Assembly (NCBI GenBank): GCA_014804365.1 | Contig: JAAUZX010000002.1 | Coordinates: 1-64,000 of the forward strand | Direction: 5' to 3' | DNA length: 64,000 bases | Origin: Lachnospiraceae bacterium | GTDB lineage: Bacteria > Bacillota > Clostridia > Lachnospirales > Lachnospiraceae | Shown here: positions 1 to 64,000 of the stretch, piece after piece | Position numbering within the stretch: position 1 is the stretch's first letter | How the letters are laid out: the number at the start of each line of letters is the position of its first letter | Notes under the pieces: model-generated | Seen by the model: only the letters and a program-made list of their open reading frames with translations | What the model was told of the DNA's origin: nothing | Databases searched by the model: none | Translations under genes and position numbers: made by a program

Positions 1-4
1 TATA

Positions 5-1441
5 ATGGCAGAACAGATTAAAAAGCCGGTTGGAATCATGGAAACCGTTCTTCGTGACGCACATCAGTCTCTGATCGCGACCAGAATGCCTACCGAGAAA
101 ATGCTTCCAATCGTAGATAAAATGGATAAAGTCGGCTACCATGCTGTAGAGTGCTGGGGCGGCGCTACTTTCGATGCGTCTCTTCGTTTCTTGAAAGAAG
201 ATCCGTGGGAGAGACTTAGAAAGTTAAGAGATGGCTTTAAGAATACCAAGTTACAGATGTTATTCAGAGGTCAGAATATCTTGGGATACAGACCTTATGC
301 GGATGATGTTGTGTATTCGTTTGTTGAGAAATCCATTGCAAACGGTATCGATGTCATCAGAATTTTTGACTGCCTGAACGATATCCGTAACCTTCAGGCG
401 GCGGTAGATGCAACCAACAAGATTAAGAAGCAGGAAGGCAGAGGAGAGTCTCAGATCGCGCTTTCCTATACGCTTGGAGATGCCTATACGTTAGAGTATT
501 GGGCGGATATGGCGAAGAAGATTGAGGAAATGGGTGCGGATTCCATCTGTATCAAGGATATGGCGGGTCTGCTCGTTCCCTACCGCGCAGAAGAGCTCGT
601 AAAGACGTTAAAGGAGAGCACCAAGCTTCCGATCCAGTTGCATACTCACTATACATCTGGCGTAGCGTCCATGACATATTTGAAAGCTGTTGAGGCCGGC
701 GTGGATGTCATTGACTGTGCAATTTCTCCTTTTGCACTGGGTACTTCACAGCCTGCGACAGAGGTTATGGTAGAGACCTTTAAGGGCACACCCTACGATA
801 CCGGATATGATCAGGAAATTCTGGCAGAGATTGCAGATTACTTCCGTCCTTATCGTGAGGAATGTATCGAATCCGGTCTGATGAGCACTAAGGTACTCGG
901 CGTTAACATTAATACATTGCGTTATCAGGTTCCCGGCGGTATGCTGTCTAACATGGTAAGCCAGTTGAAGGAGCAGAAGGCAGAGGATAAATATCAGGAG
1001 GTACTGGAAGAGATTCCGAGAGTCCGTAAGGATTGCGGCGAGCCTCCGCTTGTTACACCTTCCTCTCAGATCGTCGGTACACAGGCGGTATTTAATGTGC
1101 TGATGGGCGAGAGATATAAGATGGCAACAGGAGAGTTTAAGGATTTGCTTCGTGGTAATTACGGGCAGACAGTTAAACCTATGAGCCAGGAAGTGATCGA
1201 TAAGGTTATTCCCGGAGAGCCTCGTTCTACCGCTCGTTCCGCAGAGGCAACCGGTCACGTTGAGCCGGAGCTTGCAGGTTTGGAAGCGGAGATGAAGGAA
1301 TGGAAACAGCAGGACGAGGATGTGCTGTCCTACGCACTGTTCCCGCAGGTGGCAATCGACTTCTTCAAGTACCGTCAGGCACAGCAGGAGAAAGTAGATA
1401 TGACCCAGGCTGATACCAAGAATGCAGCTTATCCTGTATAA
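5..1441 (+). CDS. Oxaloacetate decarboxylase alpha subunit / pyruvate carboxylase carboxyltransferase subunit (no biotinyl domain)
   Basis: MAEQIKKPVGIMETVLRDAHQSLIATRM with ECWGGATFDASLRFL, LFRGQN, LHTHYTSG motifs of the HMGL-like/PYC carboxyltransferase family; the ORF ends without a biotin-attachment (AMKM) domain. Confidence 0.9.
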   Translation: MAEQIKKPVGIMETVLRDAHQSLIATRMPTEKMLPIVDKMDKVGYHAVECWGGATFDASLRFLKEDPWERLRKLRDGFKNTKLQMLFRGQNILGYRPYADDVVYSFVEKSIANGIDVIRIFDCLNDIRNLQAAVDATNKIKKQEGRGESQIALSYTLGDAYTLEYWADMAKKIEEMGADSICIKDMAGLLVPYRAEELVKTLKESTKLPIQLHTHYTSGVASMTYLKAVEAGVDVIDCAISPFALGTSQPATEVMVETFKGTPYDTGYDQEILAEIADYFRPYREECIESGLMSTKVLGVNINTLRYQVPGGMLSNMVSQLKEQKAEDKYQEVLEEIPRVRKDCGEPPLVTPSSQIVGTQAVFNVLMGERYKMATGEFKDLLRGNYGQTVKPMSQEVIDKVIPGEPRSTARSAEATGHVEPELAGLEAEMKEWKQQDEDVLSYALFPQVAIDFFKYRQAQQEKVDMTQADTKNAAYPV

Positions 1442-1464
1442 GAGTGATAAAGCGTAAATAAATG

Positions 1465-1519
1465 ATTGCGAGCCGAGCCTTTCCGCGTATATGGTAAAGG
1501 GGAGGTTCGCAATTTTTTT
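1465..1519 (+). terminator. Rho-independent terminator after the carboxyltransferase gene
   Basis: ATTGCGAGCC...GGTTCGCAAT stem with nested CCTTT/AAAGG, followed by a T run (1512-1519). Confidence 0.8.
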
Positions 1520-1534
1520 AATATGAGAGGACAG

Positions 1535-4500
1535 ATGATAGTGGTTAGACGAATTTTGACATTTGTATTGGCAGGAATATTGGTGTTTGAGATGCCGGCG
1601 ACAGCGTATGCTGCAGAGAGTAATATAAGGATAGAGACAACAAACGGGACAGAGCTTTCGGCTGTGGAGGGCGAAGACGGCGTTTTATATAATAGTAGTA
1701 CGAATACTATCGGCAATAGTGAAGATACCGATGGTAATGGTAGTGCCGGAAACATTGATAATAATGAAGCGGCTGATGGCAATGTTGAAGGTACTGATAA
1801 TAACAGCAGTAATGAAGATACTGACAATAATGGCGGTGCAAGTAATCCTGAAAACGGAGACGAAAGCATCGACATCGGAGATGCAGATCACAGCAGTGAT
1901 AATACTGATGATCTATCCGGCGAAGAGACAGGAGATGATCTCGGGACAGATGAGACAGAAGAGGGAGAAGGAAATGCTTCTGTTTCAGAAAACGATAGTT
2001 CCGTCTCCGGGAACACTGTGCTTGCAATGGCAGATATGGGGGATGTATCCCCGTCAGAGAACACTATAACCGAGATCTCCTATGAGGAGGCAAAGAATAG
2101 CGGTGTGACGATCAATGCGCCGGACAGCCGGGAGGGCAGCGCATGGTATTCTTTTACGGCACCAAGGACGGGGCGGTACGCCTTCTATACGGACAGCGTG
2201 GATTGTGAGGGCACGGGTTATATCTATGTCAATCTGTACAAAACGCCTTCTGACAGTACAAGGAATCATTGGGCACATTTTGATCCCAACGGAAACACAT
2301 TTGTAGATTACTGGTATTTGTGGATCAATACCGATTATATGGAAGCTGGGGAGACTGTCTACATTGAAACTTATGTAAAAGACAAGGCAGGCAGAACGTT
2401 TACGTTGAAGGCTGCTGATCAGACGGAAGCTGAGGCAGATGCAGAAGGCGTGAGCAGTCTTGTGCTTGAGAACGGCGACAGGCTTACGTTCAGGGCACAG
2501 GCGGGGTGTGAGCGGCTGCGGTTTCATGCGGAAGCCGACTATGTGGATAAGAGCAGTGAAGGCAGGTATTTTATACGGCCGTATTGGGGGCCGGCGGATC
2601 ACAGTGAGGGAGATCAGGATGTAGGCGACGTTAGTCAGACTTCCAAGAGAAATCTTTATCTCAGAGCATGGAAGGAATGCGAGGGTGAGGTAGAGTCTGG
2701 AACGGTGGCACAAGCCACGGCTTACGATGTTTCCTATATGGTCATGTATACTCCGGAGGAAGATCTGCGCAAAGCACAGTTTGTGGCGTTGATTTCGGGT
2801 ATACAATGCGTTACGAAAGAAAAAGAAGAGGGTGACTGGTTGTATATTCATGATGAGGAATGTACGGATCATTCCATCGTACTGGATGTGGAGCCGTTTC
2901 CTGCACAGACCGGGAGCAACAGGAATCTTTACTGTTACTATGCTCCTGCGGACGGGACGGAGCCGGAGAAGTACGTATTGATCGACAAATATAAGTGGTA
3001 TCAATTTGAGGGACTGCGTGCGGGGACGGAGTATCGGTTCGATTTTCGGACAAGCGAATGGGGAGAGACGGTTAAGTCGGTGACTTACCGGACTACGGGA
3101 ACCCCGGTGGAAATCAAGGTTTATGATTATGACATTCACGTAACGGAGGATTTTAAGACGCTTGCAGTGCGGGCGAAGACGGATTATCAGGGAACCGGCG
3201 AAGTTTTTCTCCGTGGCAGTGTTATAGACGCGCTGGGAAGAAAATCTTCGTTGAGTGGAAGCATGATGCCAAACGTTGTGAATGAGCAGGAAGTAGAACT
3301 GCGTTGTGGTCCGTTTATCGGATTAGAGAGAATTTTCCTGTCTGGGGAAACATATCAGGCGGAGATCTGGATTGAGTTTGAGGAAGAATGTATTACTACA
3401 GAGCATCAGATCATTTCATTTGACACACCGGAGAACGCGGTTTATGGAGAAGATGACATTACTTTGCATGTGACGCAGGACAGTGAGGTTAAGACTACGG
3501 TCAGCTGTGAGTTTCAGGCGCCGAAAGGAGCTCAACCCTATTATATATTTTACAGATCCGTAGGCGAGACAAGGTATAGTGGTAAGTCGGTAACAGTAGA
3601 TTCCGAGTACAAGGGAAGTGTGTCAATCGAAAAACTATCGCGTGGCATGAAATATGAGTTTGCACTGTGTATCGGCGGCTTTATGAAACGTTGTACTCTG
3701 GACTTAAATGAGTCCGGAATCGGATTGGAAAGGGTGGAAGATGAGGCTACAGACTTCGAGAGCCCATATGACTTCACTCATACATATCGCCTTTCAGGGA
3801 CGAAAGAAGCAATGTCGGGCGATTATTATTTACAGTTTCAGTATGTCAGTGCGGACAAATGGAATGGCTGGTATAGCTATAGAGATGCCGGAGCTTCGAT
3901 ATGTCTCAATGAGGCGAATCAGTATCAGACGACATTTTCCAGCGCAGCAAATACCAGCCTGTGGTTTGAACCGGGTGGAGAATATTATCTGTGCTGGCTG
4001 GTGGGTAAATCTAAGAATGTAAGCAGGGACAATGCGGAATGCTGCCTGTATGAGAAACTGACCACGCCTTCTGCAGCTCCTCTGCAGATCGAGGAGAGCG
4101 GCTATATGGAGTACCGAGTGACATTGAATGAGCAGGATGTTGCCGGTATGAAAGCGCATGACAGAAGCAGGGCATTCAAAGCCTTTATCAGAAGGGAAGG
4201 CGCCTCCTCTTATACGGAGTATCCTTCGAATTATACTTTCAGTGCGGCGAATAACTACAGCTGTATTCTGACAGGATTGAACCTTGCGTTTAACAGCCGA
4301 TATCAGCTGGTTATCGGGAGTGGGACGGAGTTTAGAATTGCGGAAGGTATTCTGGTTACCGGTGACGATGGACAGAAGCTCAGGATTGATTCCGTGAATG
4401 CTATGGTGACTGTTGCCGATCTTTCCTACACGATACAGGGCATTGATCCAAATAAAAGACCGCTTTTGATCCTTTATTTCAGAAAGTCGGGCAGTGCGGA

Positions 4501-7500
4501 ATGGGAGCGGAAATATTATACCGGATATACGAATGGCAAAATTACACTGAGGGGATTGCAGGATAGTACGGAATATGAATATAAGATCGGGCTTGGAGCC
4601 AGCTCAACTACGCCGATCAATGAATTGACCTGTCTACAGCAAGGTAGCTTTACCACCCATGAAGAAACGAGGCAGATATCGCTATTGTCTGTCAGACCGA
4701 GGATGGCGGATGTCTCGTTCACCTGTTCTGTCAGCGGGATGGAAAACAGCGCAGCTGACGATTCTTGTCTGGTATTATGGATCAGGCCCGCTGTGAAAGG
4801 AACGGGGCAAACGGGCTGGTGGAGAGGTACTGATACCAAAATCAGCAAAAATAATGCCAAGGTCGAAATAGGGCTTAGCAGGCTGGAGAAAGAGACAGAG
4901 TATGAATACAGGATTGGATTAGGCAGGGAAGGGGTTCCGCCCGCTAATGAGCTGGCTGCCGCGATAGAAGGATCTTTTACTACCACACCGGATCCCCGTA
5001 AAGTGACGGTCATGGCAACGCCCGGAATCTACAGGGCGGTCTTTGACTGCGTCGTAAGCGGGGTAGAGAGTTCCGGTTATCTGATCTGTTATTTCCGTGA
5101 AGATACGGAAGAGGGAACATGGCACAAGGCAGAGGCTAAGAGTGTATCCGAGTCTTCGTCCTCGGTATTGCTTCGGGCAGGCGGACTGCAGGAGAATGCA
5201 CGATATCAGTATAAGATTGGTTTCGGCAAAACTGCCAATGTGGAAGCAGATGCGTTGGAGCAGCCGATGGATGGAGCGTTTTCCACCAATCCAGATACCC
5301 GTGAAGTGGCGATCGCATCATCTCCAAGAGTGATTTCCGCAGACATTGCGTATACATTAAACAGGATGGAATATACGGATGATGATTATCTGTGCGGTTA
5401 TATCAGAGAAAAGGACGACACAGGAGAGGCTGGCGGGGAGAATGCCGTAGATAGTAACAGGCAGGCGACAGTCGCATGGGAACATCAATTTTCTGTACCC
5501 GTAAATAATCGCAGTATGGGCGGCAGCGTCAAGATTACGGGATTAAAGGCGGACACGGAATATGAGATGATCGTAGGCTTCGGCGCCGTTGAAGACTGCG
5601 GGACGGATCAACTGATCCATACAAAAACCATAGAGCTTACGACTTTAGAGGATGTGCGCAAAGTTTCTGAGGCAAAAGCCAATGTGAAGGAAACAAGCGT
5701 TATTTTGAGTGCGCTTTTTGAGGGTAACATCGAGCCACAGGCTTCTTACGTGATCTTTTTCTATAAAACAAAAGATGAAAAGAATTGGCATAAGGTAGGA
5801 TATGTCACCAATGTGAGCGGTGTAGAATCCAGAGAATGCAGCGCAACATTGACCGGATTGGTCAGAGATGCGGAATATGATTTTGCGGCGGTGGTCGCTG
5901 ATTCGAGCAGCGGGGTGTCTGACCCTGACAGTGTGACAGATATCAATAAAAAGGCAACTGGCGAATTTAAGACAACGCCTGCAGTGGCTCCTGTTTCGGT
6001 CACGCTTTTGCAGGAGAATCTGTATCTGAATGTAGGTGAGGCGTACAGGAATGAAAAGGGTTACGGATATGAGGAGCTGAAAGTCTCATGGAGCCCTGAT
6101 AAGATCACCAAGGACTTTGTGTGGGAGAGTAGTAACCCGGATGTAGCCACAGTGTCGGAGGACGGCAAAGTGACTGCGGCTGCACCGGGCATCGCAGAGA
6201 TTACGGTGGCTTCCCTCTATAATCCGGAAGCAACGGATACATGTCATGTGGTAGTAAACAATTATCAGATTGGTCATTTGGACGATGCGGGGAATATCAC
6301 ATGGCAGGATAAGGAAATGTTTGAGGCCGTAAAAGGGCAGCGATACAGCGGATACAGCCTTTACGATCCGGGTACGGGTACGCCCGTCGAACTTGCGGAC
6401 ATAACAGTTGTTTCTGACAATGAGACGGTTGCTTCATGGAATGAAGGCGAGATCGCGGCCAGTCAGGTCGGTACGGCTAAGCTGATATTTGCGGCTTCGG
6501 ATTCGGTCAAGGCCTATATGACAGTAAATGTGAGTTCTGTGCCCGGCAAGGGATTTGATATTATCGGATTTACTGCAAGCAATTCCAATTATCCGGCAGT
6601 GCAGGAAGAGGAGAAGGATGAAGAACGTGTGCAGTATACACTGGCATGTAAATCCGGTCTTACTTATACTGCAGTAGGGGAGATTATGCCCGGAACCACC
6701 GAGTTTGTAAACGGTGACTTTACATGGAGCATTGATGATACGGCAGTGGCTGAAGTGACGGAAGAAGGCGTGGTCTCGCCCAAGGCAGCGGGTAAGGCAG
6801 TACTTCGCGTTACACCGAAAGACGCGGGCCAAGATGGCGGGGCACCATATACAGGGCAGACCTGCGAGATAACGCTGCAGATCAAAGAACTGGCTTCCGA
6901 GCAGCTTGTGAATGCAACGCCTGTCTATGCGTTGGCGAATATCAGCAGCAAGATCGGTGATGTGAGGATGCCGCCGGAAAAGGCATGGGAAGGCTGGCAG
7001 TGGGAGGAACCGAATACGCCGATCATCATTAACGGCGTCAACAGGGCGTCCTATCCGTTCCGGGCAGTCTATACTGGAGAGGAATACTATCCGGAAGAGA
7101 AGACGATCAATGTGTATATTGCGAAAGTGACAGGAATGTCAGTATTTGAAGACGCCGATCCCGGACACAACAATGTGGTCGAGGTAAGCACTGTGGATGA
7201 GAACGGTGATCTGACAGAGGATTCCGATCGTCTGGCATTGACGGTAGAATCTTTGTATTATGGGCGATTGAATCCTTATGAAGAGACCAATTATTACTAT
7301 GATGTGGATGTTACTGCCCCCGCAAACGTGATTGTACAGAAAGAGGGTTTTCAGGAGGAGGATTACCGGCTGTGCAAAAAATTTAATATTACGGCAGTCA
7401 AGCCGGGTAACTATACACTTACGGCGGTCATTAAAGTAAAAGACAAGAATAACAGTCATGAAAAGATACTGGCAAAGAAAACCTATAAACTGAAAGCCGT

Positions 7501-9916
7501 TGCGGGGAAGATGGCCTATGTGGAGCTGGTACCGGAAAACGCGGATGACGTGATCCTCGAGAATGACCGGATCATCATAAACAGCGATAAGAATGTGACG
7601 AGCTTTGATGTGTATGCCGAACTGACCGACAGGAACAGCACAAGTGTGGGGGATTTCTCTGCCGTGAAGATCGCATGGAGTGTCACGGATAAGAAAGTGA
7701 TTGCCGTGAAACCGTCTAAGGATACCCATTCAGCGGAAATCACCGTCAAGGGGGAAGGACATGCGATCCTGACGGCAAAGGTTAAGGATGCGGCGGGACA
7801 TACGGACTCGCTTCGAATCGAAATACAGAACAAAATGCCGCGTATCAATACGGAGAAGGTAAATGTCAATCTCGCATACGATTATGATACGACGGCAGGC
7901 AGGAATCTGGCCAAAGCATCTTCGGGTATGGTGGAGATCGTTCCTGCATACGGTGAGAAAGTGGAGAGCGTTACACTGTATGACGGTGACGGGGAGACGA
8001 TCTGCTCCGATCTGCTGATGGTAAATGAGACGGCGGCCTCCGTCTGCAAGCTGCTGATTCGTGACAGCAAGACAACAAAGACAGGAACCTATGATTGTGT
8101 TCTTGGTGTGAAGACGAATGGCAGGAGCGAAGCATACTTCTATCCGCTTCGCGTGACGGTAAAAGATGAGCAGGCAAAAGTGACCGCTAAGTCTAACAGA
8201 GCGGTGAATCTGTTCTATCGGTCTGATCCGGCATCGGTGGATATCGCTGTACCGGGATCAGTCAGTATTGAATCAGTAGTCTGGGAGTCTGATGAGGCAG
8301 ATCAGAATCACGGATTCAGCGCCGGAACCGTTGAGTACGCAGCTTATGATACTTTTAAGAAGGCGAATAATGTAGAGCGGTTCTACTTTAAACAGGGAGA
8401 CATTCAGCTTACAGACAAAAATAAACCTGCGGATCTTAATGCTTTTTCCGGGAAAGTCAAGGTGAAAGCGCAAGGGTATAAAGAACCCAATGAAGGCGTG
8501 AAGGTTTCCCTTAAATGGAATTATAAGAAACCCGCTATTGTCACGAAGGCGGCTTCTGCTACGCTGATTCCCACGATGACTGACCATAATGTGGGCAGAT
8601 TCGATTTATATAACAGTACGGATAAGAAAACATTACTCTATAACAATGACAGTGCGACGCAGCAGAATCCGAAATATTATTACAGTGAGTTGAGCTGTGA
8701 CAATGACAGTGTGAAGTTTTTGCCTAATTCCTCTACATTGGGCTGGCGTAGATATACCTATACCGGCAGTAAGACGAAAGGAAGCGAGAAACTTACTCTG
8801 ACGATCAGAAATGCCGACTGGAGAGAGCCGGTATATGCGGTACATACCGTTAAGCTGGCGGCACCGGTGCCTTATCTTACGAATACGCAGTTGACGCTGA
8901 ATACGACGCGGATCGGTACTGTGTACACAGAGATCGGACTGAAGAATGCGTATGACGGTAATCTGAACTGTGACAACATTATAGTTGAGGGCGGTAACCC
9001 GAAAGCAAAGGCGCTTCTTGCGGAGGACCTGTTGGAGATCAGTCAGGACAGTGCGCAGAAGAACAGAGTCGTTGTAAAGGTAAACCGTGCGGAGACTATG
9101 GATCAGGCTGCGATCGCAAATGGCACTTATCCTTTTAAGGTAACGCCATGCTATACGGATGCTTATGGAAATATTGTGAGGGCGAAGACGCTGAATCTGA
9201 AGATCAAGGTAACGAACAAAGCAGTCACCGCTAAGGTTAAGGTGTCCGGCAAACTGGATCTGACCAAGGAAATCGGTAATAACAGCTCCAATTATATCAG
9301 TTTGAAGACGATGTTTAAAAATATCGGCAGTAATTATACGATCAAGAGCAATATGAGACTGTACGGCGAATACAGCAATTATTTCGATCTGCGGATTCTT
9401 ACAAACTATCCCGGACAGTATCGTCTGAGGATCAAACAGGATGGCAAGCTGAAAGCCGGACAGCGTTATAAGCTGGCGCTCGGGTACACCATTGTGATGG
9501 AAAACGGCGATACCTTTACGGTGAGGAGTCAGACCTTTACGGTGACACCGAAGCAGAGCCAGCCGAAGATAAAGATATCCGATAATAACCAAACCCTATA
9601 CGCGGCGGCGGATACGCTGTACAGAACTTATAAAATGGAAGTGCTTTCTGAGGGCGGTTATATCATCAATGATGTGTCGGGCAGCTTAGACTGTAATAAG
9701 GATGGCAAAGCGGATCTGAAGGTATATGGTCTCACGAGACAGACGGACAGCAATACGATTACTTTCAGGGTGGCGATCGCGGACAGGGACGGTATCATGA
9801 CGGTTACCGGAGTGAAGGGAAAGAGCTACACGATTCCGATTGTCGTACAGTTAAAAGGAAGGGACGGCATAACCAAAGATTTGAAGACGCAAGTCAAGGT
9901 TACGGTGAAGCGATAA
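1535..9916 (+). CDS. Very large secreted multi-domain surface protein (signal peptide, Asp/Asn/Gly/Ser-rich linker, FN3-like repeats, Big_2-like domains)
   Basis: Open frame to 9916. Starts at 1523 or 1535 are preferred over 1466, which lies inside the terminator hairpin. MIVVRRILTFVLAGILVFEMPATAYAAES signal peptide; recurring LxxxTEYEYxIGLG...FTT blocks; WSSNPDVATVSEDGKVTAAAPGIAEITV Big_2 motif. Confidence 0.85.
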   Translation: MIVVRRILTFVLAGILVFEMPATAYAAESNIRIETTNGTELSAVEGEDGVLYNSSTNTIGNSEDTDGNGSAGNIDNNEAADGNVEGTDNNSSNEDTDNNGGASNPENGDESIDIGDADHSSDNTDDLSGEETGDDLGTDETEEGEGNASVSENDSSVSGNTVLAMADMGDVSPSENTITEISYEEAKNSGVTINAPDSREGSAWYSFTAPRTGRYAFYTDSVDCEGTGYIYVNLYKTPSDSTRNHWAHFDPNGNTFVDYWYLWINTDYMEAGETVYIETYVKDKAGRTFTLKAADQTEAEADAEGVSSLVLENGDRLTFRAQAGCERLRFHAEADYVDKSSEGRYFIRPYWGPADHSEGDQDVGDVSQTSKRNLYLRAWKECEGEVESGTVAQATAYDVSYMVMYTPEEDLRKAQFVALISGIQCVTKEKEEGDWLYIHDEECTDHSIVLDVEPFPAQTGSNRNLYCYYAPADGTEPEKYVLIDKYKWYQFEGLRAGTEYRFDFRTSEWGETVKSVTYRTTGTPVEIKVYDYDIHVTEDFKTLAVRAKTDYQGTGEVFLRGSVIDALGRKSSLSGSMMPNVVNEQEVELRCGPFIGLERIFLSGETYQAEIWIEFEEECITTEHQIISFDTPENAVYGEDDITLHVTQDSEVKTTVSCEFQAPKGAQPYYIFYRSVGETRYSGKSVTVDSEYKGSVSIEKLSRGMKYEFALCIGGFMKRCTLDLNESGIGLERVEDEATDFESPYDFTHTYRLSGTKEAMSGDYYLQFQYVSADKWNGWYSYRDAGASICLNEANQYQTTFSSAANTSLWFEPGGEYYLCWLVGKSKNVSRDNAECCLYEKLTTPSAAPLQIEESGYMEYRVTLNEQDVAGMKAHDRSRAFKAFIRREGASSYTEYPSNYTFSAANNYSCILTGLNLAFNSRYQLVIGSGTEFRIAEGILVTGDDGQKLRIDSVNAMVTVADLSYTIQGIDPNKRPLLILYFRKSGSAEWERKYYTGYTNGKITLRGLQDSTEYEYKIGLGASSTTPINELTCLQQGSFTTHEETRQISLLSVRPRMADVSFTCSVSGMENSAADDSCLVLWIRPAVKGTGQTGWWRGTDTKISKNNAKVEIGLSRLEKETEYEYRIGLGREGVPPANELAAAIEGSFTTTPDPRKVTVMATPGIYRAVFDCVVSGVESSGYLICYFREDTEEGTWHKAEAKSVSESSSSVLLRAGGLQENARYQYKIGFGKTANVEADALEQPMDGAFSTNPDTREVAIASSPRVISADIAYTLNRMEYTDDDYLCGYIREKDDTGEAGGENAVDSNRQATVAWEHQFSVPVNNRSMGGSVKITGLKADTEYEMIVGFGAVEDCGTDQLIHTKTIELTTLEDVRKVSEAKANVKETSVILSALFEGNIEPQASYVIFFYKTKDEKNWHKVGYVTNVSGVESRECSATLTGLVRDAEYDFAAVVADSSSGVSDPDSVTDINKKATGEFKTTPAVAPVSVTLLQENLYLNVGEAYRNEKGYGYEELKVSWSPDKITKDFVWESSNPDVATVSEDGKVTAAAPGIAEITVASLYNPEATDTCHVVVNNYQIGHLDDAGNITWQDKEMFEAVKGQRYSGYSLYDPGTGTPVELADITVVSDNETVASWNEGEIAASQVGTAKLIFAASDSVKAYMTVNVSSVPGKGFDIIGFTASNSNYPAVQEEEKDEERVQYTLACKSGLTYTAVGEIMPGTTEFVNGDFTWSIDDTAVAEVTEEGVVSPKAAGKAVLRVTPKDAGQDGGAPYTGQTCEITLQIKELASEQLVNATPVYALANISSKIGDVRMPPEKAWEGWQWEEPNTPIIINGVNRASYPFRAVYTGEEYYPEEKTINVYIAKVTGMSVFEDADPGHNNVVEVSTVDENGDLTEDSDRLALTVESLYYGRLNPYEETNYYYDVDVTAPANVIVQKEGFQEEDYRLCKKFNITAVKPGNYTLTAVIKVKDKNNSHEKILAKKTYKLKAVAGKMAYVELVPENADDVILENDRIIINSDKNVTSFDVYAELTDRNSTSVGDFSAVKIAWSVTDKKVIAVKPSKDTHSAEITVKGEGHAILTAKVKDAAGHTDSLRIEIQNKMPRINTEKVNVNLAYDYDTTAGRNLAKASSGMVEIVPAYGEKVESVTLYDGDGETICSDLLMVNETAASVCKLLIRDSKTTKTGTYDCVLGVKTNGRSEAYFYPLRVTVKDEQAKVTAKSNRAVNLFYRSDPASVDIAVPGSVSIESVVWESDEADQNHGFSAGTVEYAAYDTFKKANNVERFYFKQGDIQLTDKNKPADLNAFSGKVKVKAQGYKEPNEGVKVSLKWNYKKPAIVTKAASATLIPTMTDHNVGRFDLYNSTDKKTLLYNNDSATQQNPKYYYSELSCDNDSVKFLPNSSTLGWRRYTYTGSKTKGSEKLTLTIRNADWREPVYAVHTVKLAAPVPYLTNTQLTLNTTRIGTVYTEIGLKNAYDGNLNCDNIIVEGGNPKAKALLAEDLLEISQDSAQKNRVVVKVNRAETMDQAAIANGTYPFKVTPCYTDAYGNIVRAKTLNLKIKVTNKAVTAKVKVSGKLDLTKEIGNNSSNYISLKTMFKNIGSNYTIKSNMRLYGEYSNYFDLRILTNYPGQYRLRIKQDGKLKAGQRYKLALGYTIVMENGDTFTVRSQTFTVTPKQSQPKIKISDNNQTLYAAADTLYRTYKMEVLSEGGYIINDVSGSLDCNKDGKADLKVYGLTRQTDSNTITFRVAIADRDGIMTVTGVKGKSYTIPIVVQLKGRDGITKDLKTQVKVTVKR
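4380..5990 (+). repeat. About five tandem degenerate FN3-like protein repeats inside the giant surface protein
   Basis: Recurring blocks: LRGLQDSTEYEYKIGLG..FTT, LSRLEKETEYEYRIGLG..FTT, AGGLQENARYQYKIGFG..FST, ITGLKADTEYEMIVGFG..LTT, LTGLVRDAEYDFAAVV..FKTT. Confidence 0.7.
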
Positions 9917-9941
9917 ACAGGTAAAATAATAATAACAGCAG

Positions 9942-9991
9942 AAATCCCTTGAGCGAGGCTTTTTTTTACAAGCTGAGATCAAGGGATTTTT
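9942..9991 (+). terminator. Rho-independent terminator
   Basis: AAATCCCTTGA ... TCAAGGGATTTTT inverted repeat with T tail. Confidence 0.75.
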
Positions 9992-10017
9992 GTATGACAT
10001 TTTTTTGCATTTCTTAG

Positions 10018-10059
10018 TTGACGGAGGTTACATAATATATTATAATAACATATGTTACC
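10018..10059 (+). promoter_or_regulatory. Promoter with overlapping palindromic operator candidate for the TetR-family gene
   Basis: TTGACG (10018-10023), N17, TATAAT (10041-10046). TAACATATGTTA perfect palindrome (10046-10057) and GGTTACATA/TATGTTACC inverted repeat (10026-10034/10051-10059, one mismatch). Confidence 0.65.
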
Positions 10060-10099
10060 AAAAGATGATATATTTACGATACGAGAGAGGGTATATCTT

Positions 10100-10651
10100 A
10101 TGGCAAGAAAAGAGACGATCACAAAGGATGAAATATTAAATGCGGCATTTCAGATGACCAGACAGAATGGCTTTTCGCAGGTGAGCGCCAGAACACTGGC
10201 GGCCAAGGCAGGCTGTTCCACGCAGCCGATTTTCCGGGTGTACAAGAATATGGAAGAACTGGGTGAGGATTTGTACAATAAGGCGATCAGTTTTTTTAAT
10301 GATTACTACGACAAATTTCCGAAAACGAGTGATACGCCTTTTGTTAATATGGGACTGGCCTATATCCGGTTTGCGCAGGAAGAACAACAGCTTTTCAAGC
10401 TCTTGTTTATGTCGGAGGACCGGCACGGGAAGAGTCTGTATGACCTTTTAAACGGTGAGAACGCAACGGTGGTCAGGGAAATCAACAATGCCAAGTTCTA
10501 CGGCTGCAAGGATCCCAGCGGAATGTTTATGAGAATGTGGATATTCATTCACGGATCGGCATGTATGTCACTTACCGGCGACTATGATTTGCAGGAAGAA
10601 GATACGATTAAACTGCTGGAGGAATCCTATAAAGCATTTCTGAACGTATAG
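10100..10651 (+). CDS. TetR/AcrR family transcriptional regulator
   Basis: N-terminal HTH: TKDEILNAAFQMTRQNGFSQVSARTLAAKAGCSTQPIFRVYKNMEEL; start at 10100 has a GAGAGAGG RBS. Confidence 0.85.
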   Translation: MARKETITKDEILNAAFQMTRQNGFSQVSARTLAAKAGCSTQPIFRVYKNMEELGEDLYNKAISFFNDYYDKFPKTSDTPFVNMGLAYIRFAQEEQQLFKLLFMSEDRHGKSLYDLLNGENATVVREINNAKFYGCKDPSGMFMRMWIFIHGSACMSLTGDYDLQEEDTIKLLEESYKAFLNV

Positions 10652-10767
10652 TAACATGCTGTCAAATATTCGGATCGGGCGTTGACGGCAGATATCGGAA
10701 TGACAGACCGGCATAGAAATGAAACAATAACGGCACAGCAGATGAGAAGGGTATATTGCGATAGAAG

Positions 10768-11697
10768 ATGGTGATACAGAATCGTTATGATGTTATAACA
10801 AGGATCAATGAGCATTACGGCAAAATGAGTAAGGGTCAGAAGGCAATCTCCGCCTTTATTTATGATCATTATGATCAGGCGGTGTTTATGACCGCCGCCA
10901 AGCTGGGAGAGACGGTAGGTGTCAGTGAGTCCACCGTTGTTCGTTACGCAATGTTCATCGGCTATAACGGTTATCCGGAATTCCAGCGCGATCTGGAGGA
11001 CTGGGTACAGAATAAGATCAATTCCGTCCAGAAGATCGGTGCCAAGTACGGGAAGAGCACGCAGTCGGAAATATTGACTTCGGTTTTGGAGGCGGACATA
11101 GAGAAACTGCAGGATACGATACACAGTCTTGACCCGGTGGCTTTCGAAACGGCGGTGGATATCATACTGGAGGCGAAAAACGTCTATGTGATGGGTGTAA
11201 GAAGCTGTGAACCATTGGCGGATTTTCTGCACTTCTATCTGAATATGATTCGCGGCAATGTGATCCTGCTTAAGACTACAAGTGTGTCGGAGACCTTTGA
11301 GCAGATGATCCGTATTGATGAGCAGGATGCCATGATCGGCATCAGCTTTCCCAGATATTCCATGCGTACCTTAAAGGCGATGGAGTTTGCCAACGACAGG
11401 AATGCTAAGGTGATCACGGTCACTGATTCGGTGCATTCACCGATGAATCTGTATTCCTCTTGTAACCTTCTTGCCAGAAGTGACATGGTCTCCATAGTGG
11501 ATTCGCTGGTGGCGCCTCTTAGCGTGATTAATGCCCTTGTGGTAGCCATGTGTCTGAAACGGCCGGAAGAAGTAAAGACTAATCTGAAGAATCTGGAAGA
11601 GGCATGGAACAATTATCAGGTATATCTGAATGATGAGATCAATTTCATTGACGAGGAGCCGATGTTGAATTACTCTTTGAGGAAAAAAGAAGATTAA
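10768..11697 (+). CDS. MurR/RpiR family regulator (HTH_6 + SIS domain)
   Basis: MSKGQKAISAFIYDHYDQAVFMTAAKLGETVGVSESTVVRYAMFIGYNGYPEFQ and SIS region VYVMGVRSCEPLADFL. Confidence 0.88.
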   Translation: MVIQNRYDVITRINEHYGKMSKGQKAISAFIYDHYDQAVFMTAAKLGETVGVSESTVVRYAMFIGYNGYPEFQRDLEDWVQNKINSVQKIGAKYGKSTQSEILTSVLEADIEKLQDTIHSLDPVAFETAVDIILEAKNVYVMGVRSCEPLADFLHFYLNMIRGNVILLKTTSVSETFEQMIRIDEQDAMIGISFPRYSMRTLKAMEFANDRNAKVITVTDSVHSPMNLYSSCNLLARSDMVSIVDSLVAPLSVINALVVAMCLKRPEEVKTNLKNLEEAWNNYQVYLNDEINFIDEEPMLNYSLRKKED

Positions 11698-11737
11698 AGA
11701 GCTTAGGACAAGCCGAAAAATGCAGAATGGATGAAAG

Positions 11738-12994
11738 ATGAGCAGTGTGATTGTAATAGGCGGCGGCGCGGCCGGAATGATGGCAGCGTACGCCGCCGCA
11801 GAGTGCGGGCACAAAGTCCTGCTGATCGAAAAAAATGAGAAGTTGGGGAAGAAGCTATTCATCACAGGTAAGGGACGCTGTAATGTGACCAATGCATGTG
11901 AGACGGACAAGCTGTTCGAAAATATAGTGAGCAACCCCAAGTTTTTATATAGCGCTTTCTATGATTTTGATAATAGGCAGATGATGGATCTGATTGAGAA
12001 AGCGGGCTGTCCGCTTAAGGTTGAGCGGGGAGAGCGGGTTTTCCCGGTATCGGATCACTCATCCGATGTCATAGCCGCCTTGGAGCGTCTTATGCGGCGA
12101 AAAGGTGTCGAAGTACGTCTTCATACCGCAGTTAGAGAAGTTCTGGCCGAAGATGGAAAAATAATGGGTGTATTACTGGCAGACGGCAGGAAGATGGCGG
12201 CTGATGCGGTAATACTTGCCACAGGCGGATTGTCTTACCCGACCACAGGAGCCACAGGAGACGGATATCGAATGGCAGGACAGCTTGGTCATACGCAGAA
12301 AGAATGTACGCCGGCGCTGGTGCCTATGGAAATTAAGGAGCCGTGGTGCAGTCAGCTTCAGGGACTGTCGCTTAAGAATGTTACGCTGACAATGGAATGT
12401 GGTAAGAAGAAGGTCTGGCAGGGATTCGGAGAGATGCTGTTTACCCATTTCGGAATCAGCGGGCCGCTTGTCCTGTCTGCCAGCAGTTATTATAATAAGT
12501 GTAAGGATAAGGATGCTGTTACGGTCACGATTGACTTGAAGCCGGCGCTTACGGCGGAACAGTTAGATAAAAGGATCTTGCGGGAATTTGAACAGAATCC
12601 GAACAAACAGTTGAAGAATGTGATAGGAAGCCTGTATCCTTCCAAACTGACACCGGTCATGATCGACTTGTCGGGGATCGGCGGGGAGAAGAAAATCCAT
12701 GAGATCACGAGGCAGGAGCGGGAACGGCTTACAGCGGTCACAAAGGGTCTTATGATGCACGTGAGCGGGCTTCGGGATTACACGGAAGCGATCATCACAC
12801 AGGGCGGTATCAAAGTTAAAGAAGTGAATCCTTCCACGATGGAATCCAAGCTGGTGAAAGGATTGTATTTTGCAGGGGAGCTGCTTGATCTGGATGCGGT
12901 CACCGGCGGATTTAATCTGCAGATTGCATGGTCCACGGGACATCTGGCAGGGAGCAGTATACCGGATATTTGCGAAGGCCGGACAGACGAATGA
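11738..12994 (+). CDS. NAD(P)/FAD-dependent oxidoreductase (HI0933/YhiN-BaiN family)
   Basis: VIGGGAAGMMAAYAAAECGHKVLLIEKNEKLGKKLFITGKGRCNVTN; TQGGIKVKEVNPSTMESKLVKGLYFAGELLDLDAVTGGFNLQIAWSTG. Confidence 0.92.
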   Translation: MSSVIVIGGGAAGMMAAYAAAECGHKVLLIEKNEKLGKKLFITGKGRCNVTNACETDKLFENIVSNPKFLYSAFYDFDNRQMMDLIEKAGCPLKVERGERVFPVSDHSSDVIAALERLMRRKGVEVRLHTAVREVLAEDGKIMGVLLADGRKMAADAVILATGGLSYPTTGATGDGYRMAGQLGHTQKECTPALVPMEIKEPWCSQLQGLSLKNVTLTMECGKKKVWQGFGEMLFTHFGISGPLVLSASSYYNKCKDKDAVTVTIDLKPALTAEQLDKRILREFEQNPNKQLKNVIGSLYPSKLTPVMIDLSGIGGEKKIHEITRQERERLTAVTKGLMMHVSGLRDYTEAIITQGGIKVKEVNPSTMESKLVKGLYFAGELLDLDAVTGGFNLQIAWSTGHLAGSSIPDICEGRTDE

Positions 12995-13081
12995 GATATT
13001 GATGAGAGAAGAAGGAATAATAACCGCAGCATTATGGAGAGAAGCGGAATACATAGAACAAAGAAAGACGAGGAACAAGGT

Positions 13082-13741
13082 ATGAGTGTTAATATTGCCA
13101 TTGATGGGCCTGCCGGTGCAGGAAAGAGTACGATCGCGAAGAAAATCGCGAAGAAGCTGGGATACATATATGTAGATACGGGTGCCATGTATCGCGCTAT
13201 GGCATTATATCTGCTCAGAGAACATATAGCGCCGTCGGACACGGACGGGATCAATGAGAAGTGCGCGGAGGCGGACATATCCATCGGATATGAAAATGGG
13301 GAGCAGATCGTATATTTAAACGGCGAGAATGTGAACGGACTGATCAGAACGGAAGAAGTGGGGAATATGGCATCTGTCAGCAGTCCCAACCCCAATGTCC
13401 GCAAGAAAATGGTGGAGCTGCAGCATAAACTGGCAGCCAGCAAGGATGTAGTGATGGACGGCAGGGATATCGGCACATGTGTGCTGCCTCATGCGCAGGT
13501 GAAAGTCTATCTGACAGCCGACAGCAGGGTGCGGGCCGAAAGACGTTATAAAGAATTGGCGGATAAAGGGATTGCCAGTGATCTGGATACGATCGAGAAG
13601 GATATTATAGAGCGGGATCATCAGGATATGACCAGAGAGCTTTCTCCGCTCAGGCAGGCGGAGGATGCCACGCTGATAGATTCATCATATATGACCATTG
13701 ATGAGGTAGTGGAAGCTGTGATTGCACTGGTTTCCGATTAG
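13082..13741 (+). CDS. cmk: Cytidylate kinase
   Basis: MSVNIAIDGPAGAGKSTIAKKIAKKLGYIYVDTGAMYRA; DGRDIGTCVLP; GTGCTAAAG spacing and ispH/rpsA synteny downstream. Confidence 0.95.
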   Translation: MSVNIAIDGPAGAGKSTIAKKIAKKLGYIYVDTGAMYRAMALYLLREHIAPSDTDGINEKCAEADISIGYENGEQIVYLNGENVNGLIRTEEVGNMASVSSPNPNVRKKMVELQHKLAASKDVVMDGRDIGTCVLPHAQVKVYLTADSRVRAERRYKELADKGIASDLDTIEKDIIERDHQDMTRELSPLRQAEDATLIDSSYMTIDEVVEAVIALVSD

Positions 13742-13838
13742 TGCGCTAAAGTTTGTGGCGGTGGTATGCGGTTTATGATATGCATGTGGCAGATGGAGAG
13801 AGAACAGAAAAGTAAGCAAAAGACAGAAAGGTTCAATT

Positions 13839-14687
13839 ATGGAAGTGATTTTGGCAGAGCATGCGGGATTCTGCTTCGGGGTTAAGAGAGCAGTAGAGCA
13901 AGTATATGAACAGGTCGATACAGGCAAACCGATTTATACATATGGTCCCATCATCCACAATGAAGAAGTGGTAAAAGATTTAGAGAAAAAAGGCGTGCAT
14001 GTGATCGAATCGGAAGAACAGCTTGCAGGGATTACAGAAGGAACCGTAGTGATACGAGCCCACGGCGTGCCGCAAAAGGTCTGTGAGATGATAGAAGAGC
14101 AGGGCATGGAGTGCGTGGATGCTACATGTCCTTTTGTGAAACGCATTCATAATATTGTAGACACAGAGAGCAGAGCCGGCAAAAAAATCGTGATTATCGG
14201 CAATGCCGGACATCCGGAAGTAGAAGGAATCATGAGCTGGTCGAAGGACCCGGCAACGGTCATTGAATCGCTTGAAGAGGCACAAAAATATGTCTGCGGG
14301 CAGGGCGAGGAAATCTGTATTGTTTCCCAGACGACATTTAACTACAATAAATTTCAAGATATGGTTGAAATTTTCATGGAAAAAGGGTACAATGTTAGTG
14401 TTGTGAATACTATATGTAACGCTACGGAAGTGCGACAGACAGAGGCTAGAGAGATAGCCGCTGAGGTCGACGTTATGATAGTAATAGGTGGTAAGCATAG
14501 TTCTAATACACGGAAGCTATATGAGATCTGTATGCAGGAGTGTCCAAACACGTATTTTATACAGACACTTGACGACTTGCATTTGGATTTACCTAAATCT
14601 GTCCGACTGGTGGGTATTACAGCAGGGGCGTCTACCCCAAACAATATTATCGAGGAGGTTCAAAATTATGTCAGAATTAACTTTTGA
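13839..14687 (+). CDS. ispH: 4-hydroxy-3-methylbut-2-enyl diphosphate reductase
   Basis: MEVILAEHAGFCFGVKRAVEQVYE; RAHGVPQKV; CPFVKRIH; GITAGASTPNNIIEEV. Confidence 0.95.
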   Translation: MEVILAEHAGFCFGVKRAVEQVYEQVDTGKPIYTYGPIIHNEEVVKDLEKKGVHVIESEEQLAGITEGTVVIRAHGVPQKVCEMIEEQGMECVDATCPFVKRIHNIVDTESRAGKKIVIIGNAGHPEVEGIMSWSKDPATVIESLEEAQKYVCGQGEEICIVSQTTFNYNKFQDMVEIFMEKGYNVSVVNTICNATEVRQTEAREIAAEVDVMIVIGGKHSSNTRKLYEICMQECPNTYFIQTLDDLHLDLPKSVRLVGITAGASTPNNIIEEVQNYVRINF

Positions 14688-15825
14688 ACAAATGTTAGAA
14701 GAATCATTAAAGACAATACACACAGGAGAGGTTGTTGAAGGTACCGTTATTGATGTAAAGCCGGAAGAGATCATTCTCAACATCGGATATAAATCAGATG
14801 GTGTTCTCACCAGAAACGAATATACAAACGAACCTAATGTTGATTTGACAACCATCGCTAAGCCCGGGGATACCATGGAAGTTAAGGTGCTCAAGGTAAA
14901 TGACGGTGAGGGACAAGTTCTCCTTACCTACAAGCGTCTTGCCGCTGACAGAGGCAATAAGCGGATTGAAGAAGCATATAATAACAATGAAGTATTAAAG
15001 GCGAAGGTAACACAGGTGCTTGACGGAGGCTTAAGCGTTGTCGTGGAGGAAGTGAGAATCTTTATTCCGGCAAGCCTTGTATCCGATACTTATGAAAAAG
15101 ACCTGACCAAATATGCGGGACAGGAAATTGAGTTTGTGATCAGTGAGTATAATCCGAAGAGAAGAAGATATATCGGTGACAGAAAGCAGTTGATCATGGC
15201 TGAGAAGGCCGAATTGCAGAAGAAGCTGTTCGAGACGATCAAGGCGGGCGATACCGTGGAAGGCACAGTGAAGAACGTGACAGATTTCGGTGCATTTATT
15301 GATCTGGGCGGATGTGACGGACTGCTTCATATCTCCGAGATGTCATGGGGCAGAGTGGAGAATCCGAAGAAAGTATTTAAAGTCGGCGATGTTGTGAAAG
15401 TGCTGATTAAGGAAATCTCCGGCACGAAGATCGCGCTCAGCCTTAAGTTTGAAGATCAGAATCCGTGGAAAGGTGCCGCTGATAAATATGCGGTGGGTAA
15501 TGTTGTAACCGGTAAGGTTGCACGTATGACGGATTTTGGTGCATTTATTGAATTAGAAGCCGGTATCGACGCACTGCTGCATGTATCTCAGATTTCCAAG
15601 GAACACATTGAGAAACCTTCTGATGTGTTAAAGACAGGAGAAGAGGTAACAGCGAAAGTAGTTGATTTCAATGAGGAAGATAAGAAGATCAGCTTAAGCA
15701 TCAAGGCAATGCTTGCACCTGAACCTGATGAGAATAAGGCTGAGGATGATAACGCAGATGTTGTTTCCGTAGATATTGACGCAGTGATTTCCGGTGAAAA
15801 TGCTGATGAAGAGACAGAGGCATAG
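14668..15825 (+). CDS. rpsA: 30S ribosomal protein S1 (multi S1-domain)
   Basis: MSELTFEQMLEESLKTIHTGEVVEGTVIDVKPEEIILNIGYKSDGVL; repeated S1 motifs GTVKNVTDFGAFIDLGGCDGLLHISEMSWGRV; GAGGAGG RBS at 14652-14658, so the 14488 start in the ORF track is too far upstream. Confidence 0.92.
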   Translation: MSELTFEQMLEESLKTIHTGEVVEGTVIDVKPEEIILNIGYKSDGVLTRNEYTNEPNVDLTTIAKPGDTMEVKVLKVNDGEGQVLLTYKRLAADRGNKRIEEAYNNNEVLKAKVTQVLDGGLSVVVEEVRIFIPASLVSDTYEKDLTKYAGQEIEFVISEYNPKRRRYIGDRKQLIMAEKAELQKKLFETIKAGDTVEGTVKNVTDFGAFIDLGGCDGLLHISEMSWGRVENPKKVFKVGDVVKVLIKEISGTKIALSLKFEDQNPWKGAADKYAVGNVVTGKVARMTDFGAFIELEAGIDALLHVSQISKEHIEKPSDVLKTGEEVTAKVVDFNEEDKKISLSIKAMLAPEPDENKAEDDNADVVSVDIDAVISGENADEETEA

Positions 15826-15861
15826 TATAAACTATAATATCATTAATAGGCGGTGGGGATT

Positions 15862-16641
15862 ATGGCATACGATTATGAGTATTTCAAAAAAGCAGTCTTT
15901 GATTTGACGAAAATTGATTTGAATGCTTATAAAGAGAAGCAGATGAAACGTCGAATCGATACGCTGATTGCAAAAAACAAGATTGTTGGTTATGACAAAT
16001 ATATAGCGTCTCTGAAAGCAGACCGCAATATGTTTGATGAGTTTGTAAACTATCTGACGATCAATGTGTCTGAATTTTATCGTAACGTGGATCAATGGAA
16101 ACTGTTGGATCAGGATATATTCCCCGATCTGATCAAGCGCTACGGAAATAATCTTAAAATTTGGAGTGCGGCGTGCTCTACGGGTGATGAGCCTTATTCT
16201 CTCGTAATGGCATTATCCAAGCATCTGCCGATGAATCAGATCAAGATTTACGCAACGGACTTAGATAAGCAGGTTATTGCGAAGGCTAAGGCCGGATTAT
16301 ACTCTGAGAAGAGCGTGATTGGTGTTCCGGCTGATTTGAAGAAGAAGTTCTTCACGAAGATCGGACCGTCTTATCAGATTTCCGATGAGGTGAAGTCCAG
16401 AGTAGAGTTTAAAGAGCATAATCTGTTGAAAGATACATATCCAACTGACTATCATCTGATTGTTTGCCGTAACGTGTTAATTTATTTTACGGAGGAAGCT
16501 AAGGATGAAGTCTTCCGTAAGTTCCAGAAGAGTCTTAAGCCGGGAGGATATCTGTTTATCGGGAGCACCGAGCAGATTATTAACCATAAGGATGTCGGCT
16601 TCGACAGAAAGAATTCTTTCTTCTATCAGAAACCAATGTAA
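15862..16641 (+). CDS. cheR: CheR-family protein-glutamate methyltransferase
   Basis: FVNYLTINVSEFYRN; IWSAACSTGDEPYSLVM; IYATDLDKQVIAKA; IVCRNVLIYF. Confidence 0.92.
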   Translation: MAYDYEYFKKAVFDLTKIDLNAYKEKQMKRRIDTLIAKNKIVGYDKYIASLKADRNMFDEFVNYLTINVSEFYRNVDQWKLLDQDIFPDLIKRYGNNLKIWSAACSTGDEPYSLVMALSKHLPMNQIKIYATDLDKQVIAKAKAGLYSEKSVIGVPADLKKKFFTKIGPSYQISDEVKSRVEFKEHNLLKDTYPTDYHLIVCRNVLIYFTEEAKDEVFRKFQKSLKPGGYLFIGSTEQIINHKDVGFDRKNSFFYQKPM

Positions 16642-16648
16642 GAAATTT

Positions 16649-16682
16649 AAAGGGACGCTTCCAGTGAAGTGTCCCTTATTTT
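16649..16682. terminator. Terminator between convergent genes
   Basis: AAGGGACGCTTC-cagt-GAAGTGTCCCTT stem followed by ATTTT. Confidence 0.7.
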
Positions 16683-16683
16683 C

Positions 16684-16725
16684 GAGTTCGCGAAGCGAAG
16701 CTCGCAATCGAACGAAGTTCGATTT
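16684..16725. repeat. Composite intergenic double-hairpin element, copy 1
   Basis: GAGTTCGC-GAA-GCGAAGCTCGCA followed by ATCGAAC-GAA-GTTCGAT; near-homologous to 59050-59090. Confidence 0.65.
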
Positions 16726-16726
16726 A

Positions 16727-17830
16727 TTAATAGGTCTTCGCCATCCTCCCGAGCAGATACTGCGCATAGCGGGAGAACAGTTTCCTGTCTGTTTTCATCT
16801 CATCAGTTAATTCAAAGAAAAGATCTTTGCTCTTATAATCCCGTTTGAAGAAAGGCTCCGTAAAGATATCCCATTGCGGCAGGTAGGTGGAGATTTTGCG
16901 TGTATAGCAGTTGGCGGCACAGGCCTGCACACGATGTTCCTTATCTACGAAAGAAGCAACAGACTTATGTAGCGCTACATCTTCTTCGGGAAGATAATAG
17001 TAGTCTTTATAATTTGAATAGAAATACTTCATTTCTTCTTCATAGACCGGCACCTTCAAGATACCTTCTGACAGTTCTCCGCTGAAATAGCAGCCGTTTG
17101 ACAGATTTGAGATCGTAAACGGAAGCGGTGTGGGAAGTTCCAGTTTCATCAGGAGCTCCTGCCTGTCGTGTCCGTGATAATCGACATAACGGTTTGACTG
17201 TACTTTCTTTGCCTTGACCGGAACGTTAAAAAGATCGTAGAAAGCGAGCAGCGGCAGAATCTGCAGCATACCCTTCATATCATCACTGTTATGGAGCAGG
17301 AGAAGCTGATATATTTCTTCCGAAGGATTTTTCACATATTCATGATATAATCCGATCAATTCACCGCCGTTGTATACATCTTCCCGGTCAATGCCCATCA
17401 GTTCCTCCAGCGTTTTCTGCTTACAGTTAGGCGTATGCAGGAAGAATTTGTAAGGTGAGATCCTTTTATAGAGATCGATACCTTCAAAATTGTCAAAATT
17501 ATATGACAACTGCTGTATTTCACATTTTTGCAGAAGATAGGGCAGATCAAAATTATTACCGTTAAAATGAATCAAATGTGTGTAATCTGCGGCAAAAGAA
17601 AAGAAATCTGTAAGAAGTGCCCGTTCTTCATCGTAATTTTTCGCAAACCACTGCTTGATATGCCAGCAGCCGTCGTAATTGTAAGCGGCACCGATCATAT
17701 AAAGAGAGGAACTTTTGGCGGTAAATCCTGTCGTTTCGATGTCGATAAACAGCAGTTTATCAAGCGGTGCGATTCGCTCTAATGGGTATTGTATGGTAAA
17801 GTTTTCTAAGGTTTGGTTAATTGTCCGCAT
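16727..17830 (-). CDS. Ribonuclease H-like / YprB-type 3'-5' exonuclease domain protein
   Basis: LLFIDIETTGFTAKSSSLYMIGAAYNYDG; LIHFNGNNFDLPYLLQKC; LLHNSDDMKGMLQILPLLAFYD. Confidence 0.82.
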   Translation of the reverse strand: MRTINQTLENFTIQYPLERIAPLDKLLFIDIETTGFTAKSSSLYMIGAAYNYDGCWHIKQWFAKNYDEERALLTDFFSFAADYTHLIHFNGNNFDLPYLLQKCEIQQLSYNFDNFEGIDLYKRISPYKFFLHTPNCKQKTLEELMGIDREDVYNGGELIGLYHEYVKNPSEEIYQLLLLHNSDDMKGMLQILPLLAFYDLFNVPVKAKKVQSNRYVDYHGHDRQELLMKLELPTPLPFTISNLSNGCYFSGELSEGILKVPVYEEEMKYFYSNYKDYYYLPEEDVALHKSVASFVDKEHRVQACAANCYTRKISTYLPQWDIFTEPFFKRDYKSKDLFFELTDEMKTDRKLFSRYAQYLLGRMAKTY

Positions 17831-18038
17831 AATGTTCTCCTACTGCAAATAACTTAGGTATATACTAACATATTTTTTGAAATAGCAGTAGTTTTTTTCG
17901 TCGAAAAATAGTATATTTATAAGTAGGTTGTGTCAGAAGAGAATTATTCCTGTATACAGTGCTGATTGGTGTGATATCGTAACTGATGGCTGACGGATAT
18001 AGGAATTGAACGATACCATAAGGAAAGAGGGGCGAAGA

Positions 18039-19355
18039 ATGGCGAAGTTAACATTTCAGGGCGGCATACATCCCTATGACGGCAAAGAATTGTCTAAGGA
18101 TAAGCCTATCAAAGCAGTGCTGCCGAAGGGTGATCTGGTGTATCCTTTATCACAGCATATCGGGGCGCCGGCGAAGCCGATCGTGGAGAAGGGCGATCAT
18201 GTCTTAACGGGACAGAAGATTGCCGAGGCGGGTGGTTTCGTGTCTGCACCGATCTATGCGACAGTGTCCGGTACGGTGAAATCCATTGAACCGAGGCGGG
18301 TGGTTACCGGCGATAACGTGATGAGTATTATCATTGAGAATGACGGATTGTATGATGAAGTGGAATATCCGGAAGTCAAGCCGCTTGAGGAGATGACAAG
18401 AGAAGAGATTATCGAATGCATAAAGGAGGCCGGCATAGTCGGCATGGGAGGTGCGGGGTTCCCGACTTTCATCAAGCTGTCACCTAAGGAGCCTGAGAAG
18501 ATCGACTATGTGATTGCCAACTGTGCGGAGTGTGAACCATATCTTACATCTGATTATAGAAGAATGATAGAGGAACCGGAGAAATTGATCAAGGGCTTGA
18601 AGGTTTCGCTGCAATTATTCCCGAATGCAAGAGGAATACTGGCGGTGGAGGACAATAAGCCGGATTGCATCGGAATATTAAAGAATCTGACCAAGGATGA
18701 ACCTCGTATCAGCGTGAAGGCATTAAAGACCAAGTACCCGCAGGGAGCCGAGCGGCAGATCATATTTGCAACGACGGGACGCGCTATTAATTCCTCCATG
18801 CTTCCGGCGGATGCAGGCTGTGTAGTCAACAATGTGGATACCATTGTGGCGATATACCATGCCGTGTATGAAGGCAAACCTTTGATGAATCGTATTGTTA
18901 CCGTGACCGGTGATGCGGTGGCAGACCCACGCAATTTTATTGTGCGGATCGGCACAAATTATCACGAGCTGATCGAGGAAGCCGGAGGCTTTAAGACAGA
19001 ACCGGTGAAGATCGTCTCCGGCGGACCGATGATGGGGTTCGGAATTTTTAATCTGGATGTACCTACGACAAAGACGGCCTCGGCGCTTTTGTGTCTGACA
19101 CAGGACGATGTGTCACGCATGGAGCCTAGCGCATGTATTAAATGCGGACGCTGCGTAGAAGCTTGTCCCAGCCGGTTAGTACCGAACAAATTAGCTGTCT
19201 ATGCGCAGAATTACGCGGAAGAGGAATTCTTAGCGCTTGAGGGAATGGAATGTGTGGAGTGTGGGTGCTGCAGCTTCGTCTGTCCGGCGAAGAGACCGCT
19301 GACGCAGTCTATCAAGTCCATGCGTAAGATACAGCTTGCGAAGAAGAAAAAGTAG
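18039..19355 (+). CDS. rnfC: Rnf electron transport complex subunit C
   Basis: MAKLTFQGGIHPYDGKELSKDKPIK; GMGGAGFPTFIKL; two CxxCxxC-type ferredoxin motifs CIKCGRCVEACPSRLVP / CVECGCCSFVCPAKRPL. Confidence 0.96.
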   Translation: MAKLTFQGGIHPYDGKELSKDKPIKAVLPKGDLVYPLSQHIGAPAKPIVEKGDHVLTGQKIAEAGGFVSAPIYATVSGTVKSIEPRRVVTGDNVMSIIIENDGLYDEVEYPEVKPLEEMTREEIIECIKEAGIVGMGGAGFPTFIKLSPKEPEKIDYVIANCAECEPYLTSDYRRMIEEPEKLIKGLKVSLQLFPNARGILAVEDNKPDCIGILKNLTKDEPRISVKALKTKYPQGAERQIIFATTGRAINSSMLPADAGCVVNNVDTIVAIYHAVYEGKPLMNRIVTVTGDAVADPRNFIVRIGTNYHELIEEAGGFKTEPVKIVSGGPMMGFGIFNLDVPTTKTASALLCLTQDDVSRMEPSACIKCGRCVEACPSRLVPNKLAVYAQNYAEEEFLALEGMECVECGCCSFVCPAKRPLTQSIKSMRKIQLAKKKK

Positions 19356-19379
19356 GAAGAAAGGAGCACATACAAAGAT

Positions 19380-20312
19380 ATGAGTGATTTAATGAAGGTA
19401 TCTTCTAATCCGCATGTCAGATCCAAAACGACAACGGGCAATATCATGCTTGCCGTAGTGATCGCCCTTCTTCCGGCGGCAGGTTTCGGTATCTATAATT
19501 TCGGATTAGATGCACTGATAACAATTATTGTGACTGTGGCGACCACAGTGCTGACAGAGTTTATATTTGAGAAAATATGTAAGAAGAAAGTAACGATTGG
19601 GGATTATTCGGCAGTAGTGACAGGTCTGCTGCTGGCGCTGAATCTCCCGGTATCTGCGCCTTGGTGGATCGGCGTGGTGGGCGGTGTGTTCGCGATTCTG
19701 GTGGTGAAGATGCTGTTTGGCGGTCTGGGCCAGAATTTTATGAATCCGGCGCTTGGGGCGAGATGTTTTTTGCTTATTTCCTTCACGTCAATCATGACGA
19801 ATTTTGACTGTGACGCATATACCGGGGCGACGCCGCTGGCGGATTTGAAAAACGGCGTGGATGTTGACATACTTGACATGGTGATCGGCAGAACTGCGGG
19901 AACGATCGGTGAAACTTCCATGATAGCGATTGTGATCGGAGCCTGCTTCCTCATCCTGCTCGGAGTGATCGATCTGCGGATTCCGGGCAGTTACATAGTG
20001 AGCTTCGTTGTTTTTATCAGTATTTTCGGTGGTCATGGGCTGGATTTTGCGTATATCAGCGCACATCTGGCGGGCGGCGGCCTGATGCTCGGTGCTTTTT
20101 TCATGGCAACTGATTATGTGACAAGGCCGATTACGAAAAACGGCCAATATCTATTTGGAATTCTGCTTGGTATTTTAACGGGAATCTTCCGTCTGTTCGG
20201 TCCGTCAGCGGAGGGTGTGTCCTATGCGATCATCCTTGGTAATCTGCTGGTACCGCTGATTGAGAAGATCACTCTTCCGAAAGCTTTTGGTAAAGGAGGA
20301 GAAAAGATATGA
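19380..20312 (+). CDS. rnfD: Rnf complex subunit D
   Basis: SSNPHVRSKTTTGNIMLAVVIALLPA; flavinylation-type TGATPL motif; operon position. Confidence 0.95.
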   Translation: MSDLMKVSSNPHVRSKTTTGNIMLAVVIALLPAAGFGIYNFGLDALITIIVTVATTVLTEFIFEKICKKKVTIGDYSAVVTGLLLALNLPVSAPWWIGVVGGVFAILVVKMLFGGLGQNFMNPALGARCFLLISFTSIMTNFDCDAYTGATPLADLKNGVDVDILDMVIGRTAGTIGETSMIAIVIGACFLILLGVIDLRIPGSYIVSFVVFISIFGGHGLDFAYISAHLAGGGLMLGAFFMATDYVTRPITKNGQYLFGILLGILTGIFRLFGPSAEGVSYAIILGNLLVPLIEKITLPKAFGKGGEKI

Positions 20313-20917
20313 AGGAAATGATGAAGAATACCGGAATCATGCTGGCGATTACGATTGTTGCCGGGCTGGTGCTGGGATTTGTATACCAGATTACAAAAGA
20401 TCCGATTGCCAGACAGGAAGCGAATGCCAAACAGGCGGCCTGTCAGGAAGTTTTTAGTGACGCGGCGGCTTTTGAGGAAGTGGAGATCAGTATGACGGAT
20501 GAGGCCGGATGGACGGCGGCCGGCTACGGGCAGGAGCGCATAGACGAGGTGATGAACGCGGTAGATGAATTCGGTAATTTACTGGGCTATGTAATCACGG
20601 TAACCACGAAAGAAGGCTATGGCGGAGATATTCAGTTTAGTATCGGTGTACGCTTGGACGGCACTGTAAACGGAATGTCGATTTTATCCATCTCGGAGAC
20701 GGCCGGACTCGGTATGAAAGCGGAGGATGTACTGAAACCGCAGTTTGCCGGTAAGCAGGTGGAGCAGTTTGAGTATACCAAGAATGGTGCGACATCAGAG
20801 ACCCAGATCGATGCGATCTCCGGAGCTACCATTACTACGAATGCAGTGACTAATGGAGTCAATGCGGGATTATACTATTTCCGGACGGAATTGGGAGGAG
20901 GTAGTGGCAATGAATAA
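20309..20917 (+). CDS. rnfG: Rnf complex subunit G (FMN-binding)
   Basis: Covalent-FMN motif SGATITTNAV; ATGA overlap with rnfD. Confidence 0.95.
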   Translation: MKEMMKNTGIMLAITIVAGLVLGFVYQITKDPIARQEANAKQAACQEVFSDAAAFEEVEISMTDEAGWTAAGYGQERIDEVMNAVDEFGNLLGYVITVTTKEGYGGDIQFSIGVRLDGTVNGMSILSISETAGLGMKAEDVLKPQFAGKQVEQFEYTKNGATSETQIDAISGATITTNAVTNGVNAGLYYFRTELGGGSGNE

Positions 20918-21632
20918 TGTAAAAGAACGCCTTATCAACGGTATTGTAAAAGAGAATCCCACATTCGTGTTGATGCTTGGCATGTGTCCGACACTGGCGG
21001 TAACCACATCCGCGATCAACGGATTGGGCATGGGACTTACCACAATGGTGGTGCTTGCACTTAGTAACGTGTTTATCTCACTTCTTCGTAATATCATACC
21101 GGATAAAGTACGTATTCCGGCGTTTATCGTTATTATCGCGTCTTTTGTGACAGTGGTGGAACTGCTTTTGCAGGGATTCATTCCGTTTTTGTATGACGCA
21201 CTGGGAATCTATATCCCGCTGATTGTTGTAAACTGTATTATCTTAGGACGTGCAGAAGCTTATGCATATAAGAATCCCGTGATCCCGTCTTTGTTTGACG
21301 GAATCGGTATGGGGCTCGGATTCTCGGTAGCGCTTACCTGTATCGGTGCAGTGAGAGAACTGCTCGGTGCGGGAGAGTTGTTCGGCATACATGTGATGCC
21401 TGACAGCTTCGTGCCAGTCAGTATTTTCATTATGGCGCCGGGAGCTTTCTTCGTGCTGGCAACCTTGACGGCAATCCAGAATAAGGTAAAGATTAACGGT
21501 GAGAAGAAAGGCAAAGATATGTCTAAGATACAATCCGGCTGTAATTCGGACTGCATGAACTGTTCCGACAGCGGGTGTGCACACAGGCTTTATGATGAAA
21601 AAGTGACAAAGGAGGATGAGAAGAATGGTTAA
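20910..21632 (+). CDS. rnfE: Rnf complex subunit E with a Cys-rich C-terminal tail
   Basis: MNNVKERLINGIVKENPTFVLMLGMCPTLAVTTSAINGLGMGL; C-terminal CNSDCMNCSDSGC. Confidence 0.94.
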   Translation: MNNVKERLINGIVKENPTFVLMLGMCPTLAVTTSAINGLGMGLTTMVVLALSNVFISLLRNIIPDKVRIPAFIVIIASFVTVVELLLQGFIPFLYDALGIYIPLIVVNCIILGRAEAYAYKNPVIPSLFDGIGMGLGFSVALTCIGAVRELLGAGELFGIHVMPDSFVPVSIFIMAPGAFFVLATLTAIQNKVKINGEKKGKDMSKIQSGCNSDCMNCSDSGCAHRLYDEKVTKEDEKNG

Positions 21633-22203
21633 AGATTTACTTGTGATTTTGATCGCCTCCTCGCTCGTAAATAATGTGGTATTAAGCCAGTTCCTCGGCT
21701 TGTGCCCGTTTCTTGGCGTGTCTAAGAAAACCAACACGGCGACCGGCATGGGCGTGGCAGTTATATTTGTTATCACGCTGGCCTCAGCGGTGGCGGGTGC
21801 GATCTACCAGTATATATTAGTGCCGCTCGACATTACATATCTGCAAACCATCGTCTTTATTCTTGTCATTGCGGCGTTGGTGCAGTTTGTAGAGATGTTC
21901 TTAAAGAAGTATATTCCTTCCCTGTATCAGTCGCTGGGCGTATATCTTCCGCTGATCACGACTAACTGTGCAGTACTCGGCGTGGCGCTCACTAACGTGC
22001 AGAAGAGTTACGGGATTGTGACAGGAATTGTGAACGGATTTGCTACGGCGGTAGGATTTACAATTTCCATCGTGATTCTGGCAGGGATCAGAGAGAAGAT
22101 GACCTATAATGACATACCGGAATCCTTCCGGGGTATGCCGATCGTCCTTGTTACTGCGGGATTGATGGCGATTGCCTTCTGTGGATTTTCCGGATTATTA
22201 TGA
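21625..22203 (+). CDS. rnfA: Rnf complex subunit A
   Basis: MVKDLLVILIASSLVNNVVLSQFLGLCPFLGVSKK. Confidence 0.95.
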   Translation: MVKDLLVILIASSLVNNVVLSQFLGLCPFLGVSKKTNTATGMGVAVIFVITLASAVAGAIYQYILVPLDITYLQTIVFILVIAALVQFVEMFLKKYIPSLYQSLGVYLPLITTNCAVLGVALTNVQKSYGIVTGIVNGFATAVGFTISIVILAGIREKMTYNDIPESFRGMPIVLVTAGLMAIAFCGFSGLL

Positions 22204-22212
22204 TGGGGAGGT

Positions 22213-23004
22213 ATGAATATGACCGGAATACTGATGGCGACACTGGTCGTAGGAGCGGTAGGGTTATTTGTGGGACTGTTCCTTGGGGTTGCCGGCATTA
22301 AATTTAAGGTAGAAGTGGATGAGAAGGAAGAAGCGGTTCTGGGTGTGCTGCCGGGTAATAACTGCGGCGGCTGCGGCTATGCGGGCTGTTCCGGATTAGC
22401 GGCTGCTATCGCCAAGGGAGAGGCGCCCGTCAACGCCTGCCCGGTGGGCGGTGAGAAGGTTGGTAACCAGATTGCGCAGATCATGGGCGTGGAGGCGGGC
22501 GAAAGTGTCCGTCAGGTTGCTTTTGTCAGGTGTCAGGGTGATCGGGACCGCACGAGAGTGGATTATGATTACAGCGGCATAGAAGACTGCCGCATGCTGG
22601 CTTTCGTACCGAACGGCGGACCGAAGTCGTGTAATGACGGCTGTCTCGGATTCGGAAGCTGCGTGAAGGTATGTCCTTTCGATGCCATACATGTGGTAAA
22701 CGGTGTGGCGGTAGTGGATAAAGAGGCGTGTAAGGCCTGTGGTAAGTGTATCGCTGCGTGTCCGAAGAACCTGATTACGCTTATTCCCTATGATGCGAAA
22801 CATGTAGTGGCGTGCAGCTCTAAGGAGAAAGGACCCGCGACGATGAAGGCGTGTGACGTGGGTTGTATCGCATGTCAGTTGTGCAAGAAAAATTGTCCGG
22901 CTGATGCAATTACAATAGAAGATTTTCATGCGACAATTGATCAGGATAAATGTACCGGGTGCGGTGTGTGCAAGGAAAAATGCCCAAAGAAGGTTATAGT
23001 GTGA
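22213..23004 (+). CDS. rnfB: Rnf complex subunit B (multi Fe-S)
   Basis: NNCGGCGYAGCSGLA, CACGKCIAACPK-type clusters, C-terminal CTGCGVCKEKCPKKVI. Confidence 0.95.
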   Translation: MNMTGILMATLVVGAVGLFVGLFLGVAGIKFKVEVDEKEEAVLGVLPGNNCGGCGYAGCSGLAAAIAKGEAPVNACPVGGEKVGNQIAQIMGVEAGESVRQVAFVRCQGDRDRTRVDYDYSGIEDCRMLAFVPNGGPKSCNDGCLGFGSCVKVCPFDAIHVVNGVAVVDKEACKACGKCIAACPKNLITLIPYDAKHVVACSSKEKGPATMKACDVGCIACQLCKKNCPADAITIEDFHATIDQDKCTGCGVCKEKCPKKVIV

Positions 23005-23007
23005 AAA

Positions 23008-23083
23008 AAAAGTAATTTGCTTCGCAAATAACAAAAGTAATTTGCATTGCAAATAACTTTACGAGATTCGCTTCGCGAACTCG
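23008..23083. repeat. Two abutting 25-bp direct repeats, each a small hairpin, followed by a third hairpin
   Basis: AAAAGTAATTTGCTTCGCAAATAAC (23008-23032) and AAAAGTAATTTGCATTGCAAATAAC (23033-23057), then CGAGATTCGC-TTC-GCGAACTCG (23062-23083). Confidence 0.8.
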
Positions 23084-23108
23084 AAGGTGAAAGGAATGTA
23101 ATATAGTT

Positions 23109-24407
23109 ATGGATGGACAGTTAAAATGCGGAACAGTTCTTACCTCTGAAAGCGGTAACAAATATACGGTTGAGAAATTGTTGGGTTCCGGCGGGCAGGG
23201 CGAGGTGTATTCTGTAATTGCGAACCACAAGACATATGCGTTGAAATGGTATTATAAGAATACCGCGACCAAAAATCAGAAGGAAATACTGGATAATCTG
23301 ATTCAGAGCGGACAGCCTGACCCTTCGTTTTTGTGGCCGCAGGATATGATCTTTAAGGTATACGGCGAATCTTTCGGCTATATCATGCCGCTCAGACCGA
23401 AGAATTATAAAAGTATCGTGGATATGATGAAAAGAAAGGCAGAGCCGTCTTTCTACTGCCTGTGCAAAGCAGCCTATAATCTGACAAAAGGGTACAATGC
23501 GCTGCATGGAAAGGGATACAGCTATCGGGATATTTCTTTCGGCAATGTATTCTTTGATCCGGATACCGGGGATGTGCTCATATGTGACAATGATAACGTT
23601 TCTTATAACGGAGCGAAAACCGGCATATACGGAACACCCCGGTTTATGGCTCCCGAGATTGTCGTAGGTAAGGCGAAGCCATCGAGAAACACGGATCTAT
23701 TTTCTCTGGCGGTGCTGCTGTTTTACATGTTTATGCTGAATCATCCACTGGAAGGCAGACGGGAAGCGCAGATCAAATGCATGGACATTCATGCGATGAA
23801 CCAGTTGTACGGAACAGATCCGCTGTTCATTTTTGATCCGGATAACAGAGATAACAGGCCGCTTGCCGGATATCAGGACAATGCGCTTATTTTTTGGGAT
23901 CTATATCCACAGCAGTTAAAAGACCTGTTTACGGCATCATTTACGGTAGGTTTGCAGCAGCCTAACCGGAGAATAACGGAGAGCAAATGGCTGGAAACAT
24001 TTGCAAATCTTATGTCAGGGATCATGATTTGTCCTAACTGTGGCGCGGAAGTATTTTACGATGCGTACAAAGATGCAAACAGCGTTATGCATACATGCTG
24101 GGGCTGTCAGAAGGCGGTGCCCGTTCCCACCAGACTGGTGGTCGGCAGAAGCACTATACTGCTTATGACTAATACGAAGATCTATAAGCATCACATAGAC
24201 GGTGAGCATGATATGGAAACCGTAGTGGGAGAAGTGGTACAAAATCCGAATAACCCGAATCAGTGGGGAATTAAGAATCTGACAAAAGAAAATTGGACAT
24301 ATATGAAAGCGGATGGAACACAGATTCCCATAATGGAAGGACGTTCTGCCGCAATTGCCAAAGATACGAAGATTGACTTCGGACAGTTGATAGGAGAATT
24401 TCATTAA
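23109..24407 (+). CDS. Serine/threonine protein kinase-like protein with C-terminal zinc ribbon (TerY-P-type kinase)
   Basis: GSGGQGEVYSV, YALKWY, YRDISFGNVFF, CDND, GTPRFMAPEIV kinase motifs; CPNCGAEV...CWGCQKAV zinc ribbon. Confidence 0.87.
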   Translation: MDGQLKCGTVLTSESGNKYTVEKLLGSGGQGEVYSVIANHKTYALKWYYKNTATKNQKEILDNLIQSGQPDPSFLWPQDMIFKVYGESFGYIMPLRPKNYKSIVDMMKRKAEPSFYCLCKAAYNLTKGYNALHGKGYSYRDISFGNVFFDPDTGDVLICDNDNVSYNGAKTGIYGTPRFMAPEIVVGKAKPSRNTDLFSLAVLLFYMFMLNHPLEGRREAQIKCMDIHAMNQLYGTDPLFIFDPDNRDNRPLAGYQDNALIFWDLYPQQLKDLFTASFTVGLQQPNRRITESKWLETFANLMSGIMICPNCGAEVFYDAYKDANSVMHTCWGCQKAVPVPTRLVVGRSTILLMTNTKIYKHHIDGEHDMETVVGEVVQNPNNPNQWGIKNLTKENWTYMKADGTQIPIMEGRSAAIAKDTKIDFGQLIGEFH

Positions 24408-24422
24408 GGCTGTGAGAAAGGC

Positions 24423-25616
24423 ATGGGTTTTAGTATGGAAGACTATAAGGTTCTGGCAAAAATCATACAGGATTATCCGGATGCTCTTTCGGAGAGGAAG
24501 AAACTGCAAGCTCTGTTTTCGGATTTTTTTCCTCAGGACAGGCTTAAAAGAAATACATTGTTGATGGTATTTGACGACGGCATCGTAAATGAGATGAGGG
24601 GACTGACGCAGATGGATAAAATCATGCTGCATCGGTTCGTTAAGTCAGTTGAACAGGGATACGGAATAAGAACAAAAAATGCAGAAAATGCGGTGCTTAC
24701 ATGGGCGCAGGCAATGGGACTTTCGCCTGATAACGGACGGTCTGCTGCGCAGGGCGGTGAACCGGAAGCGGTGCCGGCGGATGAAGAAAGTGTAAAGGAA
24801 TGGACTGCGGTTGAAAGCGACAGCTTATACGAGTATGAAGAGACATCGTGGGGAATCAAGATCCTTCGGTTTGTGGATTTTGATGAGAACGTTGTAGTCA
24901 TTCCGAATGTCATTGAAGGGAAAAAAGTAATTGCGGTTTGGAATCATGCTTTCAAAGGATGCGTCGGCATAGAAAAGATCATAGTTTCGGAAGGAATAGA
25001 AATACTGGGAAACGGCGTATTCCTAAACTGCAAAGGTCTAAGGGAAGTGGTTTTACCGAGTACCTTGAAACGGATCGGCACGACGGACCCGGCGGGCTGT
25101 CCGGCAATATTAGGCGGTATGACCAAATTTGACGGCGCTTTTGAATATACCGCGTTGGAAAGCATAGTGATACCGAATCGCGTAAAGTATATCGGCGAAT
25201 ATACTTTTGCAGGCTGCGGAGAACTGAAAAAAGTCGTGCTTCCGTCTGATTTAAAGGAGATTCGTCAAGGGACTTTCCGCTGGTGCAGAAGCTTGGAAGA
25301 AGTGGTGTTCCCCCGGGAACTGGAGGCAGTCAGATTGTCGGCATTTGAAGGCTGTGAATCGATGAAAACGGTTGATCTGCCGGAGGGTGTAACAAGCATA
25401 GAGGAAGGAGCGTTCGCGGGATGTAAGAATCTGCAGAGCATTTATATACCGGATTCCGTAGTGCAGATCGGCGGCGGAAAAGGAAGCGGATTTTTACAGA
25501 CATTCGGGGAACCTGAAGAAAGACGTGAGGATTTTACCATTTTATGCAATGCGGGATCTTACGCGATGCGGTATGCCAGAACACAACAAATAAAATGTGC
25601 AAGCGCACAATATTAA
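24423..25616 (+). CDS. BspA-type (LRR_5) leucine-rich repeat protein with N-terminal helical domain, no signal peptide
   Basis: VWNHAFKGCVGIEKIIVSEGIEILGNGVFLNCKGLREVVLPSTLKRIG; FAGCGELKKVVLPSDLKEIRQGTFRWCRSLEEVVFP repeats. Confidence 0.8.
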   Translation: MGFSMEDYKVLAKIIQDYPDALSERKKLQALFSDFFPQDRLKRNTLLMVFDDGIVNEMRGLTQMDKIMLHRFVKSVEQGYGIRTKNAENAVLTWAQAMGLSPDNGRSAAQGGEPEAVPADEESVKEWTAVESDSLYEYEETSWGIKILRFVDFDENVVVIPNVIEGKKVIAVWNHAFKGCVGIEKIIVSEGIEILGNGVFLNCKGLREVVLPSTLKRIGTTDPAGCPAILGGMTKFDGAFEYTALESIVIPNRVKYIGEYTFAGCGELKKVVLPSDLKEIRQGTFRWCRSLEEVVFPRELEAVRLSAFEGCESMKTVDLPEGVTSIEEGAFAGCKNLQSIYIPDSVVQIGGGKGSGFLQTFGEPEERREDFTILCNAGSYAMRYARTQQIKCASAQY

Positions 25617-25628
25617 GGAGGAACTACT

Positions 25629-26351
25629 ATGTCAGGACTGAAAAGACCGGGAGGAGAACTGGCGAGCAGACCGTTACATTTTTTTTGGATAGTGGACTGT
25701 TCCGGCTCCATGTACGGTGAGAAGATCGGAACGGTGAATCATGCGATTCAGTCAACCATACCGGAGATGGTATCGGCGGCGGAGAACAATCCGAATGCCC
25801 AGTTGATGATTCGTACTTTGAAATTTTCCACGGGTGCATCATGGGTGACGAGCAGCCCGGTAAATGTGGAAGATTTTGCGTGGGATGACTTAGAGGCGGA
25901 GGGCGTAACCGATTTAGGCAAAGCGTTCGAACTGCTATCGGCACAGCTTACGATTCCGCCGATGTCAGACAGAGCGTTGCCGCCTGTCTTGGTGTTATTG
26001 TCAGACGGGCAGCCTACGGACGATTATAAGAAGTCGCTTGCGGAGCTTAAAAAACTTCCGTGGGGCAAGAAAGCCGTTAAGATAGCGATTTCCATCGGAC
26101 AGGATGCGGACGATGATGTCCTGGTTGAGTTTACGGGAAATAAAGAGCTGGTTTTGCAGGCCAATAATGCAGCGGCGCTTACGAAGATGATCAAATGGGC
26201 ATCTACCGCAGCATCTCTTGTTTCAGCGCCTGCAAGCGTTGCGATGAACGATGAAGGAGCGGCCGGAGAAGAGGGTACGGCGCCGGTGATTGTGGACATG
26301 GGCGGAAGGCTCCCTGACCTCGATGATATTCAGGAAGGTGATGTTTGGTAG
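25629..26351 (+). CDS. vWA domain protein of TerY type (TerY-C domain absent)
   Basis: FFWIVDCSGSMYGEKI (MIDAS DxSGS), EGVTDLGKAFELL, VLVLLSDGQPTDDY. Confidence 0.87.
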   Translation: MSGLKRPGGELASRPLHFFWIVDCSGSMYGEKIGTVNHAIQSTIPEMVSAAENNPNAQLMIRTLKFSTGASWVTSSPVNVEDFAWDDLEAEGVTDLGKAFELLSAQLTIPPMSDRALPPVLVLLSDGQPTDDYKKSLAELKKLPWGKKAVKIAISIGQDADDDVLVEFTGNKELVLQANNAAALTKMIKWASTAASLVSAPASVAMNDEGAAGEEGTAPVIVDMGGRLPDLDDIQEGDVW

Positions 26352-26365
26352 AAAGGACGTTGCAT

Positions 26366-27199
26366 ATGATACGAAGTGTATTCGGTGAATCTGTGCAGGG
26401 CGCATCCCATATCAGAAACGGCAGAGAATGTCAGGACAGCCTGAAAAAGCTGGAAAAGGATGGTGACACGGTCATATTGGCGGTGGCTGACGGACACGGA
26501 AGCGATTCCTGCCCGTACAGTAAGACCGGTTCCTATGTGGCAGTGAATGTTTTTTGCAAAATTCTGGGCGACTATTTGGATACTTACGACGGACAGCCGG
26601 CGCTGCTTTTGACATTCCTGAAACGGGAAGGCGATACGAAGGTGGCGCAGGCGATCGATGCCGAATGGAAGCGCAGAATATTGAAGATTCACGCTAACTG
26701 CAAGCGGGAAGCACTTTCGGATGCGGAAGGGAATAAAGACAAAGAAGCAATCTATAAGATGTACGGGAGCACACTTCTCGGGCTCGTCATTACGAAAGAA
26801 TTTCTTTTTGCTTTCCAGCTTGGTGACGGAGATATTGTAAAAGTGTCGGAGACGGGCGTACAGAATATTATTGAGGCGGATAAGATTCTGGGAACGGAAA
26901 CGCATTCGCTCAGCAAGGCAGAGTCTTGGAAGAAAGCTATCACTTTTACAAAAAAACAGGAAGAGAATGAGCGACATCCCGTTATGTATATGCTTTCCTC
27001 GGATGGATTGGCAAACAGCTTCAAAAATGACGATGAATTTAAAAAGACTTGCAACGACTACTATACATTGCTTAACGAGCATGGGGCAAAGGAGGTATCT
27101 GATCACCTGAAAACATGGCTTAGCGAAACAAGCGAATTAGGGTGCGGTGATGATATTACGGCTCTTTTTGCCTATTACGATGATCGGAATTGTGAGTGA
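26366..27199 (+). CDS. PP2C-family protein phosphatase
   Basis: GASHIRNGRECQDSL, VILAVADGHGSDSCPYS, GSTLLGLVI, FQLGDGDIVKV, MLSSDGLANSF, GCGDDITALFAYYD. Confidence 0.87.
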   Translation: MIRSVFGESVQGASHIRNGRECQDSLKKLEKDGDTVILAVADGHGSDSCPYSKTGSYVAVNVFCKILGDYLDTYDGQPALLLTFLKREGDTKVAQAIDAEWKRRILKIHANCKREALSDAEGNKDKEAIYKMYGSTLLGLVITKEFLFAFQLGDGDIVKVSETGVQNIIEADKILGTETHSLSKAESWKKAITFTKKQEENERHPVMYMLSSDGLANSFKNDDEFKKTCNDYYTLLNEHGAKEVSDHLKTWLSETSELGCGDDITALFAYYDDRNCE

Positions 27200-27236
27200 T
27201 TACTGCCGGTGTCGAACTTTGAAAGGGAGGATTGTC

Positions 27237-27596
27237 TTGGTTGAAAAAATGGAAGCCCGGATCGCACTGTGTAAGTGTAAAGAGGGCGGAAGAACATATG
27301 GTGTGCGCTTTGAGAAGATGGACGACAGCTGGAAATATACATGGGCTTTTCCGGTAAAAGAAGCATCCGCGAAGCGGGAAAACTATGATAAGACGAAAAT
27401 TGTGGGGAATCTTGTGCCGGATAATGGATATCCGGGATGTCCTTATTGCAAAACAATGGATTTTGTTGTCTGCAACTGCGGCAAATTGAGCTGTCATAAT
27501 GAAGGTGTTACCAAGTTTACATGTAACTGGTGCGGGCTGACAGGTACGCTTGGCAGATATGACGGGTCCGGTTTCGGATCAGGCAGCGATATATAG
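27237..27596 (+). CDS. Stand-alone TerY-C-like zinc-binding domain protein
   Basis: GCPYCKTMDFVVCNCGKLSCHNEGVTKFTCNWCGLTGTL; probable TTG start at 27237 with GGGAGG RBS (27225-27230). Confidence 0.7.
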   Translation: MVEKMEARIALCKCKEGGRTYGVRFEKMDDSWKYTWAFPVKEASAKRENYDKTKIVGNLVPDNGYPGCPYCKTMDFVVCNCGKLSCHNEGVTKFTCNWCGLTGTLGRYDGSGFGSGSDI

Positions 27597-27608
27597 GAGG
27601 ATAAATGT

Positions 27609-28634
27609 ATGGAGACAGTCAGACTTGGAAAAACAGGGATCGTAACGAACAAAAATGCCTTTGGTGCGCTGCCGATTCAGAGAATTTCAGATGAGGCTGC
27701 GGTGCAGCTTCTCAAGAAAGCGTATGAGAATGGTATTACCTTCTTTGACACGGCAAGGTGGTATACGGACAGCGAGCATAAGGTTGGTCTTGCCTTCGAT
27801 GGGATGCGCGAGAAGGTATTTATCGCTACCAAGACCGGAGCGCAGAATGCGGAGGGCTTTTGGCAGGATTTAGAGACCAGCCTATCTAATCTTAAAACAG
27901 ACTATATTGACTTATACCAGTTCCATAATCCGGCGTTCTGTCCGAAACCGGGAGACGAAAGCGGTTTGTATGATGCGGCGCTTAAGGCGAAAGAACAGGG
28001 GAAGATACGGCATATCGGTATCACGAACCATCGTCTGACAGTTGCCCATGAGGCGATTGATAGCGGATTGTATGAGACACTGCAGTTCCCTTTCTGCTAT
28101 CTGGCGACAGAGAAGGATATCGAACTGGTTGATAAATGTAAAAAGGCAGACATGGGATTTATCGCCATGAAGGCATTATCAGGCGGACTGATCAACAATT
28201 CCGCGGCGGCATACGCTTACCTGGCACAGTATGATAATGTGCTTCCTATATGGGGTGTACAGAGAGAAGCCGAGTTGGATGAATTCTTGTCTTACATTGA
28301 GAATCCTCCCACGATGACGGAAGAACTGGCAGAGGTGATCCGGCATGACAGAGAGGAACTTTTAGGGGACTTCTGCAGAGGATGCGGCTACTGCATGCCA
28401 TGTCCGGCAGGAATCGAGATCAATAACTGTGCGAGAATGTCGCTTCTTTTGAGGCGTGCTCCCTATGCAGGATATTTAGGCGAAGAGTGGCAGGAAAACA
28501 TGATGAAGATCGAGAAGTGTATTCACTGTAATCAATGTAAGGGCAAGTGTCCTTACGGCTTAGATACGCCGACTCTGTTACAGAAGAATCTGGAGGATTA
28601 TAAGAAAGTTCTGGCGGGAGAAGTGCAGGTGTAA
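27609..28634 (+). CDS. Aldo/keto reductase with C-terminal 4Fe-4S ferredoxin-type domain
   Basis: MGFIAMKALSGGLINN; FFDTARWYTDSEHKVG; C-terminal CRGCGYCMPCPAGIEI and CIHCNQCKGKCPYGLDTP. Confidence 0.9.
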   Translation: METVRLGKTGIVTNKNAFGALPIQRISDEAAVQLLKKAYENGITFFDTARWYTDSEHKVGLAFDGMREKVFIATKTGAQNAEGFWQDLETSLSNLKTDYIDLYQFHNPAFCPKPGDESGLYDAALKAKEQGKIRHIGITNHRLTVAHEAIDSGLYETLQFPFCYLATEKDIELVDKCKKADMGFIAMKALSGGLINNSAAAYAYLAQYDNVLPIWGVQREAELDEFLSYIENPPTMTEELAEVIRHDREELLGDFCRGCGYCMPCPAGIEINNCARMSLLLRRAPYAGYLGEEWQENMMKIEKCIHCNQCKGKCPYGLDTPTLLQKNLEDYKKVLAGEVQV

Positions 28635-28653
28635 AAAAATCGAGCAAGCTCGG
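28633..28653 (-). terminator. Terminator for the apbE-like gene (minus strand)
   Basis: Minus-strand reading CCGAGC-TT-GCTCG-ATTTTTTT. Confidence 0.55.
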
Positions 28654-28671
28654 AAAAAACAGAGGAAATTA

Positions 28672-29694
28672 TTACTGTGGAAAACCGCTTGATGGGTGAA
28701 GTGCACCGTCTATAGTGATAAAGAGCGCTTCCGTATTATCCAGGGATTCAATCAGTTTCATGCCTTCATCAAGACCGAGAAAATAGCAGGTGGTAGACAG
28801 GGCATCCGCTTCTGTGGAGGTGGGTGCCAGAATGGTCACACCTGCTATATTGTTATCCGCAGGATAGCCGGTTTGCGTATCTAAGAGATGATGATACAAA
28901 ATATCATCCTCATAGAAATAACGTTCATAGATACCGGAGGAAACAACGGAGGAATCGGTCACATCGATAGCAGTAATGGTTTCTCCCCCGGCGGCAAAGG
29001 GTTTCTGTATACCGATGCGATAGGGCTGCCCATCCGGTTTATTGCCGATGGTGATCAGATTGCCGCCCAGACTGATACATGCGCTTTCTACTCCCTGTGA
29101 GAGCAGATAGTCTTTCAGACGGTCGGCGATATATCCCTTGGCGATGAAACCAAGATCAATGGCGGCATGAGAGTCTGTGAGAGTCACCACATTACCTTCA
29201 AGCCTCACGGCATGATAATCAATATGTTCCAGTGCCTCCCGAATGGCGGTTTCCTCCGGAATATGGGAGTTACCTTCGGAACCGAAATCCCACAATTCGC
29301 TTAAGGGCAGAACGGTGAGATCCACTCTGCCGTCAGTTAATTCTGAATAAGAAAGGGCAGCTTGAAGCAGACTGACAGTGTCATCAGAGACCGTGACAGA
29401 ATTACCGCCGCTGTGATTGATGCTCCAAATATCGGAATCCTCCAGTGTGGCGCTGAACATGTGCTCATATTCCCCGATCAAAGAAAAACATGCCTCAATA
29501 TTTTGTATACAAGAATCATAGGAGGTGCGGCTTCCAGTATCGTAGTAGAGCGTGATCGTGACCACGGTATCAAGGTAGAATCCGGTCTTAGAGACAGGCT
29601 CAGATGTACGTGCACAGCCGGATAGCAGGATAACGGATAATAAAGCAAATATTTTGATCCATACAAAAAGAGATCGATTCAGTTTTGAATTCAT
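28672..29694 (-). CDS. apbE: FAD:protein FMN transferase (ApbE lipoprotein)
   Basis: Lipobox LLSGCARTSEPV; FYLDTVVTITLY; AIDLGFIAKGYIADRLKDYLLSQGVESACISLGGNL; AGGAGGGAG RBS supports start at 29694. Confidence 0.93.
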   Translation of the reverse strand: MNSKLNRSLFVWIKIFALLSVILLSGCARTSEPVSKTGFYLDTVVTITLYYDTGSRTSYDSCIQNIEACFSLIGEYEHMFSATLEDSDIWSINHSGGNSVTVSDDTVSLLQAALSYSELTDGRVDLTVLPLSELWDFGSEGNSHIPEETAIREALEHIDYHAVRLEGNVVTLTDSHAAIDLGFIAKGYIADRLKDYLLSQGVESACISLGGNLITIGNKPDGQPYRIGIQKPFAAGGETITAIDVTDSSVVSSGIYERYFYEDDILYHHLLDTQTGYPADNNIAGVTILAPTSTEADALSTTCYFLGLDEGMKLIESLDNTEALFITIDGALHPSSGFPQ

Positions 29695-29721
29695 GTTTCT
29701 GTGCTCCCTCCTATGCTTCAT

Positions 29722-29762
29722 AGTATATCCGCAACCGGAACATTTTTCAATTTGTCAAATTG
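29722..29762 (-). promoter_or_regulatory. Candidate promoter of apbE with overlapping palindrome
   Basis: Minus strand TTGAAA-N17-TATACT (29750 to 29722); overlapping perfect palindrome CAATTTG-T-CAAATTG (29748-29762). Confidence 0.5.
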
Positions 29763-29883
29763 CCCATAACATGATAACATAAATAAAGTATATAAGGGTT
29801 AGTGCGGCAACAGTCTGCACAAAATAGATAATGATAACGATATACGGACATCAAGCGTGTCCTGCATAGGAAGGGATAAAAAT

Positions 29884-31056
29884 ATGAGATTACCTGGTGA
29901 GGAAGAATCCGGCGGTTCCGGACCATCCGTATTCTATATGGCAATCGGTGTGACCGCATTCGTGTTGATCTTATTGGTTTCGCTGTTTAAGGTCAACGAT
30001 AAGAAGAGAAGCGGAAGCGATTATATCAAAGAAATACAGCAGCGTCAGGAGGAAGCCGCGGCACAAGAAACTGCAACAGAGGAAGCTGCACAGACAGAGG
30101 CGGCGGGCCATAAGCTGAGGGCGGAGGATCTTGACTTCTGGGATATGTATCCGGTAGACGAAGAAGAGACAGGGTCGGATAAAGCGACAGAACCGAGTAA
30201 GCCGGCGAAATCCACTTTTGCAGATAAAGCGGAGAAAGAACGGCAGGAACAGCAGCAGAAGGAACAGGAGGTGCCAATCGATCCTTCCACGGACGGGAAG
30301 CACACCTTAGTCACAACACCGGACGGTAAAGATGAGTGGGTGCTGATCAGTCCGTATCTGACAAAGAACACTTATGATTTTACAAAGATAGAAGAGAAGG
30401 CCGGATTGAAACGCTATATGGAGAACGGAAGGAAGCTCTCCTATGTGGGCGTGGATATCTCCAAACAGACCGGAAGCGTTAATTTTGCGGGACTCAAAGC
30501 GGCAGGTGTCGATTATGTGATGATCCGTCTGGGCGGACGAGGATACAGCACCGGACAGATCACTCTGGACGAGAACTTTAAGGCAAATATAGAGGGCGCT
30601 ATTGCGGCAGGACTGGATATCGGCGTTTACTTTTATTCTCAGGCGATTAATCAGGATGAAGCAATACAGGAAGCAAATTTCGTGGTTCAAAATCTGGATC
30701 CCTACAAAGGAAATGTCAAATATCCTGTAGTGTTTGACATGGAGTTTGTGAGCAATGATGAGGCGAGAATAGACGGGTTGAGCAGAGAAGACCGCACTTC
30801 TGTGGCTATATCTTTTCTGGAAGGCGTGAAAGCGGCAGGCTATGTGCCGATGTTCTACGGAGATAAGGAATGGCTGATCAAGGAAATCGACCTTGCGAAA
30901 CTGCAGGACTATGACGTGTGGCTTGCGCAGGAAGAAGACATACCGGACTATCCGTATCAGTATGCGATGTGGCAGTACTCTACGAAAGGTGTGGTCAACG
31001 GTATAACGGGAGACGCGAACCTTAACATCTGTTTTATCGGTTATTCGCAACGGTAG
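29884..31056 (+). CDS. Membrane-anchored GH25-type lysozyme/muramidase
   Basis: N-terminal TM segment FYMAIGVTAFVLILLVSLF; YVGVDISKQTGSVNFAGLKAAGVDYVMIRLGGRGY; YPVVFDMEFV; YQYAMWQYSTKG. Confidence 0.87.
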   Translation: MRLPGEEESGGSGPSVFYMAIGVTAFVLILLVSLFKVNDKKRSGSDYIKEIQQRQEEAAAQETATEEAAQTEAAGHKLRAEDLDFWDMYPVDEEETGSDKATEPSKPAKSTFADKAEKERQEQQQKEQEVPIDPSTDGKHTLVTTPDGKDEWVLISPYLTKNTYDFTKIEEKAGLKRYMENGRKLSYVGVDISKQTGSVNFAGLKAAGVDYVMIRLGGRGYSTGQITLDENFKANIEGAIAAGLDIGVYFYSQAINQDEAIQEANFVVQNLDPYKGNVKYPVVFDMEFVSNDEARIDGLSREDRTSVAISFLEGVKAAGYVPMFYGDKEWLIKEIDLAKLQDYDVWLAQEEDIPDYPYQYAMWQYSTKGVVNGITGDANLNICFIGYSQR

Positions 31057-31838
31057 TGTCTGACCCCCGCGGATATCTTAATAGAAGCATATAAGTCGGC
31101 GTAGGCGGCAGGCGACATCCCTTCCATATAATTGGGGGTGTAGGCCTTGTCCACGCCGGCTTTTTTGAGTAGGTCAGCTGCTTTGTTATAGGCGATCGCC
31201 GCTTCTGTCTCAGAGTCGTAGGTGCCTACGGTTATATTACCCTTTACGTGTATTTTTACCTGATACCGGGTCTTACCGTCAATAGATATGGCGTTTACGC
31301 CGTTATACCGGTTGATGATCTCCACGTTTTCATAGCGCATATCCTGGTTGTTTCCGTTAAGGAAACGGTAATCTCTGCCCTCCACGGCATAATTCTTAAT
31401 ACCGTAACGGCTCATGATATTGACCTGCATGCCGTAATCCGCCACGAAATAGTGGCCGCCCCTGCGGGAAATACGGCGGGTAGAGTAGTAGAATAAATCT
31501 TCCAGATCAAATATAAAAAATTCCGAGAGTGAGAAATAGTAATAGAAAAATTTGGGACGAATATAGATCGGGGTAACAAAATAAATGCCGTTGTCACGAT
31601 AATTAAGCAGACTAACCCATTTCGGAAAAGAAAGAAGGGAGTCCGGCTGATAGTGACTGAGGGTGATGGAAGTGTCATTTAGCAGAGAACCGGCGAGTAC
31701 ATATGCCTGATGTGCGTCTGCGGCGCAGTCATAGCTTCCCAGACTGAGATGCTTATTGCGATAAGTTAATGAGGCGCGATAGTAGACGGTCTGGTCCTTG
31801 CGTTTAGCCGTATATACGCCGGGTAACTGCTTTTCCAT
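31041..31838 (-). CDS. AP2-domain protein with degenerate HNH homing-endonuclease-like core
   Basis: Two AP2-like segments (GVYTAKRKDQTVYYRASLTYRNKHLSLGSYDCAADAHQAYVLA; GVNAISIDGKTRYQVKIHVKGNITVGTYDSETEAAIAYNKAADLL) and DYRFLNGNNQDMRYENVEI between them; AAGGAGG RBS before ATG at 31838. Confidence 0.7.
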   Translation of the reverse strand: MEKQLPGVYTAKRKDQTVYYRASLTYRNKHLSLGSYDCAADAHQAYVLAGSLLNDTSITLSHYQPDSLLSFPKWVSLLNYRDNGIYFVTPIYIRPKFFYYYFSLSEFFIFDLEDLFYYSTRRISRRGGHYFVADYGMQVNIMSRYGIKNYAVEGRDYRFLNGNNQDMRYENVEIINRYNGVNAISIDGKTRYQVKIHVKGNITVGTYDSETEAAIAYNKAADLLKKAGVDKAYTPNYMEGMSPAAYADLYASIKISAGVRHYRCE

Positions 31839-31994
31839 ACGATTCCTCCTTTTTAATGATTGTACCATTTTTGAGAAAAAAAACAAATTCAGAAATATTT
31901 TTCCTTTTTCCTGTATAGAATATAAACATGGAATCAAATTGGTAACGCGCCACAGGGCGGTTGTCGGAATACCTTATCGGAAATCGGAGGAAAA

Positions 31995-32615
31995 ATGTAC
32001 AGGAAATATATCACAGGGTTTATGCTGGCAGGCATGGCGTTATTATCTTCCTGCGTGTGTGCCAGAGAACTCAAGATTAACCGGATTGCGGCCAAGCCTG
32101 CTTTTCGAATAGAATATCTGAATGAGAGCATGGCGGAGGATAAGCGCAGTTTTATGGAAATGATCTCCAACGTGTCATCCGGACAGCGGGTTGTGGATTA
32201 TGAAGTATTGGAACAGACTGTGAAGTATCAATTGTCGGACAAGGATCAGGAAGCTCTTATGCGGATCGTGGAAGCGGAGGCAGGCGGAGAGGATCAGGAC
32301 GGCAAACTTCTGGTGGCCAATGTTGTTCTGAACAGGGTCAACAATGAGAATTTTCCGGATACGGTGTGGGATGTAGTGATGCAGAGAGAACAGGGAGTAG
32401 CACAGTTTTCACCCACGGTTGACGGCAGATACCAGAGCGTTAAGGTAAGCACGGACACAAAGAAAGCTGTGGAGCGTGCTTTGTATGGTGAGGATATCTC
32501 GCAGGGAGCGCTGTACTTCTGCGCAAGAGAGAAGGCGGATTCCGAGAAACTACAGTGGTTTGACAGGAAACTGACAAGGTTGTTTACCTACGGAAGCCAT
32601 GAATTTTTCCAGTAA
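31995..32615 (+). CDS. SleB-type cell wall hydrolase
   Basis: ALMRIVEAEAGGEDQDGKLLVANVVLNRVNNENFPDTVWDVVMQ; ALYFCAREKA. Confidence 0.85.
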   Translation: MYRKYITGFMLAGMALLSSCVCARELKINRIAAKPAFRIEYLNESMAEDKRSFMEMISNVSSGQRVVDYEVLEQTVKYQLSDKDQEALMRIVEAEAGGEDQDGKLLVANVVLNRVNNENFPDTVWDVVMQREQGVAQFSPTVDGRYQSVKVSTDTKKAVERALYGEDISQGALYFCAREKADSEKLQWFDRKLTRLFTYGSHEFFQ

Positions 32616-32685
32616 CAATTTGAAACGTTGCGCAGTGAGAGATTGTATGATACAATGGGTCAGAATAAAATGTTACTGTTCAGAA

Positions 32686-32712
32686 GGCACCATGCATATG
32701 CTGCATGGTGTC
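32686..32712 (+). other. Hairpin in the thrC leader
   Basis: GGCACCATGCA-TATGC-TGCATGGTGTC inverted repeat (one G.T wobble), no T tract. Confidence 0.5.
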
Positions 32713-32742
32713 GGAGATTGATGAAAGGCATGGTCGGATAAA

Positions 32743-34236
32743 ATGGAAGTATTATACAGTAGTACGAGAAACGCTGATAACAAAGTTACGGCTTCGCAGG
32801 CGATCTTGAAAGGGTTATCGGAGGATGGCGGTTTATTTGTGCCGGATCATATTCCGGAGCTTGAGTGTCCCGTACATGAGTTGGCCGGGAAATCTTATCA
32901 GGATATTGCTTATGAAGTGATGAAGCTTTTCTTGACGGACTTTACGGAAGATGAGTTGAAGGGTTGTATCAGCCGCGCATATGATTCCAAGTTTGATACG
33001 GATGTGATTGCACCGATTACACAGGCGGAGGGTACATATTATCTGGAGCTGTTCCATGGTGCCACGATTGCTTTTAAGGACATGGCGTTATCGATCCTGC
33101 CGCATTTGATGATCACCGCTGCCAGGAAGAATCATGTAGAGAACGAAATTGTCATTCTGACAGCGACGTCGGGTGATACCGGCAAGGCGGCACTGGCGGG
33201 TTTCGCCGGTGTAGAAGGGACGAAGATCATCGTATTTTATCCTAAGAATGGTGTGAGCCCCATTCAGGAGAAGCAGATGGTGACCCAGAAGGAAGATAAT
33301 ACTTTCGTGGTGGGGGTTCACGGCAATTTTGATGATACACAGACAGGCGTGAAGACGCTCTTTAATGACCGGGCACTGGAACAGGAGATGGCGGCGGCCG
33401 GAATGCAGTTTTCTTCAGCCAATTCCATCAATATCGGACGGCTTGTACCGCAGGTAGTCTATTATGTATATGTTTATGCGAAATTGCTGGAGGAAGGTAA
33501 GATCGCGGACGGTGAGAAGATCAACGTGGTGGTGCCTACCGGTAACTTCGGCAATATTCTGGCGGCGTTTTATGCCAAGAATATGGGGATACCGATCGGC
33601 AAGCTGATCTGTGCTTCCAATGAGAATAAAGTATTGTATGATTTCTTCGTGACAGGTAAATATGACCGTAACAGAGAGTTCGTATTAACCAGTTCACCTT
33701 CGATGGATATTCTGATCTCCAGTAATCTGGAGCGTTTGATTTATCGAATCGCCGGGAATGATACGGCTAAGAATGCAGAGCTTATGGCGGCGCTTACTAA
33801 GACAGGATGTTATGAGATTTCCGAGCAGATGAGAGAGCAGCTTGCAGATTTCTACGGCGGTTATGCCGATGAGGAAGAGACCGCAGGAAGGATACGGGAG
33901 ATGTATGAGAATACCGGTTATGTGTTGGATCCCCATACGGCAGTGGCAAGTGCGGTGTATCAGAAATATGTGACGGACACAAAAGATGAGACAAAGACGG
34001 TGATTGTCGCCACGGCGAGCCCGTTTAAGTTTACAAGAAATGTTATGAACGCGATTGACGGTAAATATGATGCGATGTCCGATTTTGAACTGGCGGACGA
34101 GCTTAGTAAGATTGGTAATATAGATGTGCCGCGTGCGATCGAAGAGATCAGAACCGCACCGGTGATTCATGACAACGTGTGTGACAAGACAGAAATGAAA
34201 GCGGCTGTAAAGCGTTTTCTGGGAATTGTCTCATAG
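32743..34236 (+). CDS. thrC: Threonine synthase
   Basis: MEVLYSSTRNADNKVTASQAILKGLSEDGGLFVP; HGATIAFKDMALS; TSGDTGKAALAGF. Confidence 0.95.
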   Translation: MEVLYSSTRNADNKVTASQAILKGLSEDGGLFVPDHIPELECPVHELAGKSYQDIAYEVMKLFLTDFTEDELKGCISRAYDSKFDTDVIAPITQAEGTYYLELFHGATIAFKDMALSILPHLMITAARKNHVENEIVILTATSGDTGKAALAGFAGVEGTKIIVFYPKNGVSPIQEKQMVTQKEDNTFVVGVHGNFDDTQTGVKTLFNDRALEQEMAAAGMQFSSANSINIGRLVPQVVYYVYVYAKLLEEGKIADGEKINVVVPTGNFGNILAAFYAKNMGIPIGKLICASNENKVLYDFFVTGKYDRNREFVLTSSPSMDILISSNLERLIYRIAGNDTAKNAELMAALTKTGCYEISEQMREQLADFYGGYADEEETAGRIREMYENTGYVLDPHTAVASAVYQKYVTDTKDETKTVIVATASPFKFTRNVMNAIDGKYDAMSDFELADELSKIGNIDVPRAIEEIRTAPVIHDNVCDKTEMKAAVKRFLGIVS

Positions 34237-34238
34237 CG

Positions 34239-34607
34239 ATGAAGCATATATTATTAGTTGACGATGTGTCCACCAATTTAAAATGTGAAGAGTTGATTTT
34301 AAGAAATCAATATCAAGTAACTATGGTGAAGTCCGGCAGAGAAGCTTTGGAATGTCTGCAAACAGTGATGCCGGATCTTGTGCTGTTAGATATCCGTATG
34401 CATGAGATGGATGGATACGAGGTATTGAAGCATATGAAAGAAGATCCCAAAACGGCTGCAGTTCCGGTGATTCTCCTAACGGCAGATACCGAACAGGAGA
34501 GCGAGGAGCGTGGAATCGCGCTTGGAGCGATAGATTTCATCAGAAAACCTATTGAGCCGCAGTTGCTCTTGGAGCGAATTGAAGCGGTCTGGGAAACGGA
34601 GGAATAA
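34239..34607 (+). CDS. Stand-alone response regulator receiver domain
   Basis: ILLVDDVSTNLKCEELIL; LVLLDIRMHEMDGYEVL; VILLTADTE; KP motif. Confidence 0.9.
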   Translation: MKHILLVDDVSTNLKCEELILRNQYQVTMVKSGREALECLQTVMPDLVLLDIRMHEMDGYEVLKHMKEDPKTAAVPVILLTADTEQESEERGIALGAIDFIRKPIEPQLLLERIEAVWETEE

Positions 34608-34612
34608 ACGCG

Positions 34613-34981
34613 ATGGGAATGGGTGGAATGATAGATTTCCTCTTTCTGGCAAGCGGGATTTACCTGATTTATAGTGCAGTTATGGCTAAGCACAAAGGTA
34701 ACATTGCAGCGAATGTTATGCTCAGCAAGAATATCACTGAGAACGATATCAGGGATAAGGTCGGATTCATTGACTATATGTACAAGAAAATTATATTAGC
34801 GGGTGTGATGATTATACTGGCTTCCGTAATTCATCTGGTCAATGATTATTATATTCATTCCATACAGCTTACGTGGATCGGCATTGCAATGATTCTGCTG
34901 GCGCTTGCAATATATTCGTTTACTTTTATGCGGGGACGCAAACTGTATATAGATCAGCGAAACAACCAGAAGAATAGATAG
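34613..34981 (+). CDS. Small membrane protein of unknown function
   Basis: ORF with RBS and several hydrophobic segments; no family recognised with certainty. Confidence 0.6.
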   Translation: MGMGGMIDFLFLASGIYLIYSAVMAKHKGNIAANVMLSKNITENDIRDKVGFIDYMYKKIILAGVMIILASVIHLVNDYYIHSIQLTWIGIAMILLALAIYSFTFMRGRKLYIDQRNNQKNR

Positions 34982-35009
34982 AAGATATGCGGAAAAGTTA
35001 GCAGATATT

Positions 35010-35038
35010 AAAAGAGAGACCTGTCAGGCCTCTCTTTT
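35010..35038. terminator. Bidirectional terminator overlapping the 3' end of citrate synthase
   Basis: AAAAGAGAG...CTCTCTTTT inverted repeat with A- and T-rich flanks. Confidence 0.7.
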
Positions 35039-36397
35039 ATCTATGTTGACATATTCTCTTTCGGTGCAGATCGTCTTGTAGGCCGGTCTGATAATCTTGC
35101 CGTTGTTCGCGAGCTCTTCCATGCGATGTGCGCTCCAGCCGACGATTCTGGCAATGGCAAAAATTGGCGTATAGAGTTCCATCGGCAGATTAAGCATGTT
35201 GTATACGAAACCGGAGTAGAAGTCCACGTTTACATTGACACCCTTGTAGATGGGACGTTCTCTGGAAATGATTTCCGGTGCGAGACGTTCCACAAGAGAG
35301 TAGAGTGCAAATTCATTATGCAGCCCTTTTTCCTCGGAGAGCTTTTCCACAAATGATTTAAAAATTACGGCACGAGGATCGGATTTGGAATATACGGCAT
35401 GTCCTACACCGTAGATAAGACCAGCATGATCAAAGGCCTCTTTGTGCAGCAGCTTCGTCAGATAATCTGCAACTTGGCCCTCATCGCTCCAGTCGCTGAT
35501 TTTCTGTTTCATTTCCTCGAACATCCGGACAACCTTAATGTTAGCGCCGCCGTGCCGGGGACCTTTCAGTGATCCGATTGCAGCAGCGATGACCGAGTAG
35601 GTATCTGTCAGTGAGGAAGTGACAACATGGGTCGTGAAACTGGAGTTGTTACCGCCGCCGTGTTCCATGTGAAGAATTAGGGCAATATCCAGTATCTTAG
35701 CCTCCAATGGCGTATACTTACTGTCGGGACGCAGAATATGCAGGATATTCTCCGCGTTAGACAGTTCCGGCCGGGGCTGATGTATGTAAAGACTCTCTCC
35801 GTTATGATAATGACTGTATGCCTGATATCCGTAGATGGACAGCATAGGGAAGAGAGCAATCAACTGCAGACACTGACGCAGTACGTTGGGCAGGGAAGTA
35901 TCGTCCGCCCTGTCGTCATAGGAATAGAGCGTAAGCACACTTCTTGCAAGTGTATTCATCATGTCGTTGCTGGGAGCCTTCATGATAATATCGCGTACGA
36001 AACTGGTTGGCAGGGAGCGGTAACCCGATAACAGGCGGGAGAACTCCTCCAGCTCTTTACGGTCCGGCAGCTTGTTAAAGAGAAGCAGATAGGACACTTC
36101 TTCGAATCCGAAGCGGTCCTCTGCGGCAAATCCTTCAACAAGGTCTTTGACATTATAGCCGCGGTAGAAGAGTTTTCCGTGGGTGGGAACCTGTACGCCG
36201 TCTACAATTTTATTTGCGCGCACATCGGAAATGTTGGTAAGTCCCGCCAGAACGCCTTTACCGTTTAAATCGCGCAGTCCGCGCTTAACATCATATTTTG
36301 TGAATAATTCGGTATCTATAATACCGGCTTGCGCGCTCATGTCTGCAAGTCGTATGATCTCAGGTGTAATTTCAGAAAAACTGTTATTTTGTTCCAT
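35024..36397 (-). CDS. Citrate synthase
   Basis: YRGYNVKDL; LILHMEHGGGNNSSFTTHVVTSSLTDTYSVIAAAIGSLKGPRHGGAN; YGVGHAVYSKSDPRA. Confidence 0.93.
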   Translation of the reverse strand: MEQNNSFSEITPEIIRLADMSAQAGIIDTELFTKYDVKRGLRDLNGKGVLAGLTNISDVRANKIVDGVQVPTHGKLFYRGYNVKDLVEGFAAEDRFGFEEVSYLLLFNKLPDRKELEEFSRLLSGYRSLPTSFVRDIIMKAPSNDMMNTLARSVLTLYSYDDRADDTSLPNVLRQCLQLIALFPMLSIYGYQAYSHYHNGESLYIHQPRPELSNAENILHILRPDSKYTPLEAKILDIALILHMEHGGGNNSSFTTHVVTSSLTDTYSVIAAAIGSLKGPRHGGANIKVVRMFEEMKQKISDWSDEGQVADYLTKLLHKEAFDHAGLIYGVGHAVYSKSDPRAVIFKSFVEKLSEEKGLHNEFALYSLVERLAPEIISRERPIYKGVNVNVDFYSGFVYNMLNLPMELYTPIFAIARIVGWSAHRMEELANNGKIIRPAYKTICTEREYVNIDKREA

Positions 36398-36662
36398 GAA
36401 TGGGTGCCTCCTTCCATCTTCTTCAACATTCTCATCTTCATTTTCATACTCATACTACATTATCATAACACGAACAAAAAGCACGAGACAAGAAAAAACA
36501 TTTATTTAAGAAAGATTTAACATTATTCAAAGATTGTTCATATATTTAAAATACTGGTTTTTGTACGGTTAATATGAAAGTTTTTCTTTGACTGGAATTT
36601 TTGTAAGAATCGTATTACAATAATGTGAAAAGTACAGCGGCAGAGAGGAGCAGATATAAAGT

Positions 36663-37307
36663 ATGGATAAAACAGAAATATTAAAACGTGTGGATCACAC
36701 CCAGTTGAAAGCTTATGCCACGTGGGAGGATATCGTGAAGCTGTGCGATGAGGCGATTGCAAATGAGACGGCTTCCGTCTGTGTGCCGCCCACATACATT
36801 AAGCGGATTCATGACACTTACGGGGATAAGATCAATATCTGTACGGTGGTGGGTTTCCCGTTGGGATACTCGGTGACGGAGGCTAAGGTTGCAGAGACGA
36901 AACAGGCAATCGTTGACGGTGCCCGAGAGATCGATATGGTGATCAATATCAGCCATGTGAAGAACGGTATGTACGATGCGGTGGAACAGGAGATCCGCGC
37001 ACTCAGGGAAGTCTGCAGGGATCATGTTTTGAAAGTGATTATCGAGACCTGCTATCTGACGGAGGAAGAGAAGATCGCGATGTGTAAGGCGGTAACTAAC
37101 GCGGGGGCGGACTATATCAAGACATCCACCGGCTTCGGAACAGGCGGCGCTACAATAGAAGATATCCGTCTTTTTAAACAGTATATCGGAGAGGGCGTTA
37201 AGATCAAGGCGGCAGGCGGTATTTCCACATTGGAGGACCTGGAGGCATTTATGGCGGAAGGATGTGACAGGCTCGGAACTTCCAGAGCGGTAGGGCTGTT
37301 GCAGTAA
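36663..37307 (+). CDS. deoC: Deoxyribose-phosphate aldolase
   Basis: LKRVDHTQLKAYATWEDI; VVGFPLGYS; KVIIETCYL; YIKTSTGFGTGGAT. Confidence 0.94.
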   Translation: MDKTEILKRVDHTQLKAYATWEDIVKLCDEAIANETASVCVPPTYIKRIHDTYGDKINICTVVGFPLGYSVTEAKVAETKQAIVDGAREIDMVINISHVKNGMYDAVEQEIRALREVCRDHVLKVIIETCYLTEEEKIAMCKAVTNAGADYIKTSTGFGTGGATIEDIRLFKQYIGEGVKIKAAGGISTLEDLEAFMAEGCDRLGTSRAVGLLQ

Positions 37308-37381
37308 TAATTGGGGAATTTCTCCATGGAAATGGATTTCATTATTGACTTTTATTGGTGGTTTTGAGATAATTAGAGCGG

Positions 37382-37399
37382 TGTACGGTAGCCCGTACA
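37382..37399. promoter_or_regulatory. Inverted repeat upstream of pckA
   Basis: TGTACGG-TAGC-CCGTACA perfect 7-bp inverted repeat. Confidence 0.4.
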
Positions 37400-37468
37400 T
37401 ATCATGCATATGGCGGAAGATATAGTATCTTTCGTTAAATAATACAATTTTAAGGAGGAGAACATAAT

Positions 37469-39184
37469 ATGGCAACAAAAGCGTATTATCCCATTTCCGA
37501 GATCGGCGCCGGCAAGGTTGGTTTTTCCAAGACCCGTTCCATTATTGAGGCGGCATTCTACGGAAACAACGTAGTAAAAGTTAACACTTTAAGAGAAGCT
37601 TATGAATTAGCTAAAAATTCACCCGGTACGGTCGTAACGGATATGCCGGTTAAGAGCGGTGAGACATTCGGTCTTCCTGCTGACGCAAAGGTTCTTCTGT
37701 TTAACGACGGCGCTGTAACCGGTCGTTACGCAGCAGCACGCCGTATCAAAGGCGAGCCCGGCGTAGACGCTGTAAAGCTTGACAAGGTAGTTATGGACGC
37801 AATCTATGAGACACGTTGGAAAACAATGTATCATGCAGAGTGTTTCGTAGGTCTTGATCCTGAGTTTATGGTAAAGGCTCACCTTCTGATTCCGGAAGGA
37901 GAGGAGAACTTACTGTACAACTGGATGATCAACTTCCAGTATATGTCTGACGAGTACGTTAAGATGTATAAGAACTCCAAACCTGTAGGCGATGGCAAAG
38001 AGCCTGATATCTATATCTTCTCCGATCCCCAGTGGGCACCCCACGAGGCTCCTGATGTAGATTACAGCTGCTTAAGCGATCCTCTTACACTTTGCTATTT
38101 CGATACCAACGAAAACTGCGCAGCGATCCTTGGTATGAAATATTTCGGTGAGCACAAGAAAGGCACACTGACAATGGCTTGGGCGCTTGCTAACAGAAAC
38201 GGTTATGCATCCTGCCACGGCGGACAGAAAGAGTATCTGCTTAAGGACGGTTCTAAGTTCGTTGCATCCGTATACGGTCTGTCAGGTTCCGGTAAGTCTA
38301 CATTGACACATGCTAAGCACGGCGGCAAGTATGAGATCAAGGTTCTTCATGATGACGCTTTCATCATCAACACAGATACCTGTGCATCTGTAGCGCTTGA
38401 GCCTACTTACTTTGATAAGACAGCAGATTATCCGACAGGATGTCCTGATAATGAGTATCTGTTATCTGCTCAGAACTGCTCTTGTACAATGGACAGCGAA
38501 GGCAAGATCCAGCTTGTTACTGAGGATATCAGAAATGGTAATGGTCGTGCGATCAAGTCCAAATTATGGTCTCCTAACCGTGTAGACAAGATCGATGCTC
38601 CGGTTAATGCGATCTTCTGGATCATGAAGGATCCTACGATCCCGCCGGTAGTTAAATTAAAAGGTGCAGCGCTTGCTTCCGTTATGGGCGCTACTCTGGC
38701 AACCAAGACATCCACGGCGGAGCGTGTTGCAGCAGGTACAGACCTTAATGCGATCCGTATCGTGCCTTATGCTAACCCGTTCAGAACATATCCTCTGGTT
38801 AACGACTATGATAAGTTCAAGAAGTTAGTAGAAGAGAAGAATGTAGCTTGCTATATCGTTAATACAGGTGATTTCATGGGCGAGAAGGTTAAACCCGCAG
38901 ATACCCTCGGAATCCTTGAGACGATCGTAGAGGGCAAGGCTCAGTTCGAGCAGTGGGGACCTTTTGAAGACATCGAGATCATGAACACATGGGATGGTCA
39001 GACAGATGGATTCAAGAACTTCAAGGCAGACCTTGGCGATGCTGATTATAAGGCACAGCTCAAGAGCGCTATGGAGACCCGTGTAAAAGCTGTAGAAGAT
39101 TTTGCAACTAAGAAGGAAGGCTATGATAAACTTCCGGATGAGGCGCTTAGTGCACTTAAGAAACTGGTTGACGCACTGAACTAA
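37469..39184 (+). CDS. pckA: Phosphoenolpyruvate carboxykinase (ATP)
   Basis: YGLSGSGKSTLTHAKHGGKYEIKVLHDDAFIIN; LFNDGAVTGRYAAARR; TSTAERVAAGTD. Confidence 0.9.
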   Translation: MATKAYYPISEIGAGKVGFSKTRSIIEAAFYGNNVVKVNTLREAYELAKNSPGTVVTDMPVKSGETFGLPADAKVLLFNDGAVTGRYAAARRIKGEPGVDAVKLDKVVMDAIYETRWKTMYHAECFVGLDPEFMVKAHLLIPEGEENLLYNWMINFQYMSDEYVKMYKNSKPVGDGKEPDIYIFSDPQWAPHEAPDVDYSCLSDPLTLCYFDTNENCAAILGMKYFGEHKKGTLTMAWALANRNGYASCHGGQKEYLLKDGSKFVASVYGLSGSGKSTLTHAKHGGKYEIKVLHDDAFIINTDTCASVALEPTYFDKTADYPTGCPDNEYLLSAQNCSCTMDSEGKIQLVTEDIRNGNGRAIKSKLWSPNRVDKIDAPVNAIFWIMKDPTIPPVVKLKGAALASVMGATLATKTSTAERVAAGTDLNAIRIVPYANPFRTYPLVNDYDKFKKLVEEKNVACYIVNTGDFMGEKVKPADTLGILETIVEGKAQFEQWGPFEDIEIMNTWDGQTDGFKNFKADLGDADYKAQLKSAMETRVKAVEDFATKKEGYDKLPDEALSALKKLVDALN

Positions 39185-39217
39185 TCATAAATAATCGACT
39201 GAAAAGATTATGACTGA

Positions 39218-39251
39218 CAAGGGGTATTAATATACCCCTTGTTGCTTTTTG
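39218..39251 (+). terminator. Rho-independent terminator after pckA
   Basis: CAAGGGGTAT-TAAT-ATACCCCTTG palindrome followed by TTGCTTTTT. Confidence 0.85.
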
Positions 39252-39317
39252 GGAATTGCAAATGCTATGTTTATATACTAAGATAAATGGTGTCTTGTGA
39301 TGTACGGAGGGATTACT

Positions 39318-40586
39318 ATGTATCATTGTAAAATATGTTTTTATCTGATTGGGGAATCAGATGATTTGTTTAATAATTTGAAAGAAATGCCGCCGCTGGC
39401 GCATTTTACGCATGAGTTTGCAGAAAGTGCGAAGCCGGAAGAATCCCGGCTAGAGCAGGCGGATGTAATCGTGATAGATCTGAGCGGAATGGATACGGAA
39501 CAAACTCTTAACGTTCTGTCTGCTCATAAGAGAAAAGAAGCGGAGCTGATTCTGCTTGCACAAAAAGAGCAGATTCATACGCTCGTGGCACAGAAGAGTA
39601 CGAAGAATACGGAGACAGCGGACAGGCAGCTGTCTTTGGATGTGACTGATATATGGACGCTGCCGCTCTCTGATGAAGAGGTGCGATTCCGGTTTGGTAA
39701 ATGGCAGCAGAACTATAAGATGAGTAAGGACTTCTGGCAGAACAGAAATTATTTGGATTCCATGATTAACAGCGTTCCGCACCTGGTCTGGTTTAAGGAT
39801 AAAGAAGGCGCCCACATGAAGGTAAACGATTACTTCTGTAAGGCTGTCAACAAGACCATGGAACAGATAGAGGGACGTGGACATTACTATATCTGGGATA
39901 TTGATCCGGAGGAGTACGCCAAGGGAGAATTTATCTGCATGGAGTCGGAATATGAGGTCATGGAAAAGAGACAGACATGTGTTTTTAATGAGAATGTTAA
40001 GATCGGTGACAGCATGAGACAGTTAAAGACCTATAAGTCCCCGTTGTTTGATTTGGACGGGAGCGTTATGGGGACGACCGGTGTTGCCATTGATGTAACG
40101 CAGGAACGGATATATGAGCAGATGATCATTAAAAATGCGAATACGGATTTCCTGACCGGACTCTATAACAGAAGATATGTATATGAGTATATCGATCAGA
40201 TGGACGAGGGACCGCTGACGATATTCGGTATTGATCTGGATAACTTCAAAAGCATCAATGACACTTTTGGACATCAGGAAGGAGACCGGGTTCTCGTGCT
40301 TACAGCGGATGTTCTTCGAGGCTGTATGCCGGGAGCTCTGATTGCAAGAACCGGTGGTGATGAATTCATGATTGCTATGACCGGAGCACAAACGGAACAG
40401 GAGATTGAAGAGACAAGAAAGAGGATTGAAGAGCAGATTGATCAGGCTTATGCGAAAGAAGAGAATTTACACGGGATATCCGCAAGTGTCGGCGCTGCAC
40501 ATTCATCTGAGGGTAGGGCAGATTTTGACAGACTGTTAGGAGAGGCAGACACTCTTATGTACCGTGAGAAAGAGAGCAAAAAATAA
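39318..40586 (+). CDS. PAS-GGDEF diguanylate cyclase
   Basis: PAS-like LDSMINSVPHLVWFKDKEGAHMKVNDYFCKAV; TDFLTGLYNRRYVYEY; ARTGGDEFMIAM. Confidence 0.9.
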   Translation: MYHCKICFYLIGESDDLFNNLKEMPPLAHFTHEFAESAKPEESRLEQADVIVIDLSGMDTEQTLNVLSAHKRKEAELILLAQKEQIHTLVAQKSTKNTETADRQLSLDVTDIWTLPLSDEEVRFRFGKWQQNYKMSKDFWQNRNYLDSMINSVPHLVWFKDKEGAHMKVNDYFCKAVNKTMEQIEGRGHYYIWDIDPEEYAKGEFICMESEYEVMEKRQTCVFNENVKIGDSMRQLKTYKSPLFDLDGSVMGTTGVAIDVTQERIYEQMIIKNANTDFLTGLYNRRYVYEYIDQMDEGPLTIFGIDLDNFKSINDTFGHQEGDRVLVLTADVLRGCMPGALIARTGGDEFMIAMTGAQTEQEIEETRKRIEEQIDQAYAKEENLHGISASVGAAHSSEGRADFDRLLGEADTLMYREKESKK

Positions 40587-40642
40587 ACAATATTGCTACA
40601 ACCGTAATAAGCAGCAGACTAACCTGTTTTGGGAGAAAGTAA

Positions 40643-41383
40643 ATGCACTATAACTGCCTGATCGTAGATGATGAAAAAGAATTGGCACAGATGACCTGTG
40701 AATATTTTAATCTTTTTGACGTGTCCGCTGTGTGGACAGATACGTCCACGGGCTGTGAGCAGATGATGGATATGCACAGGTTTGACTTGATTTTGTTAGA
40801 CATTAACCTGCGGGAGGAAAGCGGGTTTCAACTGTGTAAGAAAATCAGGGATATTTCGAACATCCCGATTCTTTTTATCAGTGCGAGACAGAGTGATGAA
40901 GATATATTGGTGGCATTAAACATCGGCGGTGATGATTATATTAAGAAGCCGTATACCTTAAGCGTGCTTTTGGCGAAGGTGAAGGCTGTGTTGAAACGCG
41001 TGAACACGAGTATCATAGCGGGGACAGATTTCAATAAAGAGGAACAGACGGAGCCGGATGAGGGACACAGGGAGCGTCAAATTAAGAGTTGCGGTAAGAT
41101 CCGGCTGGACGAGGCAACCATGAGGGTGAGTGTGGGCGAGCGGGAAGTGCAGCTTAAAGCAAAAGAATTTAAGCTGTTTTCCTGCCTGTTTGATCATCGC
41201 GGCACGATTGTAACGAAGGACGTTTTGTTCGAGACAGTATGGGGAGATTCTTTCTACAGTGACGGCACGCTGAATGTTCATATCCGCAGACTGCGGGAGA
41301 AATTGGAAGAAAATCCGAACGAACCGGAATTGATCAAGACTGTGTGGGGAACGGGATACATATTGGATATAAAAGAAAAATAA
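40643..41383 (+). CDS. OmpR-family response regulator
   Basis: Receiver LIVDDEKELAQM..LILLDINLREESGFQLC plus winged helix ..TVWGDSFYSDGTLNVHIRRLREKLEENP. Confidence 0.92.
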   Translation: MHYNCLIVDDEKELAQMTCEYFNLFDVSAVWTDTSTGCEQMMDMHRFDLILLDINLREESGFQLCKKIRDISNIPILFISARQSDEDILVALNIGGDDYIKKPYTLSVLLAKVKAVLKRVNTSIIAGTDFNKEEQTEPDEGHRERQIKSCGKIRLDEATMRVSVGEREVQLKAKEFKLFSCLFDHRGTIVTKDVLFETVWGDSFYSDGTLNVHIRRLREKLEENPNEPELIKTVWGTGYILDIKEK

Positions 41384-41397
41384 GGTGGAATTAGTAA

Positions 41398-42663
41398 ATG
41401 AAAATCAGACAGATCACGGCGGGAATTACCATATGTATTCTCGCTTTTATTATGATTACGGTTACACAGATGCAGAAAGACGGTGAGGAATATATTCCGG
41501 ACATGGTCTGGTATAACGGAGAAGTTAGAGCGATTGAAAATGAGTTGGAAAAAGGGACTGCGAGGGAAGCAATCGAGAAGGAGCATGGTTGCAGCCTGCT
41601 CTTCACGTCAGCTGCAGATTATCAGGGCAGATTGAACGAGTACATGATGGATAACAGTATGATCATGGATTTATATGTAAATGATAATTCTATAGGTGAC
41701 GTACCAGAAGGTGTGTTTGCGGGCAAGGCAGTCTGGCAGACGAAGCAGGAACGTTATGATATGCTGCGGGACAGGATGCAATGGGAAGTGATTGTATTCG
41801 GGATACTTCTTTTGCTTTTGATATACGCGGTACTGCTGATATTATATCTGAATTACATCAGGCCGTTTCGGATATTGCGGGAGTTTGCAGCGCAGGTGGC
41901 CAAGGGCAATCTGGAACTGGCATTACCTATCCGTAAGAATAATTTCTTCGGTGTATTTACGGAGAGTTTTGATCTGATGCGGCAGGAGTTGAAACGGGCA
42001 AGGGAAAGTGAGTATCAGGCGAATATCAGTAAGAAGGAGCTGATTGCAGAGCTTTCCCACGACATAAAGACACCGGTGGCAACCATCAAGGCAACCTGCG
42101 AGGTTATGCAGGTGACAGAGCAGAAGGAAGATACGCTTCGCAAGATCGGTGTCATTGCGGGTAAGGCGGAGATGATTGATAATCTGGTTGGCAATATGTT
42201 TCATGCGACGATGGAGGAGCTGGAAGTACTTAAGGTAGAGCCGATAGAAGAGAGCTCGCTCATCATTCCGGAGATGTTTCATGATTTCAAATATTACGGA
42301 CAGATCACGCTGGAAAATGATATACCGGAATGTCTGTTGTATTTTGATAAATTGAGATTACAGCAGGTGTTGGATAACATTATAAATAATTCCTATAAAT
42401 ATGCAAGGACAGAAGTAAGGGTGAGTTTCATTGAGAGCACCGAAGATATTATTATTAGGATCAGAGATTTCGGGCAGGGTACCACGGAAGAAGAGCTTGC
42501 CTTAATTAAGGAGAAATTCTATAGAGGAAGCAACACGGAAGGAAAGTCCGGTTCCGGTCTGGGACTGTATCTCGCTGATAATTTCATGAAACAAATGGGC
42601 GGAGAGATAGAATGCTATAATGAGGATGGTTTTGTGGTGGAGTTGTTTTTACGTAAGGGTTAA
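41398..42663 (+). CDS. Sensor histidine kinase
   Basis: H-box ELIAELSHDIKTPVATIKATCEVMQ; DNIINNSYKYA; IRDFGQGTTEEEL; GSGLGLYLADNFMKQMGG. Confidence 0.92.
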   Translation: MKIRQITAGITICILAFIMITVTQMQKDGEEYIPDMVWYNGEVRAIENELEKGTAREAIEKEHGCSLLFTSAADYQGRLNEYMMDNSMIMDLYVNDNSIGDVPEGVFAGKAVWQTKQERYDMLRDRMQWEVIVFGILLLLLIYAVLLILYLNYIRPFRILREFAAQVAKGNLELALPIRKNNFFGVFTESFDLMRQELKRARESEYQANISKKELIAELSHDIKTPVATIKATCEVMQVTEQKEDTLRKIGVIAGKAEMIDNLVGNMFHATMEELEVLKVEPIEESSLIIPEMFHDFKYYGQITLENDIPECLLYFDKLRLQQVLDNIINNSYKYARTEVRVSFIESTEDIIIRIRDFGQGTTEEELALIKEKFYRGSNTEGKSGSGLGLYLADNFMKQMGGEIECYNEDGFVVELFLRKG

Positions 42664-42751
42664 GGAATAGTTAAGAAACAGACAGGGAATGGGAAAAGAT
42701 TTTTGCTCGGACTCCCGCTATACTTGTATGCAGATGGGAGGTAATGATGAA

Positions 42752-43507
42752 ATGAAGATAATTTTACAGGCTAAGGACTTATGCAAAACTTTTTCCAACG
42801 GCAGTGTGCAGCAGCATGTCCTGCGGAATCTTAATCTGGAAATTAGGGAAGGCGATTTTGCGGTTGTCATGGGCAGTTCCGGTTCCGGAAAGAGTACCAT
42901 GCTCTATTCACTGTCCGGAATCGACAGACCGACGCTGGGACAGGTCATGTATGAGGGAGAAGATATCTCTAAATACAGTAATGACAAGCTGGCGGTATTT
43001 CGCAGAAATCATTGCGGATTCGTCTTCCAGCAGAATTATCTGAATGATACCATGGATGTGCTGGACAATATTATGGTGAGCGGACTGCTTGTAAGTAAGA
43101 ACAGGAAACGAATCGCAGCGCGGGCGAAAGAACTTCTTCTGGCAGTGGGATTGACAGAGGAAGTTTTTCATAAGTTTCCGACACAGCTTTCCGGTGGGGA
43201 GGCGCAGAGAGTGGCAATCGTGCGTGGACTGATCAACGAACCGCAGATATTGTTTGCGGATGAACCTACAGGGGCGTTGAATTCCCGTAATACGGAGAAT
43301 GTGCTGGATGTGATGACGAAGTTTCATGAGAACGGGCAGACCATCGTCATGGTAACTCATGATATGCGGTCCGCCAGAAGAGGGAATCGTATTTTATATT
43401 TGAAAGACGGTATCATTACCGGAGAACTCGACCTTGGAACATACCGGAGCGGAGACAGGAAACGGCATGACATGCTGCGCGACTTTTTACAGGAAATGGG
43501 GTGGTAA
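42752..43507 (+). CDS. ABC transporter ATP-binding protein (BceA/MacB-like)
   Basis: VVMGSSGSGKSTMLYSLSG; LSGGEAQRVAIVRGLINEPQILFADEPTGALNSRNTENVLDVM; RBS GGGAGGT. Confidence 0.93.
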   Translation: MKIILQAKDLCKTFSNGSVQQHVLRNLNLEIREGDFAVVMGSSGSGKSTMLYSLSGIDRPTLGQVMYEGEDISKYSNDKLAVFRRNHCGFVFQQNYLNDTMDVLDNIMVSGLLVSKNRKRIAARAKELLLAVGLTEEVFHKFPTQLSGGEAQRVAIVRGLINEPQILFADEPTGALNSRNTENVLDVMTKFHENGQTIVMVTHDMRSARRGNRILYLKDGIITGELDLGTYRSGDRKRHDMLRDFLQEMGW

Positions 43508-43509
43508 GT

Positions 43510-45864
43510 ATGTATAGAATGTTATTTATTGCCCGCAATAATCTTGTGAAAAAGAAAAGCGATGTGATTACGCTGATCATTTTGATCATGCTCTCCACAC
43601 TGCTTTTGTATATCAGTATTTCGGTTTTAAGGCTCACACCTCAGGTGATCGACACGGTATGCGATGAGGTGAATACGGCGGATGTTTTCTTCGCTTCGCC
43701 ATGTCCTGAGACCGGGGAGATCAAGTCGGTTCTGAACAGTATGGAGAATATAAGGCAGATAGAATATTCGGAAGGTGTGGAACTGACGGCAAAGTACCAT
43801 AAGGATGGCACGGAAGAGAAGGAGACAGTTTTTCTGATCGAACCTATTGAAACAGTGGGAGAAGTTTGTAAGATTCCGGATGTCGGGGATGGTAAGAAAT
43901 ATCAGACTATATTATTGCCTTACTATATGAAAGCAGGAGAGAATATTGCTGAGGGAGATCATTTATATCTGGCTCTGGGAGATACGGAGTATGAGTTTGA
44001 AGTGGGCGGATTTGTGGAAGATTCGTTGTTTTCAACGCCGCTTAATATCAGTGTATTCCGGTGTTATATCACAGAGGAATGTTACAAGGACATTCTTGCT
44101 GCGGAATCGAAAGTGCGGGAGATGATCACCTATATCTACAAGATGAAGATCGACGATAAGATCAGTTCGCGGGATTTTGCTGCCGAGATGTCAGGCAGGC
44201 TGTCGCAGGAGGTGCCGGAGCTTGCGGACTATATGAATCTGGCGATCAATATCGAGACGATGAAAGTAGGCGTCTCGTTTCTGTCAAATATCGGTATGGG
44301 TATCATGCTTGCTTTCTCGGTGATTCTGATCTGTATCGCGCTGATCATTGCATGGTGCAGTATTAAGAATTTCATAGACGGCAATCTGAAGAATTTGGGA
44401 ATCCTTATGACTTCCGGTTATACGAAGTGGCAGTTAATGGGAAGTACCTGTACAGAAATGCTTTTGCTGTCGGTGACAGGAGTTTGTTTGGGACTGATTG
44501 CCGGCGGTCTCTTGAATAAGACGGTGGGAACGCTTGTGTCTTCTCTCATTGGGCTTAGGTGGAACCAGCCTTATGACAGTTCTACGGCAGTGTCGGTATT
44601 TGTGCTTGTGAATGTGGTGGTTCTTTTGGTTACTATGCTTTCTGGAAGGATCTATGGCAGGATAGAAATACTGGAAGCGCTCCGCGGCGGGATCAAAACG
44701 CATAATTTCCGCGGCAATCCTATACCCCTTATCAAATGCCCTCTGCCACAGCCGCTTGCTTTAGGTATCAAAAACATACTGGGTGAGAAAAGGAAAAATG
44801 CGGCGATTATGGGTGTTGTGGCGATGCTCGGATTTGCCAGCAGTATCGGGTTTGCACTGATGCAGAATTTCGGTTCGGATAATCAGGCACTTATAGAGAT
44901 GATGGGAGTGGAATTAGGAACAGTATTATTGAGTGGATCGGGAATAGAAGAAGCAGGGAAGCAGATGGAAACGTGGGATGAGGTCAGGAAAGTCTTATAT
45001 TATGATAATCGCAGCGTGAAACTGACTGCGGGTGAGGAACAGATTGTGATAACCTGCGATTTCTGGAAAGATCCGGAGCAGAACGAGTATACTGTGCTCG
45101 TAGAAGGACGTCGGCCAAAATATGACAATGAGATTGTAGTGACTGCGAATGTGGCAGAACAGCTTGGCGTGAAGGCCGGTGATATTATTTATGTGGAGGG
45201 CGATCAGGAGAAGAGAGACTATATGATTTCAGGTGTCAGCCAGCAGATGGAAAATTTGGGACTGAAGGCAACCATGACAATGGGAGGCGCTGCGAGGATC
45301 AACGGCAGTTCTGTGGTCAATCAGATTCGTATTTATACGGAAGAAGATTGTGCATATGAGCAGATCGAGAAGAAGATCAGGGCAGAATTTCCAGATCTGG
45401 ACATTACGGATCTCCACAAGAATATGGAGATTGTCCTTACGTCCGTCAAGGCGGCAATGACGATTCTCTGTGCGGTATTTGTCACCATTACTGTTGTGAT
45501 TGTCATGCTGACCATCATTCTGCTTGTGAAGACGAAAATCACCAGGGAGTGGAAGCAGTACGGCGTCTATAAGGCACTGGGGTTCACTACAGGGGAGCTG
45601 ATCCTACAGATTCAGATGAGCAGTCTGCCGGTTTTTCTTGTGGGAGCCATACTCGGGGCAGTTATGTCTGTGTATCTGCTAAATCCTCTGTTGGAGGTAT
45701 GTCTTGGTTCGGCAGGAATCGTGCAGAGCAGCCTGACAGTTCATACAGGGTGGCTTGTTCTTTCTGTGGCGATTATCATGGCAGTATCTGCGGGAATGTC
45801 GTTTCTGTGTGCCTATAGGGTGCGGAAGGTGGAGCCGGTGAAGATGCTGACAGAGGAATGCTGA
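43510..45864 (+). CDS. ABC transporter permease (FtsX/BceB-like)
   Basis: Multiple TM blocks; C-terminal VKTKITREWKQYGVYKALGFTTGELILQIQMSSLPVFLVGAILG; adjacent to ATPase and TCS. Confidence 0.88.
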   Translation: MYRMLFIARNNLVKKKSDVITLIILIMLSTLLLYISISVLRLTPQVIDTVCDEVNTADVFFASPCPETGEIKSVLNSMENIRQIEYSEGVELTAKYHKDGTEEKETVFLIEPIETVGEVCKIPDVGDGKKYQTILLPYYMKAGENIAEGDHLYLALGDTEYEFEVGGFVEDSLFSTPLNISVFRCYITEECYKDILAAESKVREMITYIYKMKIDDKISSRDFAAEMSGRLSQEVPELADYMNLAINIETMKVGVSFLSNIGMGIMLAFSVILICIALIIAWCSIKNFIDGNLKNLGILMTSGYTKWQLMGSTCTEMLLLSVTGVCLGLIAGGLLNKTVGTLVSSLIGLRWNQPYDSSTAVSVFVLVNVVVLLVTMLSGRIYGRIEILEALRGGIKTHNFRGNPIPLIKCPLPQPLALGIKNILGEKRKNAAIMGVVAMLGFASSIGFALMQNFGSDNQALIEMMGVELGTVLLSGSGIEEAGKQMETWDEVRKVLYYDNRSVKLTAGEEQIVITCDFWKDPEQNEYTVLVEGRRPKYDNEIVVTANVAEQLGVKAGDIIYVEGDQEKRDYMISGVSQQMENLGLKATMTMGGAARINGSSVVNQIRIYTEEDCAYEQIEKKIRAEFPDLDITDLHKNMEIVLTSVKAAMTILCAVFVTITVVIVMLTIILLVKTKITREWKQYGVYKALGFTTGELILQIQMSSLPVFLVGAILGAVMSVYLLNPLLEVCLGSAGIVQSSLTVHTGWLVLSVAIIMAVSAGMSFLCAYRVRKVEPVKMLTEEC

Positions 45865-45983
45865 CAGAGAGCCCCGATAATGCTGAAAGACAATGTCGAA
45901 GATAATGTCGAAAGAGAAAATATTATTCTATTTCAGAAATGATTGTGCTATAATGATTCATAGCGATAATCCTCGGTTTCCAA

Positions 45984-46019
45984 ATTGTTTTGCGTAACTG
46001 GAGATACGCCGAAAACAAT
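45984..46019 (+). other. 5'-UTR hairpin directly upstream of the MCP gene
   Basis: ATTGTTTTGCGTA-actggaga-TACGC(CG)AAAACAAT: 13-bp stem with one 2-nt bulge, ending just before the GGAGGG RBS. Confidence 0.6.
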
Positions 46020-46036
46020 ACTTGGAGGGAAAGGCA

Positions 46037-47767
46037 ATGAAAAACAAAATCGGATTTAAAATTTATACTGCACTGGCAATTCTCGGGATTTTGTATGTGC
46101 TGACGGTTGTTCTCGATGGGATGGCTTTGGGAGTCATTCGGGACTACAATGAAAATTTGGGAAACGTGTATATGAAACTGGAGAAATCGATCGGTGATAC
46201 ATCTTCTGCTTATCAGCAGGTTCAGTTGTACGCTAATCTGATTTATCTCAAGAAAGATACGGAGCAGAGAGAAACACTGGTCGGACAGCTTCAGGGTGTC
46301 ATACAGAGTACGGGCAATTATATGGAAGAGGTGCATGCGTTAAGTTCTGCTTCCGAGGATGCGGAATTGATTGCGGCTTACGAATCTTATCAGGATGTTA
46401 TGGACGCCTTTTTGGATTATGCCAATCAGATTTACGATAAAGCAGCGGCTGGTGATGACGAGGGCGTCTGGGATATGGTCAACAATATTCTGTCTGTGAA
46501 GACACCGGTAGAGGAAGCTAAGAATACGTATGAAGAGCTAATGACACAAAAAGCGGATTATGCTATGAGACACAGCGAGGTCAGGATTAACGGCACGGTT
46601 ACATTCAACTATATTCTTATGGCCGTGTTTGTCCTTATTGCGGCGGCTACGACAGTGAACGTTTCCCGTTCGGTTGTGAAACCTGCGAAGGTATCGGGTG
46701 CATCGATTAAGGATATCACCGGTAAGATCGATGCCAGAGAGGGTGACCTTACAGCGAGAATACCGGTTCACACCCGTGATGAGATCGGACAGATGGCTTC
46801 CGGTATTAACCATTTCATGGAGCAGCTTCAGGGCATTATCAGAAAGCTGAAAGAGGAATCCGGTAATATGGAGCGGTCCGTAGAGAGCGTTATGGGACAG
46901 GTCATGGATTCCAATGAGAATGTCAGCAACGTATCTGCGGCTATGGAACAGATGGCGGCAAGCATGGAGGAGATTTCTGCTACGCTTGGGCAGCTTGCTA
47001 CGGGAAGCAATGAAGTGCTGGGTGAAATTCAGCAGATGGACAGCCGTGTTAAAGATGGTGTTGATCTTGTACAGAATATTAAGGAACATGCGAATACAAT
47101 GTACCGCAGAACCGTGGAAGGTAAGGAAAATACAAACAGTACCATTGAGGAGATTCGTGGAAGCCTGCGAAAAGCGTTAGATGACAGCCGGAGTGTTCAG
47201 CAGATCAATGAGATGACTAAAGAAATATTGGCGATCACCAGCCAGACAAACCTGTTATCCTTAAATGCGTCGATTGAGGCGGCGAGAGTCGGGGAAGCTG
47301 GTAAAGGCTTTGCGGTTGTAGCAGGAGAAATCAGGGCACTGGCGGACAGCAGCGCGCAGACTGCCAACAATATCCAGAATATCAGTGATATTGTGACGGA
47401 AGCCGTAGAGAGACTTGCCAGAAATGCCGGAGAGATCCTTGAATTTATTGATAAAAATGTTATGAAGGATTATGACGACTTCGTAGAGGTTGTAGAACAA
47501 TATGAGAAAGATGCTGACAGCGTCAATGAGATATTATCTGTATTTGCAGTTAATACGGAAGATATTCACCAGACGATGGAGGCAATGAATTCCGGTATCA
47601 GCGATATCTCTACCGTGGTGGAGGATAATGCCAATGGTGTTACCAGTGTTGCGGACAATATTGTGACGCTGGCAGCGGCAATCGGTGAAATCCAACAGGA
47701 GACGACTGGCAATCAGGAGATTTCAAGGCGTCTGAACGATGAGGTGAGTCGTTTCAAGCAAGTCTGA
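46037..47767 (+). CDS. Methyl-accepting chemotaxis protein
   Basis: N-terminal TM; HAMP region; signalling tip EILAITSQTNLLSLNASIEAARVGEAGKGFAVVAGEIRALADSSAQTANNIQ. Confidence 0.93.
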   Translation: MKNKIGFKIYTALAILGILYVLTVVLDGMALGVIRDYNENLGNVYMKLEKSIGDTSSAYQQVQLYANLIYLKKDTEQRETLVGQLQGVIQSTGNYMEEVHALSSASEDAELIAAYESYQDVMDAFLDYANQIYDKAAAGDDEGVWDMVNNILSVKTPVEEAKNTYEELMTQKADYAMRHSEVRINGTVTFNYILMAVFVLIAAATTVNVSRSVVKPAKVSGASIKDITGKIDAREGDLTARIPVHTRDEIGQMASGINHFMEQLQGIIRKLKEESGNMERSVESVMGQVMDSNENVSNVSAAMEQMAASMEEISATLGQLATGSNEVLGEIQQMDSRVKDGVDLVQNIKEHANTMYRRTVEGKENTNSTIEEIRGSLRKALDDSRSVQQINEMTKEILAITSQTNLLSLNASIEAARVGEAGKGFAVVAGEIRALADSSAQTANNIQNISDIVTEAVERLARNAGEILEFIDKNVMKDYDDFVEVVEQYEKDADSVNEILSVFAVNTEDIHQTMEAMNSGISDISTVVEDNANGVTSVADNIVTLAAAIGEIQQETTGNQEISRRLNDEVSRFKQV

Positions 47768-47796
47768 TTTTTTTGCACAAGAAAGATAAAATCCGG

Positions 47797-47825
47797 TTGT
47801 AATATGTCAATATCTCGGATATAAT
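47797..47825 (+). promoter_or_regulatory. Promoter of 6S-like ncRNA
   Basis: TTGTAA (47797-47802) - N17 - TATAAT (47820-47825). Confidence 0.7.
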
Positions 47826-47831
47826 AAAAGT

Positions 47832-48065
47832 AACCTGAAATGTGCGACAAGGTCTTGTTATTTTGAACCTACAGATACTTTAAACGGGATTCCTATATTG
47901 CCACGTGGATGTCAGGCCTCCGGCTAATAAGGCCTTATGCAGTGGAAGGCAGAAGTGTGGTTGCGGTTACCCACCTAGCTTAGCTAGGAGTCAAAATACA
48001 AGATTCGGCATTTCGGGCAATACAAAAGACAAAAAGCAGTCGTTTGAAACGGCTGCTTTTGTATT
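47832..48065 (+). ncRNA. ssrS: Structured ncRNA, probably 6S RNA (SsrS), with terminator at 48032-48065
   Basis: Own promoter; closing helix TATTTTGA(acCTA)...(TAGg)agTCAAAATA; rod-like interior with CAGGCC/GGCCTTA and TGCC/GGCA pairings; downstream AAAAGCAGTCGTTTGAAACGGCTGCTTTT terminator. Confidence 0.65.
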
Positions 48066-48224
48066 AGGGTGGTTCCGGAGAAAAGTATGAGTAATAGTCG
48101 GCAGGACTATTGTGTATATATAGATTAAACATAGGATTGGCGATATTTTCTATTCTATGTTTGCGCTTTGTGTCTGCAAACAGTGCAGGTTGCTTATGCA
48201 TAGAGACTGACATGGGATGAGAAT

Positions 48225-50498
48225 ATGAAGAGAGAAATAAAGTATGATATAAAATTACTTATAAAACTGTCCTTGATTTTTTTCGGTCTGCTGTTTATGC
48301 TCTGTATTCTGCTCGGCAGGAGGGAAAGGAAACAGGAGCCTCCTGAAGGGGACAAAATTACCGTACAGGATGTGGAGATTCTGTTAGAGGCATTAGACAT
48401 CAACATGTCCGAAGTTACACAACAAGAAGATACGCCTAATCTGACATACGGGATGTATGTGGCAATCAGACAGGCATTGCAGGACAAAGTGCCCGACCTG
48501 CCGGAGTATGAGAAGCGGTATGAACCGGAACATGAGATGTTGAAGACAGATTGGTATGCGGCGTATCGAATCATGCTTGCCTATCTGGATACGGAGTCTT
48601 CTATCTGGGAGACTGACATTTTCCTGTTAAAGACTGACACGGCTGCGAAAGAGGCATACATTGTAAACGGCAATAACAGGACACCGTATCATTATCTTTC
48701 CGATGAATTTGAAAAGAATCAGCTGCGGGAGATGAAGGTCTATGTAAAGGGAAATGATCTGCTGGCAGTTTCGGAGGTGGTTCCGGGAGAATATGAACTT
48801 AAGAATGTCTGGGTTACGGAGGCGGCAGAAGGAACGATGGAATGCTTCTTTCAGCAGACATATTTTACGGTTATGGCAGATCAAGTGGTTAAGCGGGAGC
48901 AGATTGCCGATCTGGTTGTTCGGGATGGCAGGGTAGTCAAAGCCCGTGAAAAATCAGAGAAAGTACATGGTAAATTACTCTGGGTATCTAAAGATGCTTT
49001 GGAAATAGAAGGCAGCGGTGTCTATCCGCTCTCAGAGGGGATAGAAGTATATAAGCTGTACGGGAGCATGGAGACGCTTGCGTGTGCAGATTTAAGAATC
49101 GGCTATGCAGATACCGATTATGTGATTGAGCGCGGCAAAGTGTGTGCGTGCCTTGTATCCGAACGGGAGACAGCTGACAGGATTCGTGTGCTCCTTAAGA
49201 ATACTGCGAAGGGCACCAGCTACTATGACAGGGTGGAGCTGATCGTGGACGGGGAGACCATACAGATAGAGGAGAAGGATCTGGCAGTGGGAGAACGCAG
49301 AAGTTACCGCTGTGCCGCTCTGACGGATAAGATCCTGCTTAATATTGAGGGGATCAGTAAGGAGGATAACGCTTATCGCGGAGTCGTTGAATGCTACCGG
49401 AATGAGGAAGGAATGGTTCTGATCAATGAACTCCCGTTAGAGGAATACCTGTATGCAGTAGTACCCAGCGAGATGCCCGCCTCTTATCCGGCGGAATCGC
49501 TCAAAGCGCAGGCGGTATGTGCCAGAACGTATGCATATCGCTATATCCTGCGGGCAGGACTTCCTGAGGTCGGAGCCCATGTGGATGATACCACGGCTTA
49601 TCAGGTGTATCATAACTGCAGGGAGAATGTGGCGACCACGACAGCGGTTAAGGAGACGGACGGTGTGCTGTTGACTTATCAGGATGAACCGGCACAGAAT
49701 TATTATTATTCTACGTCCTGTGGCATTGGTACGGATGCGGCTATCTGGAAATCGGGAAGCGAGGAGGATATCTCATACTTGCGCGCGGTTGAAATCAATC
49801 GTGATACATATGCCGCATTGGGTTCAGAAGAGGAGGAAAGTGCACAGGATCAAGAGACCGTGCGGGATAGTGAAGCGGCAGACAACCTGAAGGATGAAGA
49901 AAATTTTCGGCAGTTTATCACGACAACAAATGAGGCGGATCTTGAATATACACAACCTTGGTATCGATGGATTTATACGGTAGAAGAGATCGATGAGGAA
50001 GCGATGCTGTCGCGTATCCGGGATCGTTATGCAGTCAGTCCCGCCTCGGTTCTGACGAAGACCGAAGGTGAGTATTATGTATCCCAGACTGTTGAGAAAC
50101 TGGGTAAAATTAAGGAGCTGAGTATTGCAAAACGCGGTGCGGGAGGTGTGGCGGAGGAATTGCTGATCGTGACGGACCAAGGTACCTACAAGATCCTTTC
50201 GGAGTACAATATCCGCTATATATTATGTGATACAAAGAGTGAGATTGTGAAACAGGATGGAAGCGTAACGATTCCGTCCACACTCCTTCCCAGTGGGTTT
50301 TTCATAATAGAAGCTGGTAAAAAAGAGGGAAATATGATAGGATATACGTTGATTGGCGGAGGATACGGTCATGGGGTGGGGATGTCTCAGAACGGTGCCA
50401 AGGCGCTTGGTGAAGAAGGCAGTTCCTACAGTCAGATTCTGGAATTCTTTTTTCCGGGGTGCGAGCTGACAGATTCCGATCGGACGGCTGATTTGTAG
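48225..50498 (+). CDS. SpoIID/LytB domain protein
   Basis: VLINELPLEEYLYAVVPSEMPASYPAESLKAQAVCARTYAYRYI; HDDTTAYQVY-like; GGGYGHGVGMSQNGAKALGEEG. Confidence 0.92.
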   Translation: MKREIKYDIKLLIKLSLIFFGLLFMLCILLGRRERKQEPPEGDKITVQDVEILLEALDINMSEVTQQEDTPNLTYGMYVAIRQALQDKVPDLPEYEKRYEPEHEMLKTDWYAAYRIMLAYLDTESSIWETDIFLLKTDTAAKEAYIVNGNNRTPYHYLSDEFEKNQLREMKVYVKGNDLLAVSEVVPGEYELKNVWVTEAAEGTMECFFQQTYFTVMADQVVKREQIADLVVRDGRVVKAREKSEKVHGKLLWVSKDALEIEGSGVYPLSEGIEVYKLYGSMETLACADLRIGYADTDYVIERGKVCACLVSERETADRIRVLLKNTAKGTSYYDRVELIVDGETIQIEEKDLAVGERRSYRCAALTDKILLNIEGISKEDNAYRGVVECYRNEEGMVLINELPLEEYLYAVVPSEMPASYPAESLKAQAVCARTYAYRYILRAGLPEVGAHVDDTTAYQVYHNCRENVATTTAVKETDGVLLTYQDEPAQNYYYSTSCGIGTDAAIWKSGSEEDISYLRAVEINRDTYAALGSEEEESAQDQETVRDSEAADNLKDEENFRQFITTTNEADLEYTQPWYRWIYTVEEIDEEAMLSRIRDRYAVSPASVLTKTEGEYYVSQTVEKLGKIKELSIAKRGAGGVAEELLIVTDQGTYKILSEYNIRYILCDTKSEIVKQDGSVTIPSTLLPSGFFIIEAGKKEGNMIGYTLIGGGYGHGVGMSQNGAKALGEEGSSYSQILEFFFPGCELTDSDRTADL

Positions 50499-50567
50499 AT
50501 ACAACAGATGTAGGCAAATATGACGAGGAAAATGACGATGTTCCGGATGGAACAAGTCAGGTGAGTT

Positions 50568-51425
50568 ATGAGAACAATCTATAGATTATATTATATATTT
50601 CGAGATTTCAGTTGGCAGATGACGAAGAAGAACATAGCCGCATTTGCGGCGAGCACAGCGTTCTTCCTCTTTCTGTCCATGATTCCGCTGTTGATGGCAT
50701 TGTGTGCAATTCTGCCATACACGTCACTTACGGAGGAGAATCTGATTAACGCCATTACGCAGTTTACGCCGGATGCCATGAATGCACTGGTTATCAGTAT
50801 AGTGTCGGAAGTGTATGCAAGGTCGGCGGGAACCATTACTATATTTGCGATCGTCACGATCTGGTCTGCGTCCAAAGCCATGCTTGCATTGATCCACGGA
50901 CTGAATGCGGTGAATGATTTTGAAGAACGGCGTAATTACTTTGTGCTGCGGTCGATCGCGTGTATTTATACGGTGATTATTTTAATTGCAATGATTCTGG
51001 CACTGTTTGTTATGGTATTCGGTAATGTGATTGTGAATTTGCTGCTCGCGGACATTCCGCCGCTGCATATAGTGATGCAGTTTGTCATGCATTTTCGTTT
51101 CCTGTTTTCCTGGGGGATACTGACGCTTATCTTTGCATTAATATATGCCTATGTACCGAATAACAAGATGCGTTTCAAGAGTCAGATTCCGGGAGCTGCT
51201 TTTTCAGCAGTTATGTGGAGTGCGGCATCGTTTTTTTTCGCCGTATACGTGGATCATTTCAACGGGTTCGGTACATACGGAGGATTGACTACGGTGGTCA
51301 TTATGATGATCTGGTTTTATCTGCTTATGTATATTCTGCTGATCGGGGCACACATTAATCGTTATTTCGGACCGGTGTATAAATTTCTGTTCGGATGGCT
51401 TGACAAGTCAGCCAAAAGTCACTAA
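50568..51425 (+). CDS. YihY/BrkB family membrane protein
   Basis: FAASTAFFLFLSMIPLLMALCAILPYTSLTEENL; GLNAVNDFEERRNYFVLR; GTYGGLTTVVIMMIWFYLLMYILLIGAHINRYF. Confidence 0.88.
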   Translation: MRTIYRLYYIFRDFSWQMTKKNIAAFAASTAFFLFLSMIPLLMALCAILPYTSLTEENLINAITQFTPDAMNALVISIVSEVYARSAGTITIFAIVTIWSASKAMLALIHGLNAVNDFEERRNYFVLRSIACIYTVIILIAMILALFVMVFGNVIVNLLLADIPPLHIVMQFVMHFRFLFSWGILTLIFALIYAYVPNNKMRFKSQIPGAAFSAVMWSAASFFFAVYVDHFNGFGTYGGLTTVVIMMIWFYLLMYILLIGAHINRYFGPVYKFLFGWLDKSAKSH

Positions 51426-51464
51426 AATGTCAATAGGTTCGTAATAGGACTTAGTGAATTACAA

Positions 51465-51748
51465 TGATAAAGGCAGTGAAGGTGTCAGTAGAAAATCATT
51501 TTCCGACAGAGAGAGGAGATCATCGGCTGTAAGTTTCCTCAGGTTCAGATGATTTTTTGAATTTCCCACCGGAGCCGTCCGGGTGAAAGCAGTAGTCCGG
51601 AACGCTACGGCACGTTACGCCGAATGAGGTGTCTGTCCTCTTATGCTTGAAGTATGTAATAATATATATCGTGGCAGTAGGACAGGAAACTGGGTGGTAC
51701 CGCGGATATATTTCGTCCCATGTGCATTGTGCGCATGGGATTTTTTGT
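51465..51748 (+). promoter_or_regulatory. T-box leader (tRNA-Phe-responsive expected) upstream of pheST
   Basis: Stem I motif AGAGAG...GGCTG..AAG; T-box GGTGGTACCGCGG (51694-51706); terminator CCCATGTGC-..-GCGCATGGGATTTTTT. Confidence 0.92.
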
Positions 51749-51806
51749 TTGTATACGCAGCAAAAGTCAGAAAATCTATGAAATTCATGAAAAAAGGAGA
51801 GCAGCA

Positions 51807-52826
51807 ATGAAAGAAAAGTTAGAACAGATCAAGGCAGAAGCACTGCGCCAGATTGAGGCGAGTGATGCGCTGGAGAAACTGAATGATGTGAGGGTCAATT
51901 ATCTTGGTAAAAAGGGAGAATTGACAGCCGTGCTTAAGAGCATGAAGGATGTCGCACCGGAGGATCGTCCGAAAGTGGGACAGCTTGTCAATGAGACGAG
52001 AGAAGAGATTGAACGTGTGCTGGAAGCGTCTGTGAAAAAGATGGAGAAGGCTGTCCGGGAAGCGAAGATGAAGAAGGAAGTCATCGACGTGACGCTGCCT
52101 GCTAAGAAAAACAATGTGGGACACCGCCATCCTAACACGATCGCATTGGAGGAAGCGGAGCGGATCTTCATCGGCATGGGTTACGAAGTCGTAGAGGGAC
52201 CGGAAGTCGAGAAAGACTATTACAACTTTGAGGCACTGAACATTCCTGCCGATCATCCGGCGAAGGACGAGCAGGACACTTTCTATATCACCGGAGATAT
52301 TCTGCTCAGAACACAGACCTCATCTACACAGGTGCATGAGATGGAAAAAGGAAAACTGCCTATCCGCATGATTGCTCCCGGACGCGTATTCCGTTCCGAT
52401 GAGGTAGATGCCACACATTCCCCGTCTTTCCATCAGATTGAGGGATTGGTTATTGATAAAAATATTACTTTTGCCGACTTAAAAGGCACGCTGGCGGAGT
52501 TTGCAAGAGAACTGTTTGGAGAAGATACGAAGGTTAAGTTCAGACCGCATCATTTCCCGTTCACGGAACCCAGTGCGGAGATGGATGTGAGCTGCTTTAA
52601 ATGCGGAGGTAAGGGCTGTCGTTTCTGTAAGGGCGAAGGTTGGATCGAAATCTTAGGCTGCGGTATGGTACATCCCCATGTGCTGGAGATGAGCGGCATT
52701 GATCCGGAGCAGTATACCGGATTTGCTTTTGGCGTAGGACTGGAGCGTATCGCCTTGTTGAAATACGAAATCGATGACATGAGGCTGCTGTATGAGAATG
52801 ATATTCGCTTTCTGAAGCAGTTCTGA
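51807..52826 (+). CDS. pheS: Phenylalanine--tRNA ligase alpha subunit
   Basis: [77 protein letters not shown]. Confidence 0.97.
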
Positions 52827-52946
52827 TCATTTGTATAAGCAATTATAAGCGGAATAAAGTGTAATGTATGGAAAGAAGCGTTAAGGGATTGTATGGCGGT
52901 ATGCTATATGGATCGGATGATAAACGTTTCGGAATGGAGGAAAATA

Positions 52947-55367
52947 ATGAATACAGCATTATCATGGATCAAGGCGTATGTGCCCGATTTAGAGTGCACG
53001 GATCAGGAATATATGGATGCTATGACACTATCAGGAACTAAGGTGGAGGGCTATAGCAGGCTGGATAAAAATTTAGAGAAGATCGTCGTCGGTCAGATCG
53101 AGAAAATCGAGAAGCACCCCGACGCGGATAAATTGATTGTTTGTCAGGTCAATATCGGTTCCGAAGTGATTCAGATCGTGACCGGCGCACCCAATGTTAA
53201 AGAAGGCGATAAAGTACCCGTTGTACTCGACGGCGGTAAAGTGGCAGGCGGACATGACGGCGGACCACTTCCGGAGGACGGGATTGTGATCAAGGCTGGT
53301 AAGCTGCGCGGCGTGCCGTCCAATGGCATGATGTGTTCCATCGAGGAGCTTGGCTCCGACAGAAATATGTATCCCGAAGCACCGGAACTCGGAATATATA
53401 TTTTTAAAGAAGACGTGGAGGTAGGCAGTGATGCCATCGAGGCGCTTGGATTAAGAGATACAGTCTTTGAGTATGAGGTTACCTCCAATCGTGTGGACTG
53501 TTACAGTGTAATCGGTATCGCAAGGGAGGCGGCGGCAACGTTCCGCAAGCCGTTCTATCTGCCCGAGGTTAAGGTGAAGGGGAACAGTGAAAAGGTAGAA
53601 GATTATATATTCGTAGAAGTGCAGGATACGGATCTGTGCCCCAGATACTGTGCAAGAGTATGTAAAAATATTAAGATCGGTCCCTCGCCCAAATGGATGC
53701 AGAGACGCCTGGCGGCGAGCGGTATCCGTCCGATCAATAACTTGGTAGATATTACCAACTATGTGATGGAAGAATACGGACAGCCCATGCATGCGTATGA
53801 TCTGGATACCATTGCGGGACATAAGATTATCGTGCGCCGTGCCAAAGACGGAGACGTATTCCGTACATTGGACGGACAGGACAGAAATCTGGATTCCGAT
53901 GTGCTGATGATCTGCGATGCCGAGAAGGAAGTCGGACTTGCCGGTATTATGGGCGGAGAGAATTCTATGATTACCGATGACGTGAAGACAGTGTTGTTTG
54001 AGGCTGCAACTTTCAACGGCGCCAATATCCGTAAGTCCGCCAAAAGGATCGGGCTGCGCACGGATGCGTCGGGTAAATTCGAGAAGGGACTGGATCCTTA
54101 TAATGCGGAGGCTGCCATCAACAGAGCCTGTCAGTTGATTGAAGAACTGGGCTGCGGTGAAGTGATCGGCGGTATCGTGGATGTGCACGGCACCATGAAA
54201 GATAAGGTAGTACTGCCTTTTGAGCCGGAGCAATATAATAAACTGTTAGGAACCGATGTATCGAAAGAGGAAATGTTGGAAATCTTTAAGATGATAGAGG
54301 TAGATTATGATCCGGAGACCAACGAACTGACGGTTCCGACATTCCGGCAGGATCTGCTCAGGCGCTGTGACATTGCGGAAGAGGTGGCACGTTTCTACGG
54401 TTATGACAAGATTCCTACCACGCTGCCTACCGGAGAAGCGACGACCGGTAAACTTCCGTTTAAGCTTCGTATCGAGCAGAAGGCACGGGATATCGCCGAG
54501 TACTGTGGTTTCTCTCAGGGTATGTGCTATTCTTTCGAGAGCCCGAAAGTGTTTGATAAGCTGCTTTTGGATGCGGATGATCCTGCTCGTCAGGCAATCA
54601 CCATATCCAATCCGCTGGGGGAAGATTTCTCCATCATGAGAACGGTTTCCTTAAACGGTATGCTGACCAGTCTGGCAACGAATTATAATCGGAGAAATAA
54701 AGATGTACGCCTTTATGAACTGGGGAATATTTATCGTCCGAAAGCATTACCGCTGACAGAGCTGCCGGAGGAGAGAATGCAGTTTACGCTCGGCATGTAC
54801 GGCGATTGTGATTTCTTCGTGATGAAAGGAGTGGTGGAGGAATTCTTCGACAGTATCGGCGTGAAGGGAAAAATCATTTACGATCCCGATGCAGGCAAAA
54901 ACTTCCTGCACCCCGGAAGGCAGGCGAATATAATCTATGACGGAAAAACACTCGGTTATCTCGGTGAGGTGCATCCGGAAGTATGCGACAATTATGATAT
55001 GAAGACGAAAGCTTATGTGGCCGTGCTGGATATGCCGGAAGTGATACTGTATGCGACTTTTGACCGTAAGTACGAGGGAATCGCCAAGTACCCGGCAGTG
55101 TCCAGAGATATCAGCATGGTAGTGCCCAAGAAGATCATGGTAGGACAGATCGAAGCGGTTATCGCACAGCGGGGCGGTAAGATTCTGGAGGATTATCAGT
55201 TGTTCGATATCTATGAGGGCGATCAGATTAAGGACGGCTATAAGTCGGTGGCGTACTCTATCACATTCCGGGCTAAAGACAGGACTCTGGAGGAAGCGGA
55301 TGTGGCTGCGGCTATGAAGAAGATTCTGAACGGCCTGGATAGCATGGGGATTGAGCTTAGGTCATAA
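52947..55367 (+). CDS. pheT: Phenylalanine--tRNA ligase beta subunit
   Basis: MNTALSWIKAYVPDLECTDQEYMDAMTLSGTKVEG; GAPNVKEGDKVPVVLDGGKV; PINNLVDITNYVMEEYGQPMHAYD. Confidence 0.97.
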   Translation: MNTALSWIKAYVPDLECTDQEYMDAMTLSGTKVEGYSRLDKNLEKIVVGQIEKIEKHPDADKLIVCQVNIGSEVIQIVTGAPNVKEGDKVPVVLDGGKVAGGHDGGPLPEDGIVIKAGKLRGVPSNGMMCSIEELGSDRNMYPEAPELGIYIFKEDVEVGSDAIEALGLRDTVFEYEVTSNRVDCYSVIGIAREAAATFRKPFYLPEVKVKGNSEKVEDYIFVEVQDTDLCPRYCARVCKNIKIGPSPKWMQRRLAASGIRPINNLVDITNYVMEEYGQPMHAYDLDTIAGHKIIVRRAKDGDVFRTLDGQDRNLDSDVLMICDAEKEVGLAGIMGGENSMITDDVKTVLFEAATFNGANIRKSAKRIGLRTDASGKFEKGLDPYNAEAAINRACQLIEELGCGEVIGGIVDVHGTMKDKVVLPFEPEQYNKLLGTDVSKEEMLEIFKMIEVDYDPETNELTVPTFRQDLLRRCDIAEEVARFYGYDKIPTTLPTGEATTGKLPFKLRIEQKARDIAEYCGFSQGMCYSFESPKVFDKLLLDADDPARQAITISNPLGEDFSIMRTVSLNGMLTSLATNYNRRNKDVRLYELGNIYRPKALPLTELPEERMQFTLGMYGDCDFFVMKGVVEEFFDSIGVKGKIIYDPDAGKNFLHPGRQANIIYDGKTLGYLGEVHPEVCDNYDMKTKAYVAVLDMPEVILYATFDRKYEGIAKYPAVSRDISMVVPKKIMVGQIEAVIAQRGGKILEDYQLFDIYEGDQIKDGYKSVAYSITFRAKDRTLEEADVAAAMKKILNGLDSMGIELRS

Positions 55368-55414
55368 TAGTAATATAATATTTTTACATGAAAATAAAGA
55401 AAGTGGGTGTAATT

Positions 55415-56857
55415 ATGGAGCATAAGAATACGTGGGAAACTTATAACGAGAAACAGCTTAAAGAAGTGGATGCTTTTGCGCGGGAGTATATGGATTTTCT
55501 GGATAACGGCAAGACGGAGCGTGAGTGTATCGACCGGATCGTGAACACGATTGAACAGGCAGGATATCAGGAGCTGGAGGCATTGATTAAATCCGGCGCG
55601 AAGCTGAAGACGGGCGATAAAGTATATTCCGTATGGATGAATAAGTCCATTGTCATGTTTCGGATCGGTAAGGAGAAGATGACGGATGGTATCAATATAT
55701 TGGGCGCGCACATTGATTCGCCGCGTCTTGATATTAAGCAGAATCCTCTCTACGAAGACGGTGGTTTCGCATATCTGGATACCCATTATTACGGCGGTGT
55801 AAAGAAATACCAGTGGGTGACGATTCCGCTTGCCATTCATGGCGTTGTAGTGAAGAAGGACGGCACTACGGTAGAAATTAATGTAGGTGAGAACGAGGAC
55901 GATCCTGTATTTTTTGTATCCGATCTGTTGATTCATCTGGCAAACGAGCAGTTAGAGAAGAAGGCGAATAAGGTCATCGAGGGAGAAGCATTAGACATTA
56001 TCATCGGCAATAAACCGCTGGTGATCGAGAAAAAAGGAAAGAATACAAAGAACAAGGATGAGGAAGATAAAGAAGAAAAATCTGCCGATAAGGAGGCCGT
56101 AAAAAATGGCATCCTCGAGATCTTACAGAAATCTTATGATATCGAGGAAGAAGACTTTATCTCCGCGGAGCTGGAAGTGGTTCCGGCAGGCAGAACGAGG
56201 GAGGCAGGATTTGACAGGAGCATGATCTTAGGCTACGGACAGGATGACAGAGTGTGTGCTTTTACCTCTCTGAAAGCAATGCTGGAGGTTACGAGCAGTG
56301 ACCGGACCGCCTGCTGTATTCTTGTAGACAAGGAGGAAATCGGCAGTGTCGGCGCCACCGGTATGCAGTCTAAGTTCTTTGAGAACGCAGTGGCTGAGGT
56401 GATGAACCTGACGGGAGAGTACAGTGAACTGAATGTGCGCAGATGTCTTGCTCATTCCTGTATGCTTTCATCGGATGTAAGCAGCGCTTTTGATCCCACT
56501 TATGCCTCCAGCTTTGATAAGAAAAATGTGGCGTATCTTGGCGGCGGCATGGTATTTAATAAGTTCACGGGTGCAAGAGGTAAGTCGGGCTCTAATGATG
56601 CCAACGCGGAGTATCTGGGACATATCCGGGCAATTTTTGAGAAGGAAAATGTGAATTTCCAGACGGCGGAGCTTGGCAAAGTGGACTTGGGCGGCGGCGG
56701 CACCATCGCATATATTCTGGCGCTTTACGGCATGAACGTAATCGACAGCGGAGTGGCGGTGTTGAATATGCATGCGCCTTGGGAAGCGACCAGCAAGGCG
56801 GATGTATATGAGGCGAAGAGAGGATATGTGGCGTTTTTGAAGCATGCCGATCTGTAG
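55415..56857 (+). CDS. M18 family aminopeptidase
   Basis: NILGAHIDSPRLDIKQNPLYEDGGFAYLDTHYYGGVKKYQW; VDKEEIGSVGATGMQSKFFE; HAPWEATSKADVYEAKRGYVAFLK. Confidence 0.9.
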   Translation: MEHKNTWETYNEKQLKEVDAFAREYMDFLDNGKTERECIDRIVNTIEQAGYQELEALIKSGAKLKTGDKVYSVWMNKSIVMFRIGKEKMTDGINILGAHIDSPRLDIKQNPLYEDGGFAYLDTHYYGGVKKYQWVTIPLAIHGVVVKKDGTTVEINVGENEDDPVFFVSDLLIHLANEQLEKKANKVIEGEALDIIIGNKPLVIEKKGKNTKNKDEEDKEEKSADKEAVKNGILEILQKSYDIEEEDFISAELEVVPAGRTREAGFDRSMILGYGQDDRVCAFTSLKAMLEVTSSDRTACCILVDKEEIGSVGATGMQSKFFENAVAEVMNLTGEYSELNVRRCLAHSCMLSSDVSSAFDPTYASSFDKKNVAYLGGGMVFNKFTGARGKSGSNDANAEYLGHIRAIFEKENVNFQTAELGKVDLGGGGTIAYILALYGMNVIDSGVAVLNMHAPWEATSKADVYEAKRGYVAFLKHADL

Positions 56858-56934
56858 TAAAAGTTTGCGAGTTGCAGTCTGTACATCATAACACGCAAAC
56901 AGTAACTTTCATATGAAAACGGAAAAGACAATAT

Positions 56935-57993
56935 ATGGAGACAATAAAAAAATCGGATTTCTATTTTGAACTGCCGGAAGAGTTGATCGCGCAGGACCCT
57001 TTGGAGGATCGTTCGGGTTCGCGGCTGTTGATGCTTGACAAGATAAGCGGCAGAACAGAGCATCATATTTTTAAAGAGATTATTGACTATTTAAGGCCGG
57101 GCGATTGTCTGGTCTTAAATAACACTAAGGTACTTCCCGCGAGACTCATGGGTGTGAAGGAAGATACCGGCGCGGCGATAGAGGTTCTGCTTTTAAAAAG
57201 AAAAGAGAATGATGTCTGGGAAACATTGGTTAAGCCGGGCAAAAAAGTAAAGCCGGGAACAAGAATTACATTCGGTAACGGTTCCTTGCATGCGGAAGTA
57301 CTTGAGGTGGTGGAAGAGGGGAACCGTTTGATCAGGTTCTCTTATGAAGGGATTTTCGAGGAGGTGTTAGACCGGCTTGGAGAGATGCCGCTTCCTCCTT
57401 ACATAATGCATAAATTACAGGATAAGAACCGTTACCAGACCGTCTATGCGAAATACGACGGCTCCGCGGCAGCGCCTACTGCCGGGTTGCATTTTACGGA
57501 AGAACTGCTCAGACAGATTGAGGATAAAGGTGTGGAGACTGCCTATGTGACTCTGCACGTAGGGCTCGGGACCTTTCGTCCGGTCAAGGCGGATAATATC
57601 CTGGAGCATCATATGCATTCCGAATATTATCAGGTTACGGCAGAGGCGGCTGAGAAGATCAACCGCGCCAAGGCGGAAGGTCATCGTGTCATATGCGTGG
57701 GTACAACGAGCTGTCGCACGGTCGAGAGCGCGGCCAAACCGGACGGAACGCTGGAGGCGTGCTGCGGCAATACGGAAATTTTTATTTATCCGGGGTACCG
57801 TTTTAAGGTTCTGGACTGCCTGATTACTAATTTTCATCTGCCGGAATCCACACTCGTAATGCTTGTTTCCGCACTGGCCGGAAGAGAGAATGTGCTGCAG
57901 GCTTACGCGGAAGCGATTAAGGAGCGGTATCGGTTTTTCAGTTTCGGGGACGCGATGTTTATTACGGATTCCTTTACAAAAAAAGCCAAATAA
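56935..57993 (+). CDS. queA: S-adenosylmethionine:tRNA ribosyltransferase-isomerase
   Basis: [84 protein letters not shown]. Confidence 0.96.
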
Positions 57994-58110
57994 TGTAATA
58001 TGGAAATGTGTATAATTGCACAGCCGCTTTGGGGATGCGGCAGTCTGTTTAAACACAGTTTAGCTTAAATGGCTATATTATTAATTACACAGGAGGAAGA
58101 GAAGGGGAAC

Positions 58111-58464
58111 ATGGAGGAGAGAAGAAGAAGCAAACGTATGGCGCTGTCCGCGAAACTTTTGATCAAACGGATGGATAGAAGCGGATATTCCGAGGAGATA
58201 AACCAAGAGGTAAATATAGAGATTCATGACGTATCCAAAACGGGAGTCGGATTTCAGTGTGACGCAGGGCTTCAAGTAGGCGCCGTGTATGAATGTTTTC
58301 TGACAATATGGACGAAGGAAGTTCTGCATTGTTTTCTTGAGATCGTTCGCGTTGATCCCGGAGAGAATGGCATGTATATCTATGGCGCAATATTTATCGG
58401 CATGACTGAGATCGATGCCAGCAGGATCGAGACATACGGTACGATAGAAGACATGGAAGCATAA
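58111..58464 (+). CDS. PilZ-domain protein (c-di-GMP effector candidate)
   Basis: MEERRRSKRMALSAKLLIKRM (RxxxR) and IEIHDVSKTGVGFQCDAGL (D/NxSxxG). Confidence 0.82.
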   Translation: MEERRRSKRMALSAKLLIKRMDRSGYSEEINQEVNIEIHDVSKTGVGFQCDAGLQVGAVYECFLTIWTKEVLHCFLEIVRVDPGENGMYIYGAIFIGMTEIDASRIETYGTIEDMEA

Positions 58465-58479
58465 GGAAAGCGTATTGAA

Positions 58480-58977
58480 ATGAAGCAGGAAAGACATACC
58501 GGGCTGTGGCTGGAGATTGTCGTAATTGCGGCATCGTTCTTAGGACTTATATTGCTTTTATATTTTGTTATGGTCGTTTCATTTCAGAACGGTGAGCAGT
58601 CAACCAGTGTGACGATGAAAGCGGCGGAGCAGATCGCCGTAAGTATTTTTGACAATCCGACACAGGAACAGATTAAGACTGTCAGTCGGATCATTCGGTA
58701 CGGGGCTCATCTGGGTCTGTTTTTTGTAGTGGGAGTTGTCATGGCCTTTGTCAGTATGGTGGTGTTCAGAAGATATTTTCGGATCATCGGAGTGCTGGGA
58801 GCCGGATTTGTCTGCTATGTATTGGCATATTATACAGAGTACTATAAACAATATATTGACGGAAGACATTTTCAAATGTCAGATGTGGCGCTCAACTGGT
58901 ACGGGAGTCTGGCGGGAATCACTTGTATGGTGATTTCCTATTTCCTAAACAGGCTGTTGGTCAAGCTGTCCTCTTGA
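58480..58977 (+). CDS. VanZ-like family membrane protein
   Basis: MVVSFQNGEQSTSV; KTVSRIIRYGAHLGLFFVVGVVMAFV; DVALNWYGSLAGITCMVI. Confidence 0.78.
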   Translation: MKQERHTGLWLEIVVIAASFLGLILLLYFVMVVSFQNGEQSTSVTMKAAEQIAVSIFDNPTQEQIKTVSRIIRYGAHLGLFFVVGVVMAFVSMVVFRRYFRIIGVLGAGFVCYVLAYYTEYYKQYIDGRHFQMSDVALNWYGSLAGITCMVISYFLNRLLVKLSS

Positions 58978-58996
58978 ATATAATATTGACTATCTC

Positions 58997-59029
58997 GAAA
59001 GCGGGCCTGCCCGCTTTCTTATTTTTTAG
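58997..59029 (+). terminator. Rho-independent terminator
   Basis: GAAAGCGGGC-CT-GCCCGCTTTC perfect stem then TTATTTTTT. Confidence 0.9.
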
Positions 59030-59049
59030 AAAGTTATTCGTTTAAGCAC

Positions 59050-59096
59050 GAGTTTGCGAAGCAAATCTCACAATCGAGCGTAGCTTGATTTTTTCT
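59050..59096. repeat. Composite intergenic double-hairpin element, copy 2
   Basis: GAGTTTGC-GAA-GCAAATCTCACA followed by ATCGAGC-GTA-GCTTGATTTTTT; aligns with 16684-16725. Confidence 0.65.
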
Positions 59097-60196
59097 TATT
59101 TTTTTGTATGAATCGGGTATCCGTGTTTAGTCATAATTTGGATCGCCTGCTCGATGGCGTTCTTGTCATAGAACTCAATGCGCAGCGCACCTTCGGCCAG
59201 CTCTCTGTTATGGTTGATGCCGATATTCTTGATACTTACATCATGCATGGAGAGCAGCGAAGCAATGGCGGCGATGGCACCGGGTTTATCTGCAATATCT
59301 ACCGTGATAACGTATTCCTCCTTGATAGGTCCGCTGGAGGTGTTGATGAAGGATTCCCGATAATTTCTCGCTGTATCAAAAAAGTTATACAGTGAATCAG
59401 CGGATCGATTGTCGAGACGGTCGGATATCTCGGTGAGGTACTTTATATAAAGTTTCAGAAGCTTTGAGATATTATCCGTATTTGTCAGGCAGATTTGTTG
59501 CCACATGGTAGGAGAAGACGAGGCGATTCTTGTGATATCCTTGAATCCTCCTGCAGCAATCATCTTCATGATACCTTCTTCGGAATCGCAGCTTCTGACC
59601 AGATTGACCAGAGATGAAGCGATTACGTGAGGAAGATGGGAGATGGCGGCAGTTACATAGTCATGTTCTTCGCAGCTTAATATAAGCGGGATCGCGCCGA
59701 TGGATTTCACCAGCTCTCGGTATCCGGTCAGTTTGCCTTGGGCTACGGTATCGGAGGGAGTCAGAATATAATAAGCATTTTCCAGAAGAGAAGCGTTAGA
59801 ATTCTGATAGCCGAACCGTTCTGAACCGGTCATGGGATGTCCGCCGATAAACTGATCCTGTAATCCCAATGATTCAATATGCCTGTGTATGCCTGTCTTA
59901 ACGCTTCCGACATCTGTCAGGATCGTTTCAGCAGACAAATACTTCTTTAAAATGAGAAGATTATCATCATTATGTGCAACCGGTGCACATAGGAATATAT
60001 AGTCGCAGGAACTGAAAGAGTCGTCTATGGCGGAACAGATCGTATCGACCACATGCTCTTTGTGCGCAAGAAGCAGGGAAGATTCGTTGACATCATATGC
60101 GATGATATGTGCGTCCGGAACAGCGTTACGGATCGCTTTGGCAATAGAACCGCCGATCAATCCAAGTCCGATAAAACCACAGGTAAGAGTGTTCAT
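59096..60196 (-). CDS. tyrA: Prephenate dehydrogenase with C-terminal ACT-like domain
   Basis: CGFIGLGLIGGSIAKAIR; IGGHPMTGSERFGYQNSNASLLENAYYILTP; AAISHLPHVIASSLVNLV; C-terminal YVITVDIADKPGAIAAIASLLSMHDVSIKNIGI. Confidence 0.95.
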   Translation of the reverse strand: MNTLTCGFIGLGLIGGSIAKAIRNAVPDAHIIAYDVNESSLLLAHKEHVVDTICSAIDDSFSSCDYIFLCAPVAHNDDNLLILKKYLSAETILTDVGSVKTGIHRHIESLGLQDQFIGGHPMTGSERFGYQNSNASLLENAYYILTPSDTVAQGKLTGYRELVKSIGAIPLILSCEEHDYVTAAISHLPHVIASSLVNLVRSCDSEEGIMKMIAAGGFKDITRIASSSPTMWQQICLTNTDNISKLLKLYIKYLTEISDRLDNRSADSLYNFFDTARNYRESFINTSSGPIKEEYVITVDIADKPGAIAAIASLLSMHDVSIKNIGINHNRELAEGALRIEFYDKNAIEQAIQIMTKHGYPIHTKK

Positions 60197-60394
60197 AATA
60201 TAGCAGCCTTTCTATGTCTGAAATAATATATAATATACTTGGTTTAGAATTGTAGAAAATATGCAGCCGGGATCAGATATACTGTCTCCGCCAGCTTCAA
60301 AATTCGTATATAGTATAACATCTCGCAGATCATGCTACAAGGGCGAACCGTACAACTGAACTTGTTACTGTTGTTTAGTCCCAACCAATACCCA

Positions 60395-60546
60395 GCACAG
60401 AGGGAAGTGAATATCTTAAGGAGCCCCTCAAAAAGCGTCGGCACTTAACGAGGTTAAAAGTTGCGAAGCAACTTTCGAGTTTAGTGTCCGCTACGCTTTT
60501 TGCGGAGCGAAAGCGCGGCTCCGTAGATATTCACTTCCCTCTGTGC
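60395..60546. repeat. ~152-bp nested imperfect palindrome (MITE-like or structured-RNA candidate)
   Basis: Perfect 21-bp outer arms GCACAGAGGGAAGTGAATATC (60395-60415) / GATATTCACTTCCCTCTGTGC (60526-60546); inner pairs GGAGCC/GGCTCC (60420-60425/60517-60522), CAAAAAGCGT/ACGCTTTTTG (60429-60438/60493-60502), AAAGTTGC-GAA-GCAACTTT (centre ~60466). Confidence 0.9.
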
Positions 60547-60778
60547 GGACCTTCTATGTAATCGTGGATTTTTTCACCCTCCATTTCGAGTTTTCAAACC
60601 AAATTTCGCCAAGCTGCCTTGCAAAGCAAATCAACTTTTATTATACATTTCGCATAATTGATATTGTAATTTATAAAGAAATTTAGTAAAATATACTTAC
60701 AATTTGTGCTTGGGAATAAGTCAAACAGAACAATCTGCCCAATCATAAGTGAATAACAGAACTGGAGGATTGCAAAAA

Positions 60779-62872
60779 ATGAATATTTACACAACGGATA
60801 AGATTCGTAATGTGGTTTTGCTGGGGCATGGCGGCTGTGGTAAGACCAGTCTGGTGGAAGCGATGGCTTACCTGTCCGGTATCACTTCCAGAATGGGCAA
60901 GGTAGATGACGGCAATACGGTTAGCGATTTCGGTAAAGAAGAGCAGAAGCGCCAGATATCCATTGCGACATCTGTTGTTCCGATCGAATGGGAAGATGTG
61001 AAGATCAATGTACTGGATACACCCGGTTTCTTTGATTTTGTCGGAGAAGTGGAAGAAGCAGTCGGTGCGGCTGATGCAGCCGTTATCGTAGTGTCCGGTA
61101 AGGCAGGAATGGAAGTAGGCACAGAGAAGGCATGGGAACTGTGTGATAAATACAAGCTTCCCAGATTTGTATTTGTAACGGATATGGATATCGATAATGC
61201 ATCGTTCCGTCAGGTAGTGGAGGATATGACTGGCAAATACGGTAAGAAACTGGCGCCGTTCCATCTCCCGATCCGTGAGAATGAGAAATTTGTGGGATAT
61301 ATCAATGTCATCACCGAGCAGGCCTACCGTTGGGAAGGCAAGGAAGTTGTAGAGTGCGAGATGCCGGAATACAGTAAGGCTAATTTGCAGCTTTGCAGAG
61401 ACACATTGATGGAAGCCGTAGCCGAGACCAGCGAAGATTTTATGGAAAGGTATTTTAACGGGGACAGCTTCTCAGAGGCGGAGATCAGAGCAGCTCTTCG
61501 CAGCAATGTCATGGACGGCAGTATCGTTCCCATGTCTATGGGCTCGAATGTGTTGTGTCAGGGTATCTACACGTTGCTGGATGATATCGTGAAGTATATG
61601 CCCAGTCCGGAGAACCGTGAACTTGCGGGAATCGACCTGAAGAGTAATGAGATCTTCCAGGCGAACTACGACTTCTCCAAACCGAAGTCCGCATATATTT
61701 TCAAGACCATCGTGGATCCTTTTATCGGCAAGTATTCACTGATTAAAGTATGCTCCGGTGTGTTTAAGAATGACGATACGATCTATAATGATGAGAAAGA
61801 GGTCGAGGAGAAGATCAATAAGCTTTATGTGATGCAGGGCAATAAGCCTATTGAGGTCAAAGAACTGCATGCCGGCGATATCGGTGCGATCGCAAAGCTG
61901 ACGGCGGCAAGAACGGGTAATACATTATCCACCAAGGCGAGAATTATCCGGTACGGTAAGACAGAGATATCCACACCTTATACATATAAGCGGTACAGAG
62001 CTAAGAATAAGGGCGACGTGGATAAGGTGGCACAGGCGCTGCAGAAGATGAAACACGAAGATCAGACTTTATGGATCGTCAATGATGCGGAGAATAAACA
62101 GACACTGCTTTACGGCATGGGAGATCTGCATTTGGACGTGATTGCCAGCAGGCTGCTCAACGAATATAAAGCGGAAATTGAACTGTCTGATCCGAAGATA
62201 GCTTACAGGGAGACGATCAGGAAGAAATCCGATGTAGAGTATAAGTATAAGAAACAATCCGGAGGACACGGACAGTACGGTCATGTTAAGATGCGCTTCG
62301 AGGCATCGGGAGACTTGGAGTCGGCTTATGTGTTTGAGCAGGAAGTAGTAGGCGGAGCAGTGCCTAAGAACTATTTCCCGGCTGTCGAGAAGGGACTGCA
62401 GGATTCCGTGAGCAGCGGACCGCTCGCAGCATATCCGGTAGTGGGAGTCAAAGCGATACTTTATGATGGATCTTATCATCCGGTAGATTCTTCCGAGATG
62501 GCCTTTAAGATGGCGACGATTCAGGCGTTTAAGAAGGGCTTTATGGAGGCGGGACCGGTACTCCTTGAGCCGATCGCTAATTTGCAGGTGACCGTACCGG
62601 ATTCCTACACCGGTGATGTAATGGGTGATCTGAATAAGAGAAGAGGACGCGTACTCGGCATGAATCCGGCCGGGGACGGCAAGACTGTCATCGAAGCGGA
62701 TATTCCGGTGGCATGTCTGAATGGTTATTGCACTGACCTGCGCTCCATGACTGGTGGACGCGGCACATATAAATATGAGTTTGCCAGATATGAACAGGCT
62801 CCCAGTGATGTACAGGAGAAGGAAGTCACTGCGAGAGCTAATAAGGTAGCGGAGGCCGGAAGCGAGGCTTAG
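60779..62872 (+). CDS. Elongation factor G-like GTPase (EF-G paralogue)
   Basis: VVLLGHGGCGKTSLVEAMAYLSG; LDTPGFFDFVGEVEEAVGAADAAVIVVSG; ATPYTYKRYRAKNKGDVDK-type domain II; C-terminal EF-G domains GGHGQYGHVKMRFE, GDVMGDLNKRRGRVLGM. Confidence 0.9.
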   Translation: MNIYTTDKIRNVVLLGHGGCGKTSLVEAMAYLSGITSRMGKVDDGNTVSDFGKEEQKRQISIATSVVPIEWEDVKINVLDTPGFFDFVGEVEEAVGAADAAVIVVSGKAGMEVGTEKAWELCDKYKLPRFVFVTDMDIDNASFRQVVEDMTGKYGKKLAPFHLPIRENEKFVGYINVITEQAYRWEGKEVVECEMPEYSKANLQLCRDTLMEAVAETSEDFMERYFNGDSFSEAEIRAALRSNVMDGSIVPMSMGSNVLCQGIYTLLDDIVKYMPSPENRELAGIDLKSNEIFQANYDFSKPKSAYIFKTIVDPFIGKYSLIKVCSGVFKNDDTIYNDEKEVEEKINKLYVMQGNKPIEVKELHAGDIGAIAKLTAARTGNTLSTKARIIRYGKTEISTPYTYKRYRAKNKGDVDKVAQALQKMKHEDQTLWIVNDAENKQTLLYGMGDLHLDVIASRLLNEYKAEIELSDPKIAYRETIRKKSDVEYKYKKQSGGHGQYGHVKMRFEASGDLESAYVFEQEVVGGAVPKNYFPAVEKGLQDSVSSGPLAAYPVVGVKAILYDGSYHPVDSSEMAFKMATIQAFKKGFMEAGPVLLEPIANLQVTVPDSYTGDVMGDLNKRRGRVLGMNPAGDGKTVIEADIPVACLNGYCTDLRSMTGGRGTYKYEFARYEQAPSDVQEKEVTARANKVAEAGSEA

Positions 62873-62929
62873 GGGAATGTCTCGCGGGATGCTATATGAT
62901 CCGACTATAGCGATAGAGAAGGGTCTATA

Positions 62930-62968
62930 ATAGGAACGGGGCGTGGTTGACACGCCCTGTTTCTATTG
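62930..62968 (+). terminator. Rho-independent terminator after the EF-G-like gene
   Basis: AGGAACGGGGCGTG-GTTGA-CACGCCCTGTTTCT. Confidence 0.75.
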
Positions 62969-62994
62969 GAAGAAAAGATTGTTATGCAATCCGC

Positions 62995-63022
62995 TTGACA
63001 AATTCATTCAGTATAATAAAAT
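62995..63022 (+). promoter_or_regulatory. Candidate leuS promoter
   Basis: TTGACA (62995-63000) - 16 nt - TAAAAT (63017-63022). Confidence 0.5.
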
Positions 63023-63063
63023 ATTAAGCGTGGATATAACGAGCAAGTATGTTTGCTAGATTT

Positions 63064-63099
63064 GCTCCGCAGACCCGGTCGGTATAAACGGTGCGGAGC
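63064..63099 (+). other. Leader hairpin immediately upstream of the leuS RBS
   Basis: GCTCCGCA (63064-63071) ... TGCGGAGC (63092-63099) perfect 8-bp stem. Confidence 0.5.
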
Positions 63100-63118
63100 T
63101 GAAAGGTATGGTCATAAA

Positions 63119-64000
63119 ATGGCAGAAGTTTACAATCACAGAGAAGTAGAGACAAAGTGGCAGAAAGTATGGGATGATGAGAAGGCGTTTAAGACTTCTG
63201 ATGATTATTCCAAACCGAAATATTATGCGTTGGTGGAGTTCCCGTATCCTTCGGGACAGGGACTTCATGTAGGGCATCCGAGACCCTATACCGCACTTGA
63301 TATTGTGGCGAGAAAGAGAAGGATGCAGGGATATAACGTGCTCTATCCGATGGGGTGGGATGCGTTCGGTCTTCCCACGGAGAATTATGCGATTCAGAAT
63401 CATATTCATCCGAAGATCGTGACACAGAATAATGTAGCGCGTTTTAAAGGGCAGCTGCACTCGCTTGGATATTCTTTTGACTGGGATCGGGAAGTCAACA
63501 CAACAGATCCGAATTATTATAAGTGGACGCAGTGGATTTTCCTGAAATTATTTAAAGCCGGTCTGGCATACAAATCCGAGATGCCAATCAACTGGTGTAC
63601 CTCCTGTAAAGTCGGGCTTGCCAACGAGGAAGTAGTTAACGGTGTCTGTGAACGGTGCGGTTCTGAGGTTGTCCGCAAGGTGAAGAGCCAGTGGATGCTT
63701 AAGATCACAGAATATGCGGACAAACTGATCGAAGGACTTGACACGGTTGACTATGTAGAGAGAGTGAAAGTTTCGCAGAAGAACTGGATCGGTAAGTCTA
63801 CCGGTGCCGAGGTTGATTTTATCATCAAAGGCAAAGAAGATAAGATGCGTATATACACGACCAGATGCGATACGCTGTTTGGCGTGACGTATATGGTTAT
63901 GTCCCCGGAGCATCCGCTTCTGGATAAGTATAAAGAGGATATTAAGAACTGGGATGAAATCGTAGCTTATCGCGAACAGGCGGCGAGAAAGTCTGATTTC
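63119..64000 (+). CDS. leuS: Leucine--tRNA ligase (partial, runs off window end)
   Basis: ATG at 63119 opening [72 protein letters not shown]; no stop before 64000. Confidence 0.95.

Follow-up and report, generated by a model that had tools for sequence, protein, structure and literature searches.

Described systems related to the locus

The TerY-P triad consists of a TerY-like vWA protein, a PP2C phosphatase, and a zinc-ribbon kinase encoded by adjacent genes (Anantharaman 2012, as summarized in PMC11090510; PMC4978471). What such triads control has been a standing question since this comparative-genomics description. A stand-alone anti-phage TerY-P—a module of three proteins, kinase, phosphatase, and vWA, that acts alone—is attributed to Gao 2020 in two later accounts (PMC11090510, PMC7699616), which let its kinase end in an OB-fold. 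Actinobacterial GAP1-N2 systems (PMC7159879) combine a kinase–zinc ribbon–β-domain protein with PP2C and vWA, and the same study describes the EADs, small helical domains common to many sensors and effectors of one core system. The main text of a 2026 survey of BREX systems (PMC12839542) mentions neither LRR nor transglutaminase nor von Willebrand, and its few mentions of "vWA" all concern MoxR–vWA systems.

The locus described here lies in a window of 64,000 nucleotides—the whole stretch of DNA that was analysed—from a Lachnospiraceae bacterium. It shares the adjacent vWA, PP2C, and zinc-ribbon kinase genes with the TerY-P triad, but its kinase and vWA genes are separated by an adaptor-LRR gene, TerY-C is encoded in a gene of its own, and no restriction or Ter genes adjoin it. 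Like the module of Gao 2020, it appears to act alone; where the kinase there is reported to end in an OB-fold, here a zinc ribbon is followed by a β-domain for which an FHA-like fold is the best hint, and vWA and PP2C are without a PADLOC match. The kinase layout is that of the GAP1-N2 systems, whereas no GTPase/GAP1 gene was identified in the locus, the host belongs to the Bacillota, and the adaptor-LRR protein is present. The adaptor domain resembles the EADs in size, helical fold, and distribution over many partners, yet it has no significant Pfam match, was not seen on any core component, and is found in one copy in the source genome. A likeness to BREX concerns distant triad relatives, which adjoin BrxL, in one case with PglZ upstream, whereas the source genome has no BrxL match. 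Judged by its sequence, the cassette is a real, stand-alone TerY-P variant with a promising, as yet unmodelled adaptor domain.

Layout of the locus

The cassette spans 4.5 kb and comprises five adjacent genes on the + strand, separated by 12–37 nt: a Hanks-type Ser/Thr kinase of 432 aa with a C-terminal zinc ribbon and β-domain (23109–24407; Pkinase 9.9e-21), an adaptor-LRR protein of 397 aa with BspA-type repeats (24423–25616; LRR_5 1.2e-40), a TerY-like vWA protein of 240 aa (25629–26351; VWA 1.5e-6), a PP2C-family phosphatase of 277 aa (26366–27199; PP2C_2 1.3e-35), and a separate TerY-C metal-binding domain protein of 119 aa (27237–27596; TerY_C 2.7e-10). All five proteins exceed their own Pfam cut-offs. 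Open reading frames, gaps, and Pfam matches agree with the earlier note, which had listed five consecutive + strand genes of these types; the HMM searches it called for assign the vWA protein to VWA and the protein starting at 27237 to TerY_C. The start codon of PP2C is the ATG at 26366. TerY-C starts with the TTG at 27237, with the ATG at 27249 also possible, and homologue starts make the ATG at 24435 the likely start of the LRR gene.

Upstream, on the same strand, rnfCDGEAB is separated from the kinase gene by a 104-bp gap (23005–23108) containing three short palindromes. Downstream, a 12-nt gap (27597–27608), recognized from the sequence and from empty sites, precedes the aldo-keto reductase/apbE pair. 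Promoter and terminator scans of the locus remained at chance level; hence, the operon structure rests on gene spacing.

Kinase, vWA, PP2C, and TerY-C proteins

In a 37-row kinase alignment, Lys46, Asp141, Asn146, Asp160, and Ala181–Pro182–Glu183 are invariant, and so are the cysteines C308/C311/C330/C333 of the zinc ribbon (residues ~304–340; 24018–24128, + strand). The AF2 model of the kinase (pLDDT 92.0, pTM 0.91) confidently predicts β strands after this ribbon. This C-terminal all-β domain (residues ~341–431; 24129–24404, + strand), which finds no match in the PDB by sequence, aligned in the right register with an FHA profile at an hhalign score of 24.9 versus 16.9 for the best of 30 column-shuffled control runs, at a probability of only 32%—a weak hint that it may be FHA-like. 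In Foldseek, the complete models of the kinase and the LRR protein retrieved nothing beyond generic kinase and LRR folds, and hence gave no assignment for the β-domain or the adaptor domain. In PADLOC, the kinase alone was matched—to the anti-phage kinases MAD6 and PD-T4-6, with a coverage mostly of the generic kinase domain—and TerY-C was also without a match.

The vWA protein keeps its MIDAS residues D23, S25, S27, T94, and D126 invariant in a 29-row alignment, has a conserved C-terminal DVW, and shares ~31% identity with vWA proteins from plasmids, among them one annotated terY. For PP2C, the metal-binding motifs ADGHGS, GDGD, DG, and GDD are conserved at at least 95%, as are C14, C68, C71, C79, C81, C86, C96, and C99 of TerY-C, whose Pfam score is 40.9 bits versus a cut-off of 28.4. 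The alignments thus show that kinase, vWA, and PP2C keep their active-site or MIDAS residues. At the sequence level, the locus has all that marks a TerY-P triad—MIDAS vWA, metal-binding PP2C, zinc-ribbon kinase, and linked genes—and the initial reading as a TerY-P-type module is borne out by domains, conserved residues, and gene linkage.

LRR protein and adaptor domain

Two features had escaped the earlier note: the β-domain of the kinase and an N-terminal helical domain in the LRR protein. The latter, here called the adaptor domain (~100 aa; 24435–24737, + strand; alignments A5/A6), is modelled by AF2 at a pLDDT of ~90 within an overall pLDDT of 83.7, and a disordered linker at residues ~104–132 separates it from the leucine-rich repeats (24840–25613, + strand; Pfam LRR_5). 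The closest folds to these repeats are of the TpLRR/BspA type (Foldseek, 6mlx, TM-score 0.84 normalized by target). Searched with 39 members, the adaptor domain has no significant match to any Pfam model; by this search, it matches no described EAD model either.

Of the 40 non-genus loci, 31 have a match to a profile of this domain no more than 2.5 kb from the triad; the profile was built from triad neighbours and is hence possibly blind to very divergent copies elsewhere. Partners of the domain include repeats (LRR_5, ankyrin, WD40, TPR, and Sel1), helicases (UvrD, DEAD, and AAA_11), and others (FGE-sulfatase, Tim44-like, Clp_N, ClpX zinc finger, and SH3_3); within the surveyed loci, it occurs on client proteins only and is never fused to a core component. 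Among 398 genomes of the phylum, three carry the domain, in five copies each ~3 kb or less from a vWA of the triad clade, and a strong vWA match occurs in these same three genomes only. Against 72,556 plasmids, one adaptor query copy matched a single record, which also carries the triad. The LRR protein had been presented at the outset as an additional partner of the triad: its LRR nature holds, its status as an optional extra does not, as adaptor-domain proteins accompany most triads of the clade.

In two loci, L080 and L095, kinase and vWA are separated by a gene for an adaptor-domain protein without LRR. The adaptor of the window groups with this type and not with the BrxL-linked adaptor-LRR proteins, at a modest support of 0.78; LRRs may hence have been joined to the domain twice. 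The single copy found in the source genome makes a pairing of two different copy-bearing proteins impossible here, which argues for docking to a core protein instead of a second adaptor-bearing protein. We think it slightly more probable than its opposite that the helical domain is a dedicated TerY-P docking domain and the core a general controller whose inputs and outputs can be exchanged, with the genus keeping its smallest form. Sensors (LRR, ankyrin, WD40, TPR, and Sel1), helicases, and protease-targeting parts (Clp_N and ClpX zinc finger) would then join via the adaptor. In the papers searched, we found no description of LRR partners, of the adaptor domain, or of the proteins joined to it; a mention in the 2012 Ter paper is possible.

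Two loci show further arrangements. On the Methylomonas sp. AM2-LC plasmid CP157007.1 (L111, 10462–15013), five consecutive adaptor proteins lie beside the triad, bearing Sel1 repeats, a Tim44-like domain, Clp_N, and a ClpX-type zinc finger, with one lacking a named partner; this array suggests a link of TerY-P to Clp proteases. In an Anaerolineae triad (L106, 907–3234), PP2C is fused to leucine-rich repeats and adjoins an adaptor-WD40 protein, a fusion that speaks for a direct functional connection of the phosphatase with the LRR.

The cassette within the genus

A scan of GTDB species genomes yielded 80 loci with organism names, 42 from the genus and 38 from Clostridia, Synergistota, Chloroflexota, and other groups; as the search patterns derived from the vWA of the window, the sample favours the clade of this vWA. 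Genus membership was judged by identity and gene order, and the members are mostly uncultured Lachnospiraceae. A vWA relative is present in 46 of 78 genus genomes versus 10 of 249 family-wide genomes. Kinase, LRR, vWA, and PP2C occur together in 40 of the 42 genus loci (tblastn)—the exceptions being L031, where the contig cuts off the kinase, and L049, which is without an LRR gene—so that the genes do travel together, the point on which a neighbourhood survey had been proposed. Of the five genes first described, TerY-C is the least constant, detected by HMM in 29 loci and absent from 13, of which L039 ends early.

Most genus copies lie between rnfB and the aldo-keto reductase gene. These two genes are directly adjacent in 17 genomes without the cassette, and in the 10 genus genomes that carry the cassette elsewhere, the rnfB site is empty in all nine where rnfB was found. 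The cassette is hence present or absent as one unit, of four to five genes, and stands behind housekeeping genes at more than one chromosomal site. One second site (L038, 899–7465) places it after rnc–smc–ftsY and a gene for a PLP-dependent enzyme. Genus copies away from rnf are without TerY-C.

Purifying selection acts on all five genes (median dN/dS 0.04–0.10). The LRR gene evolves most rapidly, at a median dN of 0.24 compared with 0.06 for vWA. Distances of the cassette genes track those of rnfB (Mantel r 0.59–0.79), a pattern that would result if the cassette, once inserted, was inherited mostly vertically. A prophage origin was rejected, with only two phage records matching the kinase (best 30% identity) and no viral contig encoding a TerY-C protein, as was a plasmid origin, with no plasmid vWA reaching at least 60% identity to that of the window.

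Neither TerD (PF02342) nor BrxL (PF13337) has a match in the source genome, an absence that is provisional at 84.9% completeness. Together with the presence or absence as a unit, this agrees with the stand-alone version suggested earlier. BrxL is absent from 73 of the 78 genus genomes, and of the five with BrxL, just two, G280 and G320, also have the cassette.

Relatives outside the genus

Outside the genus, the constant core is kinase–vWA–PP2C. Eleven loci follow the order BrxL–LRR–(small protein)–kinase–vWA–PP2C–(TerY-C)–(transglutaminase), although some of them are incomplete, and in L077, PglZ and a Schlafen-type gene lie immediately upstream. Other neighbours are TmtA/sacsin-like ATPases and DUF4011 helicase-REase proteins. 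Ter genes, whose families were not sought singly, did not show up as recurrent neighbours in the surveyed loci, whereas defence-type genes did; none of the non-genus relatives in these loci adjoins rnfB. The BrxL linkage suggests that some BREX loci may be under phospho-signalling control. In the papers searched, we did not find this BrxL-linked form of the triad described; the 2012 Ter paper possibly mentions it.

Proposed function

With somewhat more confidence than doubt, we take the locus to be a compact TerY-P-class phosphorylation switch that stands alone, most likely serving a stress or anti-phage response. The vWA protein, with Mg at its MIDAS, and TerY-C, probably with zinc, would form a scaffold, and the adaptor domain would dock the LRR protein onto this scaffold or onto the β-domain of the kinase. 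An intracellular cue detected by the LRR would tip the balance of kinase and PP2C, and binding would let the kinase transfer phosphate to the LRR protein or to targets in the host, while PP2C would reverse the phosphorylation and hold the switch off at rest. The β-domain, if indeed FHA-like, might allow the kinase to read its own phosphorylation. The cassette has no effector gene of its own, which makes host-protein phosphorylation its probable output. The stress or anti-phage purpose appears most likely because distant relatives of the core stand beside BREX and other restriction-type genes; a defence role of the cassette would follow by this analogy. Several findings count against this reading: PADLOC matches the kinase alone, L049 has no LRR gene, TerY-C is frequently missing, and no fusion of the adaptor domain to a core component was seen. 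Moreover, the source locus itself lies outside any defence island, with rnf genes on one side and aldo-keto reductase/apbE on the other.

These flanks might instead point to a housekeeping regulator, i.e., a redox or metal sensor that tunes the Rnf complex or ApbE flavin transfer by phosphorylation: in most genus loci, the cassette follows rnfCDGEAB directly, on the same strand and at the short distance given above, and it is co-inherited with rnfB. However, many genus members have rnf–aldo-keto reductase without the cassette, 10 others keep it away from rnf—after rnc–smc–ftsY in the locus examined—and non-genus relatives are never next to rnfB, which leaves this reading improbable. The TerY-like vWA and TerY-C domains could also sense metal in a tellurite- or metal-resistance module of the Ter kind, and published work connects the TerY-P triad with the sensing of metals (PMC11090510, citing Anantharaman 2012); with no TerD in the source genome and defence-type instead of Ter genes recurring around the surveyed loci, we hold this to be highly improbable. 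A kinase that is toxic when freed, restrained by PP2C and vWA, and triggered by the LRR for abortive infection would suit the matches to MAD6 and PD-T4-6, the defence-type contexts of relatives, and the precedent of the anti-phage kinase–phosphatase module KKP (PMC11341870). Yet the matches fall largely within the generic kinase domain, and across many species the cassette has stayed at one site instead of moving with islands; such a suicide kinase is conceivable, albeit unlikely.

For the phosphorylation switch that we prefer, the adaptor domain would mark the clients of the triad and thereby open a direct test of what TerY-P controls. The cassette is also carried by 0.1xD8-71 and 1xD42-87, relatives among the cultivable Lachnospiraceae of the gut, where the five-gene, effector-free version would make a convenient system.

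Further observations

The palindromes of the rnfB–kinase gap lie at 23016–23081 of the window. One of them, TTTGCTTCGCAAA, has two copies in the window versus 0.13 expected, the second at 59053–59065; it may be a dispersed repeat with a connection to insertion. On the − strand, 31041–31937 holds an open reading frame that, read by eye, we take to resemble AP2-type DNA-binding proteins.

In two Synergistaceae loci (L089, 4466–9075, and L096), the same gene pair lies downstream of PP2C: a SecA-type ATPase (Pfam, L089) and a protein of ~615 aa without a Pfam match in L089. In L102 (14985–19448), a clostripain-family peptidase of 1488 aa with BspA-type LRRs is encoded ~3 kb downstream of the triad.
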